Shown here: positions 1-64,000 of the stretch, one piece after another
Layout of the letters: the number at the start of each line of letters is the position of its first letter
How positions within the stretch are numbered: the first letter of the stretch is position 1
Notes under the pieces: model-generated
What the model was told of the DNA's origin: nothing
Database searches by the model: none
What the model saw: the letters and a program-made list of their open reading frames with translations, nothing else
Program-made: the position numbers and the translations under genes
Source of the DNA: Verrucomicrobiia bacterium
GTDB lineage: Bacteria; Verrucomicrobiota; Verrucomicrobiia; Limisphaerales; CAIMTB01
Direction of reading: 5' to 3'
Length of the DNA stretch: 64,000 nt
Assembly: GCA_019634625.1 (NCBI GenBank)
Contig: JAHCBA010000015.1
Coordinates: 1-64,000, forward strand

Positions 1-424
1 GAAATTCAGAATCCGCGAGCTTCACGATTGGAAGGAGTTCCCAGTCATAAAGGTCGATTGTCTGCTTCAAGCCGTTTACTGCGACTGTCACCTTCTTACC
101 ATCATCGGCGCCTGGGTTATACTTGAGCGAAAACAATTCAATCTCAAAATCGGCACGACTTGTCACAACGCCTTGCAGGATCCCTCCACCCGAGTTCTTC
201 AGTATCTCTATCTGATTATGTGTCTCTCTGCCCTGACCCTTCATTTGCAGGACTCTTGGTTGACTTGGAAATCCGGATAATCGTTGCCGCCTTGGGTCAT
301 TGGGATTCCCGAAACTGATTTCCTCAGCCGCGAACAAAACACCGACGATGCTCTGAAGCCAGATTGCCGCAATAAGATACGCTGAGATTGTGAATCGCAG
401 ACGATGTGATGAGGGCTTGATCAT
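1..424 (-). CDS. Exported protein of unknown function, 3' end beyond window
   Basis: The minus strand is open from an ATG at 424 to the window edge, giving about 141 residues. The N-terminus reads as a signal peptide: basic residues (MIKPSSHRLR), then a hydrophobic stretch rich in Ile, Ala and Leu ending near LFAAEE. The rest is hydrophilic with no domain I recognise; a segment VKLADSEF ends at the edge. It starts 8 nt after the stop of the AbiGi-like gene, so the two are probably co-transcribed. Base composition is clearly lower in GC than in the rest of the window, as in its neighbour, which suggests shared acquisition. Function unknown; export is inferred from the N-terminus only. Confidence 0.6.
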   Translation of the reverse strand, partial: MIKPSSHRLRFTISAYLIAAIWLQSIVGVLFAAEEISFGNPNDPRRQRLSGFPSQPRVLQMKGQGRETHNQIEILKNSGGGILQGVVTSRADFEIELFSLKYNPGADDGKKVTVAVNGLKQTIDLYDWELLPIVKLADSEF

Positions 425-432
425 ATTGGTTT

Positions 433-1431
433 CTATTTATCCTCGTTGTTTGGCGGATAAGGAAAATTCTCTTGCCAAGGGGCTGGCGTTACCTCTCCAA
501 CATAGCCGAGAGCGGATAGTTCCTCTTTTGCTCTTTGATGGATTTCTTGAGGTAAAATAACTCGCCGTACGCGTGACTTGATAGGAGTGCAGTTTATATC
601 GCGGATGATGCGGCAGCAGTCAAGATAGCGAAGCGTCTCGGAACCGAATGGTATGAGCGACAGATTCCAAGATGGGTAAATTTTCGCAAAATCGGCCTTC
701 TCGACGAGATTTAAAGGAGCGTCTACCGGATCTCCGGAATTTAGTATTTCGCTAATCACTCTCCACTCTCTTTCGTGATAATAATCCATTTGACTTGACT
801 CAGGACAAGATGGCCCCGCGGGGAAAAACAGACAGCTGAGCGCCTGAATGGTCGAACTTAGTTCTTCGAGCGACTCCTGTTTGGGTTTTACCATGTCCAG
901 AAAGCCTCTGAGGGATCGATTGTGAATTACAACCTCCTCCGAGGCTTCGTTCGTGCTGACAACCATTGATTCGTCTTGATCAAAGGCTTGAGCCTCGGCG
1001 CGTAGCGCTGCTAGCTCGTCAAGGACTCTTCTGACGTAGCGAAGCTTTGAAACAAATGCATATCCAATGCTCGCCATTAGATCCTTGCGCTTGTCAACTA
1101 CTTGAGGAATGTAAATTACAGGCAATGCCCCAAGATCGCGGATGGCGCTCCTATCGAATTCGAGAGAAACTGGGCCGAAGGTATCGCAATGAGTCTTGAG
1201 ATCCGATATATCGAGTTGGGTTAGGCAGAATCGCACCTGCAGGATTGGCGGAATTTGTTCACCGCTTCTAGGCTGAAGTTCCTCGGCCTTGAATTCGACC
1301 AATTCCGGGGTCAGTACAATCCCTCGAGTGAAGATGGATCGCAGGATCGTGAAACACCGATCAATCCAAGCTTGACGACACTCGTGGGGTCGCGAAATTG
1401 AGAAGGAGTGGTAGAAGTAATGTTCGGGCAT
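433..1431 (-). CDS. AbiGi-like abortive infection protein (putative)
   Basis: About 332 residues from the ATG at 1431. An upstream in-frame start at 1614 would add 61 low-complexity residues unlike a domain, so I prefer 1431. The pattern FCLTQLDISDLKTH, then FGPVSLEF and then LGALPVIYIP resembles the AbiGi core, in which an FCDIPL-like strand is followed by an H..YG segment and a G-x-PV-Y strand. Near the C-terminus YYHEREWRV matches the EREWR element seen in these proteins and in DUF2971-like relatives. AbiGi is described as the antitoxin-side protein of the AbiG phage-resistance system. No recognisable AbiGii partner is next to it; the following gene encodes an exported protein. AT-richer than the window average, consistent with transfer. 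Family assignment is by eye and moderate. Confidence 0.5.
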   Translation of the reverse strand: MPEHYFYHSFSISRPHECRQAWIDRCFTILRSIFTRGIVLTPELVEFKAEELQPRSGEQIPPILQVRFCLTQLDISDLKTHCDTFGPVSLEFDRSAIRDLGALPVIYIPQVVDKRKDLMASIGYAFVSKLRYVRRVLDELAALRAEAQAFDQDESMVVSTNEASEEVVIHNRSLRGFLDMVKPKQESLEELSSTIQALSCLFFPAGPSCPESSQMDYYHEREWRVISEILNSGDPVDAPLNLVEKADFAKIYPSWNLSLIPFGSETLRYLDCCRIIRDINCTPIKSRVRRVILPQEIHQRAKEELSALGYVGEVTPAPWQENFPYPPNNEDK

Positions 1432-2182
1432 ACCGCTCGACCTTGAGTTCGTTCTGTATCCGCTGGTTTCCTTGCTGTTGTCCGTTTGTTGAAAACGACT
1501 GGTCCTGTTCTCTCGCGTTAAGTCTTGGTTATGCCCAGAAGTTGTTCGGCTGTGAAGTGCTATTCCGACAAGCCGGCGTTCACACATCCCGAAGTCCGCC
1601 GGACTATTTGGCAAAATTTTGGTAAGCGGACCGATGAGGACCCTTGCGGACCCTGTACGACCAAGGGAGGGGTGTTTGGCGGGTTTGGCCCCTAGAAAAC
1701 GACGAAGCCGCTGGAGGCCAGCAGCTTAATTGGTTGCGGTGCAACGGAAGTTGGTTGCCGGGGCTGGATTTAGTTCAACCTAGGACCTTCAGGTTATGAG
1801 CCTGAAGCGGAGAGGGTTGATGAGGGAACGGTGGGAATGCGAGGAACAAGCGGGGCATGGGCGTCGGGGAGTTTGGGTTGGTAGTGGGAGGCTTTGCAGG
1901 CGGTGGAGGGCGGTCAAGCGATTTCCTGAGGCCGATTCTTCAGCGTCCCGGGGACTGTATTCTTCGTAGTTGGGCGGGTTCATTGCCTGGTCCCGGGTCG
2001 GAGTTGGTAGGGGCGAGCGGGCGGCGCATCGATCGCGACTTCCTCCAGGGCCCTTCGGGATGGGTACGAGTCCCAGGGGGGGATGGGTTGGGCGAGTTCA
2101 GAAAACCTGCGATGCACCGGAAGCAGGGCTGTTCCGAACGCGATCCTTGCCGGGGAGGCGACGGGGGGGGCAAGATGCCGCC
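1432..2182. other. Non-coding junction region
   Basis: About 750 nt without a convincing gene. Composition changes here from the AT-richer left end to the GC-rich backbone. It holds the degenerate tRNA-fMet 3' half (1752-1806) and, 10 nt beyond its CCA end, a second copy of the short word TTGGTTGC (1730 and 1751). Open frames crossing it on both strands look like random reading of GC-rich DNA, with Pro/Arg/Gly-rich text and no domain. I see no integrase remnant. Confidence 0.5.
1752..1806 (-). pseudogene. 3' half of a tRNA-fMet(CAU) gene, degenerate
   Basis: Read on the minus strand, the segment contains the full anticodon arm CAGGCTCATAACCTG (anticodon CAT), the variable-loop sequence AAGGTCC, a T-arm region beginning TAGGTT, and an acceptor strand ending GGCAACCA. 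These match the 3' half of bacterial initiator tRNAs. The T-loop carries extra bases and the 5' half (acceptor, D-arm) is absent upstream, so it cannot be functional. Retention of only the 3' half is typical of tRNA attachment sites left by integrative elements. The intact tRNA-fMet gene is not in this window. Confidence 0.65.
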
Positions 2183-2389
2183 ATGGAATCTGCGGAGCGC
2201 GGCTTCGCCGAACGCCTGGCCATGAAGGCTGAAGAGTCCAGTGCCCGGTGCCAGGCCATGTTTCGGCACCGGTCGGAGGGCTGGCCTTGGCCCCGCTTGC
2301 CAATCCGAACTTCCATCGATCCCGATGCCGAGTGGCTCCTCGAGTTGGACCTGGAACGAGATCGCGCCGTTTGCCCGGATCCTCGCTGA
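2183..2389 (+). CDS. Possible small ORF preceding the nucleotidyltransferase gene
   Basis: An ATG at 2183 opens a 68-codon frame whose product begins MESAERGFAERL and contains SIDPDAEWLLELDL before a short tail. It overlaps the start of the following nucleotidyltransferase gene by 65 nt. The amphipathic, Glu/Arg-rich text is more protein-like than the surrounding frames, and its place suggests a small partner as in MNT/HEPN-like or AbiE-like pairs. I recognise no domain. It may equally be a decayed gene or noise; confidence is low. Confidence 0.25.
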   Translation: MESAERGFAERLAMKAEESSARCQAMFRHRSEGWPWPRLPIRTSIDPDAEWLLELDLERDRAVCPDPR

Positions 2390-3044
2390 CCTGGGGGCGC
2401 CGTCGGTGGTTTGTGGCGGTCAAGCGGTCGCTTTCTGGGCGGCCCGATTCGGCCTGGGAGCCATTGTGAGCCGGGACCTGGACGTGTTGGGCGAGCGCGA
2501 TGGGGCCGATCGACTTGCGGCGACGCTTGGGGGCACCATCCAGTATCCCCATCGGTACGAAATGACCGTTCTTGCGGCCGTCATTCGGACGACCTGGCGA
2601 GGGCGCCCACTGGATATCGAATGGCTGCACAGTGTCCCGGGTATCGAGGCCGATCCGGAAGCCATCTCGGTCCTTGCAGATCTCGGTGAGGGACATCTTC
2701 TACGAGTGCTGCACCCGGTCCCGCTGGCGGCCGCCAAGCTCCACGCGATCCGCTTCTTCGATCAGAGGGGGAGAAACGACGCGGCACACCTCAAAGTCGT
2801 CGTGCAGGTTATCGGGTATCGGGTCACCGAGGAATTGGACCTGAACCCGGCCTTGGCCCTCGGATTCATTCACCGTTGGTATCGAGCGGCGCGGCTTCAT
2901 GGAAACCGGCGGGTGCTCGCCGAACTCGCCATCGATTGGCGGCATGCGGTCCCGGTCGAGGAATTGCACAGGCGCGCGAGTCGTGATCCGCGGGTTGCAC
3001 GATTCCTCTCGGAGCACTGGCCCCGGTTGTCGGCTGAGATCTGA
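2325..3044 (+). CDS. Nucleotidyltransferase-like protein (AbiEii/DUF-type)
   Basis: About 239 residues from the ATG at 2325; a GTG at 2241 is in frame but adds unconvincing sequence. The first 60 residues carry the minimal nucleotidyltransferase pattern: VVCGGQAVAFWAA (the G-G turn followed by a helix) and then SRDLDVLG, where the two Asp lie in the D-x-D metal-binding position. A third acidic position is plausible at PLDIEWL. Later text AAKLHAIRFFDQRGRNDAAHL resembles the 'K..AL..R...KD..DL' helix of AbiEii-like proteins. Such proteins act as toxins of nucleotidyltransferase toxin-antitoxin systems or as orphan transferases; substrate unknown. No AbiEi-type antitoxin gene is visible beside it. 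Confidence 0.6.
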   Translation: MPSGSSSWTWNEIAPFARILADLGAPSVVCGGQAVAFWAARFGLGAIVSRDLDVLGERDGADRLAATLGGTIQYPHRYEMTVLAAVIRTTWRGRPLDIEWLHSVPGIEADPEAISVLADLGEGHLLRVLHPVPLAAAKLHAIRFFDQRGRNDAAHLKVVVQVIGYRVTEELDLNPALALGFIHRWYRAARLHGNRRVLAELAIDWRHAVPVEELHRRASRDPRVARFLSEHWPRLSAEI

Positions 3045-3191
3045 GCCGTAGGCATGCAGCAGGGGCGGGCGCCATTCGCCATTCAACATTCGCCCGGGAT
3101 CGGTAGGATTACCTAGGCAACGGTTCGTAGCGGGTTCTACGCAAGCCATCCGATGGTTGGGGATGGGCGAGGGCGTCACGATTCGGGGGTC

Positions 3192-6100
3192 ATGGCCCGA
3201 TCGGGAAGTTCCAGAATCCTCGTGGTGGACGATCATCCGCCGACACGGCCGTACCGCCGGGTACGAGGGGCGCTGACACGGATGGCGCTGGCGGGTCTGC
3301 TGTTCGCGGCAGGTCTGTCGGCCCCGGGCGCACGGGCCCAGGAGGTGGCCGGGAACGCCCTGCGCTTCAACGGCACGACCGCGAGGGCGGAGACGCATGG
3401 GATTCCGATCGGGGACAATGGGAGTTTCACCGTCGAGGCCTGGGTGAGAACCCGCGTGGCGGCGCAACCGGGAACGGTCAGTCCGGCCGTCGCGAAGATG
3501 GCGAGGACGAGCTTCCATCATCCAACGGAGCCCGGGGAGTGGATGGTAGGACTGCGCCCGGACGGCGTGCCGATCTTCAATCTGCACGCCGCCAACGTGA
3601 CACTCGATGCCTACCCGCTGCGCATTCCCGAGGGGCACTGGGTGCACCTTGCGGCGGTGTACGACGCCTCGATTCCCGAGGCACGGCTCTTCGTGGACGG
3701 CGGGTACATGACGGTGTCCCCGAAGTTGAACGCCTTCGGGCAACCCTGGAGGGAGCTGGTCCGGTCCCAGGGCGGCAACGGCAGTCCGGTCACCCTCGGA
3801 TTCCTTCCGGGCAGTCATCTGGACGGGGATGTGGACGAGGTGCGGATCTGGAACGTGGCGCGGACGTCCTCGCAGATCAGCGGTGCCATGAATGCGCCGC
3901 TGACGGGGTCGGAACCGGGTTTGATCGCGTACTGGCGGATGGACGATGGGGCGGGGACGGTGGCGGCGGACAGTTCGGGCCATGGCCGGGTGGCCCACCT
4001 TCTGGGGGGTGCGACCTGGGCAGTCTCCGGGGCAGGGCTGTCCACGGAACCCGTGACGATGACCGTGCCGCCGCGGGGCGGTCGTCAGGCCAGGGCACGC
4101 GCGACGGTCAGAGTGGAGCCCACCACGAGTCTGCTGCCCACGGGTCGCATCGTGGAGGGCCACTTGAACGACGGAGGCAGCGGCTACGATCGCAAATACT
4201 ATTACGAGCCGCTGGACGTGGTGGCGCGAGGGCACGGCGGCCCCAGAAAGGTCGGCTCCTACTTCCCCGGGATTAGCGGGTGGGGATTGCTCGGCGTCTT
4301 CGACAGCACCGGGGGATTCACCGACGACACGACGCTGGTCATTCCTCCGCCGCACATGGGCGATCTGAACCCGGCCATCGACAATCCCCGCTGCAACGTG
4401 ATCCGGCTCGGGGTGGGGACCTACTACGACAATGTCATCGTCGATCGGGACCTGACGATCCGGGGCGAGGGCATGGGACGGACCTTCGTGTCGGGGGCGC
4501 TGTTGGGGACGGTGTTCACCGTGCTCCCGGGCAGGACGCTTCATCTGGAGGATCTGACCGTCATCGACGGACTGGCTCCGAGCGGCGGCGGGATCTACAA
4601 CCAGGGCACGGTGGTGCTGGACCGGGTCGAGGTGCGCGACTGCCGGGCGTTTGACTATTGGGGAGGCGAGGGCGGCGGCATCTACAATCGCGGTTCGGCC
4701 CGGCTCACGGTGCGGAACAGCGTCATCCGCAATAACTCGGCGGCACGGAACGGCGGCGGGATCAGCAGCAGCGGCTTGAATGTCTCCACCCTGCGGGTGG
4801 GCGGCGGGCGCAGCGCGTCGGACGAATTGACGGGGCATCGGTCGGACCTGGCGGAGATCACGCCGCCCTTGGATCCCACCCAGGAGGACCAGGCCGAAGC
4901 GGTCGAGGCCGAGTACGTCGCCAAATCCTCCACCCGCGCTGCGCAGGCCGGATCGGCGGAGGAGTTCATGGGCGGGCAACTGGGCAACAGCGACTCTGAA
5001 GGCGGCAATCCCCTCACCAACATTGCGGGCTGGCTTGGCCTGGGCTCACCGGTCACCGAGGTGATCGATTCGGTCATCGAGGGGAACAAGGCCGGGACCG
5101 GGGTCGCGGTTGCGCGGCACCTGATGAAGATCTGCTGGGTGGAACGAGGCCTCGTGCATTGTTTCCTCGCCGACCACATTCCGACCCCGCGCGCGCTGGT
5201 GGTCGGGGGTGGGATCCACACGGACCTGGGGCTGCTCAGGATCCGGAACTCGGAGCTGACGGGGAATGAAGCGGCGGGTCTGCTGGGCAGTCACGGCGGG
5301 GCCATCAGTTCGTTCTTCAGCGGGCTGGAGGTGACCGGCTCGAAAGTCAACGGGAACCGCGTTCGCGCCACGACGATCCTGGCGATGGGCGCGGCCATCC
5401 ACAGTTTCGGGTCCTACACTCGGGTGAGCGACTCGGAACTGAACGACAACGCGGCGGAGGCGCTGTTCCTGTCGAGTGGCGGCGCGATGAAGACGACCTT
5501 CGGCAGCTTTGTCCGCATCCAGGGCAGCGATCTCAACCGGAACACGTCCGGCGGTGGCGGCGCGATCGCGAACGACTACTACGCAGCCCTGCTGGTCCAG
5601 GACAGCACCCTGGCGGACAATCAGGTTTCCGGGGTCATTGCGGCGTATGGCGGCGGGCTGCGCAACGAGAACGGCGGCCAGGCCGTTCTGATCGGGAGCA
5701 CGATCAGCGGCAATGTCGCGAAGGGGAAGTCGAAGGGCGGGGGCGTGTTCAACGACTGCGCGGGGTCGGGCACGATCCTCATCAGCACCGTGACGCTGCA
5801 GAATTGCACGTTGAGCGGCAACCGGGTGGATGGGGAAGGCACGCGGGGCATTCCGTTGCCGGCCTTCGGAGCCGGGCTGTACAACGGCAGTTTCACGCAG
5901 GGCACCGCCATCGCCACGCTGGTGGACTGCACGATTTACGGGAACCAGGCCGTGAACGGTCTGACCCGTCAGGGCGGAGGGATCTATTCGACGGCGATGA
6001 GTTCATTGAAGGCCCAGCTCAAGCCGGAGGTGCTCGGGGTGTCGGTGGTCCACCTCTCGGGAACCCTGCTGGCCGGGAACAGCCCCAACGATGTCTTCAA

Positions 6101-9100
6101 CCGGACCCAGACCCTTCAGTCCCTCGTGGTTTCGACCGGGCACAACCTCGACACCGACGGAACGGGCGCCGAGGCCGCCTGGGCGAGCGAGTTGTTGCTT
6201 TCGGAAGGGGCGAGGTTCCGGACCGCGGACGATGCCGGGTTGGGTCCCCTGGAACATAACGGAGGTCGGACACACACCCATGCGTTGCGTCCGGACAGTC
6301 CGGCGCGGGACCAGGGGGCAACGGGCAGCCTGGTGGACCAGCGGGGCGTGCCTCGCGCGCTCGGGGGCGTCCCCGACATCGGGGCCTTCGAGAGCGTGGC
6401 GCCGTATGGCGCGCCCGAAGCCTACGAGGGGATGGAAGGCGTCCTGCTCGCGGTGGAAGGATCGCGCGGGGTGTTGGTGAACGACTTCGGCGACTCGCTC
6501 AAGGCCGCGTTTCAGTTGGGGAGCGGTCCGCAGAACGGCCAGCTCACCCTGTTTGAGGACGGGAGCTTCACCTACCAACCGAATCCCTTGTTCCACGGCG
6601 AGGATGGGTTCCTCTACCGGGTGCAGGATTTCGAGGGACGCATCTCCCCCGCCATCGCGGTCTCCCTCACCATCCGTCCGCGGCTCGACTGGCTGGCCCT
6701 CAGTCCGAACCCGGGCAGCGAGGCCGAGGAGTCGGCGCCGGTGGTGCTGACCTTCGATGAACCCGTGACGGCAGCCGCACTCGATGCCCACGTCGAAGTG
6801 CGCGGTTCGGTCAGCGGACGGAGACCGGTCTCGATCGCCCTGTCCCCTGACGGACGGGAGGCGACGTTGACCCCGGTCGGGCGGTTCATCCGGGGCGAGA
6901 CGGTGAACGTCACGGTGCGGGATACGATGACCAGTGCGGCGGGCTCGCCGTTCTTTCCCACCGAGACACGGACGTTCGGGATCCTTCCCAACCGCGCGCC
7001 CATTCCGGCGGCGCCGCGGACCTTTGTGATCGAGAGGAACACCGTGCTCGAACTGCCGCGTGCGCAATCGTTGCTGCAAGGCGCCTCGGATCCGGACGGG
7101 GACGACATCACGGTGCGCACCGATGAGTGGGTCCAGGGGCGGCTGTACGATCTGCTGACCCGGTTCCCGGGAGTGGCCCTGGAGGACATGCAGTACTTCG
7201 GCAACTGGCCGGATGGGAGCTGGGCGGTGCGGGTGCCGGTGCCCGCCGAGCGGGGCCAGTTGAACCTGCGTGCGGACGGCACGTTCACCTACACCCCGCC
7301 GCCGGTCTTCCGGGGGACCGACACGTTCCAATACGTGCTGACCGACGGCGACCTGGAATCGGCTGCGGTCACCATCACAATCCAGGTCGGGGGCGGCACG
7401 GAAGCGCCGGAACCGAGACCGGACCACTACCCGAATGTGCCCTTCCAATTCAACCACGGCGTCGATGCCCACTTCTCGCTGACCGTGGACGCCAGTGGCG
7501 GCGTTCTGGCCAACGATCGGAACCCGGACGGGCTCGATCTGGTGGCCGAGCTGGTGGAGGACGTCCAGAACGGGTTCCTCACCTTCCATCCCGATGGCGG
7601 GTTCACCTACCGGTCCTTCGGTTCCTGGAGTGAGGGGATCGATGCCTTCACGTACCGGGTTCGGGCGGACGAGATCGAGTATGTGTCCGGGCCGGTTCGC
7701 GTCGCCCTGGGCGCCGCGTCCCTGATCATGGCGGATGACTATTATGCGTACTCCGGTGCCGGGAACATCGATGTGCCCAGGGATGCGGGCGTGCTCGCCA
7801 ACGATTTCGATCCGAACCTCGGAGTGCCGGCCACCGAAACGGCGTGGGCGGAACTGGTGACCCCGCCGGGCCACGGCACGGTCGTCCTGGCGAACGACGG
7901 ATCGTTTGTCTATACGCCGGGGCCGGGCCATCCCGGGTCCGACGCCTTTGTCTATCGCGCCGGAACGGCGTACACCTCGGGGACCTACCCGCAGGCGAGG
8001 GTCAAGTTGGGGAACCGCGCCCCGGTGGCCGGGGACGACACGTACTTTCTCTTCCAGGGCCAGCCACGCACGGTGTCCGCAGGCGAGGGCCTGCTGGCGA
8101 ACGATGGCGATCCCGACGGCGACCCCGGGCTGGTGGTCGAGCTGCTGACCGCTCCTTCGCACGGCGCGTTGTCCCTCGCGGCGGACGGCTCGTTCGAGTA
8201 CGTCCCGGAACCGGGCTTCGACTCGGTCGATACGTTTACCTACCGGGTCTCCGACGGGCGCGATGCGTCGGGACCCGCGACGGTGACCCTGCGTGTGGTC
8301 GAACTGCTGGAGATCGTGTCCGTTGAACCGGCGGCCAACACGACGGATGCGCCGGCGTCCGGGCCGGTCCGGATCACCTTCAGCGGGGCGGTGGAGGCTT
8401 CGTCCGTTGCGGGGCGGGTCCATGCCTTCGGATCTCTGACCGGTCGCCGGGAAGTCACCGTGGGGGTGAACGGAGCGGAAGTGACCCTGGTTCCCGGGGA
8501 ACCCTTCCTTCCCGGGGAAGTCATCACCGTGCACGTCTCGCCCGGCATTCGCGAGGGCGTCCGGGCGGAACTGGCCCGACCCCACGCGTGGCAGTTCCAC
8601 GCCGCGGTTCCCCGGGGAAGTGCGGTGTTCCAGCGCGCGTTGGCGGGAACCTCGACGTCGGAGTTCAGCGAGTTTGTGACCCTGGTGGATTTGAACGGAA
8701 ACCGGGTCCCCGACGCGATCGTGTGGAATCGCGACACGCATCCGCGTGTGTACCTGAATCAAGGGGACGCCACCTTCATCGAGCGCGAAGAGTCGCTCGG
8801 ACTCCAGTACCCGGACCTTGCCTTCCGCGGGTCCGCACCGCTGGTGGCGGATCTGAACGGGGACGGACATCCGGACCTGGTCCTGATCTGGCAGGTGGAC
8901 AACTTCCTCGGCAGCCAGAGCAGGGAGATGCGGATCGGGTTCAACGATGGCACTGGCGCGTTTCCCGCCGGGAGCGTCGTCGTGCTCGGACTGTCGAGCT
9001 TCCCGCTGGGGGCGCCGTCATTCCTGCTGGCGGGCGACTTCGACGGTGACGGCGACCTCGATCTGCTGGGTGTCGGCTCCTCATGGGCCTGGGTCTGGCG

Positions 9101-12100
9101 GAACGACGGCCACGGAAACTTCACCTTCGATCCGGGTTCCGCGGTGGCCATCGCCTCGGCGTCGGCCGGTGCGGTCGGGGACCTGAACCACGACGGGTTG
9201 ATGGATGTGTACCTGGTCGGGCTCGCGGGCGGGCAGTTGCTGATCAACGAAGGCGGGGCGCGGTTCGACTTGCGTTCAAGCGGGGTGAGCACCACGTGGT
9301 CCCGCCAGGTGGTGCTGGCCGACCTGGACGGCAACGGCACCCTCGATGCCTGGCTCGTGCATCAGGTGAATTCCGGACCCAACGAGGTCTGGCTCAACGA
9401 CGGCGCCGCGAACTTCCACCGGTCTCCCTTCGGAATCGAACGGCGTTTCACCCTCGGGGTGGGGCTTGGCGACCTGAACGCGGACGGGCACCTCGATGTG
9501 TGGCAGGCGGATGTCCGCGACGGGGCGGGCCAGGGTGGCGGCGATGGCGTCCTGCTCAACAACGGGGCTGCCCGGTTCACGCAGTCCGGCGCGCGGTTGG
9601 GCACCTCCGAGAGCCTCCATGCGGGGGTGGCGGATCTCGACGGCGACGGCGATCTCGACGTGTTCGTGGTCAACAACAGCCGCACCACCGGCTCCGGCAA
9701 TGAGGTGTGGTTGAATCAGTCCGCCCCGGTGGCGCGTGACGATTTCCATCCGGCCAACGGATCCGCGCCGGTCGTCGTCGCCGCGGCCCAGGGGGTGCTG
9801 GTGAACGACCTCGCTGGCGACGGCGGTCCGATGCAGGCGCAACTCGTGAGCGCTCCCGCGCGGGGAAGTGTGGTGCTGGCCTCGAACGGCGGGTTCACCT
9901 ACACCCCGGGGACGGGGTTTGCCGGGACGGATGTGTTCACCTACCGCGCCGCCGATGCACAGGCATCGTCCGCGCCGGCCCGGGTGAAGATCGGCAACAC
10001 CCCTCCGGTGGCGGCGGGTGATGGACCCTACCTCGTGCCAGCCGGCGAGGCCTTTGCGGTCGTCGCGTCGCACGGGGTGCTCGCGAACGACATCGACGCA
10101 GAGGGCGATCCCCTGACTGCCGTGCTCGTGACACCACCGACCCACGGCACGGTTGTGCTGCGGCGCGACGGCTCGTTCGTGTACACGCCTTCGCCGGGGC
10201 ACCTGGGCGCGGATGCGTTCACCTATGCGGCCACGGATGGCCTTGAGAACTCGGCGCCAGCGACGGTCACGCTCGATGTCCGTTCCGTTCTGCGCGTGGT
10301 CGAGATGAGTCCTTCGCCCAATGATCCCTCGGCGCCGGGCAACGGAACCGTAGTGCTCCGATTCAATCGTCCGCTCGATTCCGCCACCGTCGGCGCCAAC
10401 GTCGCCGTGGCCGGCGGACAGAGCGGCCCGCGGAGTCTGCGGACCGTGTTGAACGGGACGATCCTGACGCTGCATCCCGATCCCGAGACCGGGTTCATTC
10501 CCGGCGAACAGGTCACGGTGTCGGTTCGTACGGGGCTGGGCGGGGCGCAGGGCGAGATCTTGCAGGCGCCGTTCCTGGCGCAGTTCATCGTCGAGGCCCC
10601 GACCGGGACCGGGTCGTTCACGGACAGCCTCCTGCGGTTGGGCAACGCCGAGTACAATTCCGTCGGCATCGCGATCGGGGATTTGAACGGGAACGGACAT
10701 CCCGACCTCTTCGTGCCGAACGCGCTGGGCTACTTTGGCCAGGCCGAGCCGTACGGCAGCCGGGTCTGGTTCAACGATGGCGCCGGCGGGTTCTCGGAAG
10801 GGCAGCAGAAGATCGGCTCCAAGATCCTCTCGAAGGCCCAGCTCGCCGACCTCAACGGCGACGGCCACCTGGATGCCCTCACCACCCATCGGATGGAGCC
10901 CTACGGCATGACCCTCTACTTCAACGACGGCAGTGGCGGGTTCACCGAAGGAACCCAGGCGCTGGAGAGTGTCCTGGTCGAGGCCTTCGCAGTGGGAGAC
11001 CTGAATGGCGACGGAGCAGTGGACCTGGTCACGCTCGCCTCCGCAGGCTTTTCGAACTGGTGGGTCCGCGTCTGGTTGAACGATGGAACCGGCCAGTTCA
11101 CCGAGTTCCCGGCCGCCATGGAAGACATCAGCTTCGCGAACCGGACCTTTCTCGAGGTGCGCCTGGCCGACCTCAATGGCAATGGCAGCCTCGACCTGGT
11201 GCTGGGCCAGTTCAGCGGCCCCACGCTGGTCTGGTTCAATGACGGTTCGGGCCGGTTCCGTGACAGCCTTCAACTGCTCGGCACAGGCGGCGCCTTCCCT
11301 CTCGTCGGGGACGTCAATGGCGACGGCGCTGTCGATATTGTCACCGTGCGTCGGAGCGGCACCGGACCCCTGGTCTGGTTGAACGATGGCTCCGGACAGT
11401 TCACGGCCACCGCACAGACCTTCGCCGGGACCACCATTCAGGGCGCCGTGCTGGGCGACTTCGACGGGAGCGCGGCGCTCGATCTGGTCGTCCTTCAGAG
11501 CGAGTTCGTCAGTGCCCTGTCCGAATCCTTCAATCGTTCCGTCCTGCTGGTGAACGACGGCCACGGGAACTTCACGGCTTCCGCCGCCATGCCCGGACCG
11601 GTGCATCCCATGGTGTCGATCGGGGCAGGGGACTTGAACGGCGATGGCGCAATGGACCTGGTGCTCAGCGGCGGTCTCGGCCGATCCAGCCATGTCTGGT
11701 ACAACGGGGTGGGGCTTCCCGCGCCCTCCGGAATCGCCAGCCTGACGATCACCGATCGCGAAACCGCCCTGCCGTTCGACAACGTCTCGTTGCGGTTGCC
11801 CGCGGCGACACTGGTGACCGTCCGCGTGGTCATGGAGGACGCGGCAAGGGGCGTACTCCTCGCTGCCGGGTTCTCCGGCTCCGACGTGGCCGGCTACGAA
11901 TTGACCGGTCCGGCTGGGACGGTCGAGGCGGCGTTGCGGGCGGTGCGTTTTATTCCCACCCGGCACCGGCGTCCCGTCGGGGAATCCGAGTCGACCGGGT
12001 TCACCCTGACGGTCGGCCTGGGCAGCCTGAACCGCGTCGCGGACGGCACCGTTGTGACGGTGGTGGCGGAGAACGACCCGCCGCTGGCCGCGGACGACGG

Positions 12101-14867
12101 TGGAGCGGGTTACAGCACCGTGGCCACGGCGGCCTTCACGACGCCCAGCGTTCTGGTGAACGACACGGATCCGAATCCGGGCGACACCATCAGCATCGTC
12201 CATGTGGTCACTGTGGGAACGATCGGGCAGGTGACGCACCAGGGGGGCGGGGTGTTCCACTACGATCCGAGCGGCCGGTTCCCCCTGCCGCCCGGGGTGA
12301 CGGTGACCGACTCGTTCCGCTACGTGGTCGAGGATTCGCACGGGGCGCGGGCCTCGGCACGGGTCACGATCCAGGTCCAAGGGGAGAATCATCCGCCTGC
12401 CGCGCCGGACCTCGTGGTTGTCGTGGCTGAGTTGAGCGGGGACAACCTGATCGACAACGCCATCCTGACCCAGGCGACCGATCCGGACCTGGGCGACCAG
12501 GTGCAGATCACCGCCATTGATCCGGCGGGTGTGCTGGGCCAGGTGTCCCTCGCCCCGGACGGGCGGCTTCGTTACAACCCGGCGGGCAGCGGTCCGAAAC
12601 TTGGACCCGGCGGCGAACGCCTCGATGGTTTCGGGTACACCGTCAGCGATCGCCAGGGCGCCACGGCGTCCGGGCGCGTGACCGTCCGCATCGAAGGACG
12701 CAACGACGCGCCGACGGCCGGGCCGGTGGCCATCACCGTGGCGGAGAACGAAGATCCAGTGGATATCGCCGCCCTGCTAATGGCGGCGGCCACGGATCCG
12801 GACCCGGGCCAGACCGCCCAGTTGCGTGTGGTGCGCGTGGATCGCTCGCTGACCCAGGGGCAGGCGGTGGTTGCCGGGACCGAAGTGTTCTACTCGACGG
12901 CACGGCGCTTCGAGAGCCTTCAGGAGGGCCAGACCGCCACGGACCTGTTCGACTACGAGGTCGAGGATCCGTTCGGCGCCATCGGAAGGGGCACCGTCAC
13001 GGTGACGGTCACCGGCGTCAATTCGACCCCCACAGCGGGTCCGGCGCATGCGGTGATGGATCTGCAACCGGTCGAGGCGGACCTGACCGCCCTCCTGCTG
13101 GCGAACGCCGAAGACCCGGACGACGACCCTGCCACCTTGCGGGTGGGGGAGATCGATACGGACGGAACGCTCGGTGAGGTGACCCTGTCGGGTGACACGG
13201 TGCGGTACACACCGCCGGCCGGATTGGTGATTCCGCGGGATGAGTTCCACACCGACCAGTTCCGCTTCAGCGTGCGCGACCCACGCGGTGCCGGGAGCGC
13301 GTTTGCGGTGGCCACGGTGCATCTGCGGGGCGTGCAGTCGCCGCCGACCATCGAGGTGGATCGGATGGATCAGGAGGTTCAGTACAGCGACGCGATCGCC
13401 CCGGTGAGCGTCTTCGCCAGCGACGCCGACACGGCGGGAACGGATCTCGTCGTGCGGATCGGGTGGAAGCGCGCGGACCACGCCGGAGCGTTCGAGCCCG
13501 GCGTTCCCGGGGGTTTCTCCTGGGGTCTCGCCCTGACCGAGGCGAACGCCGCGCACTGGACGTTGTCCGGGCGGGCGCAGGTTGCGCCGGGCGACTACCG
13601 GTTCCGGGTGGAGGTGGAAGACGCCACGGCGTCCACGGACGAAGCGGAGTTCGGAATCACGGTGTTGCCCGAGGACGCCCGCAGCGTCTTTGGTGGAACG
13701 CTCTTCCAGGGGACCGCGTCGCCGACCAGCGGAACGACCGTGCTGGCGCTGCGTGCCACCGTATGGGACCTGTCCACGTTGCCGGTGGGTGATCCTGAGC
13801 ATGACCCGTATCCCGCCGAGATACGGAATGCGACCGCCAGCTTCGTCGATCGCAACACCGGTTCGGTGATCGCTGCGAACCTTCCGGTGCAGGTCCCTGA
13901 CCCGACTGCCCCCACGGTGGGCGTGGTGTCCTTCGACTGGCCGGTGGACATCGGAACGGCCGATTCGAAGTCGTATGCGATCGGGGTGATCGTCGGAGGC
14001 TGGTTCGAGCGGGACAGCCGCGAGGACGACGTGCTGGTGACGGTCTCCAGGCCATCGGCAAGCGACATGGTGACCGGAGGCGGATTCCTGGTGCTGTCGG
14101 GTTCGCAGGGCATCGTTCCGGGCACGCCCGGGTCGAAGCTGGATTTCGGCTTCAATGCGAAGTTCATCCAGGGCGGCAAGACCCTGCAGGGTTCGGTGGA
14201 CCTCACGCTGCGGGACGGCGGGCGGGTTTATCAGATCAAGAGCAGCGCGGTGACGTCGCTCGCCGTCCAGGGCAACCGCAGTGTCTTCACGGCGAATGGG
14301 GTGATCTCCGACATCACCGGACCGGGCAAGGGGATCACCGTGGAAGACCAGGCAACCCTTCAAGTGCTGCTGACCGACCGTGGCGAGCCGGGTCGGGACG
14401 ACAGCCTGGCGGTGACGGTCTGGGATCGGAACGATGCCATGTGGTTCTCGAGCCATTGGAACGGACACCGGACCGTCGAGCAGACCATCGGGGGTGGCAA
14501 TCTGAAGATCCATTCGAAGGGTCCGGGTGCCCACGGGTGGGCTGGTGGTTCCACCGGGGAATCCGACGGACCTTCCATCGAAACGGCGGGCGATTCCGAC
14601 GCCGGTTCAATGCCGAACGAAGCGGGCGCGGCGGGAACTTACAGGATCGCCTTTCCGGCCGTGCCAGATCGGGACTACCTCGTCGAGGCGTCGTCGGACC
14701 TGACCACGTGGACTCCGGTGGCGCGGGTCCGGGGTCTCGGCCACCGGATCGAGGTGTTCGAGACGACCGACGCCCCCGTGCGCTTCTATCGGGCGCGCCA
14801 AACCGGGGACGAGGGTAGTGACGCCGAACCCGTGCGCTCCACGGGTTCGGGCGGGCACCTGGAGTGA
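3192..14867 (+). CDS. Giant secreted LamG / beta-helix / FG-GAP / Ig-like repeat protein
   Basis: About 3,891 residues. I chose the ATG at 3192; 3153 and 3282 are also in frame. A signal peptide ends near APGARAQE. Rough domain order: LamG/concanavalin-like domain (53-280, ending DVDEVRIWNVARTS and LIAYWRMDDG); right-handed beta-helix with repeated GGGIYN-type turns (390-960); a choice-of-anchor Q segment (976-1070, with DQRGVPRALGG and DIGAFES); then many Ig-like repeats of the 'VLANDxDPDGD...GTFTYTP...DTFTY' type. These alternate with three SbsA-type Ig domains (near nt 6690, 8310 and 10285) and two FG-GAP/VCBS propeller blocks (1809-2175 and 2474-2838) rich in DLNGDG calcium loops. The C-terminus (YLVEASSDLTTWTPVARV) is a domain common in Verrucomicrobiota secreted proteins. 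No LPxTG or PEP-CTERM anchor seen. Probably a cell-surface or extracellular adhesin or matrix protein; no catalytic site recognised. Confidence 0.9.
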   Translation: MARSGSSRILVVDDHPPTRPYRRVRGALTRMALAGLLFAAGLSAPGARAQEVAGNALRFNGTTARAETHGIPIGDNGSFTVEAWVRTRVAAQPGTVSPAVAKMARTSFHHPTEPGEWMVGLRPDGVPIFNLHAANVTLDAYPLRIPEGHWVHLAAVYDASIPEARLFVDGGYMTVSPKLNAFGQPWRELVRSQGGNGSPVTLGFLPGSHLDGDVDEVRIWNVARTSSQISGAMNAPLTGSEPGLIAYWRMDDGAGTVAADSSGHGRVAHLLGGATWAVSGAGLSTEPVTMTVPPRGGRQARARATVRVEPTTSLLPTGRIVEGHLNDGGSGYDRKYYYEPLDVVARGHGGPRKVGSYFPGISGWGLLGVFDSTGGFTDDTTLVIPPPHMGDLNPAIDNPRCNVIRLGVGTYYDNVIVDRDLTIRGEGMGRTFVSGALLGTVFTVLPGRTLHLEDLTVIDGLAPSGGGIYNQGTVVLDRVEVRDCRAFDYWGGEGGGIYNRGSARLTVRNSVIRNNSAARNGGGISSSGLNVSTLRVGGGRSASDELTGHRSDLAEITPPLDPTQEDQAEAVEAEYVAKSSTRAAQAGSAEEFMGGQLGNSDSEGGNPLTNIAGWLGLGSPVTEVIDSVIEGNKAGTGVAVARHLMKICWVERGLVHCFLADHIPTPRALVVGGGIHTDLGLLRIRNSELTGNEAAGLLGSHGGAISSFFSGLEVTGSKVNGNRVRATTILAMGAAIHSFGSYTRVSDSELNDNAAEALFLSSGGAMKTTFGSFVRIQGSDLNRNTSGGGGAIANDYYAALLVQDSTLADNQVSGVIAAYGGGLRNENGGQAVLIGSTISGNVAKGKSKGGGVFNDCAGSGTILISTVTLQNCTLSGNRVDGEGTRGIPLPAFGAGLYNGSFTQGTAIATLVDCTIYGNQAVNGLTRQGGGIYSTAMSSLKAQLKPEVLGVSVVHLSGTLLAGNSPNDVFNRTQTLQSLVVSTGHNLDTDGTGAEAAWASELLLSEGARFRTADDAGLGPLEHNGGRTHTHALRPDSPARDQGATGSLVDQRGVPRALGGVPDIGAFESVAPYGAPEAYEGMEGVLLAVEGSRGVLVNDFGDSLKAAFQLGSGPQNGQLTLFEDGSFTYQPNPLFHGEDGFLYRVQDFEGRISPAIAVSLTIRPRLDWLALSPNPGSEAEESAPVVLTFDEPVTAAALDAHVEVRGSVSGRRPVSIALSPDGREATLTPVGRFIRGETVNVTVRDTMTSAAGSPFFPTETRTFGILPNRAPIPAAPRTFVIERNTVLELPRAQSLLQGASDPDGDDITVRTDEWVQGRLYDLLTRFPGVALEDMQYFGNWPDGSWAVRVPVPAERGQLNLRADGTFTYTPPPVFRGTDTFQYVLTDGDLESAAVTITIQVGGGTEAPEPRPDHYPNVPFQFNHGVDAHFSLTVDASGGVLANDRNPDGLDLVAELVEDVQNGFLTFHPDGGFTYRSFGSWSEGIDAFTYRVRADEIEYVSGPVRVALGAASLIMADDYYAYSGAGNIDVPRDAGVLANDFDPNLGVPATETAWAELVTPPGHGTVVLANDGSFVYTPGPGHPGSDAFVYRAGTAYTSGTYPQARVKLGNRAPVAGDDTYFLFQGQPRTVSAGEGLLANDGDPDGDPGLVVELLTAPSHGALSLAADGSFEYVPEPGFDSVDTFTYRVSDGRDASGPATVTLRVVELLEIVSVEPAANTTDAPASGPVRITFSGAVEASSVAGRVHAFGSLTGRREVTVGVNGAEVTLVPGEPFLPGEVITVHVSPGIREGVRAELARPHAWQFHAAVPRGSAVFQRALAGTSTSEFSEFVTLVDLNGNRVPDAIVWNRDTHPRVYLNQGDATFIEREESLGLQYPDLAFRGSAPLVADLNGDGHPDLVLIWQVDNFLGSQSREMRIGFNDGTGAFPAGSVVVLGLSSFPLGAPSFLLAGDFDGDGDLDLLGVGSSWAWVWRNDGHGNFTFDPGSAVAIASASAGAVGDLNHDGLMDVYLVGLAGGQLLINEGGARFDLRSSGVSTTWSRQVVLADLDGNGTLDAWLVHQVNSGPNEVWLNDGAANFHRSPFGIERRFTLGVGLGDLNADGHLDVWQADVRDGAGQGGGDGVLLNNGAARFTQSGARLGTSESLHAGVADLDGDGDLDVFVVNNSRTTGSGNEVWLNQSAPVARDDFHPANGSAPVVVAAAQGVLVNDLAGDGGPMQAQLVSAPARGSVVLASNGGFTYTPGTGFAGTDVFTYRAADAQASSAPARVKIGNTPPVAAGDGPYLVPAGEAFAVVASHGVLANDIDAEGDPLTAVLVTPPTHGTVVLRRDGSFVYTPSPGHLGADAFTYAATDGLENSAPATVTLDVRSVLRVVEMSPSPNDPSAPGNGTVVLRFNRPLDSATVGANVAVAGGQSGPRSLRTVLNGTILTLHPDPETGFIPGEQVTVSVRTGLGGAQGEILQAPFLAQFIVEAPTGTGSFTDSLLRLGNAEYNSVGIAIGDLNGNGHPDLFVPNALGYFGQAEPYGSRVWFNDGAGGFSEGQQKIGSKILSKAQLADLNGDGHLDALTTHRMEPYGMTLYFNDGSGGFTEGTQALESVLVEAFAVGDLNGDGAVDLVTLASAGFSNWWVRVWLNDGTGQFTEFPAAMEDISFANRTFLEVRLADLNGNGSLDLVLGQFSGPTLVWFNDGSGRFRDSLQLLGTGGAFPLVGDVNGDGAVDIVTVRRSGTGPLVWLNDGSGQFTATAQTFAGTTIQGAVLGDFDGSAALDLVVLQSEFVSALSESFNRSVLLVNDGHGNFTASAAMPGPVHPMVSIGAGDLNGDGAMDLVLSGGLGRSSHVWYNGVGLPAPSGIASLTITDRETALPFDNVSLRLPAATLVTVRVVMEDAARGVLLAAGFSGSDVAGYELTGPAGTVEAALRAVRFIPTRHRRPVGESESTGFTLTVGLGSLNRVADGTVVTVVAENDPPLAADDGGAGYSTVATAAFTTPSVLVNDTDPNPGDTISIVHVVTVGTIGQVTHQGGGVFHYDPSGRFPLPPGVTVTDSFRYVVEDSHGARASARVTIQVQGENHPPAAPDLVVVVAELSGDNLIDNAILTQATDPDLGDQVQITAIDPAGVLGQVSLAPDGRLRYNPAGSGPKLGPGGERLDGFGYTVSDRQGATASGRVTVRIEGRNDAPTAGPVAITVAENEDPVDIAALLMAAATDPDPGQTAQLRVVRVDRSLTQGQAVVAGTEVFYSTARRFESLQEGQTATDLFDYEVEDPFGAIGRGTVTVTVTGVNSTPTAGPAHAVMDLQPVEADLTALLLANAEDPDDDPATLRVGEIDTDGTLGEVTLSGDTVRYTPPAGLVIPRDEFHTDQFRFSVRDPRGAGSAFAVATVHLRGVQSPPTIEVDRMDQEVQYSDAIAPVSVFASDADTAGTDLVVRIGWKRADHAGAFEPGVPGGFSWGLALTEANAAHWTLSGRAQVAPGDYRFRVEVEDATASTDEAEFGITVLPEDARSVFGGTLFQGTASPTSGTTVLALRATVWDLSTLPVGDPEHDPYPAEIRNATASFVDRNTGSVIAANLPVQVPDPTAPTVGVVSFDWPVDIGTADSKSYAIGVIVGGWFERDSREDDVLVTVSRPSASDMVTGGGFLVLSGSQGIVPGTPGSKLDFGFNAKFIQGGKTLQGSVDLTLRDGGRVYQIKSSAVTSLAVQGNRSVFTANGVISDITGPGKGITVEDQATLQVLLTDRGEPGRDDSLAVTVWDRNDAMWFSSHWNGHRTVEQTIGGGNLKIHSKGPGAHGWAGGSTGESDGPSIETAGDSDAGSMPNEAGAAGTYRIAFPAVPDRDYLVEASSDLTTWTPVARVRGLGHRIEVFETTDAPVRFYRARQTGDEGSDAEPVRSTGSGGHLE

Positions 14868-14894
14868 CGGCACGACTCGGGGCCTCAACATCGC

Positions 14895-14929
14895 GCGAAA
14901 GGATTCGTGGCGGATGCTTCTGTAGTGGG
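14895..14929 (+). promoter_or_regulatory. Promoter-like motif, copy A (candidate ECF-sigma site)
   Basis: GCGAAA, GGATTC, eight bases containing GGCGG, then TGCTTCTGTA and GTGGG. The same elements with the same 8-base gap occur at 19446-19480 on the other strand, just before the kinase gene: about 29 of 35 positions match, in non-coding DNA. GGATTC and TCTGTA could be the -35 and -10 elements of an extracytoplasmic-function promoter. The motif lies 28 nt after the giant gene and 84 nt before the PxKF gene. The role is inferred; the repeat itself is directly visible. Confidence 0.5.
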
Positions 14930-15013
14930 TTGAACGCGGGCCATTCCCGTGCGGACCGTCGTCCGAGTGGATGCGGCAGAACGATAGAACGAAACAGCCC
15001 GACCCATAAGATC

Positions 15014-15847
15014 ATGAGAAAGTCACTACGCGCCCTCCTAGGTTCCATCCTCGCTGGCCTCCCGGCGTTCGCAGAGGACGGCCTGTTCATCCATGTGGAC
15101 CCGCTCACTCAAACCTACTTCCTCAGCGGCTCGGCCACGGGACAGCCGGCAAGGCAATCACCATTCCGAGTTTTCTGGGAAAACTTCCAGCCCCAGGCGG
15201 ATGAATTTGCGAGACTTCTATCGCCCGAGGCGTTTACGGTTTCCGGGAACATCATTGTCAGGGCATTTGATGGATTCATCCATGCTGGCGGCAATGTGAA
15301 TGGGGCCATCGCATTCGACTCAGACAGCCTGACGACATTGACCGGCAATAAGGCGGTTCAGTTCGATTACTCCGGCTGGTCGTCAGCCCTCATCGATGAG
15401 CTGGAGAATAAGGCACTGGATGGAGAGGTGGTGGGTATGCTGGAAGGCTCGCCTGAATTCGCTCTGACATTTCGTCTGTTGGAACCGGTCGAGCCGGAGC
15501 CGTTGTCATGGTCGGGCGTGCTTTCTCCGATCCGGGCCGATGGATCCTCGGTGTTCAAGGCCGGGCGCGTGGTCCCGGTCAAGTTCCAACTCACGGGAGG
15601 GGATGGTGGCATCGTGGACCTCGAGGCCCGGCTTTACTTCACCAGGCTCCAGGGTGCGGAGGCCGGTCCGATCAACGAAGCCAGGTCGCCCGGAGCCGCC
15701 AATTCGGGGAATCTGTTCCGATACGAGCCCGGGAGCGGCGAGTACATCTTCAACTGGAGCACCAAGGGACTGAGCGCCGGTACCTACCGTCTGGAGCTGG
15801 ATCTGGGCGACGGCGTGGTCCGCGAGGTCCTCGTCGGGATGCGGTGA
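15014..15847 (+). CDS. Exported PxKF-domain protein
   Basis: 277 residues from the ATG at 15014. Residues 1-19 are a signal peptide (MRKSLRALLGSILAGLPAFA, cleavage before EDG). The middle has no domain I recognise. The C-terminal third is a PxKF domain: VVPVKFQLTGGDGG, then GNLFRYEPGSGEYIFNW, then TKGLSAGTYRLELDLGDG, matching the usual 'PVKF...YIFNLSTKGL..GTY.L..DLGDG' pattern. PxKF domains sit at the ends of secreted proteins; their role is not known to me. It lies downstream of motif copy A and converges on the kinase gene with a 33-nt gap, so it may belong to the same sigma/kinase regulon. Confidence 0.75.
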   Translation: MRKSLRALLGSILAGLPAFAEDGLFIHVDPLTQTYFLSGSATGQPARQSPFRVFWENFQPQADEFARLLSPEAFTVSGNIIVRAFDGFIHAGGNVNGAIAFDSDSLTTLTGNKAVQFDYSGWSSALIDELENKALDGEVVGMLEGSPEFALTFRLLEPVEPEPLSWSGVLSPIRADGSSVFKAGRVVPVKFQLTGGDGGIVDLEARLYFTRLQGAEAGPINEARSPGAANSGNLFRYEPGSGEYIFNWSTKGLSAGTYRLELDLGDGVVREVLVGMR

Positions 15848-15880
15848 GGCAGGGCGGGATCACGAGATGGACGCGGCGGT

Positions 15881-18800
15881 TCACCGTTCACGAAACGGCT
15901 GCGGGTCGGGCTGCTGTCGATCGATGAGGAACCATCGGGCCCAACGGGAGTAGAAGTCGGTCTCGCGACGGGTTTCCAGCCCGGCAAGGAGGCTGTCCCA
16001 TTGCGAGGACGGAACGGGCTCGATCGTATCGTCGTCCAGAAGACGGGCGCCGGCCACGGTTTCGGCGAGTTCAGGGAACCAGGTGGGGGCGGGACGCCGG
16101 GGGAACAGGGGCTGCCAGAGGCGCACCCCGCGCCCGAGCGACGCGGTCAGGGCGTAACGGGCATGGGGCCCCAGTCGCGCTCGTCGGATCGGCGTACCGT
16201 GATCGAACCATCCGTTCAACGGCAGCCCGGATCGGGCATCCCAGACGCGCGCGTGGCCGGTGTCGTCGGCGGTGAACACGACGCGTCCGTCCTCGCTGAA
16301 CTGACCGAACCACACCGCGCTGGGGTGGCGCATGGGCTCTCCCATGGGGCGTCCGTCCGCCAGGTTCCAGAGCTGGGCGATCTGGTCGCCGCCGCCCGTG
16401 AGGATCACTTGCCCGTTGGGAGCGATCTGGGAGCAGTAAACCGCCTTCTGATGGCGGAACTCGGCCAGCAGGGTACCCGACTCGACGTCCCAGAGGCGGG
16501 CGCTGCGATCGTTGGAGGCGGTGAGCAGGCGCGTTCCGTCGTGGCTGAACTGGAGCATCCAAATGACGCCCTCATGGCGGCCAGTCTGGTGACGGCGGAC
16601 CGCGCGAAGCAGACGCGTGCCTTCGGCGCTGCGGGGAATTTCGGGCAAGTCCCAAAGCAGGACCTGACCGGAGACGGTCGCTGCCGCCAGGCGACGCCCG
16701 TCGGGACTGAACTCCGTGCCGACCACAGAACCCTCGTAGGCCAACGGATCGAGGACCGCGCGCCCGGTTTCGACATCGAACACCAGGACCTGGGGTGGCT
16801 CAGGGACGGTCGCCGCGTACCGGCGGCCGTCGGGAGCCAGGGCAAGATGACTGACATAGCTGGATAACGGGTGCATCCTGGACAGCAGGTCCCCCGTCTC
16901 CGGGTTCCACACCAGCACACCGGCAACCGAGGAACTGGCGAGAAGGCGGCCATCGTCCGAAATGACCAGGTCTCGAACCGGGTCTGGAATCGGCAGCACT
17001 CGGCGGATGTGCCCGTCCTCGGTGTAGAAGAGGGTCACGTTGTTCGACCTGCCCACCGCCAGCCAACGTCCATCGGGGCTGAAGCGCGCGTCGCCCAAGT
17101 GCGCATCGGTCGGCAGAAGGCGCGATGAAGGCGTCGCCATATTGAATTCCCAGAACTGCACGATCCGTTCCGAGGCGGCGGCGACCCACCGTCCGGAGGT
17201 GGACTCGACAACACTCGCGATGGCTCCGCGATATTCGACCGGTTCCAGAAGACGTTTCCCATCCTCCAAGCCGAAACAGGTCAGCAGACCCGAGCGCGCC
17301 CAGACAAAGGCCTTCGATGGATCGCGACTGACCAGCACGCCCGACGTTTCCGCAGGGGCTTGAGCGGAAACCTGGGGATGCTGCTGGACGATCGGCTCCG
17401 TGCCGCTCGACGCCGCGAGGTCGAGCGGCCACACACAGAGGAGACGCCCGCCGACACCGGCCAGGTGAGTGCTGACGATTGGTCCACCGTTTCCGGTGAA
17501 ATCCCCTCTGGCGTAGTACCAGTCTGAGACGGGCGAGACAGGTTGGGCACGCCAGACCAAACGGCTCGTCGCGGTGTCGTACACACGGAGTTCGAGATTC
17601 CGGGTGCGCAGCAGGAGTCGCCCGTCGGCATTCAGGCGGATGAAGGCAGGGTCCTCGCGATCCTCTGCGGCGCCTATCCAGAGCCTCTGCAAGGTGGCGG
17701 TATCCCAGACCTCTGCGGGTCCCTCCCGAGGGCTCAGGGCCAATCGACGTCGGTCTCGAGACAGATGCACGCTCTCCCAGTCCTGGCCGGGGACTTCGCG
17801 CAGAGGTTCGGCGCCGCCATGGGCTGGCCACAGGGAGACGCCGGAACGATCGACGACGAGAATCGGTCCATGACGGGTCACGAAACCGGCCAGGGGATGT
17901 TCAAAGGTCCTGGGCAGCGTGAACAGCTCCGTTCCCGAGGCGACCGACCAGCACCGGACGCGGCCCGCGACATCGGTCGTCAAGAGCTGGGAGTCGTCCG
18001 GCGAGAGATGGATCTCCAGAACCGCAGCGTCGTTCGTGATCGGCGACCCTCGAGGGATCGGGAAGGCGTGATCGCTGAGAAGCGACAGGAGACGGGTGCT
18101 CAACTCGAGACTCTCCGGGTGCTGACGCAGGGCTCGGGCGAACCACATCAACGCCCCGGCGGTCTTGTTCTGCGCCACCAGGGCCTCGGCGCCCTGCCAT
18201 TCGCGGAGGAACAGGTTGCGCGATAGCCGCGCATTCGCCTCTTCCGCGGCCTCTCGCGCCCTGACCACATGAAGCGTGAAGACCGCGCCTCCCACGCCCA
18301 AGGCCAGCAGGGCCGTGACCGCGGTGGCGATCAGGGCTGCCCAGGCCGGCCTGCGGCGAATCCATTTGCGGATCCGTTCGGGGGTTGAAGCCTTCCGCGC
18401 CAGGATGGGTTCGTGGCGCAACCAGCGCTGGAGATCTTCCGCCAACGCCGCCGCCGATTCGTAACGCGAGCCCGGTTCCTTCTCGAGACACTTCAGACAG
18501 ATCGTATCGAGATCTCTCACGTCGGAGCGGGCCGTGTCCCATGTCCGGGAACGCTCGCCATGCGCCAGTCGGCTGGGCGGCGTCGGCTCGGTATCCTCCA
18601 CCTGTCGGAGAATGTCGGCCGGCGACGCACCCATGAAGGGAGGGCGCCCGGCGAGCAGTTGAAACAGGATGGCCCCCAATCCGTAAACGTCGGCCGCGGT
18701 GGTGACCCGCCGCGAATTCCCCCGCGCCTGCTCGGGCGCCATGTAGGCCGGTGTTCCCATGACCGCCAGGGTGCGCGTCAGCGTGCTTTCCTTCTCCAGC

Positions 18801-19438
18801 AGGCGGGCCAGGCCGAAATCGGTGAGGAAAAGCGCGCCGGCATGGTCCACCAGGACGTTATTGGGTTTCAGATCGCGGTGGAGGACCCCTCGCTCGTGGG
18901 CGTAGTGGACGGCGCGGGCGAGGGTGACAACAGCCGCCGCACAGGCTCGGCGATGGGCTTCATCCGGTTCGCGAGAATGCCAGGAGGCGAGCGTGCCGCC
19001 CTCCACCAGCTTCATACTGAAGTAGGACTTGCCTTCCGCTTCACCGACTTCGTAAACGGGAACGATACTCGGGTGATCGAGCGCGGCTGCCGCTTCCGCC
19101 TCGGTCCGGAATCGCTGCTTGAAGTCGGCCGATGCGAACTCGCCCCCGGCCAGGACCTTCAAGGCGACCCAACGGTTGAGCCGGGCGTGGCGCGCGCGGT
19201 AGATCACGGCCATTCCGCCGCGCCCGATCTCCTCGTAAACCTCGTAGTCGCCAAGGCGCCGGGGGCCTGCGTCGGATCCCGCCCCGGGGGATTCCGCGGC
19301 ACTTGTCCGGGTCAGGACCTGGCGCAACGCGCAACGCGCACAGAATGCGGCGCTCGACCGGGCCCCGAGCGGGACGCCGCAGCTCTGGCAGGCACGCCCG
19401 GAGTCCGTCCCGGTAATTCGTGAATCTCCGGATTTCAT
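15881..19438 (-). CDS. Membrane Ser/Thr protein kinase with N-terminal zinc ribbon and WD40 repeats
   Basis: 1,185 residues. Cys17, Cys20, Cys33 and Cys36 form a short zinc ribbon (CQSC and CARC). The PknB-type kinase domain spans about 63-345 with all key elements: glycine loop IGRGGMAVIY (71-80), VALK lysine 94, HRDLKPNN (Asp189), DFG (207-209) and APE (234-236). A single membrane helix lies at about 363-391 after a basic stretch. The remainder is WD40/propeller repeats with 'ARLWDVESG'-like ends. Orientation suggests a cytoplasmic kinase and a periplasmic propeller sensor. It follows the ECF sigma gene with a 57-nt gap that contains promoter-like motif copy B. ECF sigma factor/kinase pairs of this kind are frequent in Verrucomicrobiota and Planctomycetota, where the kinase is thought to control the sigma factor. 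Confidence 0.93.
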   Translation of the reverse strand: MKSGDSRITGTDSGRACQSCGVPLGARSSAAFCARCALRQVLTRTSAAESPGAGSDAGPRRLGDYEVYEEIGRGGMAVIYRARHARLNRWVALKVLAGGEFASADFKQRFRTEAEAAAALDHPSIVPVYEVGEAEGKSYFSMKLVEGGTLASWHSREPDEAHRRACAAAVVTLARAVHYAHERGVLHRDLKPNNVLVDHAGALFLTDFGLARLLEKESTLTRTLAVMGTPAYMAPEQARGNSRRVTTAADVYGLGAILFQLLAGRPPFMGASPADILRQVEDTEPTPPSRLAHGERSRTWDTARSDVRDLDTICLKCLEKEPGSRYESAAALAEDLQRWLRHEPILARKASTPERIRKWIRRRPAWAALIATAVTALLALGVGGAVFTLHVVRAREAAEEANARLSRNLFLREWQGAEALVAQNKTAGALMWFARALRQHPESLELSTRLLSLLSDHAFPIPRGSPITNDAAVLEIHLSPDDSQLLTTDVAGRVRCWSVASGTELFTLPRTFEHPLAGFVTRHGPILVVDRSGVSLWPAHGGAEPLREVPGQDWESVHLSRDRRRLALSPREGPAEVWDTATLQRLWIGAAEDREDPAFIRLNADGRLLLRTRNLELRVYDTATSRLVWRAQPVSPVSDWYYARGDFTGNGGPIVSTHLAGVGGRLLCVWPLDLAASSGTEPIVQQHPQVSAQAPAETSGVLVSRDPSKAFVWARSGLLTCFGLEDGKRLLEPVEYRGAIASVVESTSGRWVAAASERIVQFWEFNMATPSSRLLPTDAHLGDARFSPDGRWLAVGRSNNVTLFYTEDGHIRRVLPIPDPVRDLVISDDGRLLASSSVAGVLVWNPETGDLLSRMHPLSSYVSHLALAPDGRRYAATVPEPPQVLVFDVETGRAVLDPLAYEGSVVGTEFSPDGRRLAAATVSGQVLLWDLPEIPRSAEGTRLLRAVRRHQTGRHEGVIWMLQFSHDGTRLLTASNDRSARLWDVESGTLLAEFRHQKAVYCSQIAPNGQVILTGGGDQIAQLWNLADGRPMGEPMRHPSAVWFGQFSEDGRVVFTADDTGHARVWDARSGLPLNGWFDHGTPIRRARLGPHARYALTASLGRGVRLWQPLFPRRPAPTWFPELAETVAGARLLDDDTIEPVPSSQWDSLLAGLETRRETDFYSRWARWFLIDRQQPDPQPFRER

Positions 19439-19445
19439 GTTCGTC

Positions 19446-19480
19446 CCCGTTACAGAAGCACCCGCCCGGAATCCCTTCGC
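19446..19480 (-). promoter_or_regulatory. Promoter-like motif, copy B (upstream of kinase gene)
   Basis: On the minus strand: GCGAAG, GGATTC, eight bases (CGGGCGGG), TGCTTCTGTA, then ACGGG. It matches copy A at 14895-14929 with identical spacing. It ends 7 nt before the kinase ATG, so if it is a promoter the transcript leader is very short; GGGGA between it and the ATG could act as the ribosome binding site. Alternatives are an operator or an RNA element. Confidence 0.5.
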
Positions 19481-19495
19481 GGGTTGGGGTCTTCG

Positions 19496-20245
19496 TCATT
19501 GGCTCAACGCCTCGATCAGGTCGCGCAGCTCGGATTCCGCGTCGCGAGCGTCATCGAGAGTCTGGGCCGCTTCCCGCAGCAGATGTTCGCGAAAGCGCAG
19601 GCGCATCCGATGGATTGCCGAGGTCACAGCGCTCTCGCTCAACCCGAGACGCGTGGCGGCCTCGGCGTAGGTCACTCCCGATGGATCTCCGAGCACGAAG
19701 TCGCGCAGGACCTCGAATCGGAATCCCTGGCTCGCGGCCTCACAGTCCGCCTTCAATCGATCCAGGGCCACCTCGATCAAGGTCTCGGCCCAACGGCGGT
19801 CGAAGGCCTTGTCCGGTGACGACTCATCCACCGGTTCCAACTGATACCACCGTTCCGCGGCCAACCCGTCGATCGACAAGACCTCCACGCGCCCGCCTCG
19901 CTTCAGGCGTTTGGCACGGTCCAGCTCGTTCATCAGGAAGTGGCGCGCGGACGCCAGCAGGAAGTTGCGGAAACGTCCCTTTGCCGGATGAACCCGGGCC
20001 AGATCGTTTCGCTTCAAGAGCGCCGCGAAGAAGGTCTGGGTAAGGTCCTCGGAGTCCTCGGCGGACTGCCGGTCACGCCGGAAGAACGCGTAAACCGGAT
20101 ACCAGTAGATCTGGCACAAGTGCAACAGCGCCTGCTCGGCTCCGGGCGACGTGCCGTCCCGCCCAGCAAGGAGCACCACACTCCAATGGGTCGTCGCGAA
20201 CATCGGATTGGCATCCGAGCCTGCGGCGTGAATGTCGAAGGCCAT
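19496..20245 (-). CDS. ECF-family RNA polymerase sigma factor
   Basis: 249 residues; a second start at 20203 gives MFATTHWSVVLLA, the common N-terminus of this Verrucomicrobiota sigma group. Region 2 is visible as YWYPVYAFFRR...AEDLTQTFFAALL-like text (SEDLTQTFFAALLKR, then RNFLLASARHFLMNELDRA). Region 4 shows a helix-turn-helix, TYAEAATRLGLSESAVTSAIHRMRLRFREHL. There is no C-terminal extension domain. It is the first gene of a pair with the WD40 kinase, and the protein would redirect RNA polymerase to its own promoter class; motif copies A and B are candidates. No anti-sigma gene is adjacent, so the kinase is the likely regulator. Confidence 0.92.
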   Translation of the reverse strand: MAFDIHAAGSDANPMFATTHWSVVLLAGRDGTSPGAEQALLHLCQIYWYPVYAFFRRDRQSAEDSEDLTQTFFAALLKRNDLARVHPAKGRFRNFLLASARHFLMNELDRAKRLKRGGRVEVLSIDGLAAERWYQLEPVDESSPDKAFDRRWAETLIEVALDRLKADCEAASQGFRFEVLRDFVLGDPSGVTYAEAATRLGLSESAVTSAIHRMRLRFREHLLREAAQTLDDARDAESELRDLIEALSQ

Positions 20246-20514
20246 GAGAGCGTGCCGTCGCCGCTGGGACTCCTCTTACCCGGACCCCGAACCCCTGGGC
20301 ATCCCGCGGGGCATGATCGAGGTGTTCATGGGCCATGTGGGACCCATCGCGGGATCAAGGGCTTTCCCCCGGACGGAATACTCCAGTTCGTCCGGGTTGT
20401 TGCCGCCCTGGTGGCGGCAGGTCGGGATGGGGCTGCGAATGCAGGCAAGACACCTGCGAGCCGACATCTGCGTTCCTCGCAGCGCGCGAAAGCACCCCGA
20501 TATCCACTGCATGA

Positions 20515-21402
20515 TCAACCGTTGGTCCGGATGTCCGCGATCAGGGCATCGAGGCGGCAACCGTACTCGACGAAGTTCGCGCGGGTGGCGTCGTCGTTGG
20601 CGGCCTGGGACTGGGCATCGTGGAAGACGACCACCATGTGGGGTTCGATGGAAATCGCCTCCTCATACCCGCGGTGGAGGGCGTCGGCGAGGATGCGGCG
20701 GACGGCGCCTTCCCCCTCGCCGGGCCAGGTGTAGTCGGCGTCGCTTTTGCCGGGATTCCAGGTGGCGTCCTTGACGTGGATGTGGACCACGTGGTCGCGC
20801 ACATGTTCCCAGAACTCCCACGGGTCCTGGCGCGGCCACGGCTTGGGCTTCGAGCGGTCGGGATTGAAGACGGGATTGGCGGTGTCGAACACCCAGCGCA
20901 GGCCGGGACAGCGGTCGAGCAGTTCGAGGGCGTGCTGCCAGCTCATGCCGCCGTAGTTCATGCAGTTCTCGTGGACCGGGGTCAGCCCGGCATCGAGGAA
21001 GCGCTGGGTGACCTCCCGCACCCGGTCGAAGACCACCTTGGGAATGCTGTGGGCATCGTCGGCCGGTTTGAAGCTCATGATCCGGACGAAGCGGGTGCCC
21101 AGCCGCTGCATCCGGGGCAGGCATCGTTCCACCTCGGCGAGCGTGACCTCCCAGGGTGTCTCGATGGTCTTGGCCCAGTTCATGATCGTGGAGCCGAAGC
21201 AGTACACGCCGACGCCGGATTCGGCGAGGCGGGCGGCGGCCTGATCGAAGGCCGCGTCGGGGAGATCGTGGAAGTTCGCCTTGGGAACGCCCGGGAGTTG
21301 CACGCCCCGCATTTCAAGCTGGTTCCAGCCGAGTTCGCGGACCGCGGCAATCTGGGAATCCAGGAGACTGCCTGCTTCGTCGCCGATGCCGGTGAGGATC
21401 AT
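20515..21402 (-). CDS. Sugar phosphate isomerase/epimerase family TIM-barrel protein
   Basis: 295 residues from the ATG at 21402 (MILTGIGDEAG); an upstream start at 21450 adds basic text outside the family. This is an AP-endonuclease-2/xylose-isomerase-like TIM barrel. Metal-binding positions are plausible at VHENCMNYG (Glu, after strand 5), WVFDTANP (Asp), VVHIHVKDA (His) and ISIEPH (Glu). Members isomerise or epimerise keto sugars or inositols in the cytoplasm; the substrate cannot be told. It is the last gene of the minus-strand cluster, 78 nt behind the FkbM methyltransferase. The 269 nt between it and the sigma gene hold only a short CCCGCGGG palindrome and no gene I can support. Confidence 0.85.
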   Translation of the reverse strand: MILTGIGDEAGSLLDSQIAAVRELGWNQLEMRGVQLPGVPKANFHDLPDAAFDQAAARLAESGVGVYCFGSTIMNWAKTIETPWEVTLAEVERCLPRMQRLGTRFVRIMSFKPADDAHSIPKVVFDRVREVTQRFLDAGLTPVHENCMNYGGMSWQHALELLDRCPGLRWVFDTANPVFNPDRSKPKPWPRQDPWEFWEHVRDHVVHIHVKDATWNPGKSDADYTWPGEGEGAVRRILADALHRGYEEAISIEPHMVVVFHDAQSQAANDDATRANFVEYGCRLDALIADIRTNG

Positions 21403-21480
21403 GGGCAAGTGGTAACCTCGAACCCGCCTGCGGTGCCAGCGGAACCGCACCCTGAGGAGGCCGCGAATTGCTGGAGCGGG

Positions 21481-22332
21481 TTATGGGGTGCGGGGGTGGA
21501 GGGCGAGGAAGCGGGCGATCGGCGGTTCGAGGAGGGATGGAGGGGAGCAGGGTTGGTCGCCGATGAGGAACGTGCGGTAGCCGAAGGCGGAGAGGCGGTC
21601 GAGGACGGCGGCGGGGTCGGCGCCGCGTTCGCGGATCATGGCATTGTGAAGTTCGAGGAAGAGCGGGGTGCGGCGTTCGCCGAAGGTGAGCGGCCCGCCG
21701 GCGAGGACATCGGATTCGAGGCCTTCGACGTCGATTTTCACAAGGGTGGGGGGGTCTTCGAGGGATTGGGCGAGGGAATCGACGGTGCGCAGGGGCAGGG
21801 TGAGGCGGTCGGCCCGGGGATGGTTGCGGGGCAGGACCATGTAGCCCGCCCCGGTGAGCCCGGTTTCGACCAGTTCGATCTGGCCATCCCGGGCCCCGAC
21901 GGCGGCCTGGAGGAAGGTGAGGCGGTCCGTCCAGCCGTTGAGGCGGGCGATGCGGGCGACCATGGCGCGGGCCTCGGACGATGGGTCCACGCCCAGGACA
22001 CGGGAACCCGGGGCGCCGTAGTGGAGGGTGGCGCCGCAGAAGATTCCGAAATGGCAGCCGACATCGAGGAGGTTCACCCGGCCGGCCGCGCGGAGGTGAC
22101 GGACGAAATCATCGAACTCACGGATCTGGGGGGGGTCCTGGGACTGGAGGTGGAAGGCACGTTCGACGGCGTTGCGGGGACAACGGAGGGTCCAGTCGGT
22201 CCGCACGGGATGGGCGATCGGGGGACGCCAGGCGTTGAGGATCCAGCGGGCGGTCTGGCGGGGGGATCGCAGCCAATTGCGAATCCTGCGGGGCACGATC
22301 GTGCGGGTCAGGGAACGCAGGACCGTCGTCAC
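21481..22332 (-). CDS. FkbM-family SAM-dependent methyltransferase
   Basis: 283 residues. The SAM-binding loop is LLDVGCHFGIF, followed by VLGVDPSSEA (acidic residue for the ribose) and later LVKIDVEGLESDVLAGG, the hallmark 'KIDVEG.E..VL.G' of FkbM enzymes. These O-methylate hydroxyls of polysaccharides, glycolipids or secondary metabolites in the cytoplasm; the acceptor is unknown. The N-terminal 70 residues are basic and lack a known domain. It follows uvrC by 97 nt on the same strand. Confidence 0.85.
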   Translation of the reverse strand: MTTVLRSLTRTIVPRRIRNWLRSPRQTARWILNAWRPPIAHPVRTDWTLRCPRNAVERAFHLQSQDPPQIREFDDFVRHLRAAGRVNLLDVGCHFGIFCGATLHYGAPGSRVLGVDPSSEARAMVARIARLNGWTDRLTFLQAAVGARDGQIELVETGLTGAGYMVLPRNHPRADRLTLPLRTVDSLAQSLEDPPTLVKIDVEGLESDVLAGGPLTFGERRTPLFLELHNAMIRERGADPAAVLDRLSAFGYRTFLIGDQPCSPPSLLEPPIARFLALHPRTP

Positions 22333-22370
22333 GCGGGCGAGGGTAGCGACGGGCGGGCGGGGAGACGACC

Positions 22371-22398
22371 GCGAATGCGGGGAATGCGGGGAATGCAG
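22371..22398. repeat. Three 9-bp tandem repeats
   Basis: The 9-base unit GGAATGCGG occurs three times with small changes between uvrC and the FkbM gene. A GGGGCATTGCCCC hairpin follows at about 22412-22424 without a T tract. Function unknown. Confidence 0.5.
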
Positions 22399-22429
22399 GA
22401 AGTATGGGAGCGGGGCATTGCCCCTCCAA

Positions 22430-24202
22430 TCAGGGGCCGCGGGCGGCGAGGAACTCGAGGAGGCGGGTGGCGGTGGCGCCGCCGAAGCCGGGGACGGAGG
22501 CGATTTCCTCGAGGGACGCCCGCTTGAGGCGCTGGACGGAGCCGAAGCGTCGCAGGAGGGCCTGTTTGCGGATCTCGCCCATGCCGGGGAATTCGTCGAG
22601 GAGGCTTTCGCTGATGCGCTTGAGGCGAAGCTGGGCGTTGAAGGTGTTGGCGAAGCGGTGCGCCTCGTCGCGGACGCGCTGGAGGAGCCGCACGGCGGGG
22701 CGATCGAGGCCGAGCCGTAGGGGTTCGCGGTCGCCCGGACGATGGATTTCCTCGAACTCCTTGGCGAGGCCCACCACGGGGATGGCGCCGAGACCCAGTT
22801 TCTCGAGTTCAGCGAGGGCGGCGCCGAGCTGGCCTTTGCCCCCGTCGATGAGAATCAGGTCCGGGTACCGGGGCTGGCTTGGGGGTTTGGCGGGCGACGC
22901 GGCTTCCGTGGGGGGATCGGAAGGGGACGGGGTCGATGGGGAATCGGGATCGTCGTCCGGGGGGGCGGGGGCGGGTGGCTTGCGGGACCGTCGCGAAGCA
23001 ATGCCCATGGCGGCGGCGTCGGTATCAGATCGGGGCGGGCGTCCGGCGAAGGCGGCGCTGATGTCGTTGGCGGCGCGTTGGAGTTCCTGGGGGCTGGCGG
23101 TGCCGCCTTCGTCGCGGGGTTCGCCGGTGGCTGCCGGGCTGGGGAGGATGGAGGAGGCTTTCGATTCGACCTCGCGGCGCAGGCGGGCGTAGCGGCGGCG
23201 GACGGTTTCGGCCATGCAGGCGAAGTCGTCCTGCTGGGTGACGGACTTTATGCGGAAGCGGCGATAATTGGAGCGGTCGGGGCGGCCGCGCCAGAAGCTG
23301 ACGAGGGAAGCGACCATGAAGGTGCCGCTAATGTTGGAGATATCGAAGCCTTCGATGCGGGCGGGGAGGGCGGGGAGGTCGAGGGCACGGGCCAGATCGG
23401 CGAGATCCGATTCGGGGTCGAGGGCGACGGGGAGGGTGTAGGGGATGCGCTCGAACTTGCCGGTCTTCTGGGTGGAACGTTTGAGGTCGGTGACGGCGTC
23501 GCGGAGCTGGGCGGCTTTTTCGAAGTCGAGGCGGGCGGCGGCCTTCTTCATCTCGGCCTCGAAGTCGGCGATGAGTTCGTCGCACTGGCCGGCCATGAAG
23601 TCGCAGGCGGCCTGGACCTGGGCGAGGTACTGGTCGCGGGAGACATTGCCGATGCAGGGGGCGGTGCAGTACTTGAGGTTGGCGTAGAGGCAGTGGCGGT
23701 AATCGGATTCGCCGGGCTGGAGGGGGCGGCAGCCGCGGAGATGAAAACGGCGGCGCAGGACCGCGAGGGTGCGGCGGACGGAGCCGGAATGGGCGAAGGG
23801 ACCGAAGTAGAGGCTGCCGTCGTCGTGGCGCAGCCGGGTGAGGGTGAAGCGGGGGATGGGATCCTGAAGATTGACCTTGAGCAGGAGGAAGCGTTTGTCG
23901 TCGCGGAAGTCGATGTTGAAGCGGGGCTGGAACTCCTTGATGAGCCTGCCTTCGAGGAGGAGGGCCTCGGCCTCGGATTTCACCACGTGCCAGTCCACGT
24001 CGTGGATGGACTCGACCAGGGCGTTGAGGCGGAGGTCCCAGGCGAGGCGGCGGGAGGGTTGGAAGTAGGTGCTGACGCGTTTGCGCAGATCGCGGGCCTT
24101 GCCGACGTAGAGGACGCGGCCGAAGCGGTCCTTGTGGAGGTAGATGCCCGGCCGATGGGGGAGTTGCGCGAGCTTTTCGCGGATTGCGGGGGTGACGGGC
24201 AT
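22430..24202 (-). CDS. uvrC: UvrABC system protein C (excinuclease subunit)
   Basis: 590 residues from the ATG at 24202 (MPVTPAIREKL); an earlier in-frame start at 24304 would run into the upstream gene. GIY-YIG nuclease domain at 19-34 (PGIYL ... VLYVGK) makes the 3' incision; UVR motif FEAEMKKAAARLDFEKAAQL binds UvrB; the RNase-H-like domain starts at IEGFDISNISG with its catalytic Asp and continues at LILIDGGKGQL; two helix-hairpin-helix motifs close the protein (FPGMGEIR, VPGFGGATATRL). Odd feature: about 100 Pro/Ser/Ala-rich residues (about 347-446) sit inside the RNase-H-like domain, where most UvrC proteins have a short loop. Nucleotide excision repair, cytoplasmic. It starts 8 nt after the cyclase-like gene, so it is probably translated from that transcript. 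Confidence 0.96.
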   Translation of the reverse strand: MPVTPAIREKLAQLPHRPGIYLHKDRFGRVLYVGKARDLRKRVSTYFQPSRRLAWDLRLNALVESIHDVDWHVVKSEAEALLLEGRLIKEFQPRFNIDFRDDKRFLLLKVNLQDPIPRFTLTRLRHDDGSLYFGPFAHSGSVRRTLAVLRRRFHLRGCRPLQPGESDYRHCLYANLKYCTAPCIGNVSRDQYLAQVQAACDFMAGQCDELIADFEAEMKKAAARLDFEKAAQLRDAVTDLKRSTQKTGKFERIPYTLPVALDPESDLADLARALDLPALPARIEGFDISNISGTFMVASLVSFWRGRPDRSNYRRFRIKSVTQQDDFACMAETVRRRYARLRREVESKASSILPSPAATGEPRDEGGTASPQELQRAANDISAAFAGRPPRSDTDAAAMGIASRRSRKPPAPAPPDDDPDSPSTPSPSDPPTEAASPAKPPSQPRYPDLILIDGGKGQLGAALAELEKLGLGAIPVVGLAKEFEEIHRPGDREPLRLGLDRPAVRLLQRVRDEAHRFANTFNAQLRLKRISESLLDEFPGMGEIRKQALLRRFGSVQRLKRASLEEIASVPGFGGATATRLLEFLAARGP

Positions 24203-24210
24203 GGACGCGG

Positions 24211-25395
24211 TCAGGGTTCCGGGGCGGGCTGGCAGCGGTGGAGCGTCATGAGGGCGAAGGCGGTGCCGTAGGGCTGGTGGTAGTTGTAGAGGGGATAGTC
24301 CCACCAGGAACCGTCCTTCTCCTGGAGATCGAGGAGGAGCGCGGCGAGCTGGGGGCGGAAGTGGTTGGCGACGGCGGGTTCGAGGAGTTCGAGGCAGCGG
24401 GCGGCGTAGTAGTGGCCGTAGTAATAGAAGTAGCCGGCGACCTCGAACCAGGACTCGTGGGGGATGGGGCGTTTGCGGCCGAAGGAGAGCCAGTCGTTGC
24501 GGTCGATCAGGCGCTGGAGCCAGTCCGTGACGACGGTGTCGGTGACCTGGGAATCGCCCCAGAGGCGGAGGGCGAGGTTGCAGGTCTGGGAACGTCCGAG
24601 GCTGCCGGCGGCGCGGTTAATGGGGCGCATGGGCCGGTGTTTGAGATACTCGCCGTAGAGGTAGGAGTGGTCGGGCTTGCGCTGGCGATGGATGGAGTCA
24701 ACGGCACGGCGGACGAGGTCGTCGGGGATTTCCACGCCGGTCTGGCGGGCGTCGTGGAAGGCGATGAGGACCGTGGCGGAGACGAAGCTGAGAGTGTCGG
24801 CGGCGGGACGTTGGGCGCCGACGCGGAAGTCGTAGTAGCCCCAGCCGCCGTCCACGGATTCGTAGCGGCGCAACCGGTCGATCTGGTCGAGGAGGAGTTC
24901 CCGGATGCGTTCCTGGCGGAAGGTGTCGGAGGCGGCGCGTCCGTGCATGGCGGCGAGGGCCTGGAGGGCGTAGGCGTGGGTCCAGATGTTGTAGATGGCC
25001 GTGGCGTCGGCGCGGCGGACCCGGGGGAGAAATTCCAGGAACCACGCCTCGGCGCGATCGAGGACGGGGCCGGCCTCGGTGAGCCGTGCCGGGGCGTCGG
25101 TTTCGATCAGGGCCGCAATGGCGAGGGCGGTGACGGCGGCGCGGAAGGCGTGATGGGCGCCGGGGACGGGGGCGTAGATGTTGAGGTCCTTGGTGCGGTG
25201 CGGGGAGCCCCAGGAACCGTCGGGGTTCTGGGAGGTCACTAGGAACGCGATGCCGCGGTCGAGGCTTTCATCGATGGAGGGGGCGGCTTCGGTGGCGGGG
25301 GTGGAAGGAGGGATCAGGATGGCGAGGAGGAAGGCGAGGAGGATGGGGAGGGTGGAGGGGGCAGGAACGGAGGGAGTCGCATGGGATGGGAGCAT
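24211..25395 (-). CDS. Exported prenyltransferase/squalene-cyclase-like alpha-toroid protein
   Basis: 394 residues from the ATG at 25395. A hydrophobic signal or anchor segment (TLPILLAFLLAILIPP) is followed by about 350 residues of alpha/alpha-toroid repeats. QW-like repeat text is clear: FLVTSQNPDGSWGSPH near the start, SVDGGWGYYDF in the middle and QEKDGSWWDYPLY near the end. The catalytic DxDD of squalene-hopene cyclases is not seen, so it is probably not a terpene cyclase; exported toroids of this kind are common in Verrucomicrobiota and Planctomycetota without a known role. It lies 96 nt after the HlyD-like adaptor and 8 nt before uvrC. Confidence 0.75.
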   Translation of the reverse strand: MLPSHATPSVPAPSTLPILLAFLLAILIPPSTPATEAAPSIDESLDRGIAFLVTSQNPDGSWGSPHRTKDLNIYAPVPGAHHAFRAAVTALAIAALIETDAPARLTEAGPVLDRAEAWFLEFLPRVRRADATAIYNIWTHAYALQALAAMHGRAASDTFRQERIRELLLDQIDRLRRYESVDGGWGYYDFRVGAQRPAADTLSFVSATVLIAFHDARQTGVEIPDDLVRRAVDSIHRQRKPDHSYLYGEYLKHRPMRPINRAAGSLGRSQTCNLALRLWGDSQVTDTVVTDWLQRLIDRNDWLSFGRKRPIPHESWFEVAGYFYYYGHYYAARCLELLEPAVANHFRPQLAALLLDLQEKDGSWWDYPLYNYHQPYGTAFALMTLHRCQPAPEP

Positions 25396-25491
25396 GGGTT
25401 GGCCGGACTCGAGGGAGCCGGGTCCTCCGAGGGCTTGGGGACGATGTGGGGGGATGGGCATGGCGCCGGGGGGTGGGCGGGTTTCGCCCGG

Positions 25492-26976
25492 CTACTCGGC
25501 CGGGGCGGGAACGAGGCGGTCCCCTTCGGAGAGGCCTTCCACGATCTCGACGTGGGCGGCATCGGATTCGCCGATCGTGACGGCATGCTTTTGCGGGGCG
25601 CCGGTGCCGGTGTCGCGCCAGACGTGACGGGAGGCACCCTCGCCGAAGACGAGGGTGCGGGGGGCGAGCAGGATGCCGGGTTTGGGGGCGTCGGGGAGGG
25701 TCACCTTGCAGAGGAGGCCGGGGACGAAGCGGCCCGTTTCGGAAGCCGGTACGGAGAGGCGGGCTTCGAAGCCGCCGCCGGGGAGGGGAACGGGATGGAC
25801 GGAATCGAGGGTGACCGGGAGGCGCCGGTCGGGGGCGGAGACGGGGACGGCTTCGCCGCGGAGCCATGGGCGGGCCTGGGCGAGCTGGGATTCGGTGAGC
25901 GTGGCGGTGAGGTGGAGCGGGGCGGGTTCCACGAGGGTGATGAAGACTTCGGACGGGGCGAGTTTTCCGCCGGGGACGAGTTTGCGGGCGAGGTTCTGGG
26001 CCTGGGTCCAGCGGCCGTTTTCAGAGGGGCCATGGTACACGATGCCGTCGTGGGGGGCACGGACCTCGAAGGATTCGAGGTCGGCGTGGAGTTCCTTGAG
26101 GCGGCGTTCGGCGAGTTCGCGATCGTGGCGGAGTTGATCGACGTCGAGGCGTTTGCGGGCGAGGGCGCGGGGGAGGGTGGACTCGGCCAGGGCGAGGGCG
26201 GCGGATTCGTCTCGGTGCCGGATGCGGAGGGAATCGTGTTCGCGGGGGATGAAGACGGTGAGTTCGCGTTCGGTATGGAGCCGGGTGGATTCGAGGGCCA
26301 GACGGGCGGCCTCGACCTCGAAGCGCTGGCGTTTGAGGATGATCTCCTCGGTCTCCTCGGTGAGGTCATCGGCCAGGTACATCTTCTCGAGTTGCTTCAG
26401 TTCCTCGGCGGCATTCTCGAGCCGTTGCTCGGCGCTGCGGACGCGGAACCGGGCGAGGCGTTCGCGGTCGGGACGTCCGGTTTCGCGGAAATAGTGCAGA
26501 TCCTCCTCGGCGACGCGGAGGGCGCGGTGGGCGGCTTCGAGGCGGTGGGGGGTGGTGGACTCGAGATGCTCCAGTTCGGCGCGGGCCACGGCGAGGGCGG
26601 TTTCGGAGGCGGGCCGTTTGCGATCGAGGGCATCGATTTCGTCACGGAGCCTGCGGGTGTCGAGGCGGAGGAGCAGATCGCCCTTGCGGACGCGCGAACC
26701 GTGGGCGGCGGCTTCGAGGACGGTGAGATCCGACCAGGCCCGGGGTTCGAGGCGGAGCGGGGTGGCGGAGGCGGGTTCGAAGACGGCCTCGAAGCCGAGG
26801 GTGGCATCGAGGGCGCCGCGGGTGACGACATGAGGGCGGGACGGGGCGGCGGCGGGTTCGATGGCCGCGGCGTGCAGGGGGAGGCCCGGGGCTGGCGCCA
26901 AGGCAAGCGCGAGGGCGATGGAACGGACGGATACGGGCCGGCGAGAAGCTGGGTTCAACAGGGCGAGCAGGTTCAT
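25492..26976 (-). CDS. HlyD/MFP-type efflux adaptor (periplasmic)
   Basis: 494 residues from the ATG at 26976 (MNLLALL). A hydrophobic signal (SIALALALAPAPGLPLHAAA) is followed by a barrel/lipoyl half (RVRKGDLLLRLDTRRL), a long alpha-helical hairpin rich in Ala, Glu, Leu and Arg (about 110-290, coiled coil), the second lipoyl half (FEVRAPHDGIVYHG) and a beta-barrel/membrane-proximal end (PGLLCKVTLPD). Membrane fusion proteins link an inner-membrane pump to an outer-membrane channel, but no pump gene is adjacent; the next gene is the toroid protein. First gene of the minus-strand cluster; a bistable inverted repeat lies about 155 nt upstream. Confidence 0.85.
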   Translation of the reverse strand: MNLLALLNPASRRPVSVRSIALALALAPAPGLPLHAAAIEPAAAPSRPHVVTRGALDATLGFEAVFEPASATPLRLEPRAWSDLTVLEAAAHGSRVRKGDLLLRLDTRRLRDEIDALDRKRPASETALAVARAELEHLESTTPHRLEAAHRALRVAEEDLHYFRETGRPDRERLARFRVRSAEQRLENAAEELKQLEKMYLADDLTEETEEIILKRQRFEVEAARLALESTRLHTERELTVFIPREHDSLRIRHRDESAALALAESTLPRALARKRLDVDQLRHDRELAERRLKELHADLESFEVRAPHDGIVYHGPSENGRWTQAQNLARKLVPGGKLAPSEVFITLVEPAPLHLTATLTESQLAQARPWLRGEAVPVSAPDRRLPVTLDSVHPVPLPGGGFEARLSVPASETGRFVPGLLCKVTLPDAPKPGILLAPRTLVFGEGASRHVWRDTGTGAPQKHAVTIGESDAAHVEIVEGLSEGDRLVPAPAE

Positions 26977-27080
26977 GCTTGAGGGTCGGTAGGGTACAGC
27001 GATGGGGCGCGATCTGTCAGGCAGGATCCGGATCCGGGCGCAGCACGCGGTGCATCCCGAAGTGGTGCGTGAGGAGGCAG

Positions 27081-27113
27081 CGAATCGGAGGGACGAGCTC
27101 CGCGAGTCCTCCA
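27081..27113. repeat. Dispersed palindromic repeat, family A
   Basis: Contains GGAGGGACGAGCTCCGCGAG followed by TCCTCC. Related copies lie at 49848-49896 (1.5 copies) and 54629-54654. The core can fold as GGAC/GTCC with inner GC/GC around tandem G-A mismatches. All copies are between genes, like REP-type elements. Confidence 0.6.
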
Positions 27114-27130
27114 CCGAAACGTCGCGGCCC

Positions 27131-27202
27131 GGAGCGCGGACAGCCGTGTCCGCGCGTTTCGTGACCCGGCCGGGGCGGTGCGGACAGGGCTGTCCGCGCT
27201 CC
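27131..27202. repeat. Perfect 15-bp inverted repeat with nested hairpins
   Basis: GGAGCGCGGACAGCC (27131-27145) is exactly complementary to GGCTGTCCGCGCTCC (27188-27202). Each arm region can also fold alone: GCGCGGACA/TGTCCGCGC around GCCG, and GCGGACA/TGTCCGC around GGGC. One long stem and two short stems are therefore mutually exclusive. It lies in the 487-nt gap between the adaptor gene and the tRNA, where I see no gene. Confidence 0.7.
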
Positions 27203-27463
27203 AGACGAGAGAGGGGCGCCCGACCTGATCATCCTCCGTGGAGCACGCCTGGGATGTTCGCTTGGTCCCTTGCTCTGCCGTAGGGCCCGGCGAGAAGCTC
27301 TCCTGACGCCATCGTGCGACGATCCGGCAGACCACCGGGGCGGGGGGGCAGATCGGTACGCGAGGCAATTCATTGGGGATCGATCCTGGCGAATCCGCTT
27401 GCGTGCGACCCTCAGTCTGGCGAAGTAGATCCCGGACGGGTCGGAACGAACAAGTTTGGCCAA

Positions 27464-27540
27464 GCGCCCGTAGCTCAGTTGGATAGAGCAGCTGCCTTCT
27501 AAGCAGCGGGCCGCGTGTTCGAATCACGCCGGGCGCGCCA
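27464..27540 (+). tRNA. tRNA-Arg (anticodon TCT)
   Basis: A complete 77-nt cloverleaf: acceptor GCGCCCG pairs with CGGGCGC; D-arm GCTCAGTTGGATAGAGC; anticodon arm GCTGC-CTTCTAA-GCAGC with anticodon TCT; T-arm GCGTG-TTCGAAT-CACGC; discriminator G and encoded CCA. It reads AGA codons, which are rare in this GC-rich DNA. Confidence 0.97.
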
Positions 27541-27643
27541 ACAGCATCAAGGGCTTGGGGCGATGCCCCTCACGACAGCGGCCCCGGGCGAAGGGACGAA
27601 GAGCTGTGCTGCAACCGCGCACCAACGGAACCGGGCTCCGCCG

Positions 27644-27673
27644 TTGACAGTGCGTCCGTTCTTCTCCTAGGGT
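27644..27673 (+). promoter_or_regulatory. Candidate sigma-70 promoter of the MATE leader
   Basis: Perfect -35 TTGACA (27644-27649), an 18-nt spacer and a weak -10 TAGGGT (27668-27673). Transcription would start about 27680, so the leader ORF at 27683 would be on an almost leaderless RNA. The -10 match is poor. Confidence 0.4.
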
Positions 27674-27682
27674 CGCTCCACG

Positions 27683-27745
27683 ATGAAACGGGCTCGTCTC
27701 CGCAATCCTCTCGTCGCCGCAGCGTGCGGCGGGGGAACGGCGTGA
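27683..27745 (+). CDS. Putative 20-residue leader peptide upstream of MATE gene
   Basis: ATG at 27683 to TGA at 27743-27745. The peptide starts MKRARLRNPL and ends CGGGTA. Arg-Leu-Arg at positions 5-7 recalls the RLR stalling motif of macrolide-sensing leaders such as ErmDL (general knowledge). Codons 13-17 contain a GCCGCA/TGCGGC hairpin, and an intrinsic terminator follows 35 nt after the stop, ahead of a drug exporter. Arg is common in GC-rich frames, so chance is a real alternative. Confidence 0.35.
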   Translation: MKRARLRNPLVAAACGGGTA

Positions 27746-27780
27746 CCGGCCTGCAGGTTTCCGGCCATCGTCCCTCCTCC

Positions 27781-27812
27781 ACCCGCTCGGATGACTGAGC
27801 GGGTTTTGTTGT
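27781..27812 (+). terminator. Intrinsic terminator in the MATE 5' leader
   Basis: ACCCGCTC (27781-27788) and GAGCGGGT (27797-27804) form a perfect 8-bp stem with an 8-nt loop, followed by TTTTGTTGT. It ends 24 nt before the MATE start codon on the same strand. It would stop transcripts from the upstream promoter before the exporter gene, as an attenuator, unless it merely ends the tRNA-Arg transcript. Confidence 0.75.
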
Positions 27813-27836
27813 CTCGATGCCTTGTCGTTCCCTGGA

Positions 27837-29237
27837 ATGAGTTCCCTTGTCCTGCCGAGAACCTGGTGGTCCGAGTGCCGGACCACCGTCCGACTGGCCA
27901 TCCCGCTCATCGTGGGACAGCTCAGTCAGATGCTGATGGGCCTTACCGACACGCTGATGATCGGGTGGGTCGGGGTCAGCGAACTCGCCGCATCGGCGTT
28001 CGCCAACAATCTGCTGTACCTCCCGCTGATGTTCGGGATCGGGATGTCGGCGGCGGTATCGGTGCGGGTCTCGCAGGCCCGCGGCCGGCAGGATCCGGAC
28101 GGGGCAGGGGAGGCGCTTCGGCACGGATTCCACATCACGATGGTGCTGGGGGTGATCACGGTGGTGGGTGCGCTGGGCCTGCTGCCCTTGCTGGATCTGT
28201 TCCGGCAGGACCCTGCGGTGATCGAGCATGTGCCGGTCTATTTCGTGCTGGTGGCGGTTTCGATGATTCCGGCCATGGGAGCCATGGCGGTGAAGAATCA
28301 CGCCGACGGCATGAACCGTCCGTGGCCTGTGTTCTGGATCACCTTTGGCGGGGTGATGCTCAACGTGGTCCTGAACTGGCTGTTCATCTTCGGTCGGGCG
28401 GGCTGCCCGGCCCTGGGCCTGGAGGGCGCGGGACTGGCGACGCTGCTGGCTCGTCTGGTGACGCTGTGGGCCATGCTGGCGTGGTGCCGCCAGGATGCCG
28501 GTTTGCGCGCGTGGATCCCGCGTCACTGGTTCCGGCGGCCGGACCGGACGGCGATCCGGGATCTGCTGAAGATCGGATTTCCCACCAGCATGCAACTGCT
28601 GGCGGAGGTGAGTGCGTTCGTGATGGCGACCCTGATCATCGGAGGCATGGGGGCGGAATCCCTGGCGGCGCACCAGGTCGCCATTTCCTGCGCGGCAACG
28701 GTCTTCATGGTGCCACTGGGGATCTCGATGGCGCTGACCGTCCGCGTCGGGGAGGCATGGGGTGCCCGCCAACTGGCGCGCCTGCGACCGATCATTCTCA
28801 GCGGATGGGCCCTGGCCACGGCGTTCACGCTTCTCAGCGCGACGTCGTTTGTCCTGTTCAATGAGGCCATCGCGGGGCTGTTTTTGTCGGAAGGGCAGGG
28901 GGCCAACGTGGCCGCGGCGCTGCTGCTGGTGGCGGCGGCCTTCCAGTTCTGCGACGCCCTGCAGATTGTCGCGGTGGGTGGGTTGCGCGGGATGAACGAC
29001 GTGAAGGTGCCGGCGTGGATTGCCTTTGGTGCCTACTGGGTGGTCTCGCTGCCCCTCGGTTGCTGGTTTGCCTTCCGCCTGGATCTCGGCGTCAGCGGCA
29101 TGTGGTGGGGCATTACGGTTGGCCTGACCCTGACGGCGATCGCTTTTGGCGGGCGACTTCTCAGGCGAACCCGACAGGGCTGGGATCAGGTTCCCAAGGT
29201 GTTCGAGGGTCAGAGCCGGGTGCCGACCGGGGCCTGA
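27837..29237 (+). CDS. MATE-family multidrug/sodium efflux transporter
   Basis: 466 residues from the ATG at 27837; a TTG at 27822 is also in frame. Twelve hydrophobic segments in two MatE halves are evident; the first reads AIPLIVGQLSQMLMGLTDTLMIGW and the second half begins LLKIGFPTSMQLLAEVSAF. The NorM-type text GMSAAVSVRVSQARG is present. The protein exports organic cations or drugs with Na+ or H+ antiport across the inner membrane. The gene is preceded by a leader ORF and terminator, suggesting attenuation control. Its end overlaps the convergent DUF3445 gene by 28 nt. Confidence 0.93.
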   Translation: MSSLVLPRTWWSECRTTVRLAIPLIVGQLSQMLMGLTDTLMIGWVGVSELAASAFANNLLYLPLMFGIGMSAAVSVRVSQARGRQDPDGAGEALRHGFHITMVLGVITVVGALGLLPLLDLFRQDPAVIEHVPVYFVLVAVSMIPAMGAMAVKNHADGMNRPWPVFWITFGGVMLNVVLNWLFIFGRAGCPALGLEGAGLATLLARLVTLWAMLAWCRQDAGLRAWIPRHWFRRPDRTAIRDLLKIGFPTSMQLLAEVSAFVMATLIIGGMGAESLAAHQVAISCAATVFMVPLGISMALTVRVGEAWGARQLARLRPIILSGWALATAFTLLSATSFVLFNEAIAGLFLSEGQGANVAAALLLVAAAFQFCDALQIVAVGGLRGMNDVKVPAWIAFGAYWVVSLPLGCWFAFRLDLGVSGMWWGITVGLTLTAIAFGGRLLRRTRQGWDQVPKVFEGQSRVPTGA

Positions 29238-30145
29238 TCGGAGCCGGTCAGCACCCGGATCAGTTCATCGCGAACGTCGGCCAAACCCTTATAGCGGGCC
29301 ATGGCTTCGGGCATGGTCTGCAAGGCGCGCGCCAATCCGGAAGCGAGGGCGGGGTTGCGCCGGAAGTCGTCGATCGGGGACTGCTCGATGCGAATGCCGA
29401 ACAGGATGCCGTCGGATTCGGGGAGGGCGACGAGGGCCTGATGTTCGATTCGAACCCAGACGCCCGCCGGGTCGAGGGGCGGGGTCAGGCGCGGCAGTCG
29501 GCGCAAGGGGTGCTGATTCCGCTCGGGCGAGGCGGCAATCCCCCAGTTGGCCCGGAGCCAGGCGATACCTTCCGGCAACCGCTGCAGGAACCGTTCGATG
29601 GCGTCGCCCAGGGCCGGGTTCAATCCGGGGACCACCTGATGGATGGCCTCGATCGGGAGCCCGATCCGCTCCTCCGGGGCCCACGAGGACGGAAAACAAA
29701 CAAGCCCCGCCACCATGCGATGGCCCGCCGTGCCGCGCGTCAGCCAGATGAGGTCGGGTTCGAGGGGCGCTGTCAGGTCCCAGACCGATGACGGCTGCGA
29801 CGATCCCGCATCGGGCGTATCTCCGGGCCGCAGGACACCCCACGATCGCATCAGCGCGTCGCACTCACGGATCAGAGGGTCGGCTTCGGGCAGGCGGATC
29901 GCGTGACGTTCCGGGAAGGACTGCATCCAGCGGGCCCGTTCGGCCAGGCTCACGGGATCGGCTTCCCAGGATCCGAAGAAGTCGCCCGGTTCGGCACGTT
30001 GCAGTTTCAGGCGATGGCCGTAATCGGTGTCGGGAAACACCTGTTCCAGGGGGAGCAGGGCAGGGGCCCTGCCCCCGCAGATCCGGCCGTGGGAGGGCGG
30101 CGATGGGGTCTGGGCTGCGACGGGGTTTAGAGGGTCGGGCGCCAT
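29210..30145 (-). CDS. DUF3445 / heme-dependent oxidative N-demethylase-like protein
   Basis: 311 residues from the ATG at 30145, which overlaps the end of the Gfo/Idh/MocA gene by 19 nt and suggests translational coupling. The family signature is clear: VAGLVCFPSSWAPEERIG, then IHQVVPGLNPALGDAIERFL, then WLRANWGIAAS and, later, VWVRIEHQALVALPESDGILFGIR. Family members bind heme and demethylate amines oxidatively (alpha subunit of HDOD); here the substrate is unknown and no other subunit genes are near. Cytoplasmic, no signal peptide. Confidence 0.8.
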   Translation of the reverse strand: MAPDPLNPVAAQTPSPPSHGRICGGRAPALLPLEQVFPDTDYGHRLKLQRAEPGDFFGSWEADPVSLAERARWMQSFPERHAIRLPEADPLIRECDALMRSWGVLRPGDTPDAGSSQPSSVWDLTAPLEPDLIWLTRGTAGHRMVAGLVCFPSSWAPEERIGLPIEAIHQVVPGLNPALGDAIERFLQRLPEGIAWLRANWGIAASPERNQHPLRRLPRLTPPLDPAGVWVRIEHQALVALPESDGILFGIRIEQSPIDDFRRNPALASGLARALQTMPEAMARYKGLADVRDELIRVLTGSDQAPVGTRL

Positions 30146-31425
30146 TCGCTTCGATACTCGCGGGACCACAAGGCCGTGACCGCGGGAGCGGGCCGCGGTT
30201 GGCGGGTGGCCGCGTTGAGGTGGATCCCGGTCCGGAGGCGCTGGGCCAGATTCCCCAGATGAACCCACAAGGCGCTGAGTTGTCCGTCGTCGATGCCGGC
30301 ACTGGGCAACCGGCCGCGGTGGGTCACGGCATCGAGAAAGTTCGCCACGTGGGGAGCCAGTGAAACCGTTCCCGGCACCCGTTCCACGAGGCGGCCCTCG
30401 CGGTCTTCGATGCGGTAGCCGGCGTCGTCGAGAACCAGGGAGCCGCTGGTCCCTTGAAACCGCACGCCGCCGGGGCTGCCCTCGACGGGCCGGGGAAGAC
30501 AGCTCCGGTGTTCCCACACCACGAAGCGCTCGCCGAAGTCGAAGGTCGTCACCTGGGTGTCGGCGGTTTCCTGGTCGTCCTCGTAGGCGGCCCGCATGCC
30601 GGCCGAAGCGACCCGGGACGGACAGCCGAGGTCGAGAGCCCAACGGGCCAGATCGAGCCAGTGAATACCCGTGGCTCCCAGTTCTCCGGTGCCCCAATGC
30701 CACATCCAGCGCCAGCCGCCGTGAACGAGGTTGTCCCGAAACGGCCGGTCCGGCGCCGGACCCTGCCACATCCCGAATTCGAGCCAGTCCGGAACGGGAG
30801 CCAGCCGCCCGAAGCCCATGCCCGGACGTTGGTCGGTGTGCCAGGCATGGGCTGTGAGGGGCATTCCCACCGCGCCCTCCTGGAGGCGCCGGACCGCCTC
30901 GATCACCCATGGGAGACTTCGGCGCTGAAGTCCGCACTGGACGACGGTTCGGGATCGGCGGGCGGCTTGGATGAGCCACTCGGTCTCGCGCGGATTATGG
31001 GAGCCCGGGCTCTCGAGATAGAGGTGTTTGCCGGCTTGCAGTGTGCGGAGTCCGGCCACGGCGCTCCAGTGATCCGGCGTGGCCACCACCACGGCCTGGA
31101 GCCGTCGATCGTCCAGGAGTTGACGGAGGTCGTGGGTCGTCCGGAACGGACGGGCCTGCCGTTCGCGCATCCACGGCGTGACGGTCTCGAACGTGCGTCG
31201 ATCGACGTCGCAGAGCCACGTGACCACCACGCGCCCGGTGGCCAGGAACTCGCGCAGGAGCCGGGAGCCGTGGCCGTGAAGGCCGATCAAGGCGATTTCG
31301 AGCGGTTCCGGGGTTTGGCCCCGGACCGGGAGGAAGAACGGGGCAACGCCCAGAGGCACGGCGCGACGGAGGAAGGACCGCCGGTCGATCGGCGCGGGGA
31401 TTGTGGGATGAGGAGGCGCCGCCAT
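30127..31425 (-). CDS. Gfo/Idh/MocA family oxidoreductase with Tat signal
   Basis: 432 residues from the ATG at 31425. Tat signal: DRRSFLRRAVPLGVAPFFLP. Rossmann NAD(P) fold with ALIGLHGHGSRLL and VVVATPDHW. In most members the cofactor domain ends with an EKP motif whose Lys is catalytic; here KHLYLESPGSHNP gives Glu138-Ser139-Pro140, so the Lys is missing. The substrate domain has GELGATGIHWLDLARWAL. Tat export with NAD(P)-type folds is common in Verrucomicrobiota and Planctomycetota and usually unexplained. Without the Lys the enzyme may be inactive as a dehydrogenase, act as a binding protein, or use another chemistry. It is coupled to the downstream DUF3445 gene. Confidence 0.88.
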   Translation of the reverse strand: MAAPPHPTIPAPIDRRSFLRRAVPLGVAPFFLPVRGQTPEPLEIALIGLHGHGSRLLREFLATGRVVVTWLCDVDRRTFETVTPWMRERQARPFRTTHDLRQLLDDRRLQAVVVATPDHWSAVAGLRTLQAGKHLYLESPGSHNPRETEWLIQAARRSRTVVQCGLQRRSLPWVIEAVRRLQEGAVGMPLTAHAWHTDQRPGMGFGRLAPVPDWLEFGMWQGPAPDRPFRDNLVHGGWRWMWHWGTGELGATGIHWLDLARWALDLGCPSRVASAGMRAAYEDDQETADTQVTTFDFGERFVVWEHRSCLPRPVEGSPGGVRFQGTSGSLVLDDAGYRIEDREGRLVERVPGTVSLAPHVANFLDAVTHRGRLPSAGIDDGQLSALWVHLGNLAQRLRTGIHLNAATRQPRPAPAVTALWSREYRSEWRPTL

Positions 31426-31581
31426 GCCGGAACGGATGCTGAACTGCGCAGCGCCAGGATCAACCCTCCCAATTATTGCGCACAATGCTTGTTAGGTTTT
31501 CTAAACAGGGCCTGGTTCGGCAGGTCGGGTCGGATGGCTGCGGCGGTTCGTCGTGGCTGGGGTCCGGCGCGTGCCGTCGGT

Positions 31582-32970
<1,389 letters not shown>

Positions 32971-33000
32971 GGCGCGGGAGCGGGAGCGGGTCGGATGGGT

Positions 33001-34302
33001 TCAGGCTTCGAGAAGCAGTCGTGCGGGGGTTTCGAGGATGTCCTTGATCCGTTTGAGGAAGGTGACCGCCTCACGTCCGTCCACAATCCGGTGATCGTAG
33101 GTCAGCGCCACGTACATCATGGGGCGGATGACGACCTGGCCATCGACGGCGACCGGGCGGTCCTGGATGGCGTGCATCCCGAGGATTCCGCTTTGGGGCG
33201 GATTGACGATGGGGGTCGAGAGGAGACTTCCGTAAATGCCGCCGTTGCTGAGGGTGAACGTTCCGCCCTGGAGTTCCTCCGGTTTGAGGCGGCCGTCCCT
33301 GGCACGGGCGCCGAAGTCGGCGATGGTCTTCTCGATCTCGGCGAATCCGAGTCGCTCGGCATTGCGGAGGACGGGCACCACCAGGCCTTTGCCGCCGCCA
33401 ATGGCGACGCCGATATCGTAGTAATGGTGGTACACGATCGACTGGTCCCGGACCTCGGCATTGAGCTGGGGCGTGTCCTTGAGGGCCTCGATCACCGCCT
33501 TCACGAAGAACGACATGAAGCCGAGTTTCACGCCATGCCGCTGGGTGAAGGCCTCTTGAAAGCGCTTCCGGAGGGCCGAGACGGACGACATGTCGATCTC
33601 GTTGAAGGTGGTCAGCAGCGCCATGGTGGACTGCGCCTCGACGAGGCGACGGGCCACCGTACGGCGCAGCGGCGACATGGGAACCGTCTCGTCCAGCCGA
33701 TCCTCCGCTGACACTGGCGAGGCGGATGCGACCGCGGCCGGTTTGGGTGTGGATGACGCCACGGCCACGGGGGCATCCGGGGTTGGAGTCGAAGCGCCGG
33801 CCGGCCTGGCGCCTTCCTGGGCGGTGCGGGCGCGCTGGGCATCCTCCTTGGTGATGCGACCGCCCGGGCCGGTGCCTTCCACGGCGGCGGGCTCGATTCC
33901 CGCTTCGGCCAGGACCCGTCGGGCGGCGGGCATGACGGTTGGAGGCTCGGATCGAGGAGGGGCCCCCTGCCCTGCCGCGGACTCGGATTCGGACCCGGAC
34001 CCGGCCTGCTTTGCGGGAGCCGATGACGTGGGAGGGGGTGCTTCAGGGCTGGCTGCGGAATCGGTTCCCGTATCGAGGATTCCGATGACTTCGCCGACAC
34101 GGGCCGTGGCGCCGCGGGGTTTGAGGATGGAGCGGAGCCGGCCGGCGGCGGGGGCAGGGAGTTCGAGGGTTGCCTTTTCCGACTCGATGGCGACGACGGG
34201 TTCATCCTGCCGCACCGGGTCGCCCTCGTTTTTCAACCACTCCCCGACCTGGACCTCAGTGATGGATTCGCCGACGGGCGGGACGCGCAGTTCCGATGAC
34301 AT
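33001..34302 (-). CDS. sucB: 2-oxoglutarate dehydrogenase E2 (dihydrolipoyl succinyltransferase)
   Basis: 433 residues from the ATG at 34302 ([14 protein letters not shown]). Single lipoyl domain with Lys43 in ESEKATLE; a Pro/Ala/Ser-rich linker (about 80-120); the E3-binding domain [15 protein letters not shown]...[11 protein letters not shown]; a second flexible linker; and the catalytic domain ending with [15 protein letters not shown] (His and Asp of the active site). GES near the N-terminus and the single lipoyl domain favour SucB/OdhB over the pyruvate E2. TCA cycle, cytoplasm. Forms an operon with the E3 gene; a 126-nt divergent region separates it from yqgE. Confidence 0.93.
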
Positions 34303-34440
34303 AAAGATGGCCGCAGGCACCCGTGTGCCGGAGCTCGGCGGAGGGCGGAGACCGGGCGATGCCCGCGGGACGCCGAGGGTAACGCGCGTTGTCAGGCCAG
34401 CAAGCCTGGAGCAGACTGCGCCGGCGACATGCCTGGTGCG

Positions 34441-34989
34441 ATGAAGTCCTTGCGAGGAAGACTGTTGCTGGATGGGGGCAATCTCCGTGGATCCTGGTTC
34501 CACCGGACGGTGGTGCTGATCTGCCAGCACGATGCGGAAGGCGCCTTCGGCCTGGTATTGAACCGGCCATCCGGGGCCCGGGTGAACGACGCGCTGGTGG
34601 CCGATCTTCCCGAGGCCCTGCGCGAACTCCCGCTGTTCATCGGCGGGCCGGTTCAGCCCGGAGCCCTCAGTTACCTGCACGGGGACGCTTTTATTCCGGA
34701 CGCCTCGGTGATGGACAACGTGGATCTGGGTCATTCGCTGGATCGGCTGGTGGAACTGGCGGGCGACGTTTCCCCCACGCGGCGGTTGCTGGTGTTCGCG
34801 GGCTACTCCGGCTGGAGTCCGGGCCAGTTGGAACAGGAGATCGCCCGGGACGCCTGGCTCATTCACCCGGCAAGCACCGAATGGGTCTTCGAATCCGAGC
34901 CTGCCCAGCTCTGGAGGCGCATTCTCCGCTCGCGGGGCGGGCTCGGCCGGCTCCTGGCTGACGCGCCGGAGGACCTCGAGGAGAACTGA
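34441..34989 (+). CDS. yqgE: YqgE/AlgH family protein
   Basis: 182 residues from the ATG at 34441, matching the family start ([24 protein letters not shown]); another ATG 12 nt upstream is possible. Family text: [59 protein letters not shown]. Small cytoplasmic fold of unclear role; AlgH is linked to alginate regulation in Pseudomonas. Divergent from sucB. Confidence 0.93.
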
Positions 34990-35020
34990 TCCAGGGCGTT
35001 GGAATCGGAGAGCCGCCCCT

Positions 35021-35102
35021 TCGCCACCCACCGGCGAAAGCCGGGACACCCAGCGCTGAGGGCGCGTACCGGCCGTTCGGTGTCCACGCTTCAGCGTGTC
35101 TG
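35021..35102. repeat. Dispersed palindromic repeat, family B (single copy)
   Basis: Contains GCCGGGACACCCAGCG and, after a variable middle, GGTGTCCACGCTTCAGCGTG. It is a diverged copy of the 112-bp unit repeated in tandem at 40451-40730, lying between yqgE and the NDH-2 gene. Confidence 0.7.
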
Positions 35103-35163
35103 GATTCGCAGATGGCCAACCCTTCCGTTGCCATTCGGCCCAGCCCACGCACTCTTGGCGGCC

Positions 35164-36420
35164 ATGAAGGACACGCATCGGGTGGTCGTTCTGGGGGCCG
35201 GGTTTGGGGGACTTACGTTCTGCCAGGCCTTTCGGCATCCCGCGGCGAAGATCACCCTCGTCGATCGCACCAACCATCACCTCTTCCAGCCCCTGCTCTA
35301 CCAGGTCGCCACCGCCGGGCTGTCCGCGCCGGAAATTGCCGCCCCGGTACGCGCCCTCTTCTCGGACCGGCCCGACGTGACGGTCCTGATGGACGATGTG
35401 CTGTCCATCGATCTCGCAGGCCGCAAGGTCGGGATCGGGCACGGGGTCCTCGACTACGACACGCTCATCATCGCCCTGGGCGGCGTGACCAGCTATTTCG
35501 GGCATCCCGAATGGGAACAGCACGCGCCCGGACTCAAGACCCTTGACGACGCGCTCCGGATCCGGCGGGACGTTCTGCTGGCGCTGGAACGGGCCGAGAA
35601 CGAATCCGACCCGTGGCGCCGCACGGAGTTGATGACCCTGGTTGTGGTTGGGGGCGGCCCGACCGGGGTCGAACTGGCCGGGGCGTTTGCCGAACTCACC
35701 CGCACGGTCCTCGCCCGCGACTTCCGCCGGATGGACCCCACCCGGGCCCGCGTTGTCCTGGTCGAGGCGGGAGAACGTGTGCTGGCCCATCTGTCCCCGG
35801 AATTGAGCGCGAGCGCGCAGCGCCAGTTGGAGGCGCTCGGGGTCGAGGTGCGCACTTCGACCCGCGTTCAGGACGTTCGCGAACGGGAGGTGGTGCTCCA
35901 CGGGGGCGAATCCCTCCGGGCGGCCAACATCATCTGGGCCGCGGGTGTCGCCGCCAACCCGCTGTCGCGTGTCCTCGGGGCCGAAACCGACCGGTCCGGA
36001 CGCATCCGGGTCGAACCCGACCTGAGCCTCCCCGGTCACCAGGAGGTCTTCGCCATCGGCGACATCGCCCTCGTCAAGGATGGACAGGGCGGACTGGTTC
36101 CGGGCGTCTCCCCCGCGGCCATGCAGATGGCCCGGCACGTGGCGGCCCTTCTTCGCAACCAGCTCGATGCCGGGGCCGGACTGTCGCCGGATCGCCCGGC
36201 CTTCCGGTACTGGGACAAGGGAACCATGGCGACCATCGGTCGGTCGGCGGCGGTCGCCAAAGTGGGGTCACTGGAACTGAGCGGACTGCCGGCCTGGCTG
36301 GCCTGGCTGCTGGTGCATCTCGTCTTCCTGATCGGGTTCCGCAACCGGCTCGCTGTCCTCCTCCAGTGGGCCTACTCCTACTTTACCTACAAGCGCGGCG
36401 CCCGGATCATCGTGTCTTGA
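35164..36420 (+). CDS. ndh: Type II NADH dehydrogenase (NDH-2)
   Basis: 418 residues from the ATG at 35164. Two dinucleotide folds: [17 protein letters not shown] for FAD and [20 protein letters not shown] for NADH; FAD-binding AIGDIALV; and a C-terminal membrane-binding part ([17 protein letters not shown], then [15 protein letters not shown]). It passes electrons from NADH to quinone on the inner face of the membrane without proton pumping. The stop codon overlaps the likely TTG start of the porin gene. Confidence 0.94.
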
Positions 36421-37679
36421 ACGCCCCCCAGGAAGCCACGGACGATTCATGGCACGGGTCGCCCACGCCGATCAGTCGGCGCGGCCCCGGGAACTCCCTC
36501 CGTGCCAAGTACTGCAACAGCGTTCTGGCCCTCGCGTTCGGACTCCTCCTAGACCAGGCCCCGGCCGCGTCCGATCCTTCGCAGAACGAGCCGCCGGTCC
36601 GCGAATCCCTTTCGTGGGCCACGTCGTTGCAGCATCTCGGGCGCCTTCACCGCGACGATGACCACCCCTGGTTCCAGGAGTTCTGGATTCTCGGCCGGTA
36701 CCACGGCCAGTTCCACTGGGCCGAAGGCTCCGCGGGCGACAGCGACGGCTGGGAATCCCGCCGGTTCCGCATGGGCGCCCAGGCCCGCCTGTTCCGTCAC
36801 CTGACGCTGCATGCCCAGATGGTCGCGGGCACCGACTTCGATCCCTTCTACAACGGGTTCACGGAACTCTGGGCGCAATGGGCCTTCGCCGGGAGCCTGG
36901 CGCTCACGGTCGGACCGCAGAAGCACCGCTTCACCCACGACCGCACCGTCTCCAGCCGCTACATCAACACCATCGAGCGCACCCTCCTCGTCAATCTGTT
37001 CAATGCCGAGTACTCCCCCGCCGTGACCCTCTCCGGAACCCACGGCCGCCTCGGTTACTACACCGGGCTCTTCTCCAACACCACCGGACCCGACATCGGC
37101 GAAGCCCTGACCCATTTCACAGGCGGGGCCTCCTTCCTCGCGTCGGTGAACTATGACCTCGGATCTGTCCTCGATTTCGACACCGCCCACCTCAACGTCG
37201 GTCTCCTCCTCAGCGACGCGAACGACCACGCCACGGTCCTCAACCGGTTTCCCCGCGGATTGTCCTCCGCCCTCATCGTCACCCGCGGCCCGCTCTCCCT
37301 GATCGCCGAAACGGTCGCCGGCCTCGGTCATGAGGACGGCGACGCCTGGGCCCTGCACCTGCAACCGGGATGGTTCATGACCCGGCAGTTCCAATGGGTC
37401 GCCCGGTATCAGGCGGCCTTCTCGAACCGGGACACCGGCCTTCGGGCTCAACGCCGTTATGAACGACCCGCCGGCCTTCGCACCGGCGATTTCTACCAGG
37501 CGGTGTATCTCGGCCTGAACCACTACCTCGCCGAACATCGCTTCAAACTGATGACCGGCGTCGAGTACGCCCGTCTCGATGGGGACTCGCTCTGGACGGC
37601 CCTGGCCGCCGTCCGCGTTTTCTGGGGACCCCACGCCCGCGGCCCGTTTCCCGCCGCGCAGGTCCTCGCCCCCCGTTGA
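36417..37679 (+). CDS. Phosphate-selective-porin-like outer membrane beta-barrel
   Basis: About 420 residues. No ATG fits before the hydrophobic segment, so I take the TTG at 36417, which overlaps the ndh stop (TTGA); the start is uncertain. A signal-like stretch (NSVLALAFGLLLDQAPAAS) precedes the mature part. The mature protein alternates aromatic and polar residues as in a beta barrel. Resemblance to OprO/OprP porins: ESRRFRMGAQARLF, ELWAQWAF, LTVGPQKHRFTHDRTVSS followed by INTIERTLL. It ends with a strand closing in Val/Phe (ALAAVRVFWGP) rather than a terminal aromatic. Likely an anion or solute channel of the outer membrane. Confidence 0.6.
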   Translation: MNAPQEATDDSWHGSPTPISRRGPGNSLRAKYCNSVLALAFGLLLDQAPAASDPSQNEPPVRESLSWATSLQHLGRLHRDDDHPWFQEFWILGRYHGQFHWAEGSAGDSDGWESRRFRMGAQARLFRHLTLHAQMVAGTDFDPFYNGFTELWAQWAFAGSLALTVGPQKHRFTHDRTVSSRYINTIERTLLVNLFNAEYSPAVTLSGTHGRLGYYTGLFSNTTGPDIGEALTHFTGGASFLASVNYDLGSVLDFDTAHLNVGLLLSDANDHATVLNRFPRGLSSALIVTRGPLSLIAETVAGLGHEDGDAWALHLQPGWFMTRQFQWVARYQAAFSNRDTGLRAQRRYERPAGLRTGDFYQAVYLGLNHYLAEHRFKLMTGVEYARLDGDSLWTALAAVRVFWGPHARGPFPAAQVLAPR

Positions 37680-37712
37680 CCCTCCCCCCCGCCGTCGCCC
37701 CCCAGGAACCCT

Positions 37713-38864
37713 CTACGCAGCCCGGTCCGCCCTCCAGAGCAGCCACGCCCCCGTCAACTGAAACAGGGCGTTCGGCATCCACACAATCAGCCAGGGCACC
37801 GCCTCCATCGATGTCTCCAGCGCCTGGGCCACGATCAGGAACCCGTAGTACACGAGCACCAACCCGATCGCCACCGCCACCCCCACGCTGGTCTCCCGAC
37901 GGTGCCCCCGCACCCCCAGAGGAATCCCCACCAGCACGAACCCGAAACACGCGAAGCTGAACGCCACCTGACGGTGGATCTGCACGTCCAGCGGCGTCAC
38001 GTCCTCGATCCCCAGCCGCAGCAGTTCCCGTCTCTCGTCCCGCAACTGTCGTGCCGTCATGTCGCTCAACCGCGGCATGCCGCCCGACACGATGGCGCGC
38101 GGCAACGCGACCGTCACCGGCAACGCGCCCGTGATCATCAGCGGCTGCCAGAACCCCGCGGATTCCTCCTCCTCCCCGTCGGGACGTCCTCCCTCCATTT
38201 CCTCCGGCGCCCGTGGAATCCACTCCAACGCCCGCCCCTGGAAGAAGGTCAGTCTCAATTCCCCTTCCTCCGTCCGCACCTCCAGACGCGCGCGCGGCGC
38301 CCGGATGTCCCGCACCTTGCGCCCTTCCCGCACCTGGAAGAACAGCACGTCGATCATCTCCTCCCCGGCAATCCGGTCGGCATACAGGACGAACCCGGGA
38401 AACTCGGTCACAAACCGGCCCGCCGGAATCAGGCTCCGGGCCTGTTCCCGCGCGATCTCCTGGAAGAGCTGCTTGTACTGGCCCCGGCAGCGCGGGGCCA
38501 ACTCCATGTTCACCCAGGCGCATACCCCGCACAGCGCCAGCCCCAGGATCACCACCGGAAAGGCCATCGCCATCACTCCAATCCCGTTCGCCCTCGCCGC
38601 CGTCAATTCCTGGTCCGCGCTCAGTCGCCCGAACACCAGCAGCGCCGCTGTCAGCACCCCCATCGGCAGCGCGTACACCAGCACGTACGGGATCAGCAGG
38701 CCGATGCCCCGCAGCACCAGCGGCAACGTCGCCCGCCCGGCCATCAACAGCGCGAGAATCTCCTTCAGCAGGTTGCCCAGCAGCAGCAGCCCGATGCACA
38801 CCAGCACCGCCACCACCAGGGTGCCGAGCATCTCCACCAGCACATAACGATGCAGCGTCCGCAT
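37713..38864 (-). CDS. LptF/LptG family lipopolysaccharide export permease
   Basis: 383 residues from the ATG at 38864 (MRTLHRYVLVEML). Three N-terminal membrane helices, a periplasmic beta-jellyroll with FVTEFPGFVLYADRI and FFQGRALEW, and three C-terminal helices (FACFGFVLVGIPLGVRGHR...GVAVAIGLVLVYYGF). The element GIPLGVRGHRRE is typical of LptF/G. With LptB2 it extracts LPS from the inner membrane and passes it to LptC/LptA. Which of F or G it is cannot be told; no second permease gene is adjacent. Confidence 0.88.
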   Translation of the reverse strand: MRTLHRYVLVEMLGTLVVAVLVCIGLLLLGNLLKEILALLMAGRATLPLVLRGIGLLIPYVLVYALPMGVLTAALLVFGRLSADQELTAARANGIGVMAMAFPVVILGLALCGVCAWVNMELAPRCRGQYKQLFQEIAREQARSLIPAGRFVTEFPGFVLYADRIAGEEMIDVLFFQVREGRKVRDIRAPRARLEVRTEEGELRLTFFQGRALEWIPRAPEEMEGGRPDGEEEESAGFWQPLMITGALPVTVALPRAIVSGGMPRLSDMTARQLRDERRELLRLGIEDVTPLDVQIHRQVAFSFACFGFVLVGIPLGVRGHRRETSVGVAVAIGLVLVYYGFLIVAQALETSMEAVPWLIVWMPNALFQLTGAWLLWRADRAA

Positions 38865-39003
38865 AGCCCGCCCGTTCCCGTCACCACCCGGTACCTGCCC
38901 GGAACGGCGACTCTCCGGGCCCGCCCCCCGCCCCATCAAGGCAAACCCTTTCACCCCGCCAAAAACCATTGCCCCGTCCCCCCTCCATCCGGAACATCCG
39001 CCG

Positions 39004-40461
39004 ATGCCCGAGTCGCCCGAATCCAAACCCGCACGCCTTCCCATGACGGCGCAATGGGACCCGGAAAAACTCCGCCGGGAGGAGGCCTTCCTTCAGGAGA
39101 TCGAGCAGAAACCCATTCCCGCCCGGATCCGGGGCTACTGGAAACTCACCGGCCCGGCCTGGATGCAGAGCGCAATGACCCTCGGCGCCGGCAGCGCCGT
39201 CGCGTCGGTCGTCGCCGGCGCCTCCTTCGGCTACACCCTGCTTTGGGTCCAACCGGTGGCCATGTTCCTCGGGATCCTCATGATGGCCGCCCTCGGCAAC
39301 ATCGTGCTCTCCACCGGCGAACGCCCCTACCCCGCCTTCGCCCGCGAACTTCACCCCTCGATCGCCTTTCTCTGGGCCCTCGGCTCGATCGTCGCCTCGG
39401 TCATCTGGCATTTCCCCCAGTACGGCCTCGCCGGCGCCGCCATTTGGGACCTCGCCCTCCTCGCCGGCGCCCCCTCCGACTCCCGCACCGTCGAGTACCT
39501 CGTCAAGTTCGCCGGCGGCCTCGGCATCCTCTCCATGGCCATCCTCGTGACCTGGAACTACGGCTCCGGCACCCGCGGCATCAAGCTCTACGAGAACTTC
39601 CTCCGCTGGACCATCCGCCTGGTCATCCTCGCCTTCCTCTTCGTGGTCGTGAAAACCGGCGTGGACTGGGGCGCCCTCTTCCGCGGCTTCTTCACCTTCC
39701 GAATCCCGCCCGGCGAAGGCACCACCATCCTCGTCCTCGGCGCCATCGGCGCCGCCGTCGGGATCAACATGACCTTCCTCTACCCCTACTCCCTCCTCGC
39801 CAAGGGCTGGGGCAAACACCACAAGGGCCTCGCCCGCTTCGACCTCGCGAACTCCATGTTCGTCCCGTTCGTCATCGTCACTTCCCTGGTGATCATCGCC
39901 ATGGCGAATACGGTGTACGACCCCTCCACCCCGGGCGTGCAAACCGGGCTCCGCCCGATCGACGCCGCCCGCAGCCTCGAATCCCTCCTCGGCTCGTCCT
40001 TCGGCCGCATCATCCTCGACCTCGGCTTCATCGGCATGGCCTGCGGCGCCATCAGCACCCACATGGTCGTCTGCGGCTTCACCGGGTGCGAGATGTTCAA
40101 AGTCGAGTACACCCCCAAACGCTACCGCCGCTTCACCCTCCTCCCCGCCATCGGCGTCTTCGGCGTTGTCTTCACCAGCCCCCTCTGGATGCCCATCGTC
40201 GCCTCGGCCATCGCCCTGACGATGCTGCCCATCGCGTACCTCGCCTTCTTCGTCCTCAACAACAAACGCAGCTACCTCGGCGATGCCGTCGGTCGCGGCT
40301 GGAAACGCGCCCTCTTCAACTTCGGCATGATCGTGGCCATCGTCTTCGCCTGTGTCGCCTCCGCCATCGGCATCAAACGCCGCGTCATCGACAACCTCCG
40401 CCCCGCCCCCGCAGCCACCGCGCCGGCAGTCCCCCCCGTCCCCCCCGCCCCGACCGGCTGA
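39004..40461 (+). CDS. Divergent Nramp-family transporter lacking the DPGN motif
   Basis: 485 residues with about 11 hydrophobic helices. The fold and spacing follow the Nramp family: TM1 region GPAWMQSAMTLGAGSAVAS and TM6 region GAIGAAVGINMTFLYPYSLL. Canonical Nramp proteins coordinate metal with DPGN in TM1 and MPH in TM6; here those positions read TLGAG and NMT/YPY, so neither metal site is intact. It may carry a different cation such as Mg2+, as Nramp-related Mg transporters do, or something else. The N-terminus is cytoplasmic and charged. The stop codon lies in the first unit of the 112-bp tandem repeat, so the repeat supplies the last residues (PAPTG). Confidence 0.75.
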   Translation: MPESPESKPARLPMTAQWDPEKLRREEAFLQEIEQKPIPARIRGYWKLTGPAWMQSAMTLGAGSAVASVVAGASFGYTLLWVQPVAMFLGILMMAALGNIVLSTGERPYPAFARELHPSIAFLWALGSIVASVIWHFPQYGLAGAAIWDLALLAGAPSDSRTVEYLVKFAGGLGILSMAILVTWNYGSGTRGIKLYENFLRWTIRLVILAFLFVVVKTGVDWGALFRGFFTFRIPPGEGTTILVLGAIGAAVGINMTFLYPYSLLAKGWGKHHKGLARFDLANSMFVPFVIVTSLVIIAMANTVYDPSTPGVQTGLRPIDAARSLESLLGSSFGRIILDLGFIGMACGAISTHMVVCGFTGCEMFKVEYTPKRYRRFTLLPAIGVFGVVFTSPLWMPIVASAIALTMLPIAYLAFFVLNNKRSYLGDAVGRGWKRALFNFGMIVAIVFACVASAIGIKRRVIDNLRPAPAATAPAVPPVPPAPTG

Positions 40462-40730
40462 AGCCGGGACACCCAACGTCGGGAGGCACGCTCCGACCGT
40501 TTGGTGTCCACGCTTTAGCGTGTGCCGGGTCACGATCCGGGCGTTGACCCGCGGCTTCACCCCGACCGGCTGAAGCCGGGACACCCCAACGTCGGGAAGC
40601 ACGCTCCGACCGTTTGGTGTCCACGCTTTAGCGTGTTCCGGGTCACGAACCGGGCGTTGACCCACGGCTTCACCCCGACCGGCTGAAGCCGGGACACCCA
40701 ACCTCCGACCGTTTGGTGTCCACCCCACCT
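40451..40730. repeat. 112-bp tandem repeat, about 2.5 copies (family B)
   Basis: Units begin at about 40451, 40563 and 40676 (period 112-113 bp). Each contains the palindromes CCGGCTGAAGCCGG and CACGCTTTAGCGTG, joined by GGGACACCC and CCGTTTGGTGTCC. The third unit is truncated. The array fills most of the 373 nt between the Nramp-like gene and the RND adaptor gene; no other feature is visible there. A diverged single copy lies at 35021-35102. Confidence 0.85.
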
Positions 40731-40834
40731 CCGGTTTCCCCATCCCAGCCCTTCCGGCGCTCGTCCCGGGCTGGACCAAATTCACCCCGAATTCACTGCA
40801 ACCCTTGGCCCGGGCATGGTGTCATCAGAGGCAC

Positions 40835-41989
40835 GTGCGCCTCTTGAGTTGTCCTCGGGAACGGGCCCGCAGCCCCTTCAGACAAAGTCCGACAGCAGTC
40901 CCGGCTGTCGTCGCCTGCCTGCTTGCCGCCTCCCTCCTCGCCGCCTGCGGAAAGCGGCCCAAGCCGGACGAAGGCCGGAAGAACATCGAGATCGCCATTC
41001 CGGTCGAGGTCCAGCCCGTCGCCCGCGGTCCCATCGAATCCACCCTCCGCACCTTCGCCACCCTCGAAGCCGAACAGGAGGTCAAGGTCTTCGCCCGGAC
41101 CGCCAATCGCGTGGTCGTCCTCCACGTCGAGGAAGGCGACGAGGTGGCCCAGGACGCCGTCCTCCTCGAACTCGACGACACCAATCAACGGGTGGCCCTG
41201 GCACGGGCCGAGAATTCCCTCACCAAGGCCCGCCAGGAACTCGAACGTCTCAGCGCCCTCCACGCCCAGAACCTCATCAGCGACCAGGTCTTTCACGACA
41301 CCCAGTTCGAGGTGCGCGGACTTGAACTCGCCCTTGCCGATGCCCGCCGGGAACTCGACCACACCGTCGTCCGCGCCCCCCTCGCCGGCACCCTCACCCG
41401 CCGCCTCGTCAACCTCGGCGACCTCGTCAATGTCAACCAGCACCTCTTCGACCTGGTCGATTTCGGTTCCATCGTCGCCCGCATCCACATCCCCGAGAAA
41501 AACCTCACCCAGGTCGCCGTCGGCCAGATCGCCCGTGTCACCGCCACCGCCCTCGGCGATCGTTCCTTCCCCGGGGTCGTCCGCCGCATCGCCCCCATCG
41601 TCGATGCCCGCTCCGGCACGGTCCGGCTCACGGTGGGCTTCGACGACATCGGCCCCCTCCGTCCCGGCATGTACGTCGATGTGGAACTGATCCTGGGAAG
41701 CAATCCCGACGCGATCCTCCTCTCGAAACGGGCTCTCATTCTCGATGGCGACCAGACCTACGCCTTCCGCCTGGATGAGGGCCGCCGGGTCCGGCGCATC
41801 CGCATCGAGGCCCGGGCCAGCGACCGGTTCCATGTCGAACCCGCCACCGGCTTCGCCGACGGCGACTTCGTGGTGATCGCCGGGCAGACGGGACTCAAGG
41901 ACGGAGCCCTGGTCCGCCTTCCCGACGACCCGGAACCAGCCCAGGAACCGCAGGAGAAATCCGCCGGCCTCAGCGCCGCCAAGCGATGA
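40835..41989 (+). CDS. RND efflux periplasmic adaptor lipoprotein
   Basis: 384 residues. I take the GTG at 40835, preceded closely by AGAGG, giving a lipoprotein signal that ends in the lipobox LLAAC; a TTG at 40805 is in frame. The domains are ordered as in MFP adaptors: lipoyl half (VVVLHVEEGDEVAQDAVLLELDD), a short alpha hairpin, lipoyl half (TVVRAPLAGTLTRRLVNLGD), barrel (RPGMYVDVEL) and a membrane-proximal domain. Lipid anchoring is to the inner or outer leaflet of the periplasm. Its stop overlaps the first RND pump gene by 4 nt (ATGA), so pump and adaptor are co-translated. It probably serves both pumps that follow; no outer membrane factor gene is in the operon. Confidence 0.93.
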   Translation: MRLLSCPRERARSPFRQSPTAVPAVVACLLAASLLAACGKRPKPDEGRKNIEIAIPVEVQPVARGPIESTLRTFATLEAEQEVKVFARTANRVVVLHVEEGDEVAQDAVLLELDDTNQRVALARAENSLTKARQELERLSALHAQNLISDQVFHDTQFEVRGLELALADARRELDHTVVRAPLAGTLTRRLVNLGDLVNVNQHLFDLVDFGSIVARIHIPEKNLTQVAVGQIARVTATALGDRSFPGVVRRIAPIVDARSGTVRLTVGFDDIGPLRPGMYVDVELILGSNPDAILLSKRALILDGDQTYAFRLDEGRRVRRIRIEARASDRFHVEPATGFADGDFVVIAGQTGLKDGALVRLPDDPEPAQEPQEKSAGLSAAKR

Positions 41990-44900
41990 ACGCCCCGGCC
42001 GCGCGTCCGCCCCGCCACTTCACCACGCACCGGCCGGTCGCGGTGCTGATGGTCTTCACGGCGGCCGTGGTCTTCGGCTTCTTTTCCTTTCAGCGCCTTC
42101 CGGTCACCCTGATGCCGGAACTGACCTACCCCTCCCTCACCGTCCGCACCGAGTATCCCGGCGCCGCCCCCGAGGAGGTCGAAAACGAGATCAGCCGCCC
42201 GATCGAGGAGGCCCTCGGCGTCCTCGGCGGACTCAACCGCCTCACCAGCGTCAGTCGCGCCGGCCTCAGCGACGTCACCCTCGAATTCCTCTGGGGCACC
42301 GACATGGCCAAGGCGGCCCAGGAAGCCCTCGAAAAGCTCGACCTCGTCTTTCTCCCCCGCGAGGCGGAACGCCCCCTCATCCTCCGGTTCGATCCCGCCC
42401 TCGATCCCATCATGGAACTGAGCCTGGCCGGCTCCGGGGACCGCTTCGAAGGTGAGGACGGCCTGCGCCGCCTCCGCCGCCTCGCCGATCTCCAGGTCAA
42501 ACGCGCCCTCGAACCCATCAAGGGCGTCGCCGCCGTCCGGGTCCGCGGCGGCCTCGAGGAGGAATACCACGTTCTCCTCGACAAACCTGCCCTCGACCGG
42601 ACCGGCCTCTCGGTTCAGACCGTCATCGACCGCCTCCGCCAGGAAAACATCAACATCGCCGGCGGCACCCTCAAGGAGGGCCGCACGGAATACATGGTCC
42701 GCGCTCTCAACGAATACGCGGACCTCCACGAAATTGCCGAAACCATCGTCGCCCGCCTCGATGGCCGCGAGGTGCGCCTCAAGGACCTCGCCACGGTCGT
42801 CCGCTCCCACCGCGAACGCGACATCCTGACCCGCACCCAGGGCGCCGAGAGCGTCCAGATCGACATCTACAAGGAAGCCGACGCCAACATCGTCGCCGTC
42901 GCCAGGGCCGTGACCTCGGCGGTCGGTCGCATCGTCCCGCCTTCCGACACCGCACCGGCACGCCCGCAGCGCCAGTTCGGACCCCCGCGCCCCCCGCCCC
43001 CCCCTTCCCTCGCCCAACGACTCTCCGACCGCGAAGGCGCCGTGCTCCGCGTCGTGGCCGACCGTTCGGTCTTCATCGAAAGCAGCATCCGCGAAGTCCG
43101 CAATGCCGCCCTCTTCGGCGGCCTCCTCGCCATCGCCGTCCTCTACCTCTTCCTCCGCGATTTCAAGACCACCGCCATCATCGGGGTCAGCATCCCGATG
43201 TCCCTCCTCGTCACCTTCGCCCCCCTCCATCTCCTGGGCGTCTCCCTCAACATCATGTCCCTCGGCGGCCTCGCCCTCGGCGTTGGCATGCTGGTGGACA
43301 ATTCCATCGTCGTCCTGGAATCCATCTTCCGCTGCCGTCAGGAGGGCGACGATCCGGTCGCCGCCGCCATCCGCGGGACCGCCGAGGTGCGCTCCGCCGT
43401 CGTCGCTTCCACGCTCACCTCGGTTGCCGTCTTCCTCCCCATGGTCTTCGTCGAGGGGATCGCCGGGCAGACCTTCGGTGACCTCAGCCTCGCCGTGGTG
43501 ACGTCCCTCCTCGCCTCGCTGGCCGTGGCGGTGTTTTTCATCCCCATGCTGGCCAGTCGTCAGGCACCCCGCTGGGCCGCCGATTCCGCCCCCGGCCCCG
43601 CCCCGGGCCTCGCCTCCTGGCACCAATTCCGGGATTCCATCGCCTCCACCCGCGGCCCCTGGCGCCTCGTCGCTCTGCCCTGGTTCCTCCTTCGCCTCAC
43701 GGTCGCCGTTCCCCTCGAGCTTCTCGGACGCCTCCTCCTTGCGCTCCTCGCCGGATTCGCCTGGTCCTTCCGCCACGCCATCGCCCCCGCCGCAACCCGG
43801 TCCGCCCGCCTCCTCCTCGTCCCGCCCGCCCGCCTCGTCGGCAGGGCCATCGAGGCGCTGCAGGACCGGTACCCGCGCTGGATCCAGTCCTCCCTCGCCC
43901 ACCCCTTGCCCGTCCTGGGCGCCGTGGCCGTCGCCGCCGTTCTCACCTGGCAGCTCGGAAGCCGGCTCGACACCGAACTCCTCCCCCAGGTGCATCAGGG
44001 CGAGTTCACCTTCGAAGTCGATCTTCCCGTCGGAACGCCCCTCGAGGAGACCATCGCGGTCCTCAGCCCGGTCGAACAAGCCATCCTCGACGACCTCGAT
44101 GCCATCGAGGCGGTGCTCGTGACGTTCGGGTACGACGTCACCAACATCAAACGTTCCGACGAAGGCGAGCACACCGCCCGCTTCAAGATCGTCCTCCGCC
44201 CCTCCCGCAATCCCGCCGCCACCGAGGAACGCGTGCTCGCCCGCCTTCGCGCCCGCTTCGCCCGTCTTCCCGACGCCGAGGTCCGTGTCGCCCGGCCGGT
44301 CCTCTTCAGCTCCCAACGTCCCATCGTGGTCGAGCTTCAGGGGGACGACCTCGCCGCCCTCCGCACGCTGTCCGCCCGCGCCGAATCCCTTCTCGCCCCC
44401 CGCCCCGAACTCGCCGATGTCGAGGTCAGCCTCCGTCGTGGCGCCCCCGAGATCCAGGTCACCTACCACCGCGACCGCCTCGCCCTCTACGGCCTCAATG
44501 TGGGCACCGTGGCCCGGCAGGTGCGCGACCTGGTCCAGGGCTTCGAGGCCACCCGCTTCAACCTCAAGGACCGCCGCATCCCCGTGGTCGTCCGCCTCGC
44601 CGAGACCGATCGCGCCCACGTCGAGGACGTCGGCCGCCTCGTGGTCAATCCGGGAGGCGAACGACCCATCCCCCTGTCCGCCGTCGCCCAGCTCCAGCTC
44701 GGTGAAGGCCCCAACGAAATCCGCCGCGTCGATGGCCAGCGCGTCGCCCTCCTCCAGGCCAACGTCGGCAGCGCCTCCCTCGGCGCCGCTGTCGCCGCCG
44801 TCCAGTCCACCCTCCGCCGCGACATCGCCTGGCCCGCCGACATGGCCTTTGCCATCCGCGGCCAGAACGAGGAATGGGAACGCAGCCGCGGCAGCCTCTA

Positions 44901-45426
44901 CCTCGCCCTCGGCCTCAGCCTCTTCCTCGTCTATGTGATCATGGCCGCCCAGTTCGAATCCCTCCTCCAGCCGCTGGTGATCATGGCCTCCATCCCCCTC
45001 GCCTTCTTCGGTTCCGTCGTCGGTCTCGCCCTCACCCAGACCCCCGTCTCGGTGGTCGTCTTCCTCGGCCTCATCGTCCTCGCCGGCATCGTCGTCAACA
45101 ACGCCATCGTCCTCGTCGATTGCGCCAACCAGCTCCGCGCCCGCGGCCTTCCCCTCGCCGAGGCCCTCGCCTCCGCCGGCCGCATCCGCCTCCGCCCCAT
45201 CCTCCTCACCACCGCCACCACCGCCCTGGGCCTCCTCCCCATGGCCCTGGGCCTCGGCGACGGTGCCGAAATCCGCACCCCGCTTGCCCTCACCGTGATC
45301 TTCGGCCTCACCACCTCGACGGTCCTGACCCTCGGCGTCATCCCCGTCCTCTACCACCTGGTCGTCGGCACCCGCGAACGCTGGTTCCCCGTCGTCCCCC
45401 TCCACGATGCCGCCCCCCAGTCCTGA
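41986..45426 (+). CDS. RND efflux pump permease, first of two
   Basis: 1,146 residues, typical of HAE-type RND proteins, slightly long. It starts with the TM1 region AVLMVFTAAVVFGFFSFQRLPVTLMPELTYPSLTV and the pore-domain hallmark YPGAAPEEVENEI. TM4 has GVGMLVDNSIVVLE, where Asp of the VDN is the expected proton-relay residue (AcrB has two Asp here). A poly-Pro stretch (PPRPPPPP) lies at about 330. A long insertion between TM6 and TM7 (nt about 43560-43900) carries two extra hydrophobic segments. The second half repeats the architecture and ends in LGVIPVLYHLVVG. Proton-driven export from the periplasm or outer leaflet; substrate unknown. Confidence 0.93.
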   Translation: MNAPAARPPRHFTTHRPVAVLMVFTAAVVFGFFSFQRLPVTLMPELTYPSLTVRTEYPGAAPEEVENEISRPIEEALGVLGGLNRLTSVSRAGLSDVTLEFLWGTDMAKAAQEALEKLDLVFLPREAERPLILRFDPALDPIMELSLAGSGDRFEGEDGLRRLRRLADLQVKRALEPIKGVAAVRVRGGLEEEYHVLLDKPALDRTGLSVQTVIDRLRQENINIAGGTLKEGRTEYMVRALNEYADLHEIAETIVARLDGREVRLKDLATVVRSHRERDILTRTQGAESVQIDIYKEADANIVAVARAVTSAVGRIVPPSDTAPARPQRQFGPPRPPPPPSLAQRLSDREGAVLRVVADRSVFIESSIREVRNAALFGGLLAIAVLYLFLRDFKTTAIIGVSIPMSLLVTFAPLHLLGVSLNIMSLGGLALGVGMLVDNSIVVLESIFRCRQEGDDPVAAAIRGTAEVRSAVVASTLTSVAVFLPMVFVEGIAGQTFGDLSLAVVTSLLASLAVAVFFIPMLASRQAPRWAADSAPGPAPGLASWHQFRDSIASTRGPWRLVALPWFLLRLTVAVPLELLGRLLLALLAGFAWSFRHAIAPAATRSARLLLVPPARLVGRAIEALQDRYPRWIQSSLAHPLPVLGAVAVAAVLTWQLGSRLDTELLPQVHQGEFTFEVDLPVGTPLEETIAVLSPVEQAILDDLDAIEAVLVTFGYDVTNIKRSDEGEHTARFKIVLRPSRNPAATEERVLARLRARFARLPDAEVRVARPVLFSSQRPIVVELQGDDLAALRTLSARAESLLAPRPELADVEVSLRRGAPEIQVTYHRDRLALYGLNVGTVARQVRDLVQGFEATRFNLKDRRIPVVVRLAETDRAHVEDVGRLVVNPGGERPIPLSAVAQLQLGEGPNEIRRVDGQRVALLQANVGSASLGAAVAAVQSTLRRDIAWPADMAFAIRGQNEEWERSRGSLYLALGLSLFLVYVIMAAQFESLLQPLVIMASIPLAFFGSVVGLALTQTPVSVVVFLGLIVLAGIVVNNAIVLVDCANQLRARGLPLAEALASAGRIRLRPILLTTATTALGLLPMALGLGDGAEIRTPLALTVIFGLTTSTVLTLGVIPVLYHLVVGTRERWFPVVPLHDAAPQS

Positions 45427-48400
45427 ACTTCCCCCGCAGGACCGCACCGAGGAGTTCGCCAGCACCCTCACCCGCGTCTCCCTCCGCCGCCGCGTCACCG
45501 TCCTCGTCCTCCTCCTCGCCATCCTCGTCGTCGGCGTCGTCGCCACCGTCGGCATCCCCCTCGAACTGTTCCCCCGCGGCTACACCGGCCATTCCCTCAA
45601 CGTCTGGGTCCCCTGGCAGGACGCCCCGGTCCAGGAGGTGCTCCAGAAGATCACCCTCCCCCTCGAGGAGGAACTCAGCACCGTCCGCGGCCTCGACGGC
45701 ATCAATTCCTACTCCGGCAAGGGTTCCGCCGGCGCCTTCCTCCGCTTCAAGCGCGGCACCGACATGGATGTCGCCTACCGCGAGGTCCGCGATCGCGTCC
45801 AGCGCGCCCGCCTCCTCCTCCCCTCCGATGCCGACCGCATCTTCATCCGCAAGGAGGACGCCTCCGGCATTCCCGTGGCCGTCATCGGCATGGCCATCGA
45901 CCCCGGCCTCACCGACTACTACACCCTCATCCGCCGCCAGGTCGTCCAGCGCTTCGAACGCCTCGACGGCGTCGCCAACGTCCGCACCGACGGCCTCGAG
46001 GAAAAGGAGATCCTCATCGAGGTCAACCGCCAGCGCGCCGAAAGCAGCGGCCTCAACCTCTACCAGCTCTCCCAGGAACTCGCCTCCGACAACTTCTCCC
46101 TCGCCAGCGGCACCGTCCGCGATGCCGGACGCAAACGCCTTCTCCGTTCCCTCGCCCAGTACCGCTCCGTCGAGGAGATCGAGAACCTCCCCCTCTCGCC
46201 CTCCATCCGCCTCAAGGACATCGCCGCCATCCGCCTCGAGGAACCCGACAAACGCTACTCCGTCCGCGTCAACAGCCGTCCCGCCGTCGCCATCGTGGTC
46301 TTCAAGGAGGGCGAGGCCAACACGGTCGAGGTCTCCCGCCGGATCCGGGACGAGGTCGAACGCCTTCGCACCGATCCCCGCATGGCCTCGATCTACATGG
46401 AGGTCCTCTTCAACCAGGGCCGCGTGATCGAGGATTCCCTCGCCAACCTCGTCCGCGGCGGCCTGCTCGGTGCCGGCCTCGCCGCCCTCATCCTCTTCTT
46501 CTTCCTCCGCCGGTTCCGTCTCACCGCCATCGTCACCCTCTCCATCCCCCTCTCCCTCCTCATCGCCCTCGTTTCCATGTTCTTTGGCGGCGAATCCCTC
46601 AACATCCTCACCATCCTCGCCCTGGTCATCGCCGTCGGCATGCTGGTGGACAACTCGATCGTGGTCGCCGAGAACATCCATCGCCATCACCGCGAGGGCT
46701 GGTCCCGCTTCGACGCCTGCGTCCGTGGCGCCGGTGAAATCGCCCTGGCCATCACCATGGCCACCCTCACCACCGTGATCGTGTTCGTCCCCGCCGCCCT
46801 CGTCGAAGGCGAGGGCCAGTTCTTCCTCATCCGCCTCGCCTGGCCCATCTCCGTCGCGCTTCTTGCGTCCCTCGCCGTGGCCCTGGTCTTCATCCCGCTC
46901 AGCGTCTATCTCACCCTCCCTTCCACTCCCCACCCCTCCCAACCCTCCCTCTGGAATCGCGGACACCTGCACCTCAACGCCGCCCTCCGCGCCGCCTACG
47001 AGGCGTCCCTCGGCCGCCTCAACCGCCTCTACGTCCGGACCCTCGACTTCTTCCTCGCCCGCCGCCTCGACCTCATCCTCCTCCTCATCGCCGCCTTTGC
47101 CCTGACCTTCGGCTGGGCCTTCAGGAAGGTCGAACTGGTCTCCCAGCAGGAGGAGGACCGCACCAACTTCCAGCTCCGTGTCGAGGCCTCCAACGAATAC
47201 AGCTTCGAGGACCTCGGCGAATACTTCCGCGAGGTCGAGGATATCCTCGCCGCCCGCCAGGAGGAACTCGGCCTCAAGGGCTACTTCGTCTTCTACCGCC
47301 AGCGCGGCGGCCAGGTCGAAGGCTGGATCGACACCGACCGGCCCCGCTCCCTCTCCGCCAAACAGCTCGCCGAAAAAGTCCAGGAGGCCCTCCCGAAAAA
47401 ACCCGGCATCCGCATCTTCCACGGCGACGAGAACCGCGCCCAGGAGGCCCGCGGCAAATCCGTCTTCGTCGTCCATCTCGAAGGCGACGACGCCGCCGAA
47501 CTCGACGCCCTCGCCGCCCGGGTTCAACCCCTCTTCCTCGCCGTGGACGGCGTCCTTGGCATCCGTCGTGGCGAGGAGGCCGCCCCCAGCGAGATGGCCC
47601 TCCGCATCGACCGCGACCGTGCCGCCGCCGTCGGCGTCAATCCCGAGGTCATCGCCGGCCTCGTAGGCTATGCCCTCCGCGGCAACGCCCTCCCCAAGTA
47701 CAACGATCGCGGCCGCGAAATCCCCGTCCGCCTCCGCTTCCGTGAAGCCGACCGCGAAACCCTCGCCGAACTCGGCGCCTTCCAGATCCCCACCGCCGAC
47801 GGCGGTCGTCTCCCCCTCGCCGCCCTCACCGACAGCTCCGTCGAGAACGCCCCCCGCGGCATCTTCCGCCGCAACAAGCGCACCACCCGCTCCATCACCC
47901 TCGAACTCCGCGACGAACAGTCAGGCCCCGTCCGCGAACGCCTCACCGCCATCCAGAACAGCATCGCCCTCCCCGAAGGCGTCACCTTCGGCTCCACCGC
48001 CGTCGATACCAGCCGCGAAGACCTCCTCGCCATGCAGTTCGCCGCCACCCTCTCCGTGGTCTTCATCTACCTCCTCATGGCCTTCCTCTTCGAATCCTTC
48101 GTCCTCCCCCTCTCCATCATCTGCACCATTCCCCTCGCCGGCATCGGCGTCGTCTGGATCCATTTCCTCACCGGACGCGACCTCGATTTCCTCGGGGTCG
48201 TCGGCATCATCCTCCTCATCGGTGTCGTGGTGAACAACGGCATCGTCCTCGTGGACTACATCAATCGCCTGATCCACGAAGGCCAGTCCCGCCGGGATGC
48301 CCTCCTCCACGCCGCCGAACGCCGGTTCCGTCCCATCCTCATGACCGCCCTGACCACCATCGTCGGCATGGTCCCCCTCACCCTCAGCGCCCCCAGCGAG

Positions 48401-48595
48401 ACCGGCCTCTCCTACAAGAGCTTCGGACTCACCCTCATCGGCGGCATGAGCGCCGCCACCCTGCTCACCCTCCTCGTCGTCCCCGTGTTCTACACCCTCT
48501 TCGACGACCTCCGCGGCTCCATCACTCGCGGATGGGGACTTGCCGGCGGGCGGGGGCGGGTGGGTAGCCTGCCGGCATGCACGGGTTCGCAATGA
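45407..48595 (+). CDS. RND efflux pump permease, second of two
   Basis: 1,062 residues; the ATG at 45407 overlaps the first pump gene by 20 nt. RND landmarks: TM1 region VTVLVLLLAILVVGVVATVGIPLELFP, TM4 with VIAVGMLVDNSIVVAENI (proton-relay Asp), and TM10 region GVVGIILLIGVVVNNGIVLVDYI. The two pumps are clearly different proteins and not a recent duplication. Two RND subunits behind one adaptor suggest a heteromeric trimer, as in MdtBC, or two pumps sharing the adaptor. The last residues (RVGSLPACTGSQ) overlap the M48 gene. Confidence 0.93.
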   Translation: MPPPSPELPPQDRTEEFASTLTRVSLRRRVTVLVLLLAILVVGVVATVGIPLELFPRGYTGHSLNVWVPWQDAPVQEVLQKITLPLEEELSTVRGLDGINSYSGKGSAGAFLRFKRGTDMDVAYREVRDRVQRARLLLPSDADRIFIRKEDASGIPVAVIGMAIDPGLTDYYTLIRRQVVQRFERLDGVANVRTDGLEEKEILIEVNRQRAESSGLNLYQLSQELASDNFSLASGTVRDAGRKRLLRSLAQYRSVEEIENLPLSPSIRLKDIAAIRLEEPDKRYSVRVNSRPAVAIVVFKEGEANTVEVSRRIRDEVERLRTDPRMASIYMEVLFNQGRVIEDSLANLVRGGLLGAGLAALILFFFLRRFRLTAIVTLSIPLSLLIALVSMFFGGESLNILTILALVIAVGMLVDNSIVVAENIHRHHREGWSRFDACVRGAGEIALAITMATLTTVIVFVPAALVEGEGQFFLIRLAWPISVALLASLAVALVFIPLSVYLTLPSTPHPSQPSLWNRGHLHLNAALRAAYEASLGRLNRLYVRTLDFFLARRLDLILLLIAAFALTFGWAFRKVELVSQQEEDRTNFQLRVEASNEYSFEDLGEYFREVEDILAARQEELGLKGYFVFYRQRGGQVEGWIDTDRPRSLSAKQLAEKVQEALPKKPGIRIFHGDENRAQEARGKSVFVVHLEGDDAAELDALAARVQPLFLAVDGVLGIRRGEEAAPSEMALRIDRDRAAAVGVNPEVIAGLVGYALRGNALPKYNDRGREIPVRLRFREADRETLAELGAFQIPTADGGRLPLAALTDSSVENAPRGIFRRNKRTTRSITLELRDEQSGPVRERLTAIQNSIALPEGVTFGSTAVDTSREDLLAMQFAATLSVVFIYLLMAFLFESFVLPLSIICTIPLAGIGVVWIHFLTGRDLDFLGVVGIILLIGVVVNNGIVLVDYINRLIHEGQSRRDALLHAAERRFRPILMTALTTIVGMVPLTLSAPSETGLSYKSFGLTLIGGMSAATLLTLLVVPVFYTLFDDLRGSITRGWGLAGGRGRVGSLPACTGSQ

Positions 48596-49833
48596 CGGTG
48601 TTGGCCCTGATCGCCCTGCGCTGGGCGGCTCAGATCGTCCTTGAGTACCTCAATCTCAGAACGCTGGAGGACCACCGGGACCGGATTCCTCCGGAGCTCG
48701 ACGGGGTGATGGACCCCGAAACGCACCGGCGTTCGGTGGATTACACAGCGGCCAAGAGCCGGCTCGGGGTCTGGGAGTTCTCCACCGCCATGCTGCTGCT
48801 GGTGGGCGTGCTGTTCAGCGGCTTCCTTCCGTGGCTCTGGGACATCTGGACCGGATTCGCCGGCACCGGTGCCTGGGCAGGCGCCGGAGGCCTGTTCCTC
48901 GTCGCCACCCTGCTCTCGATCGCGGCGTGGCCGTGGGAATGGTGGGCCCAGTTCCGTCTCGAGGAACGCTTCGGCTTCAATACCACCACCCCGAAAACCT
49001 GGTGGCTCGACCGGCTCAAGTCGTTCCTCCTCTCCGCCGCCCTCGGCCTCCCCCTGCTCGCCCTCCTCCTCCAATGGGTCCATTGGGCCGGCCCCCTGTG
49101 GTGGTGGTGGAGCTGGCTGACGCTCGTCGCCTTCCAGACGATCCTCCTGGTGGTCGCCCCCATGCTGATTCTGCCCCTGTTCAACCGGTTCAACCCGCTC
49201 CCCGAAGGCCCGCTCAAGGACCGCCTCTGGGCCCTGGCCGCCCGGACCGGCTTTCGTGCCCGCGCCATCGAAGTGATGGATGGCAGCCGCCGCTCCCGCC
49301 ATGCCAATGCCTTCTTCACCGGCCTCGGGCGCTTCCGGAAGATCGTCCTCTACGACACCCTCCTGAACCAGCTCGGCGAACCCGAGGTCGAGGCGGTGCT
49401 GGCCCACGAAATCGGGCATGCCCGGCGGCGGCACCTGGTGAAGATGGCAGCCGTGATGGCCCCGCTCACCCTGGCCGGATTCGCCCTGGTCGCCTGGCTC
49501 GCCCATCAACCGTGGTTCTTCGCCGCCTTCGGCTTCAATACCCCGTCCCTCGCCGTCGCCTTCCTCCTGTTCGCGCTCCTCGCGGATACCGTCACCTTCT
49601 GGATCCTGCCGCTGACGCGCCACCTCACCCGCCGGTTCGAATTCGAGGCGGACGCCTTCGCCGCCAAGGCCGTGGGGACAGCCCAGCCGCTCATCGAAGC
49701 CCTGCGCGTCCTGCACCGGAAGAACCTCTCGAATCTCACGCCCCACCCCTGGTACAGCACATTCCACTACTCGCACCCCACCCTGATCGAACGGGAGCGG
49801 GCCCTGCGGGCCATCCCCCCGGGTTGCGGGTAG
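48577..49833 (+). CDS. M48 (Ste24/CAAX-protease-like) membrane metalloprotease
   Basis: 418 residues from 48577; an ATG at 48592 gives an ATGA overlap with the preceding pump gene and may be the true start. Zinc site VLAHEIGHARRRHLVK, with the third ligand Glu in RRFEFEADAFAAK. Several membrane helices flank it (LALIALRWAAQIVL, LLLVGVLFSGFLPWLW, LPLLALLLQWVHW). Ste24-type proteases cut prenylated or misfolded membrane proteins; in bacteria they act in membrane quality control, like HtpX. Its place at the end of an efflux operon suggests a link to membrane stress. Confidence 0.92.
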   Translation: MHGFAMTVLALIALRWAAQIVLEYLNLRTLEDHRDRIPPELDGVMDPETHRRSVDYTAAKSRLGVWEFSTAMLLLVGVLFSGFLPWLWDIWTGFAGTGAWAGAGGLFLVATLLSIAAWPWEWWAQFRLEERFGFNTTTPKTWWLDRLKSFLLSAALGLPLLALLLQWVHWAGPLWWWWSWLTLVAFQTILLVVAPMLILPLFNRFNPLPEGPLKDRLWALAARTGFRARAIEVMDGSRRSRHANAFFTGLGRFRKIVLYDTLLNQLGEPEVEAVLAHEIGHARRRHLVKMAAVMAPLTLAGFALVAWLAHQPWFFAAFGFNTPSLAVAFLLFALLADTVTFWILPLTRHLTRRFEFEADAFAAKAVGTAQPLIEALRVLHRKNLSNLTPHPWYSTFHYSHPTLIERERALRAIPPGCG

Positions 49834-49847
49834 GGCGACAACGAATC

Positions 49848-49896
49848 GGAGGGACGAGCTATCGGAGGGACGAGCTCCGCGAGTCCACACCCCATC
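49848..49896. repeat. Dispersed palindromic repeat, family A (one and a half copies)
   Basis: GAATCGGAGGGACGAGCT occurs as a half unit and is followed at once by a full unit ATCGGAGGGACGAGCTCCGC then GAGTCC. It lies between the M48 gene and the convergent ABC permease gene. No terminator-like T tract is visible. Confidence 0.7.
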
Positions 49897-49957
49897 GCAA
49901 CTCCCCTTCACGCCTCCGGACGCTGCATGGACCGAACCGGACCAGGCCCGGGTTCCT

Positions 49958-51166
49958 TCACGAGACCGGCGAGAGATTCTCCGCCACCGGCGTCCGGTAC
50001 GCCTTCCAGGCCGGAATCACGCCGGCCAGCGCCGCCATCGCAATCATCCCGACGGGTGCCCAGAGCATCACCGCGGCCGGCGCCCAGGGATCGAGCACCA
50101 CCCCGACCTGGGCCCGCACAATGGCAGCAACCGTGGCCAGAATCGCGCCGTACACGATGAAGGCCAGCGCCATGCCGAGCGCCGCGATGGCCGCCGCCTC
50201 GAGGACGATGGCGGAGAAGATGGTCCGTCGCCTGGCCCCCAGCGCCCGCAGGATGGCGATGTCCCGGCGTCGTTCGGACATCGAGTTGTAGATGCTCACC
50301 AGGATCGAGCCGGTTGCCACCAGGGCCACCAGATACGCCACCAGCGCCAGCACCCGGTCCACCCACGCGATGCGGTTGAAGAGTTGGGCGACGATCCGCG
50401 CGATGGGCCAGGCAAAGGTCAGCCGGTTGCCCTGCCGGTTGTACATCAGGTCCAGGTTGCGCGCGGTGAGCGGACTGGTGTCCCGGAACTTGATGAGCAC
50501 CCCGCTGATGTCGTTGGCGGCCCTCGGGTCGTGGCCGGCCATCAACTGCACCCCCTGCAGCGGGATCCAGATCACCCGGTCGGCCGGCGTGTTGCTCGGT
50601 TCGAGAATGCCCACCACCACGTAGGTCTCCGCATGCTGGTCGTTCGGGTTGAAGATCAATCCGTGGTACGGCTGGAACGTGTCGCCCGGTTTCCAGCCCA
50701 GCCGCTGCGCCGCAAAACTCCCCACCACCGCCTCGCGCAATTCCGGATCGAACAGACGTCCCCGCGCCAGCCGGTGACGGCGTCCCTCCGATAGTTCCAC
50801 CTCCGTGAACAGGTTGGTGATCGTTCCCACGATGCGGTACCCGAGATAGTTGTCCCCCAGCGCGATCGGAATCGCCGTCTGCACCGCCCCGTGCGATCGG
50901 ATCTGCTCGTAATCGGTCATGGGGATGTTCCCCGGCGACTCCTCGATGTGAAACAGCGTGTTCAACACGAGCTGCAACTGCGATCCCCGGGCCCCCAGCA
51001 CCGCATCGAAACCCGAGTTCACCCCCGTGAACGCATTCTGTGCCTGCTCCTTCACCACCCACACCGCCATGAGCAGCCCCCCGGCCAGGGCGATCGACAA
51101 CGCGGTTACCAGCGTGGACAGCAGATGCTGCCGGAGGCTCTTCCGCACCATCCACGGCAGGGTCAC
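49958..51166 (-). CDS. FtsX/MacB-type ABC transporter permease
   Basis: 402 residues. One N-terminal helix (LLSTLVTALSIALAGGLLMAVW), a periplasmic MacB-like core domain of about 220 residues, and three C-terminal helices (VLALVAYLVALVATGSILVSIYNSM, AIVLEAAAIAALGMALAFIVYGAIL, AAVMLWAPVGMIAMAALAGVIPAW). SERRRDIAILRALGARRRTIF is the FtsX coupling loop. Its ATG overlaps the ATPase stop by 4 nt. Type VII ABC systems of this kind do mechanotransmission, such as lipoprotein release or peptide export. Confidence 0.9.
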   Translation of the reverse strand: MTLPWMVRKSLRQHLLSTLVTALSIALAGGLLMAVWVVKEQAQNAFTGVNSGFDAVLGARGSQLQLVLNTLFHIEESPGNIPMTDYEQIRSHGAVQTAIPIALGDNYLGYRIVGTITNLFTEVELSEGRRHRLARGRLFDPELREAVVGSFAAQRLGWKPGDTFQPYHGLIFNPNDQHAETYVVVGILEPSNTPADRVIWIPLQGVQLMAGHDPRAANDISGVLIKFRDTSPLTARNLDLMYNRQGNRLTFAWPIARIVAQLFNRIAWVDRVLALVAYLVALVATGSILVSIYNSMSERRRDIAILRALGARRRTIFSAIVLEAAAIAALGMALAFIVYGAILATVAAIVRAQVGVVLDPWAPAAVMLWAPVGMIAMAALAGVIPAWKAYRTPVAENLSPVS

Positions 51167-51852
51167 GATGCCACCTCCCGCGCGTGTGCCGCCCGGTTCA
51201 GTTCGAGCAGGTCCCGCCGATCCTCGAAGGTCTCCAGCACCTCCCGGTCATGGCTGACCAGCAGCAGCGCCGCCCCGTTGTCGCGGCAACCTTCGCGAAT
51301 CAGTTGCAACGCCTCGCGGCCCGACTTGTGATCGAGATTGCCGGTGGGCTCGTCGGCCAGCACCAACTGCGGCCGGTTGGCCAGGGCCCGCGCCACTGCC
51401 ACACGCTGCTGCTGCCCGGTCGAAAGCTGCCGCGGATAGTGCCGCAACCTGTCCCCCAGCCCGACCCGCCGCAGCAGCGTCTCGGCCCATTCCCGGTCGG
51501 CTCCCGGCCCGAACGACATCCCCAGCAGCACGTTCTCCAGGCAGGTGTACCCCTGGACCAGGTTGAAGGTCTGGAAAATGTACCCGATCCGGGTCGCCCT
51601 CAGCCGGTCACGCACGGATTCGCTGAGCCCGACCAGCTCGACACCGTCCAGCCGGATGCTCCCGCAGTCCGGAATGACAATCCCCGCAATCAGGTGCAGG
51701 AACGTGGTCTTGCCCGACCCGCTCGCCCCGCTGAGGGCCAGTTGCTGCCGGGCCTCCAGGTCAAACCGCTCGACGTCCACCACCGTGCTGCGTCCCCCCC
51801 CTTCCGGGTGCCGGTAGGATTTTCGCAAATCGCGTATCTCGAGTAGCGCCAT
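51163..51852 (-). CDS. LolD/MacB-type ABC transporter ATP-binding protein
   Basis: 229 residues. Walker [14 protein letters not shown]-loop [17 protein letters not shown], signature [15 protein letters not shown] (Thr for the usual Gly), Walker [13 protein letters not shown], and the switch His in [11 protein letters not shown]. It powers the permease encoded just downstream, with which it overlaps by 4 nt. It starts 59 nt after the PQQ-dehydrogenase/cytochrome gene, so read-through from that gene is possible. Confidence 0.95.
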
Positions 51853-51911
51853 GACGGGCGACGACGATACCCGCGGCCCGAGCCGGTCGCGAGCGGTTTG
51901 GAGTCAATCCC

Positions 51912-54566
51912 TCACGGCTCAAACACCCGCACCCGGAAATACCGCGCGCTCCCCTCCGCCATCTCGATCCATTCCGCCGTCCCGCTTTCCGCCGGAATCC
52001 GAAACCGGTTGGCCTCGGACTCCACCGCCCGCCACGACTCCGGGCTGGCCAGGTCCTCCGTCCACTCGACCACAAAACCCCGGTTCCGGAGGCGCGGATA
52101 CGACAGCCGCACGCCCGCCTCCGAGGGCGCAATCGACATCGCCCAAACCTCCGCGGGATCGAGCGGATCGGTGCCCGTCAGGTACTCGAGCCAGTTCGTC
52201 GCCCCGTCGCCATCGGCATCGAACTCCGGCGCCGCCACCGGCGCCTCGGGATCCTCGAAATGGACCCCCTGCCATTCGGCATAGCTCTTCCAGTCCGGCA
52301 GTTCCTCCTCGATCCAACGACGCAACAGCGCCGCGGACACCTCGTCCACCACCTCGCTCGCCAGGGGCGGCATCCGGCCCGGACCCAGCCGCACCACGCG
52401 CGCGTGCAGCATCGAGCGGTCCACATGGCCGCGCACCACCAGGCGATTGTCGGCGTCACCCTCATCGTCGCTGAGCAGGCCGTCGATCAGGCCCGTTGCC
52501 GAAAGCGGGGTGCGCGACCGGGCATCCCAGGCGCCCAGTGCCGGTCCCCCGGGCTGGTGACACTGGGCGCAATTCACATCGAGCCATGACCGCACCCGCC
52601 ATTCCACGCTGGAGGTTTCGTCGTCCGCCGGTGCCAGCGCCGGCAACGTCGCATAGCCGTCGGGCGGCGCCTCGAAGTATCCCGCCCCCGCAAGGAGCGC
52701 GATCTGGTTCGTCACCCCCTCCCCCGCCACCACCGGACGGTTGAGTTGCGCCGTGCTGAATCCCAGGGCCAGGCCCCCCGCCGGCGTGTGGCACTGGAGA
52801 CATTCCGACCGGCTCGGATACCGCCACGTCTGGGTCCGCTCGACGTCGCCGTCCCGGACCATGAACGTCTCGTCCATGCCCTCCTCGCCCACCAGCACCG
52901 CCTCGGTCGCACCGGTCCAGCGGTAGGTGAACCCATGCACGCCCTGGTCGCGCCGAACCAGGAACCGCGTTTCCAGACGGCGGCGCGATGCGGGATCGCC
53001 GCGCACCAGCTCCAGTTCGAAATGCTTGATCCAGACGGTCCCGGCCGGGAACGACCAGGGCCCGCTCGGATGAAACCCGATGCGTTGTTCCAGGCCGGGC
53101 ACCGAGAACCAGCGTTCCTTCAGCGCCCCGTCCGACCAGAAGGGCACGTTCAAGTCGTAGGGCACAATGCCGGCATGCGGCGTCATCGTCGCCAGGTCCG
53201 AAAACGCTCCGGTGTCCGCCAGCGTCGGGGGAAGCGGGTCCCCGGTGGACGTTCCGCTGTAGGTCAGGCGCATCAGCATGTCCGTCGCCTGCACGGCCAT
53301 CAGCACGTCCCCGTTGCGCGGGTCCACGCCAAACCCGGCGATCTGGGTCCGCCCGGTCAGTCGTTCCATCGGCGGCATCGGACTTCCATCCCCCGGCTCG
53401 CCGTCCCAGCGGATGGCCCAGACATTGCCGCTCACATAGTCTGCGAACACATAGGCGCCGGTGAGTTGGGACATCCGATTCCCGCGGTACACCACGCCCC
53501 CGGTCACCGAGCGTCCCTGCAACGCTCCGCCCCCGTGGCTGTACTGGACCACCGGCGGAATCGAGGTGAATCCCGCAGGCGCCTGACTGGCCTTCGGACC
53601 GTTCAGTGTTCCCTCCCGGAACGCCCATCCGTAGTTCCCGCCACGGGTGATCACATTGATCTCCTCCCGGGCGCCCTGCCCGACGTCGCCGGTCCACAAC
53701 CGTCCCGTCGCCGGATCGAACGCCATCCGCCACGGGTTCCGCAATCCCACCGCCCAGAATTCCGTCCGCACCGCCCCGGGATCCACCGCCCGCCCGTTGA
53801 ATTCGGTGACGCCATGGAAGGGATTGTCCGCCGGCACCGCATAGGCCCCGGGAAACACCGCCGGATGCGGATTCGGTTCCACACTGCCGGGACGTCGATC
53901 CACATCGATCCGCAGGATCCCGGCATGGAAGTTCCGGTCGATCCACTGCGCATTGTTCCAGTTGTCGTTCGCCCCGCCCTCGTCGCCCAACGCCACGTAG
54001 AGATACCCGTCCGGACCAAAGTGCAGATCGCCCCCATTGTGATTGTTGGCCCGGTGATGCTGGCTGAGAAGGATCATCTCCGAATCCGCCCGGGCCCGGT
54101 TGGGATCATCCTCGGACACCTGAAACCGCGACAGCCGGTGATGCAGCACCCCGTTGGTCAGGGTCGAGTAGTACACAAAGAACGCGCCGTTGTCCGCATA
54201 CCCCGGATGGAACGCCAGTCCGAGCAATCCCCGCTCATCCGCAGGCACGCCCCCCGCCACCCGCGCCGCGATGTCCAGAAACACCGTCCGCGTCGGCTCG
54301 GCCAGATTGGTGATCACCCCGATGCGTCCCCGCTGCTCGACCACAAACACCCTGCCCGTCTCCCCCGGCGGCGTCGCCATGCCCACCGGATCCGTGAAGC
54401 GCACCGTTCCAAACGCCGGCTCCACCGTGTACCCGAACACCGGCGGATCGACCGGAACCGTCAAGGTGGTGTTGGCCTCCCGCTCCAAGGCCATCCCGAT
54501 CCCCATCCCCGTCAGCCAGCAAGCCGCGACCATCGCTCGCCCAAGGTGTCTTCCGGTTGTGATCAT
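51912..54566 (-). CDS. PQQ-type sugar dehydrogenase fused to diheme cytochrome c
   Basis: 884 residues from the ATG at 54566. A signal segment covers about 1-27 (MVAACWLTGMGIGMA). Residues about 40-450 are a soluble glucose/sorbosone-dehydrogenase-like propeller: DERGLLGLAFHPGYADNG, NHNGGDLHFGPDGYLYVALGD and VGLRNPWRMAFDP. After a linker comes a domain like the SO2930-family diheme cytochromes (DLNVPFWSDGALKERWF) with hemes at CLQCH (about 588) and CAQCH (about 665). Then an EF-hand-like DADGDGATNWLEY (about 785) and a C-terminal VEWTEDLASPESWRAV domain as in the giant protein. Electrons from sugar oxidation could pass straight to the hemes. Periplasmic or surface. Divergent from the redoxin/copper gene across 217 nt. 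Confidence 0.88.
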   Translation of the reverse strand: MITTGRHLGRAMVAACWLTGMGIGMALEREANTTLTVPVDPPVFGYTVEPAFGTVRFTDPVGMATPPGETGRVFVVEQRGRIGVITNLAEPTRTVFLDIAARVAGGVPADERGLLGLAFHPGYADNGAFFVYYSTLTNGVLHHRLSRFQVSEDDPNRARADSEMILLSQHHRANNHNGGDLHFGPDGYLYVALGDEGGANDNWNNAQWIDRNFHAGILRIDVDRRPGSVEPNPHPAVFPGAYAVPADNPFHGVTEFNGRAVDPGAVRTEFWAVGLRNPWRMAFDPATGRLWTGDVGQGAREEINVITRGGNYGWAFREGTLNGPKASQAPAGFTSIPPVVQYSHGGGALQGRSVTGGVVYRGNRMSQLTGAYVFADYVSGNVWAIRWDGEPGDGSPMPPMERLTGRTQIAGFGVDPRNGDVLMAVQATDMLMRLTYSGTSTGDPLPPTLADTGAFSDLATMTPHAGIVPYDLNVPFWSDGALKERWFSVPGLEQRIGFHPSGPWSFPAGTVWIKHFELELVRGDPASRRRLETRFLVRRDQGVHGFTYRWTGATEAVLVGEEGMDETFMVRDGDVERTQTWRYPSRSECLQCHTPAGGLALGFSTAQLNRPVVAGEGVTNQIALLAGAGYFEAPPDGYATLPALAPADDETSSVEWRVRSWLDVNCAQCHQPGGPALGAWDARSRTPLSATGLIDGLLSDDEGDADNRLVVRGHVDRSMLHARVVRLGPGRMPPLASEVVDEVSAALLRRWIEEELPDWKSYAEWQGVHFEDPEAPVAAPEFDADGDGATNWLEYLTGTDPLDPAEVWAMSIAPSEAGVRLSYPRLRNRGFVVEWTEDLASPESWRAVESEANRFRIPAESGTAEWIEMAEGSARYFRVRVFEP

Positions 54567-54628
54567 GACCCGACACCCTGTCCTCTCCCCCCCTCGTGTC
54601 AAAGAAAGTTCCACCCCCCGCTTCTCCC

Positions 54629-54654
54629 TTCGGAGGGACGAGCCCCGCGAGTCC
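54629..54654. repeat. Dispersed palindromic repeat, family A
   Basis: CGGAGGGACGAGCCCCGCGA then GTCCCC, one unit with changes from the other two sites. It sits in the 217-nt divergent region between the two redox-fusion genes. I could not pick out clear promoters there. Confidence 0.6.
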
Positions 54655-54783
54655 CCATCCCATCGCTCCCCTCCCCTGCGGCCTCGTGGAACTCGGCCCT
54701 CCGAGTCCGGTTCGATTCCGATGCGGATACCGACCCCGACGGTCCCCTTGTCGTATCCCTCGACCGATCGCATCTCCGACACC

Positions 54784-56592
54784 ATGGAGATGCACCCTGC
54801 AGGCGCGGACGTCATTGTTCCCCCTCCCCGTTTCCGGCAGTCTCGGCGCGTGTTGCGTTGTGTTGTCATCCTCCTCGGGCTCGCCGGAGTCCTCGGAATC
54901 CTTCCGCCCGCTTCCGGCGCCGACCGTGCGGTCCCCAATTTCGCATTGATCGATATCGAGGACACCAACCATGAGCTGTACCGGACACCGGGCCGCGCCG
55001 TGGTTCTCTTCTTCGCCGGCAACGGCTGCCCCGTGGTCCGGCAGAACGCCGCCAAGTTCCTCGATCTGCGCGATCGCTTCGAAGCCCGCGGAGTCGTCTT
55101 CTGGATGGTCCACGCCTTCGCGGGGGACACGCCACGCGAAATCCGCCACGAACGGGATCGCCTCGGACTGCGCACCCTCCCCTGGCTGCTGGACCGGCAG
55201 CAGGCCCTGACCCTTTCTCTGGGCGTCGAACGGACCGCCGAAGTGATCGCCATCGACACTCGCGACTGGAAGATCTTCTACCGCGGAGCCCTCGACGATC
55301 AGCAGGCCGAGGGAGCCGCACGCCCTGAACCCGGATCCCGCCACCTCGAGGAAGCCCTGACAGCCTTCCTCGATGGCAGACCCGTCGCCACGCCCAGGAC
55401 CCTTCCCCGCGGATGCCGCATCACCTTCTCCAAAGTCGCTCCGGACGGTGCGATCCCTGACTACCCCACCCAGGTGGCGCCGCTCCTCCAACAACACTGC
55501 GTCCCGTGCCATCGCCCCGACGGCATCGGCCCCTGGAGCATGAGCCACCATCGCCGGGTCTCCAACTACGCCGACATGATCGAAGAGGTCCTCCTCACCC
55601 GCCGCATGCCGCCGTGGGATCCCCATCCCGGTTACGGGCGGTTCCTGGACAGCCACTCGCTCTCCCGGGAGGAAACCCAGACGCTCCTCCGCTGGGTCCG
55701 GGCCGGGGCGCCGCGCGGCGACGGACCGGATCCCCTCGAAGCCCCGCTGCCGCCCCTCGCCGAATGGCGCCTTGGAACTCCGGACGCGGTGCTGCAATTG
55801 CCCGAACCGCAACGCATTCCGGCCACCGGCGTGCTCGACTACCGCTACGTCCGCGTCGCCAATCCGTTCACCCATGACGTCTGGCTGTCGGCCCTCGATG
55901 TCCGGCCCGGCAACCGCAAGGTGGTCCATCATGTCATCCTCTACGCGAAGTGGCCGGGCGCACCGGACAGCGGCACCGGCCGCGGTGTCTTCTTCGTGGG
56001 CTGGGCGCCCGGATCCTCCGCCCTGCGCTATCCCGAAGGCGTCGCCAAGCGTCTTCCCGCCGGAGCCGAATTGACCTTCGAACTGCACTACACCACCGAC
56101 GGCACCCCGCAGACGGACCGGAGCGAGATCGCGCTCTACCTCGCCGACGGTCCACAGGAACGCTCCGCCGAGACGCGCCAGGCGGTGGCCTGGGACCTCG
56201 ACATCCGTCCTGGCGACGCCGAGTCCCGGCACCTCGCCACCTACGCCTTCACCCGGCCGGCCACCCTCTACGGCATGTTCCCCCACATGCATCTGCGGGG
56301 AAAATGGATGCGCTACGAACTCCTCCTGCCCAATGGCCGCCGGGAAACGCTCCTCCACGTGCCGCGGTACGATTTCCAATGGCAGTTCAGTTACTACCTC
56401 GAGACCCCTCGCCGCATCCCCGCCGGCGCCTGGCTGCTGGTGACCGGCGCCTTCGACAATTCATCCCGCAACCCGGCCAATCCCGATCCCAACCGCCGCG
56501 TCACCTTTGGCGAACAGTCCTGGGATGAAATGTTCATCGGCTTCTTCGAGGCCGCCGACGACCCCGAACTCACCGCGTCCCCCGCCCCGTAA
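54784..56592 (+). CDS. Redoxin / cytochrome c / copper type II monooxygenase-like fusion
   Basis: 602 residues from the ATG at 54784. A signal anchor (VLRCVVILLGLAGVLGILPPASG) is followed by a peroxiredoxin/redoxin-like domain (about 45-200) with one Cys in FFAGNGCPVVRQN, then a mono-heme cytochrome with CVPCH at about 239 and Met in RRMPPWDPH. The C-terminal half resembles copper type II ascorbate-dependent monooxygenases: KVVHHVILYAKWPG, LTFELHYTTDG, GMFPHMHLRGKWMRYEL, and a Met ligand in DEMFIGFF. The first copper pair of the N-terminal half-domain of PHM-like enzymes is less clear. Similar fusions occur in Planctomycetota and Verrucomicrobiota. Function unknown; periplasmic redox role inferred. 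Confidence 0.82.
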   Translation: MEMHPAGADVIVPPPRFRQSRRVLRCVVILLGLAGVLGILPPASGADRAVPNFALIDIEDTNHELYRTPGRAVVLFFAGNGCPVVRQNAAKFLDLRDRFEARGVVFWMVHAFAGDTPREIRHERDRLGLRTLPWLLDRQQALTLSLGVERTAEVIAIDTRDWKIFYRGALDDQQAEGAARPEPGSRHLEEALTAFLDGRPVATPRTLPRGCRITFSKVAPDGAIPDYPTQVAPLLQQHCVPCHRPDGIGPWSMSHHRRVSNYADMIEEVLLTRRMPPWDPHPGYGRFLDSHSLSREETQTLLRWVRAGAPRGDGPDPLEAPLPPLAEWRLGTPDAVLQLPEPQRIPATGVLDYRYVRVANPFTHDVWLSALDVRPGNRKVVHHVILYAKWPGAPDSGTGRGVFFVGWAPGSSALRYPEGVAKRLPAGAELTFELHYTTDGTPQTDRSEIALYLADGPQERSAETRQAVAWDLDIRPGDAESRHLATYAFTRPATLYGMFPHMHLRGKWMRYELLLPNGRRETLLHVPRYDFQWQFSYYLETPRRIPAGAWLLVTGAFDNSSRNPANPDPNRRVTFGEQSWDEMFIGFFEAADDPELTASPAP

Positions 56593-56641
56593 ACCCGTCG
56601 GAGACCGGCCCCAAACCAAACGGTGTCCAGGCACCCGGGGT

Positions 56642-59217
<2,576 letters not shown>

Positions 59218-59364
59218 GCCGTTTCCTTACCGGGACCGACCCGCCGAGAAAAGCCAATCCTCGTGCAACGTGGACCCGAGGAGCATGAATCAGGCTGTCC
59301 AATCCGAAGGGCCCGGTTCCACGCGACCCCAAAGGTCTGGAGCGTTGGGTCGAGAACTCCCAGC

Positions 59365-59434
59365 CTCAGGCTTCAGGTTTCAGGCTTCAGGTTTCAGGTT
59401 TCAGGTTTCAGTCTTCAGGTTTCAGTCCTCAGGC
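59365..59434. repeat. Short tandem repeat, about nine 7-bp units
   Basis: Near-perfect units of TTTCAGG and CTTCAGG fill about 70 nt between ptsI and the AlkD-like gene. Such arrays change length by slippage. The remainder of this 244-nt gap shows nothing else. Confidence 0.85.
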
Positions 59435-59461
59435 TTCGAACTCACGCCTACAGGTGACGGC

Positions 59462-60127
59462 TCAGGACTGCCGCTTCACCATGGCCTCGATCCAGATCGG
59501 CGCGAAGGGCGAGGTGCAGCCCTTCGGCACCGGATAGTCCCGGTAAAGCCCCAGCTTCTCCCCAATCGCAATCGCCCGGCCCCGAAGCGCCGGAACGTGG
59601 ATCCCGATGGCTGCCAGGGTGCCGTTCATCGTCCACTGCACCTCCGGTGCGGCCCCGGCCATTTCCGATTCGATCCGGTCCAGCAGCGCCACCAGATCCA
59701 GCCCCTCCGGCGCCTTGGCCACCCGCTCCGCGGTCAGGCTCCAGCCCGCCCGTGCCTCCCAGCGATCGTCCGAGGTCATCCACACCTCCCGAAGCGCCTC
59801 CTTCCCGGGATGCTTCGCCACGACGTAGGCGTTGAGCCAGTCCGCGACACGGACGAAGGCGATGGATCGCACCATGCCCTCCAACTCCCCGGCCGACAGC
59901 TTCGCCGGTTCGACCACGAGCGTCGCGAGAAACTGGGCGTCCGCGTTCCCGCTCTCCCAAAGCGACAAACCCAGGGCGTGGTTCGTCCGAATCCGCTTGG
60001 CCAACGCCCGGATGTCCCCCAACCGGACGCCGTACTGGATTGCGACCGCGCCGCTCCTGGCGTTCTGCGCCCGCACCTTCTCGTCGCCGCGTGCCTTCAG
60101 TTCCTTGAGTGCTTCCTGGAGTGTCAT
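59462..60127 (-). CDS. DNA alkylation repeat (AlkD-like) protein
   Basis: 221 residues built of HEAT-like alpha-helical repeats. MTLQEALKELKARGDEKVR, then GVRLGDIRALAKRIRTNHALGLSLWESGNADAQFLATLV, and DWLNAYVVAKHP match the COG4912 DNA alkylation repeat family; the later region RWEARAGWSLTAERVAK is the next repeat. AlkD-type glycosylases remove bulky alkylated purines. The expected catalytic Asp/Trp region is DWLNAYV; whether the residues are correctly placed needs an alignment. Divergent from the phosphatase gene. Confidence 0.8.
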   Translation of the reverse strand: MTLQEALKELKARGDEKVRAQNARSGAVAIQYGVRLGDIRALAKRIRTNHALGLSLWESGNADAQFLATLVVEPAKLSAGELEGMVRSIAFVRVADWLNAYVVAKHPGKEALREVWMTSDDRWEARAGWSLTAERVAKAPEGLDLVALLDRIESEMAGAAPEVQWTMNGTLAAIGIHVPALRGRAIAIGEKLGLYRDYPVPKGCTSPFAPIWIEAMVKRQS

Positions 60128-60231
60128 CGTCGTGTTCCTCCCTCACCCGAACCCTTCCGTCACCGGATCGTCAACCGGATTTCAATCGGAACGCCTTGCC
60201 ACCACGGCTCATCCAAGGATTGTCAGAGGCC

Positions 60232-61845
60232 ATGCCGCTCCGGTTTCTCCTCCTCGTAGGCCTCGCACTGTCCGTGCGGGCCCATGACGACACCCACCAT
60301 CGCCCGCGCCCCGTGCCGGAGGCGGATCTCCACCGCCCCAGCCCCATGCCCGACCGTATCGTACTCACCTGGGCGGGCGATCCTGCCACGACCCAGGCCG
60401 TCACCTGGCGTACCGATCCCTCCGTGGGCCGTGCCGTGGCCCAACTCGCCCTCGCCGCCGACGGCCCTCAGAAGTCCGAACTCGAACGGTCCGCCGTCAC
60501 CGAACCCTTCACCTCCGACCTCGGCCCCGCCCACTACCACCACGTTCACTTCCACGGCCTGCAACCCGACACCCTCTACGCCTATCGCGTCGGGGACTCG
60601 GTCAATTGGAGCGAATGGTTCCATTTCCGCACCGCCCGCGCCGAACCCGCCCCGTTCTCCTTCATCTACTTCGGCGACGCCCAGAACGACATCCGCACCC
60701 ACTGGTCCCGCGTCGTCCGGGAAGCCTTCCGCGAAGCGCCCCGCGCCGCCTTCACCCTCCATGCCGGCGACCTCGTCAATGTCCCCACCCGCGACGCCGA
60801 ATGGGGCGAGTGGTTCGGTGCCCCCGCCTGGGTCAATGCCATGGTCCCCGTCATCCCCACCCCGGGCAACCACGAGTACTACACCCTCCAGGGCGCCGCC
60901 CCCAACGTCCGGGTCTGGGATATCCTCGGCCGTTCCAATCTGGTGGTCACCCTCCACCATACCCCCATGACCAACACGGTCGGAGTCACCAACGGCTTCC
61001 ACCTCGCCGTCACCGCCGCCGACGGTCGAACCGCCTCCGCCCAACTCGATGCCGATCACCGCCTCGTTGCCGTCGATGCCGGCTTCGACGCCCTCACCGG
61101 TTACGCCCCCGCCGATCTCCTCGGTCGCCCGCTCGCCGCGTTCCCCCTCCACGATCGCCCCGCCGTCCCGCCCCGGCGTGTCCTCGCCCCCCACTGGCGC
61201 CCCCAGTTCACCCTGCCCCGCAACGGACCCGCCGGCCTCGAGGAAACCGTGTACTACCTCGACTACCAGGGTACCCGCATCGTTTCCCTCAACTCCAACG
61301 AACTCCAGGAATCCCAGGTCGGCTGGCTTCGCGAAATCCTCGCCCGCAACCCCAATCGCTGGACCCTCCTCACCTTCCATCACCCCGTCTTCTCCCCCGC
61401 CCGAAATCGCGACAACCCGCGCCTTCGCGCCCTCTGGAAACCCGTCTTCGACGAGTTCCGCGTCGATCTCGTCCTGACCGGCCATGACCATACCTACGCC
61501 CGCACCGGCGACGTCGCAGGCCGCGCCGTCGTCGGCACCGAGAATGTCCCCGAAGGCTATCGCCAGGCCTGGGACCCCGAAATCGGCACCGTCTATGTCG
61601 TCTCCGTCAGCGGCCCCAAGATGTATGCCCAGGAGCACACCGATTGGGCCGTCCGTCGCGCCGAGGACACCCAGCTCTTCCAGGTGATCACCGTGGACGG
61701 CGATGAACTCCGCTACCAGGCCCGCACCGCCACCGGCCGGCTCTACGACGCCTTCACCCTGCGCAAACGCCCCGGCCGCCCCAACGCCCTCCTCGAATCC
61801 CTGCCCCCCGAACACCGCCGCCCCCCCGCAACCCCCGCCGAATAA
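60232..61845 (+). CDS. Purple-acid-phosphatase-like enzyme with PAS-like insert
   Basis: 537 residues from the ATG at 60232, with CAGAGG just upstream. Signal peptide: MPLRFLLLVGLALSVRA. An N-terminal Fn3-like domain (IVLTWAGDPATTQAVTWR) is followed by a calcineurin-like metallophosphoesterase. Metal-ligand motifs: YFGDAQND, LHAGDLVN, PGNHEYY, TFHHPVF, LTGHDHTYAR. The Tyr ligand typical of purple acid phosphatases (GDLxY) is not evident. Between PGNHEYY and APHWRPQFTLP lies an extra stretch of about 75 residues containing RLVAVDAGFDALTGYAPADL then LGRPL, which resembles a PAS-domain core. Exported phosphatase; neighbour of the PhoX-like gene. Confidence 0.88.
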   Translation: MPLRFLLLVGLALSVRAHDDTHHRPRPVPEADLHRPSPMPDRIVLTWAGDPATTQAVTWRTDPSVGRAVAQLALAADGPQKSELERSAVTEPFTSDLGPAHYHHVHFHGLQPDTLYAYRVGDSVNWSEWFHFRTARAEPAPFSFIYFGDAQNDIRTHWSRVVREAFREAPRAAFTLHAGDLVNVPTRDAEWGEWFGAPAWVNAMVPVIPTPGNHEYYTLQGAAPNVRVWDILGRSNLVVTLHHTPMTNTVGVTNGFHLAVTAADGRTASAQLDADHRLVAVDAGFDALTGYAPADLLGRPLAAFPLHDRPAVPPRRVLAPHWRPQFTLPRNGPAGLEETVYYLDYQGTRIVSLNSNELQESQVGWLREILARNPNRWTLLTFHHPVFSPARNRDNPRLRALWKPVFDEFRVDLVLTGHDHTYARTGDVAGRAVVGTENVPEGYRQAWDPEIGTVYVVSVSGPKMYAQEHTDWAVRRAEDTQLFQVITVDGDELRYQARTATGRLYDAFTLRKRPGRPNALLESLPPEHRRPPATPAE

Positions 61846-61923
61846 CCCGCCCCGTCTCCTCCCCCCCCGAATCGCCCTAAACTTCGTGCATATGCACGCA
61901 AATTCAGTCGCTTCCAAGGCCCC

Positions 61924-64000
61924 ATGAAAGGTTCCCACCATCCCCCCAACGATCTGTCCCTCAATCCCTCCGCCAACCCTTCCATCCGCGATGTGCTCGC
62001 GCACACCGCCCTCAGCCGTCGTACCTTCCTCCAATCCACCGTCAGCGCCCCCGTCCTGGCCTCGCTCGGCGGCCTCACCATGAAGGGGATCCTCGCCTCC
62101 GTGGACGCCGCTCCCATCCCGCCCGGAAACGGATTCGCCGGGATCGGCTTCGAGAGCATCCCCCCCAACCTCGTGCCTCTCGACGATGCCGTCGCCGTGC
62201 CCCCGGGCTACCAGGCCGAGATCCTCGCCGCCTGGGGTGACCCGATCCTTCCCAACGCACCACCCTGGATCGAGGAAGCCACCCAGGATGCCGCCGCCCA
62301 GGCCGCCCAGTTCGGCATGCACAACGACGGCATGCACTTCTTCCCTTTCCCCGACCCGTCATCCGGCAACCCGGGCCCATCGAGTGAACACGGCCTCCTC
62401 TGTGTGAACCACGAATACACCCAGGAGGAAATCCTCCATGGACCCGAAGGCAACCGTGACCCCGCGCCCATGACCGTGGCCAAGGCCCGCAAATCCCAGG
62501 CGGCCCACGGCGTCTCGGTGCTTGAAATCCGCCGCGCCGACGGACGCTGGGCGGTCCTGCGCGAATCCCCCCTGGCCCGCCGCATCACCGGCAACACCCC
62601 GGCCCGGATCTCAGGTCCGGCGGCCGGACATGCCCTCCTCCAATCCCGACGCTTCGAAATCACCCCCGAGGCTTCCATCGCCCACGGGTTCCACGACGGC
62701 CGCTCCGCCCTGGGCACCCTCAACAACTGCGCCCACGGACACACCCCATGGGGCACCTTCCTCACCTGCGAGGAAAACTGGAACAGCTACTTCGGCGTCC
62801 GGGCCGCAGAACCCGGTGCAACCGACACTCCTCCGCCGGACCCCGCGGACATCCCTCCCCATCACCGGCGCTACGGTCTCAACCGCAACGGCTCGGGCTA
62901 CCGCTGGCACGAGGTGGATCCCCGATTCGACCTCGGATCCAACCCCCTCGAACCCCACCTCTTCGGCTGGGTCGTGGAAATCGATCCCCTCGATCCCTCC
63001 AAACCCCCGGTCAAACGCACCGCCCTCGGCCGGTTCAAACACGAAAGCGCCCAACCCGCCCTCACTCCCGATCCCTCCGGATCCCACCCTCGCCTCGCCT
63101 TCTACATGGGCGACGACGAACGCAACGAGTACCTCTACAAGTTCGTCTGCCACCGCCCCTTCAACCCCGCCAACCGTGCCGCCAACGCCGATCTCCTCGA
63201 CGACGGCACCCTCTACGTCGCCTCCTTCACCCCTCAGCCCGGCCACCGCCCCGGAAGCTTCCGCGGCGCCTGGATCCCCCTCCTGCCCGATACCGATTCG
63301 GTGCTCGATGACCCGAAGGATCCCGGCCGCAAACGCAAACTCCGCGAACTCGACCTCTTCCGCTCCCCGTCCGGCGAGGATCGCGATGTCCTCGCCCGCA
63401 TCCTCATCCACACCCGTCAGGCCGGGGACGCCGTGGGCGCCACCATGATGGACCGGCCCGAATGGACCGCCCTCCGCACCTACTTCGATCCCGACCTCAC
63501 CCCCGGCGCCGTCCCCATCTACTCCGCCCGGCGCCCCCTCGAGATCTATTGCAGCCTCACCAACAACGACCTGCGCGGCGCCATCGCCGAGGACCCCGCC
63601 CGTTCCTTCAATCAGCCCGACGGTTCCACTCCGGCCGGTTCCGCCCGTCCCCCCGTGGACCCCGCCAATCCCAGACCCCACAACCTCTTCGGTCACATCC
63701 TCCGCTGGCGCGAAGACGGCAACGACGTCACCGCCACCGGATTCGATCTTCGTGCTCTGTGGCGACAGCGCCACCACCCTGACCCTCGACGCCACCGGTC
63801 CCTCGCCTGCCTTTGATCCCACCCTCGCCCAACCCGGCATGGCCCTCCCCGATGTCTATCGCGGCACCATCGGCGACATCCCTCCGGGCAGTGCCGATTT
63901 CGGCGCCCCCGACGGCCTGTGGTTCGATCCCTTCGGTCGCCTCTGGATCCAGACCGATCACCAGGGCACCGCCCAGGGCCACTGGGTCAACCTCGGCACC
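61924..64000 (+). pseudogene. PhoX-like (DUF839) Tat-exported phosphatase, frameshifted and cut by window edge
   Basis: The frame from 61924 starts with a Tat signal (SRRTFLQSTVSAPVLASLGG) and continues as a PhoX-type propeller: DGMHFFPFP, LLCVNHEYTQEE, GTFLTCEENWNSYFG, FGWVVEIDPLDP, MGDDERNEYLYKFV. At about 63741-63750 it changes from HILRWREDGNDVTATGF to unrelated residues and stops at 63816. The next frame picks up the family exactly: IFVLCGDSATT, then GAPDGLWFDPFGRLWIQTD, and stays open to the edge. A few codons (family reads F-x-W-D-IFVL) appear deleted. It could be a real mutation or an assembly error. PhoX enzymes are Ca/Fe-dependent alkaline phosphatases. Confidence 0.8.

Follow-up and report, generated by a model that had tools for sequence, protein, structure and literature searches.

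The window, as we call the whole 64-kb stretch of DNA analyzed here, contains two closely matching 35-base sites that are, at a probability of roughly 0.88, cognate promoters of the ECF sigma factor encoded at 19496-20245, each composed of a -35 element GAARGG, a 19-bp spacer, and a -10 GTA. An earlier note on this DNA had placed one site before the kinase gene that follows the ECF sigma gene and the other before the gene for a PxKF protein, and these positions hold (Table 1). The motif and its position are common to both sites, the architecture recurs in related loci, and the motif varies together with the recognition helix of the sigma factors. From these patterns, we infer that the sigma factor binds, and that transcription starts, at both sites, with a predicted start for site 1 near 14930.

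Table 1. Genes, matching sites, and predicted promoter elements in the window
Feature	Coordinates	Strand	Basis or remark
Site 1	14895-14929	+	Non-coding; sequence GCGAAAGGATTCGTGGCGGATGCTTCTGTAGTGGG
Site 1, -35 element GAAAGG	14897..14902	+	Alignment with GAAAGG/GAAAC at junctions of related sigmas L170, L089, and L172; helix covariation
Site 1, spacer, 19 bp	14903..14921	+	Conserved GGCGGaTGCTTCT adjoining the -10
Site 1, -10 core GTA	14922..14924	+	
Exported protein with C-terminal PxKF ("rightmost") domain, predicted target	15014..15847	+	NF038114, E 5e-20; N-terminal hydrophobic segment
Partner Ser/Thr kinase	15881..19438	-	Pfam PF00069, E 2e-48; WD40; membrane segment
Site 2	19480-19446	-	Non-coding; sequence GCGAAGGGATTCCGGGCGGGTGCTTCTGTAACGGG
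Site 2, -10 core GTA	19451..19453	-	12 bp 5' of kinase ATG
Site 2, spacer, 19 bp	19454..19472	-	
Site 2, -35 element GAAGGG	19473..19478	-	
ECF sigma factor (249 aa), proposed to read both sites	19496..20245	-	PF07638, TIGR02937; region 4.2 helix SAVTSAIHRMR

The sigma factor scores above both curated cutoffs (26.4 bits for PF07638, cutoff 21.1; 49.8 for TIGR02937, cutoff 42.9), and no close ortholog (>53% identity) was found. By gene coordinates, its gene adjoins that of the kinase, which combines a Zn-ribbon-like Cys N terminus, a Pkinase domain, one membrane helix (~364-392), and a WD40 propeller. Site 2 falls in the interval from the sigma stop (19496) to the kinase ATG (19438), and the 12 bp between its GTA and that ATG make a short leader. 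Site 1 lies 28 bp 3' of the stop of a 3904-aa gene and ~85 bp 5' of the ATG of the PxKF gene (15014), which is the only such gene found among the five genus genomes searched. The 3904-aa gene (window 3153-14867) has tandem-95, VCBS, choice-of-anchor Q, and post-COAP-1 matches, and no copy of the motif was found in front of it. Nor was a copy found upstream of the window sigma gene, either in the 20-kb region or in the genome. Thus, the earlier proposal that the sigma factor activates its own operon is supported for the kinase part and is limited to it.

The two sites, on opposite strands, are identical at 29 of 35 positions in a gap-free alignment; the earlier count of about 29 of 35 is borne out by this alignment, and both sites are non-coding. 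The 8-base gap described between the two shared blocks is itself partly conserved, with GGCGG common to both sites. The pattern GGATTC-N8-TGCTTCTGTA has exactly two matches in the 64-kb window, where 0.21 chance matches with up to three mismatches are expected, and exactly two in the 6.74-Mb genome, where a further 27 matches with two or three mismatches are near the 19 given by a reversed-pattern control. A sequence model of both sites recovered no third copy in the genome (own sites, E 3e-10; next match, E 0.12). The genome-wide enrichment that had been suggested as a check therefore yielded only the two sites and chance matches. The motif differs from paralog to paralog, which is why an exact-string search has no further matches and why enrichment has to be tested for each paralog.

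Since two copies cannot prove a regulon, we examined the same position in paralogs, using the 24 kinase-linked sigma genes of this genome and the 10 to 34 in each of four genomes of the same genus. GTAAC is present in 16 of 48 junctions between a sigma stop and a kinase start (1.9 in shuffles), and in 11 of the 48 a GTA comes 17 or 20 bases after it (~0.01 in shuffles). In an enlarged set, GTAAC-N17/20-GTA occurs at 16 of 57 sigma-to-kinase junctions, or 3.5 per kb; upstream DNA elsewhere has 0.14 per kb, and coding DNA has no match. Spacings of 18, 19, 21, and 22 together account for one junction in this set. No recognizable motif is present at half or more of the junctions. Genome-wide, a strict 12-base family pattern gives 11 matches against 13 for its reversed control, so the argument rests on context and not on counts. 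When junctions were searched by free two-block EM with kinase coding sequence included, the search converged on a codon-like signal and was dropped. At a locus in a Gemmataceae MAG (L133, Planctomycetota), GTAACCTTC lies directly 3' of the sigma stop, which suggests that this -35 type may extend to another phylum.

Typical ECF promoters carry AAC at -35 and CGT at -10 (PMC8103513), and the family consensus GTAAC-N17-GTA matches this form (-35 AAC, -10 CGT/GTA, ~17 bp). Outside the genus, the closest sigma relatives that were found (L170 and L172, 52 to 53% identity) have the junction motifs GAAAGG-N19-GTAA and GAAAC-N20-GTAA, and it is by alignment with these that the window sites are parsed as GAARGG-N19-GTA. 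Relative to a typical ECF promoter, the window sites lack AAC at -35 and have 3 bp of additional spacing; a 20-bp spacing is unusual against the rigid spacer near 17 that ECF promoters require (PMC6411747). When a matrix was built from other loci only, the window sites ranked 1 and 2 among 39,938 positions (20 kb); under the same leave-out scoring, the L089 sites ranked 1 and 2, that of L170 ranked 1, and those of L172 ranked 1 and 3. The motif is most likely a -35/-10 promoter, GAARGG-N19-GTA, for the adjacent kinase-linked ECF sigma factor. The regulon reading of the earlier note thus stands, given that the motif type recurs at sigma-to-kinase junctions, appears locus-specifically before exported genes, and covaries with the sigma helix. 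Its parse, GGATTC-N8-TGCTTCTGTA, is replaced, and GGATTC is not the -35 box.

To evaluate recurrence within loci, we matched each junction sequence against non-coding DNA from its own 20-kb region and from ~80 other regions. The own region was outright best for 12 of 105 junctions, in a set where a few sigma genes are listed twice, compared with ~1.3 expected; z scores were 8.1 for the window and 10.7 for L089. By inspection, there are ~11 cognate pairs (the window, L089, L091, L123, L131, L137, L141, L142, L153, L155, and L172); L091 and L137 were not outright winners, yet they show the family motif at the junction and at the second site alike. Immediately downstream of the second copy is a gene on the same strand, in most cases one for an exported protein, and each locus has its own version of the motif. 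L089, in this genome, is a near-repeat of the window, with 29 of 35 positions identical and the second copy before an exported protein; it also has tandem GGCGAAT repeats immediately before its sigma gene. Only at L131 was the second copy seen directly upstream of the sigma gene, a placement that by analogy is that of self-regulated ECF genes. Top-ranked recurrences at L166, L144, L159, L095, and L147 were judged to be dispersed or unrelated repeats and were excluded.

The form of the -35 element follows both the sigma phylogeny and the recognition helix. Four of the five sigmas with GAA-type sites fall in one clade (SH-aLRT, 97), and -35 type requires two changes on the sigma tree, compared with 4.8 when labels are shuffled. 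In the region 4.2 recognition helix, Ser is present in all five GAA-type sigmas ([T/K]S) and in none of the 28 GTA-type sigmas, most of which have [K/R]V at that place. Because the sigma sequences are related, the match between helix and -35 can stand for no more than one or two independent events, although contact with the -35 element would be expected to give such a match. Another ten sigmas also have Ser at the same helix place and no assigned motif, so the helix rule does not yet predict all sites. Spacer class (17 or 20) follows the tree more weakly (4 changes versus 6.4 shuffled; 11 of 500 shuffles as low). The length of the sigma region linker was considered as a cause of the two spacings and set aside, being ~73 residues in both classes.

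Away from the junctions, 13 upstream regions carry GTAAC-N17/20-GTA in loci chosen around sigma genes. By a crude rule, an N-terminal hydrophobic segment is present in 10 of these 13 genes, compared with 174 of 609 others (p 5e-4), an enrichment that, given how the loci were picked, is silent on targets elsewhere in the genomes. Among the 13 are PpiC-type isomerases, as well as several exported proteins that have no family. At L123, L095, and L162 (own and genus genomes), an exported family with GWNAIWLEVEP..DP..VFAGIPVDIVA follows GTAAC-N17-GTA. At L123, L137, L178, and L182 in genus genomes, near-identical GTAACCTTC-N8-TTCCGGTAAG sites precede exported genes of PpiC-type isomerase-like proteins; at L182, the nearest long ORF upstream has the opposite orientation. 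A match at L096 (G000:C2, near 306.7 kb) contains repeated GTTTCAATCCGCGCCTCTGACCGGAGCCAGAGGCGAC and looks like a CRISPR array.

A separate DNA-binding protein, whether activator or repressor, might instead act at both sites to control the kinase and PxKF genes. We consider this unlikely: identity does run through the spacer (GGATTC, GGCGG), beyond what a bare -35/-10 promoter needs, but the motif varies by locus in step with sigma phylogeny and recognition helix, its two blocks, fixed spacings, and GTA have the layout of an ECF promoter, and the sigma factor is the sole shared DNA-binding candidate in the modules inspected.

That the sites belong to a dispersed repeat, or were copied together with neighboring DNA in a short duplication, is a very improbable reading. 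Similarity between them ends at the motif edges, and the same layout recurs with different sequence at other loci, whose sites predict the window pair; these observations outweigh the presence of just two copies in this genome and the real dispersed repeats at some other sigma loci (L166 and L144). Least probable of all is a riboswitch-like or protein-binding RNA leader in both transcripts. Although both sites precede a start codon on the right strand, their folding is not unusual (z, -0.18 and -0.36), there is no Rfam match, site 2 ends ~8 bp from the kinase ATG, and the two sites have no fold in common. The earlier judgment that an RNA element or a dispersed repeat would be less likely therefore agrees with our results, since both fit poorly.

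Under the promoter interpretation, the sigma factor would guide RNA polymerase at site 2 to the beginning of the gene for its membrane kinase partner and at site 1 to the gene for the exported PxKF protein. This would constitute a small private circuit in which the kinase senses a signal, the sigma factor is switched on, and more kinase and secreted product are made. With a promoter between the sigma and kinase genes, the circuit would feed back on the kinase. Control of the sigma factor by the kinase is presumed, and it could be either activating or restraining.

It is well known that ECF sigmas can read promoters at the loci that encode them, and groups linked to kinases have been described (PMC3817407, PMC8999054). 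The window resembles self-regulated ECF promoters (PMC3817407) in its two-block -35/-10 form, its local ECF sigma, and its combination of a regulator locus with few targets. In those systems the site precedes the sigma gene, whereas here it falls between sigma and kinase. Further differences are that paralogs within a single genome each have a private version, that the spacer is 17 or 20, and that no anti-sigma gene is seen between sigma and kinase. As in the kinase-linked groups, which comprise ECF43 (EcfP/PknT, EcfK/PknS), ECF59, ECF61, ECF62, and ECF217 (PMC8999054), the ECF sigma gene adjoins that of a Hanks-type Ser/Thr kinase. However, the window sigma retains, as DSED, the acidic DAED-like motif that ECF43 has lost, with no uncharged replacement bearing a phosphorylatable Thr or Ser, and relatives have DAED, DAQD, or EAED at this place. 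With DSED retained, the ECF43 mechanism, in which phosphorylation replaces the lost DAED, does not fit as such. The kinase resembles membrane kinases of Planctomycetota in having a Pkinase domain, one membrane helix, and a C-terminal WD40 propeller predicted to lie outside (PMC11032199); that work on kinases with WD40 or TPR repeats did not concern a linked sigma promoter.

In the literature searched, which excluded the main ECF classification, we found no published promoter code for this sigma group. What looks new is a private motif for each paralog with matching helix changes and the 17/20 spacing despite the rigid-spacer rule (PMC6411747); the promoter between sigma and kinase is another feature of this variant of the known ECF regulon. 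We give about even odds to the broader proposal that one genome carries ~20 parallel circuits of sigma factor, sensor kinase, and secreted protein, insulated by promoter codes that coevolve with the recognition helix and use two discrete spacings (17 and 20). These genomes contain greatly expanded sets of kinase-linked ECF sigma factors, the majority without known targets. A promoter code that can be read, together with its matched helix changes, would make their regulons predictable from sequence, and it points to secreted proteins as the output. The family may also serve as a naturally occurring collection of sigma/promoter pairs insulated from one another, and as a test case for why a 20-bp spacing is tolerated.
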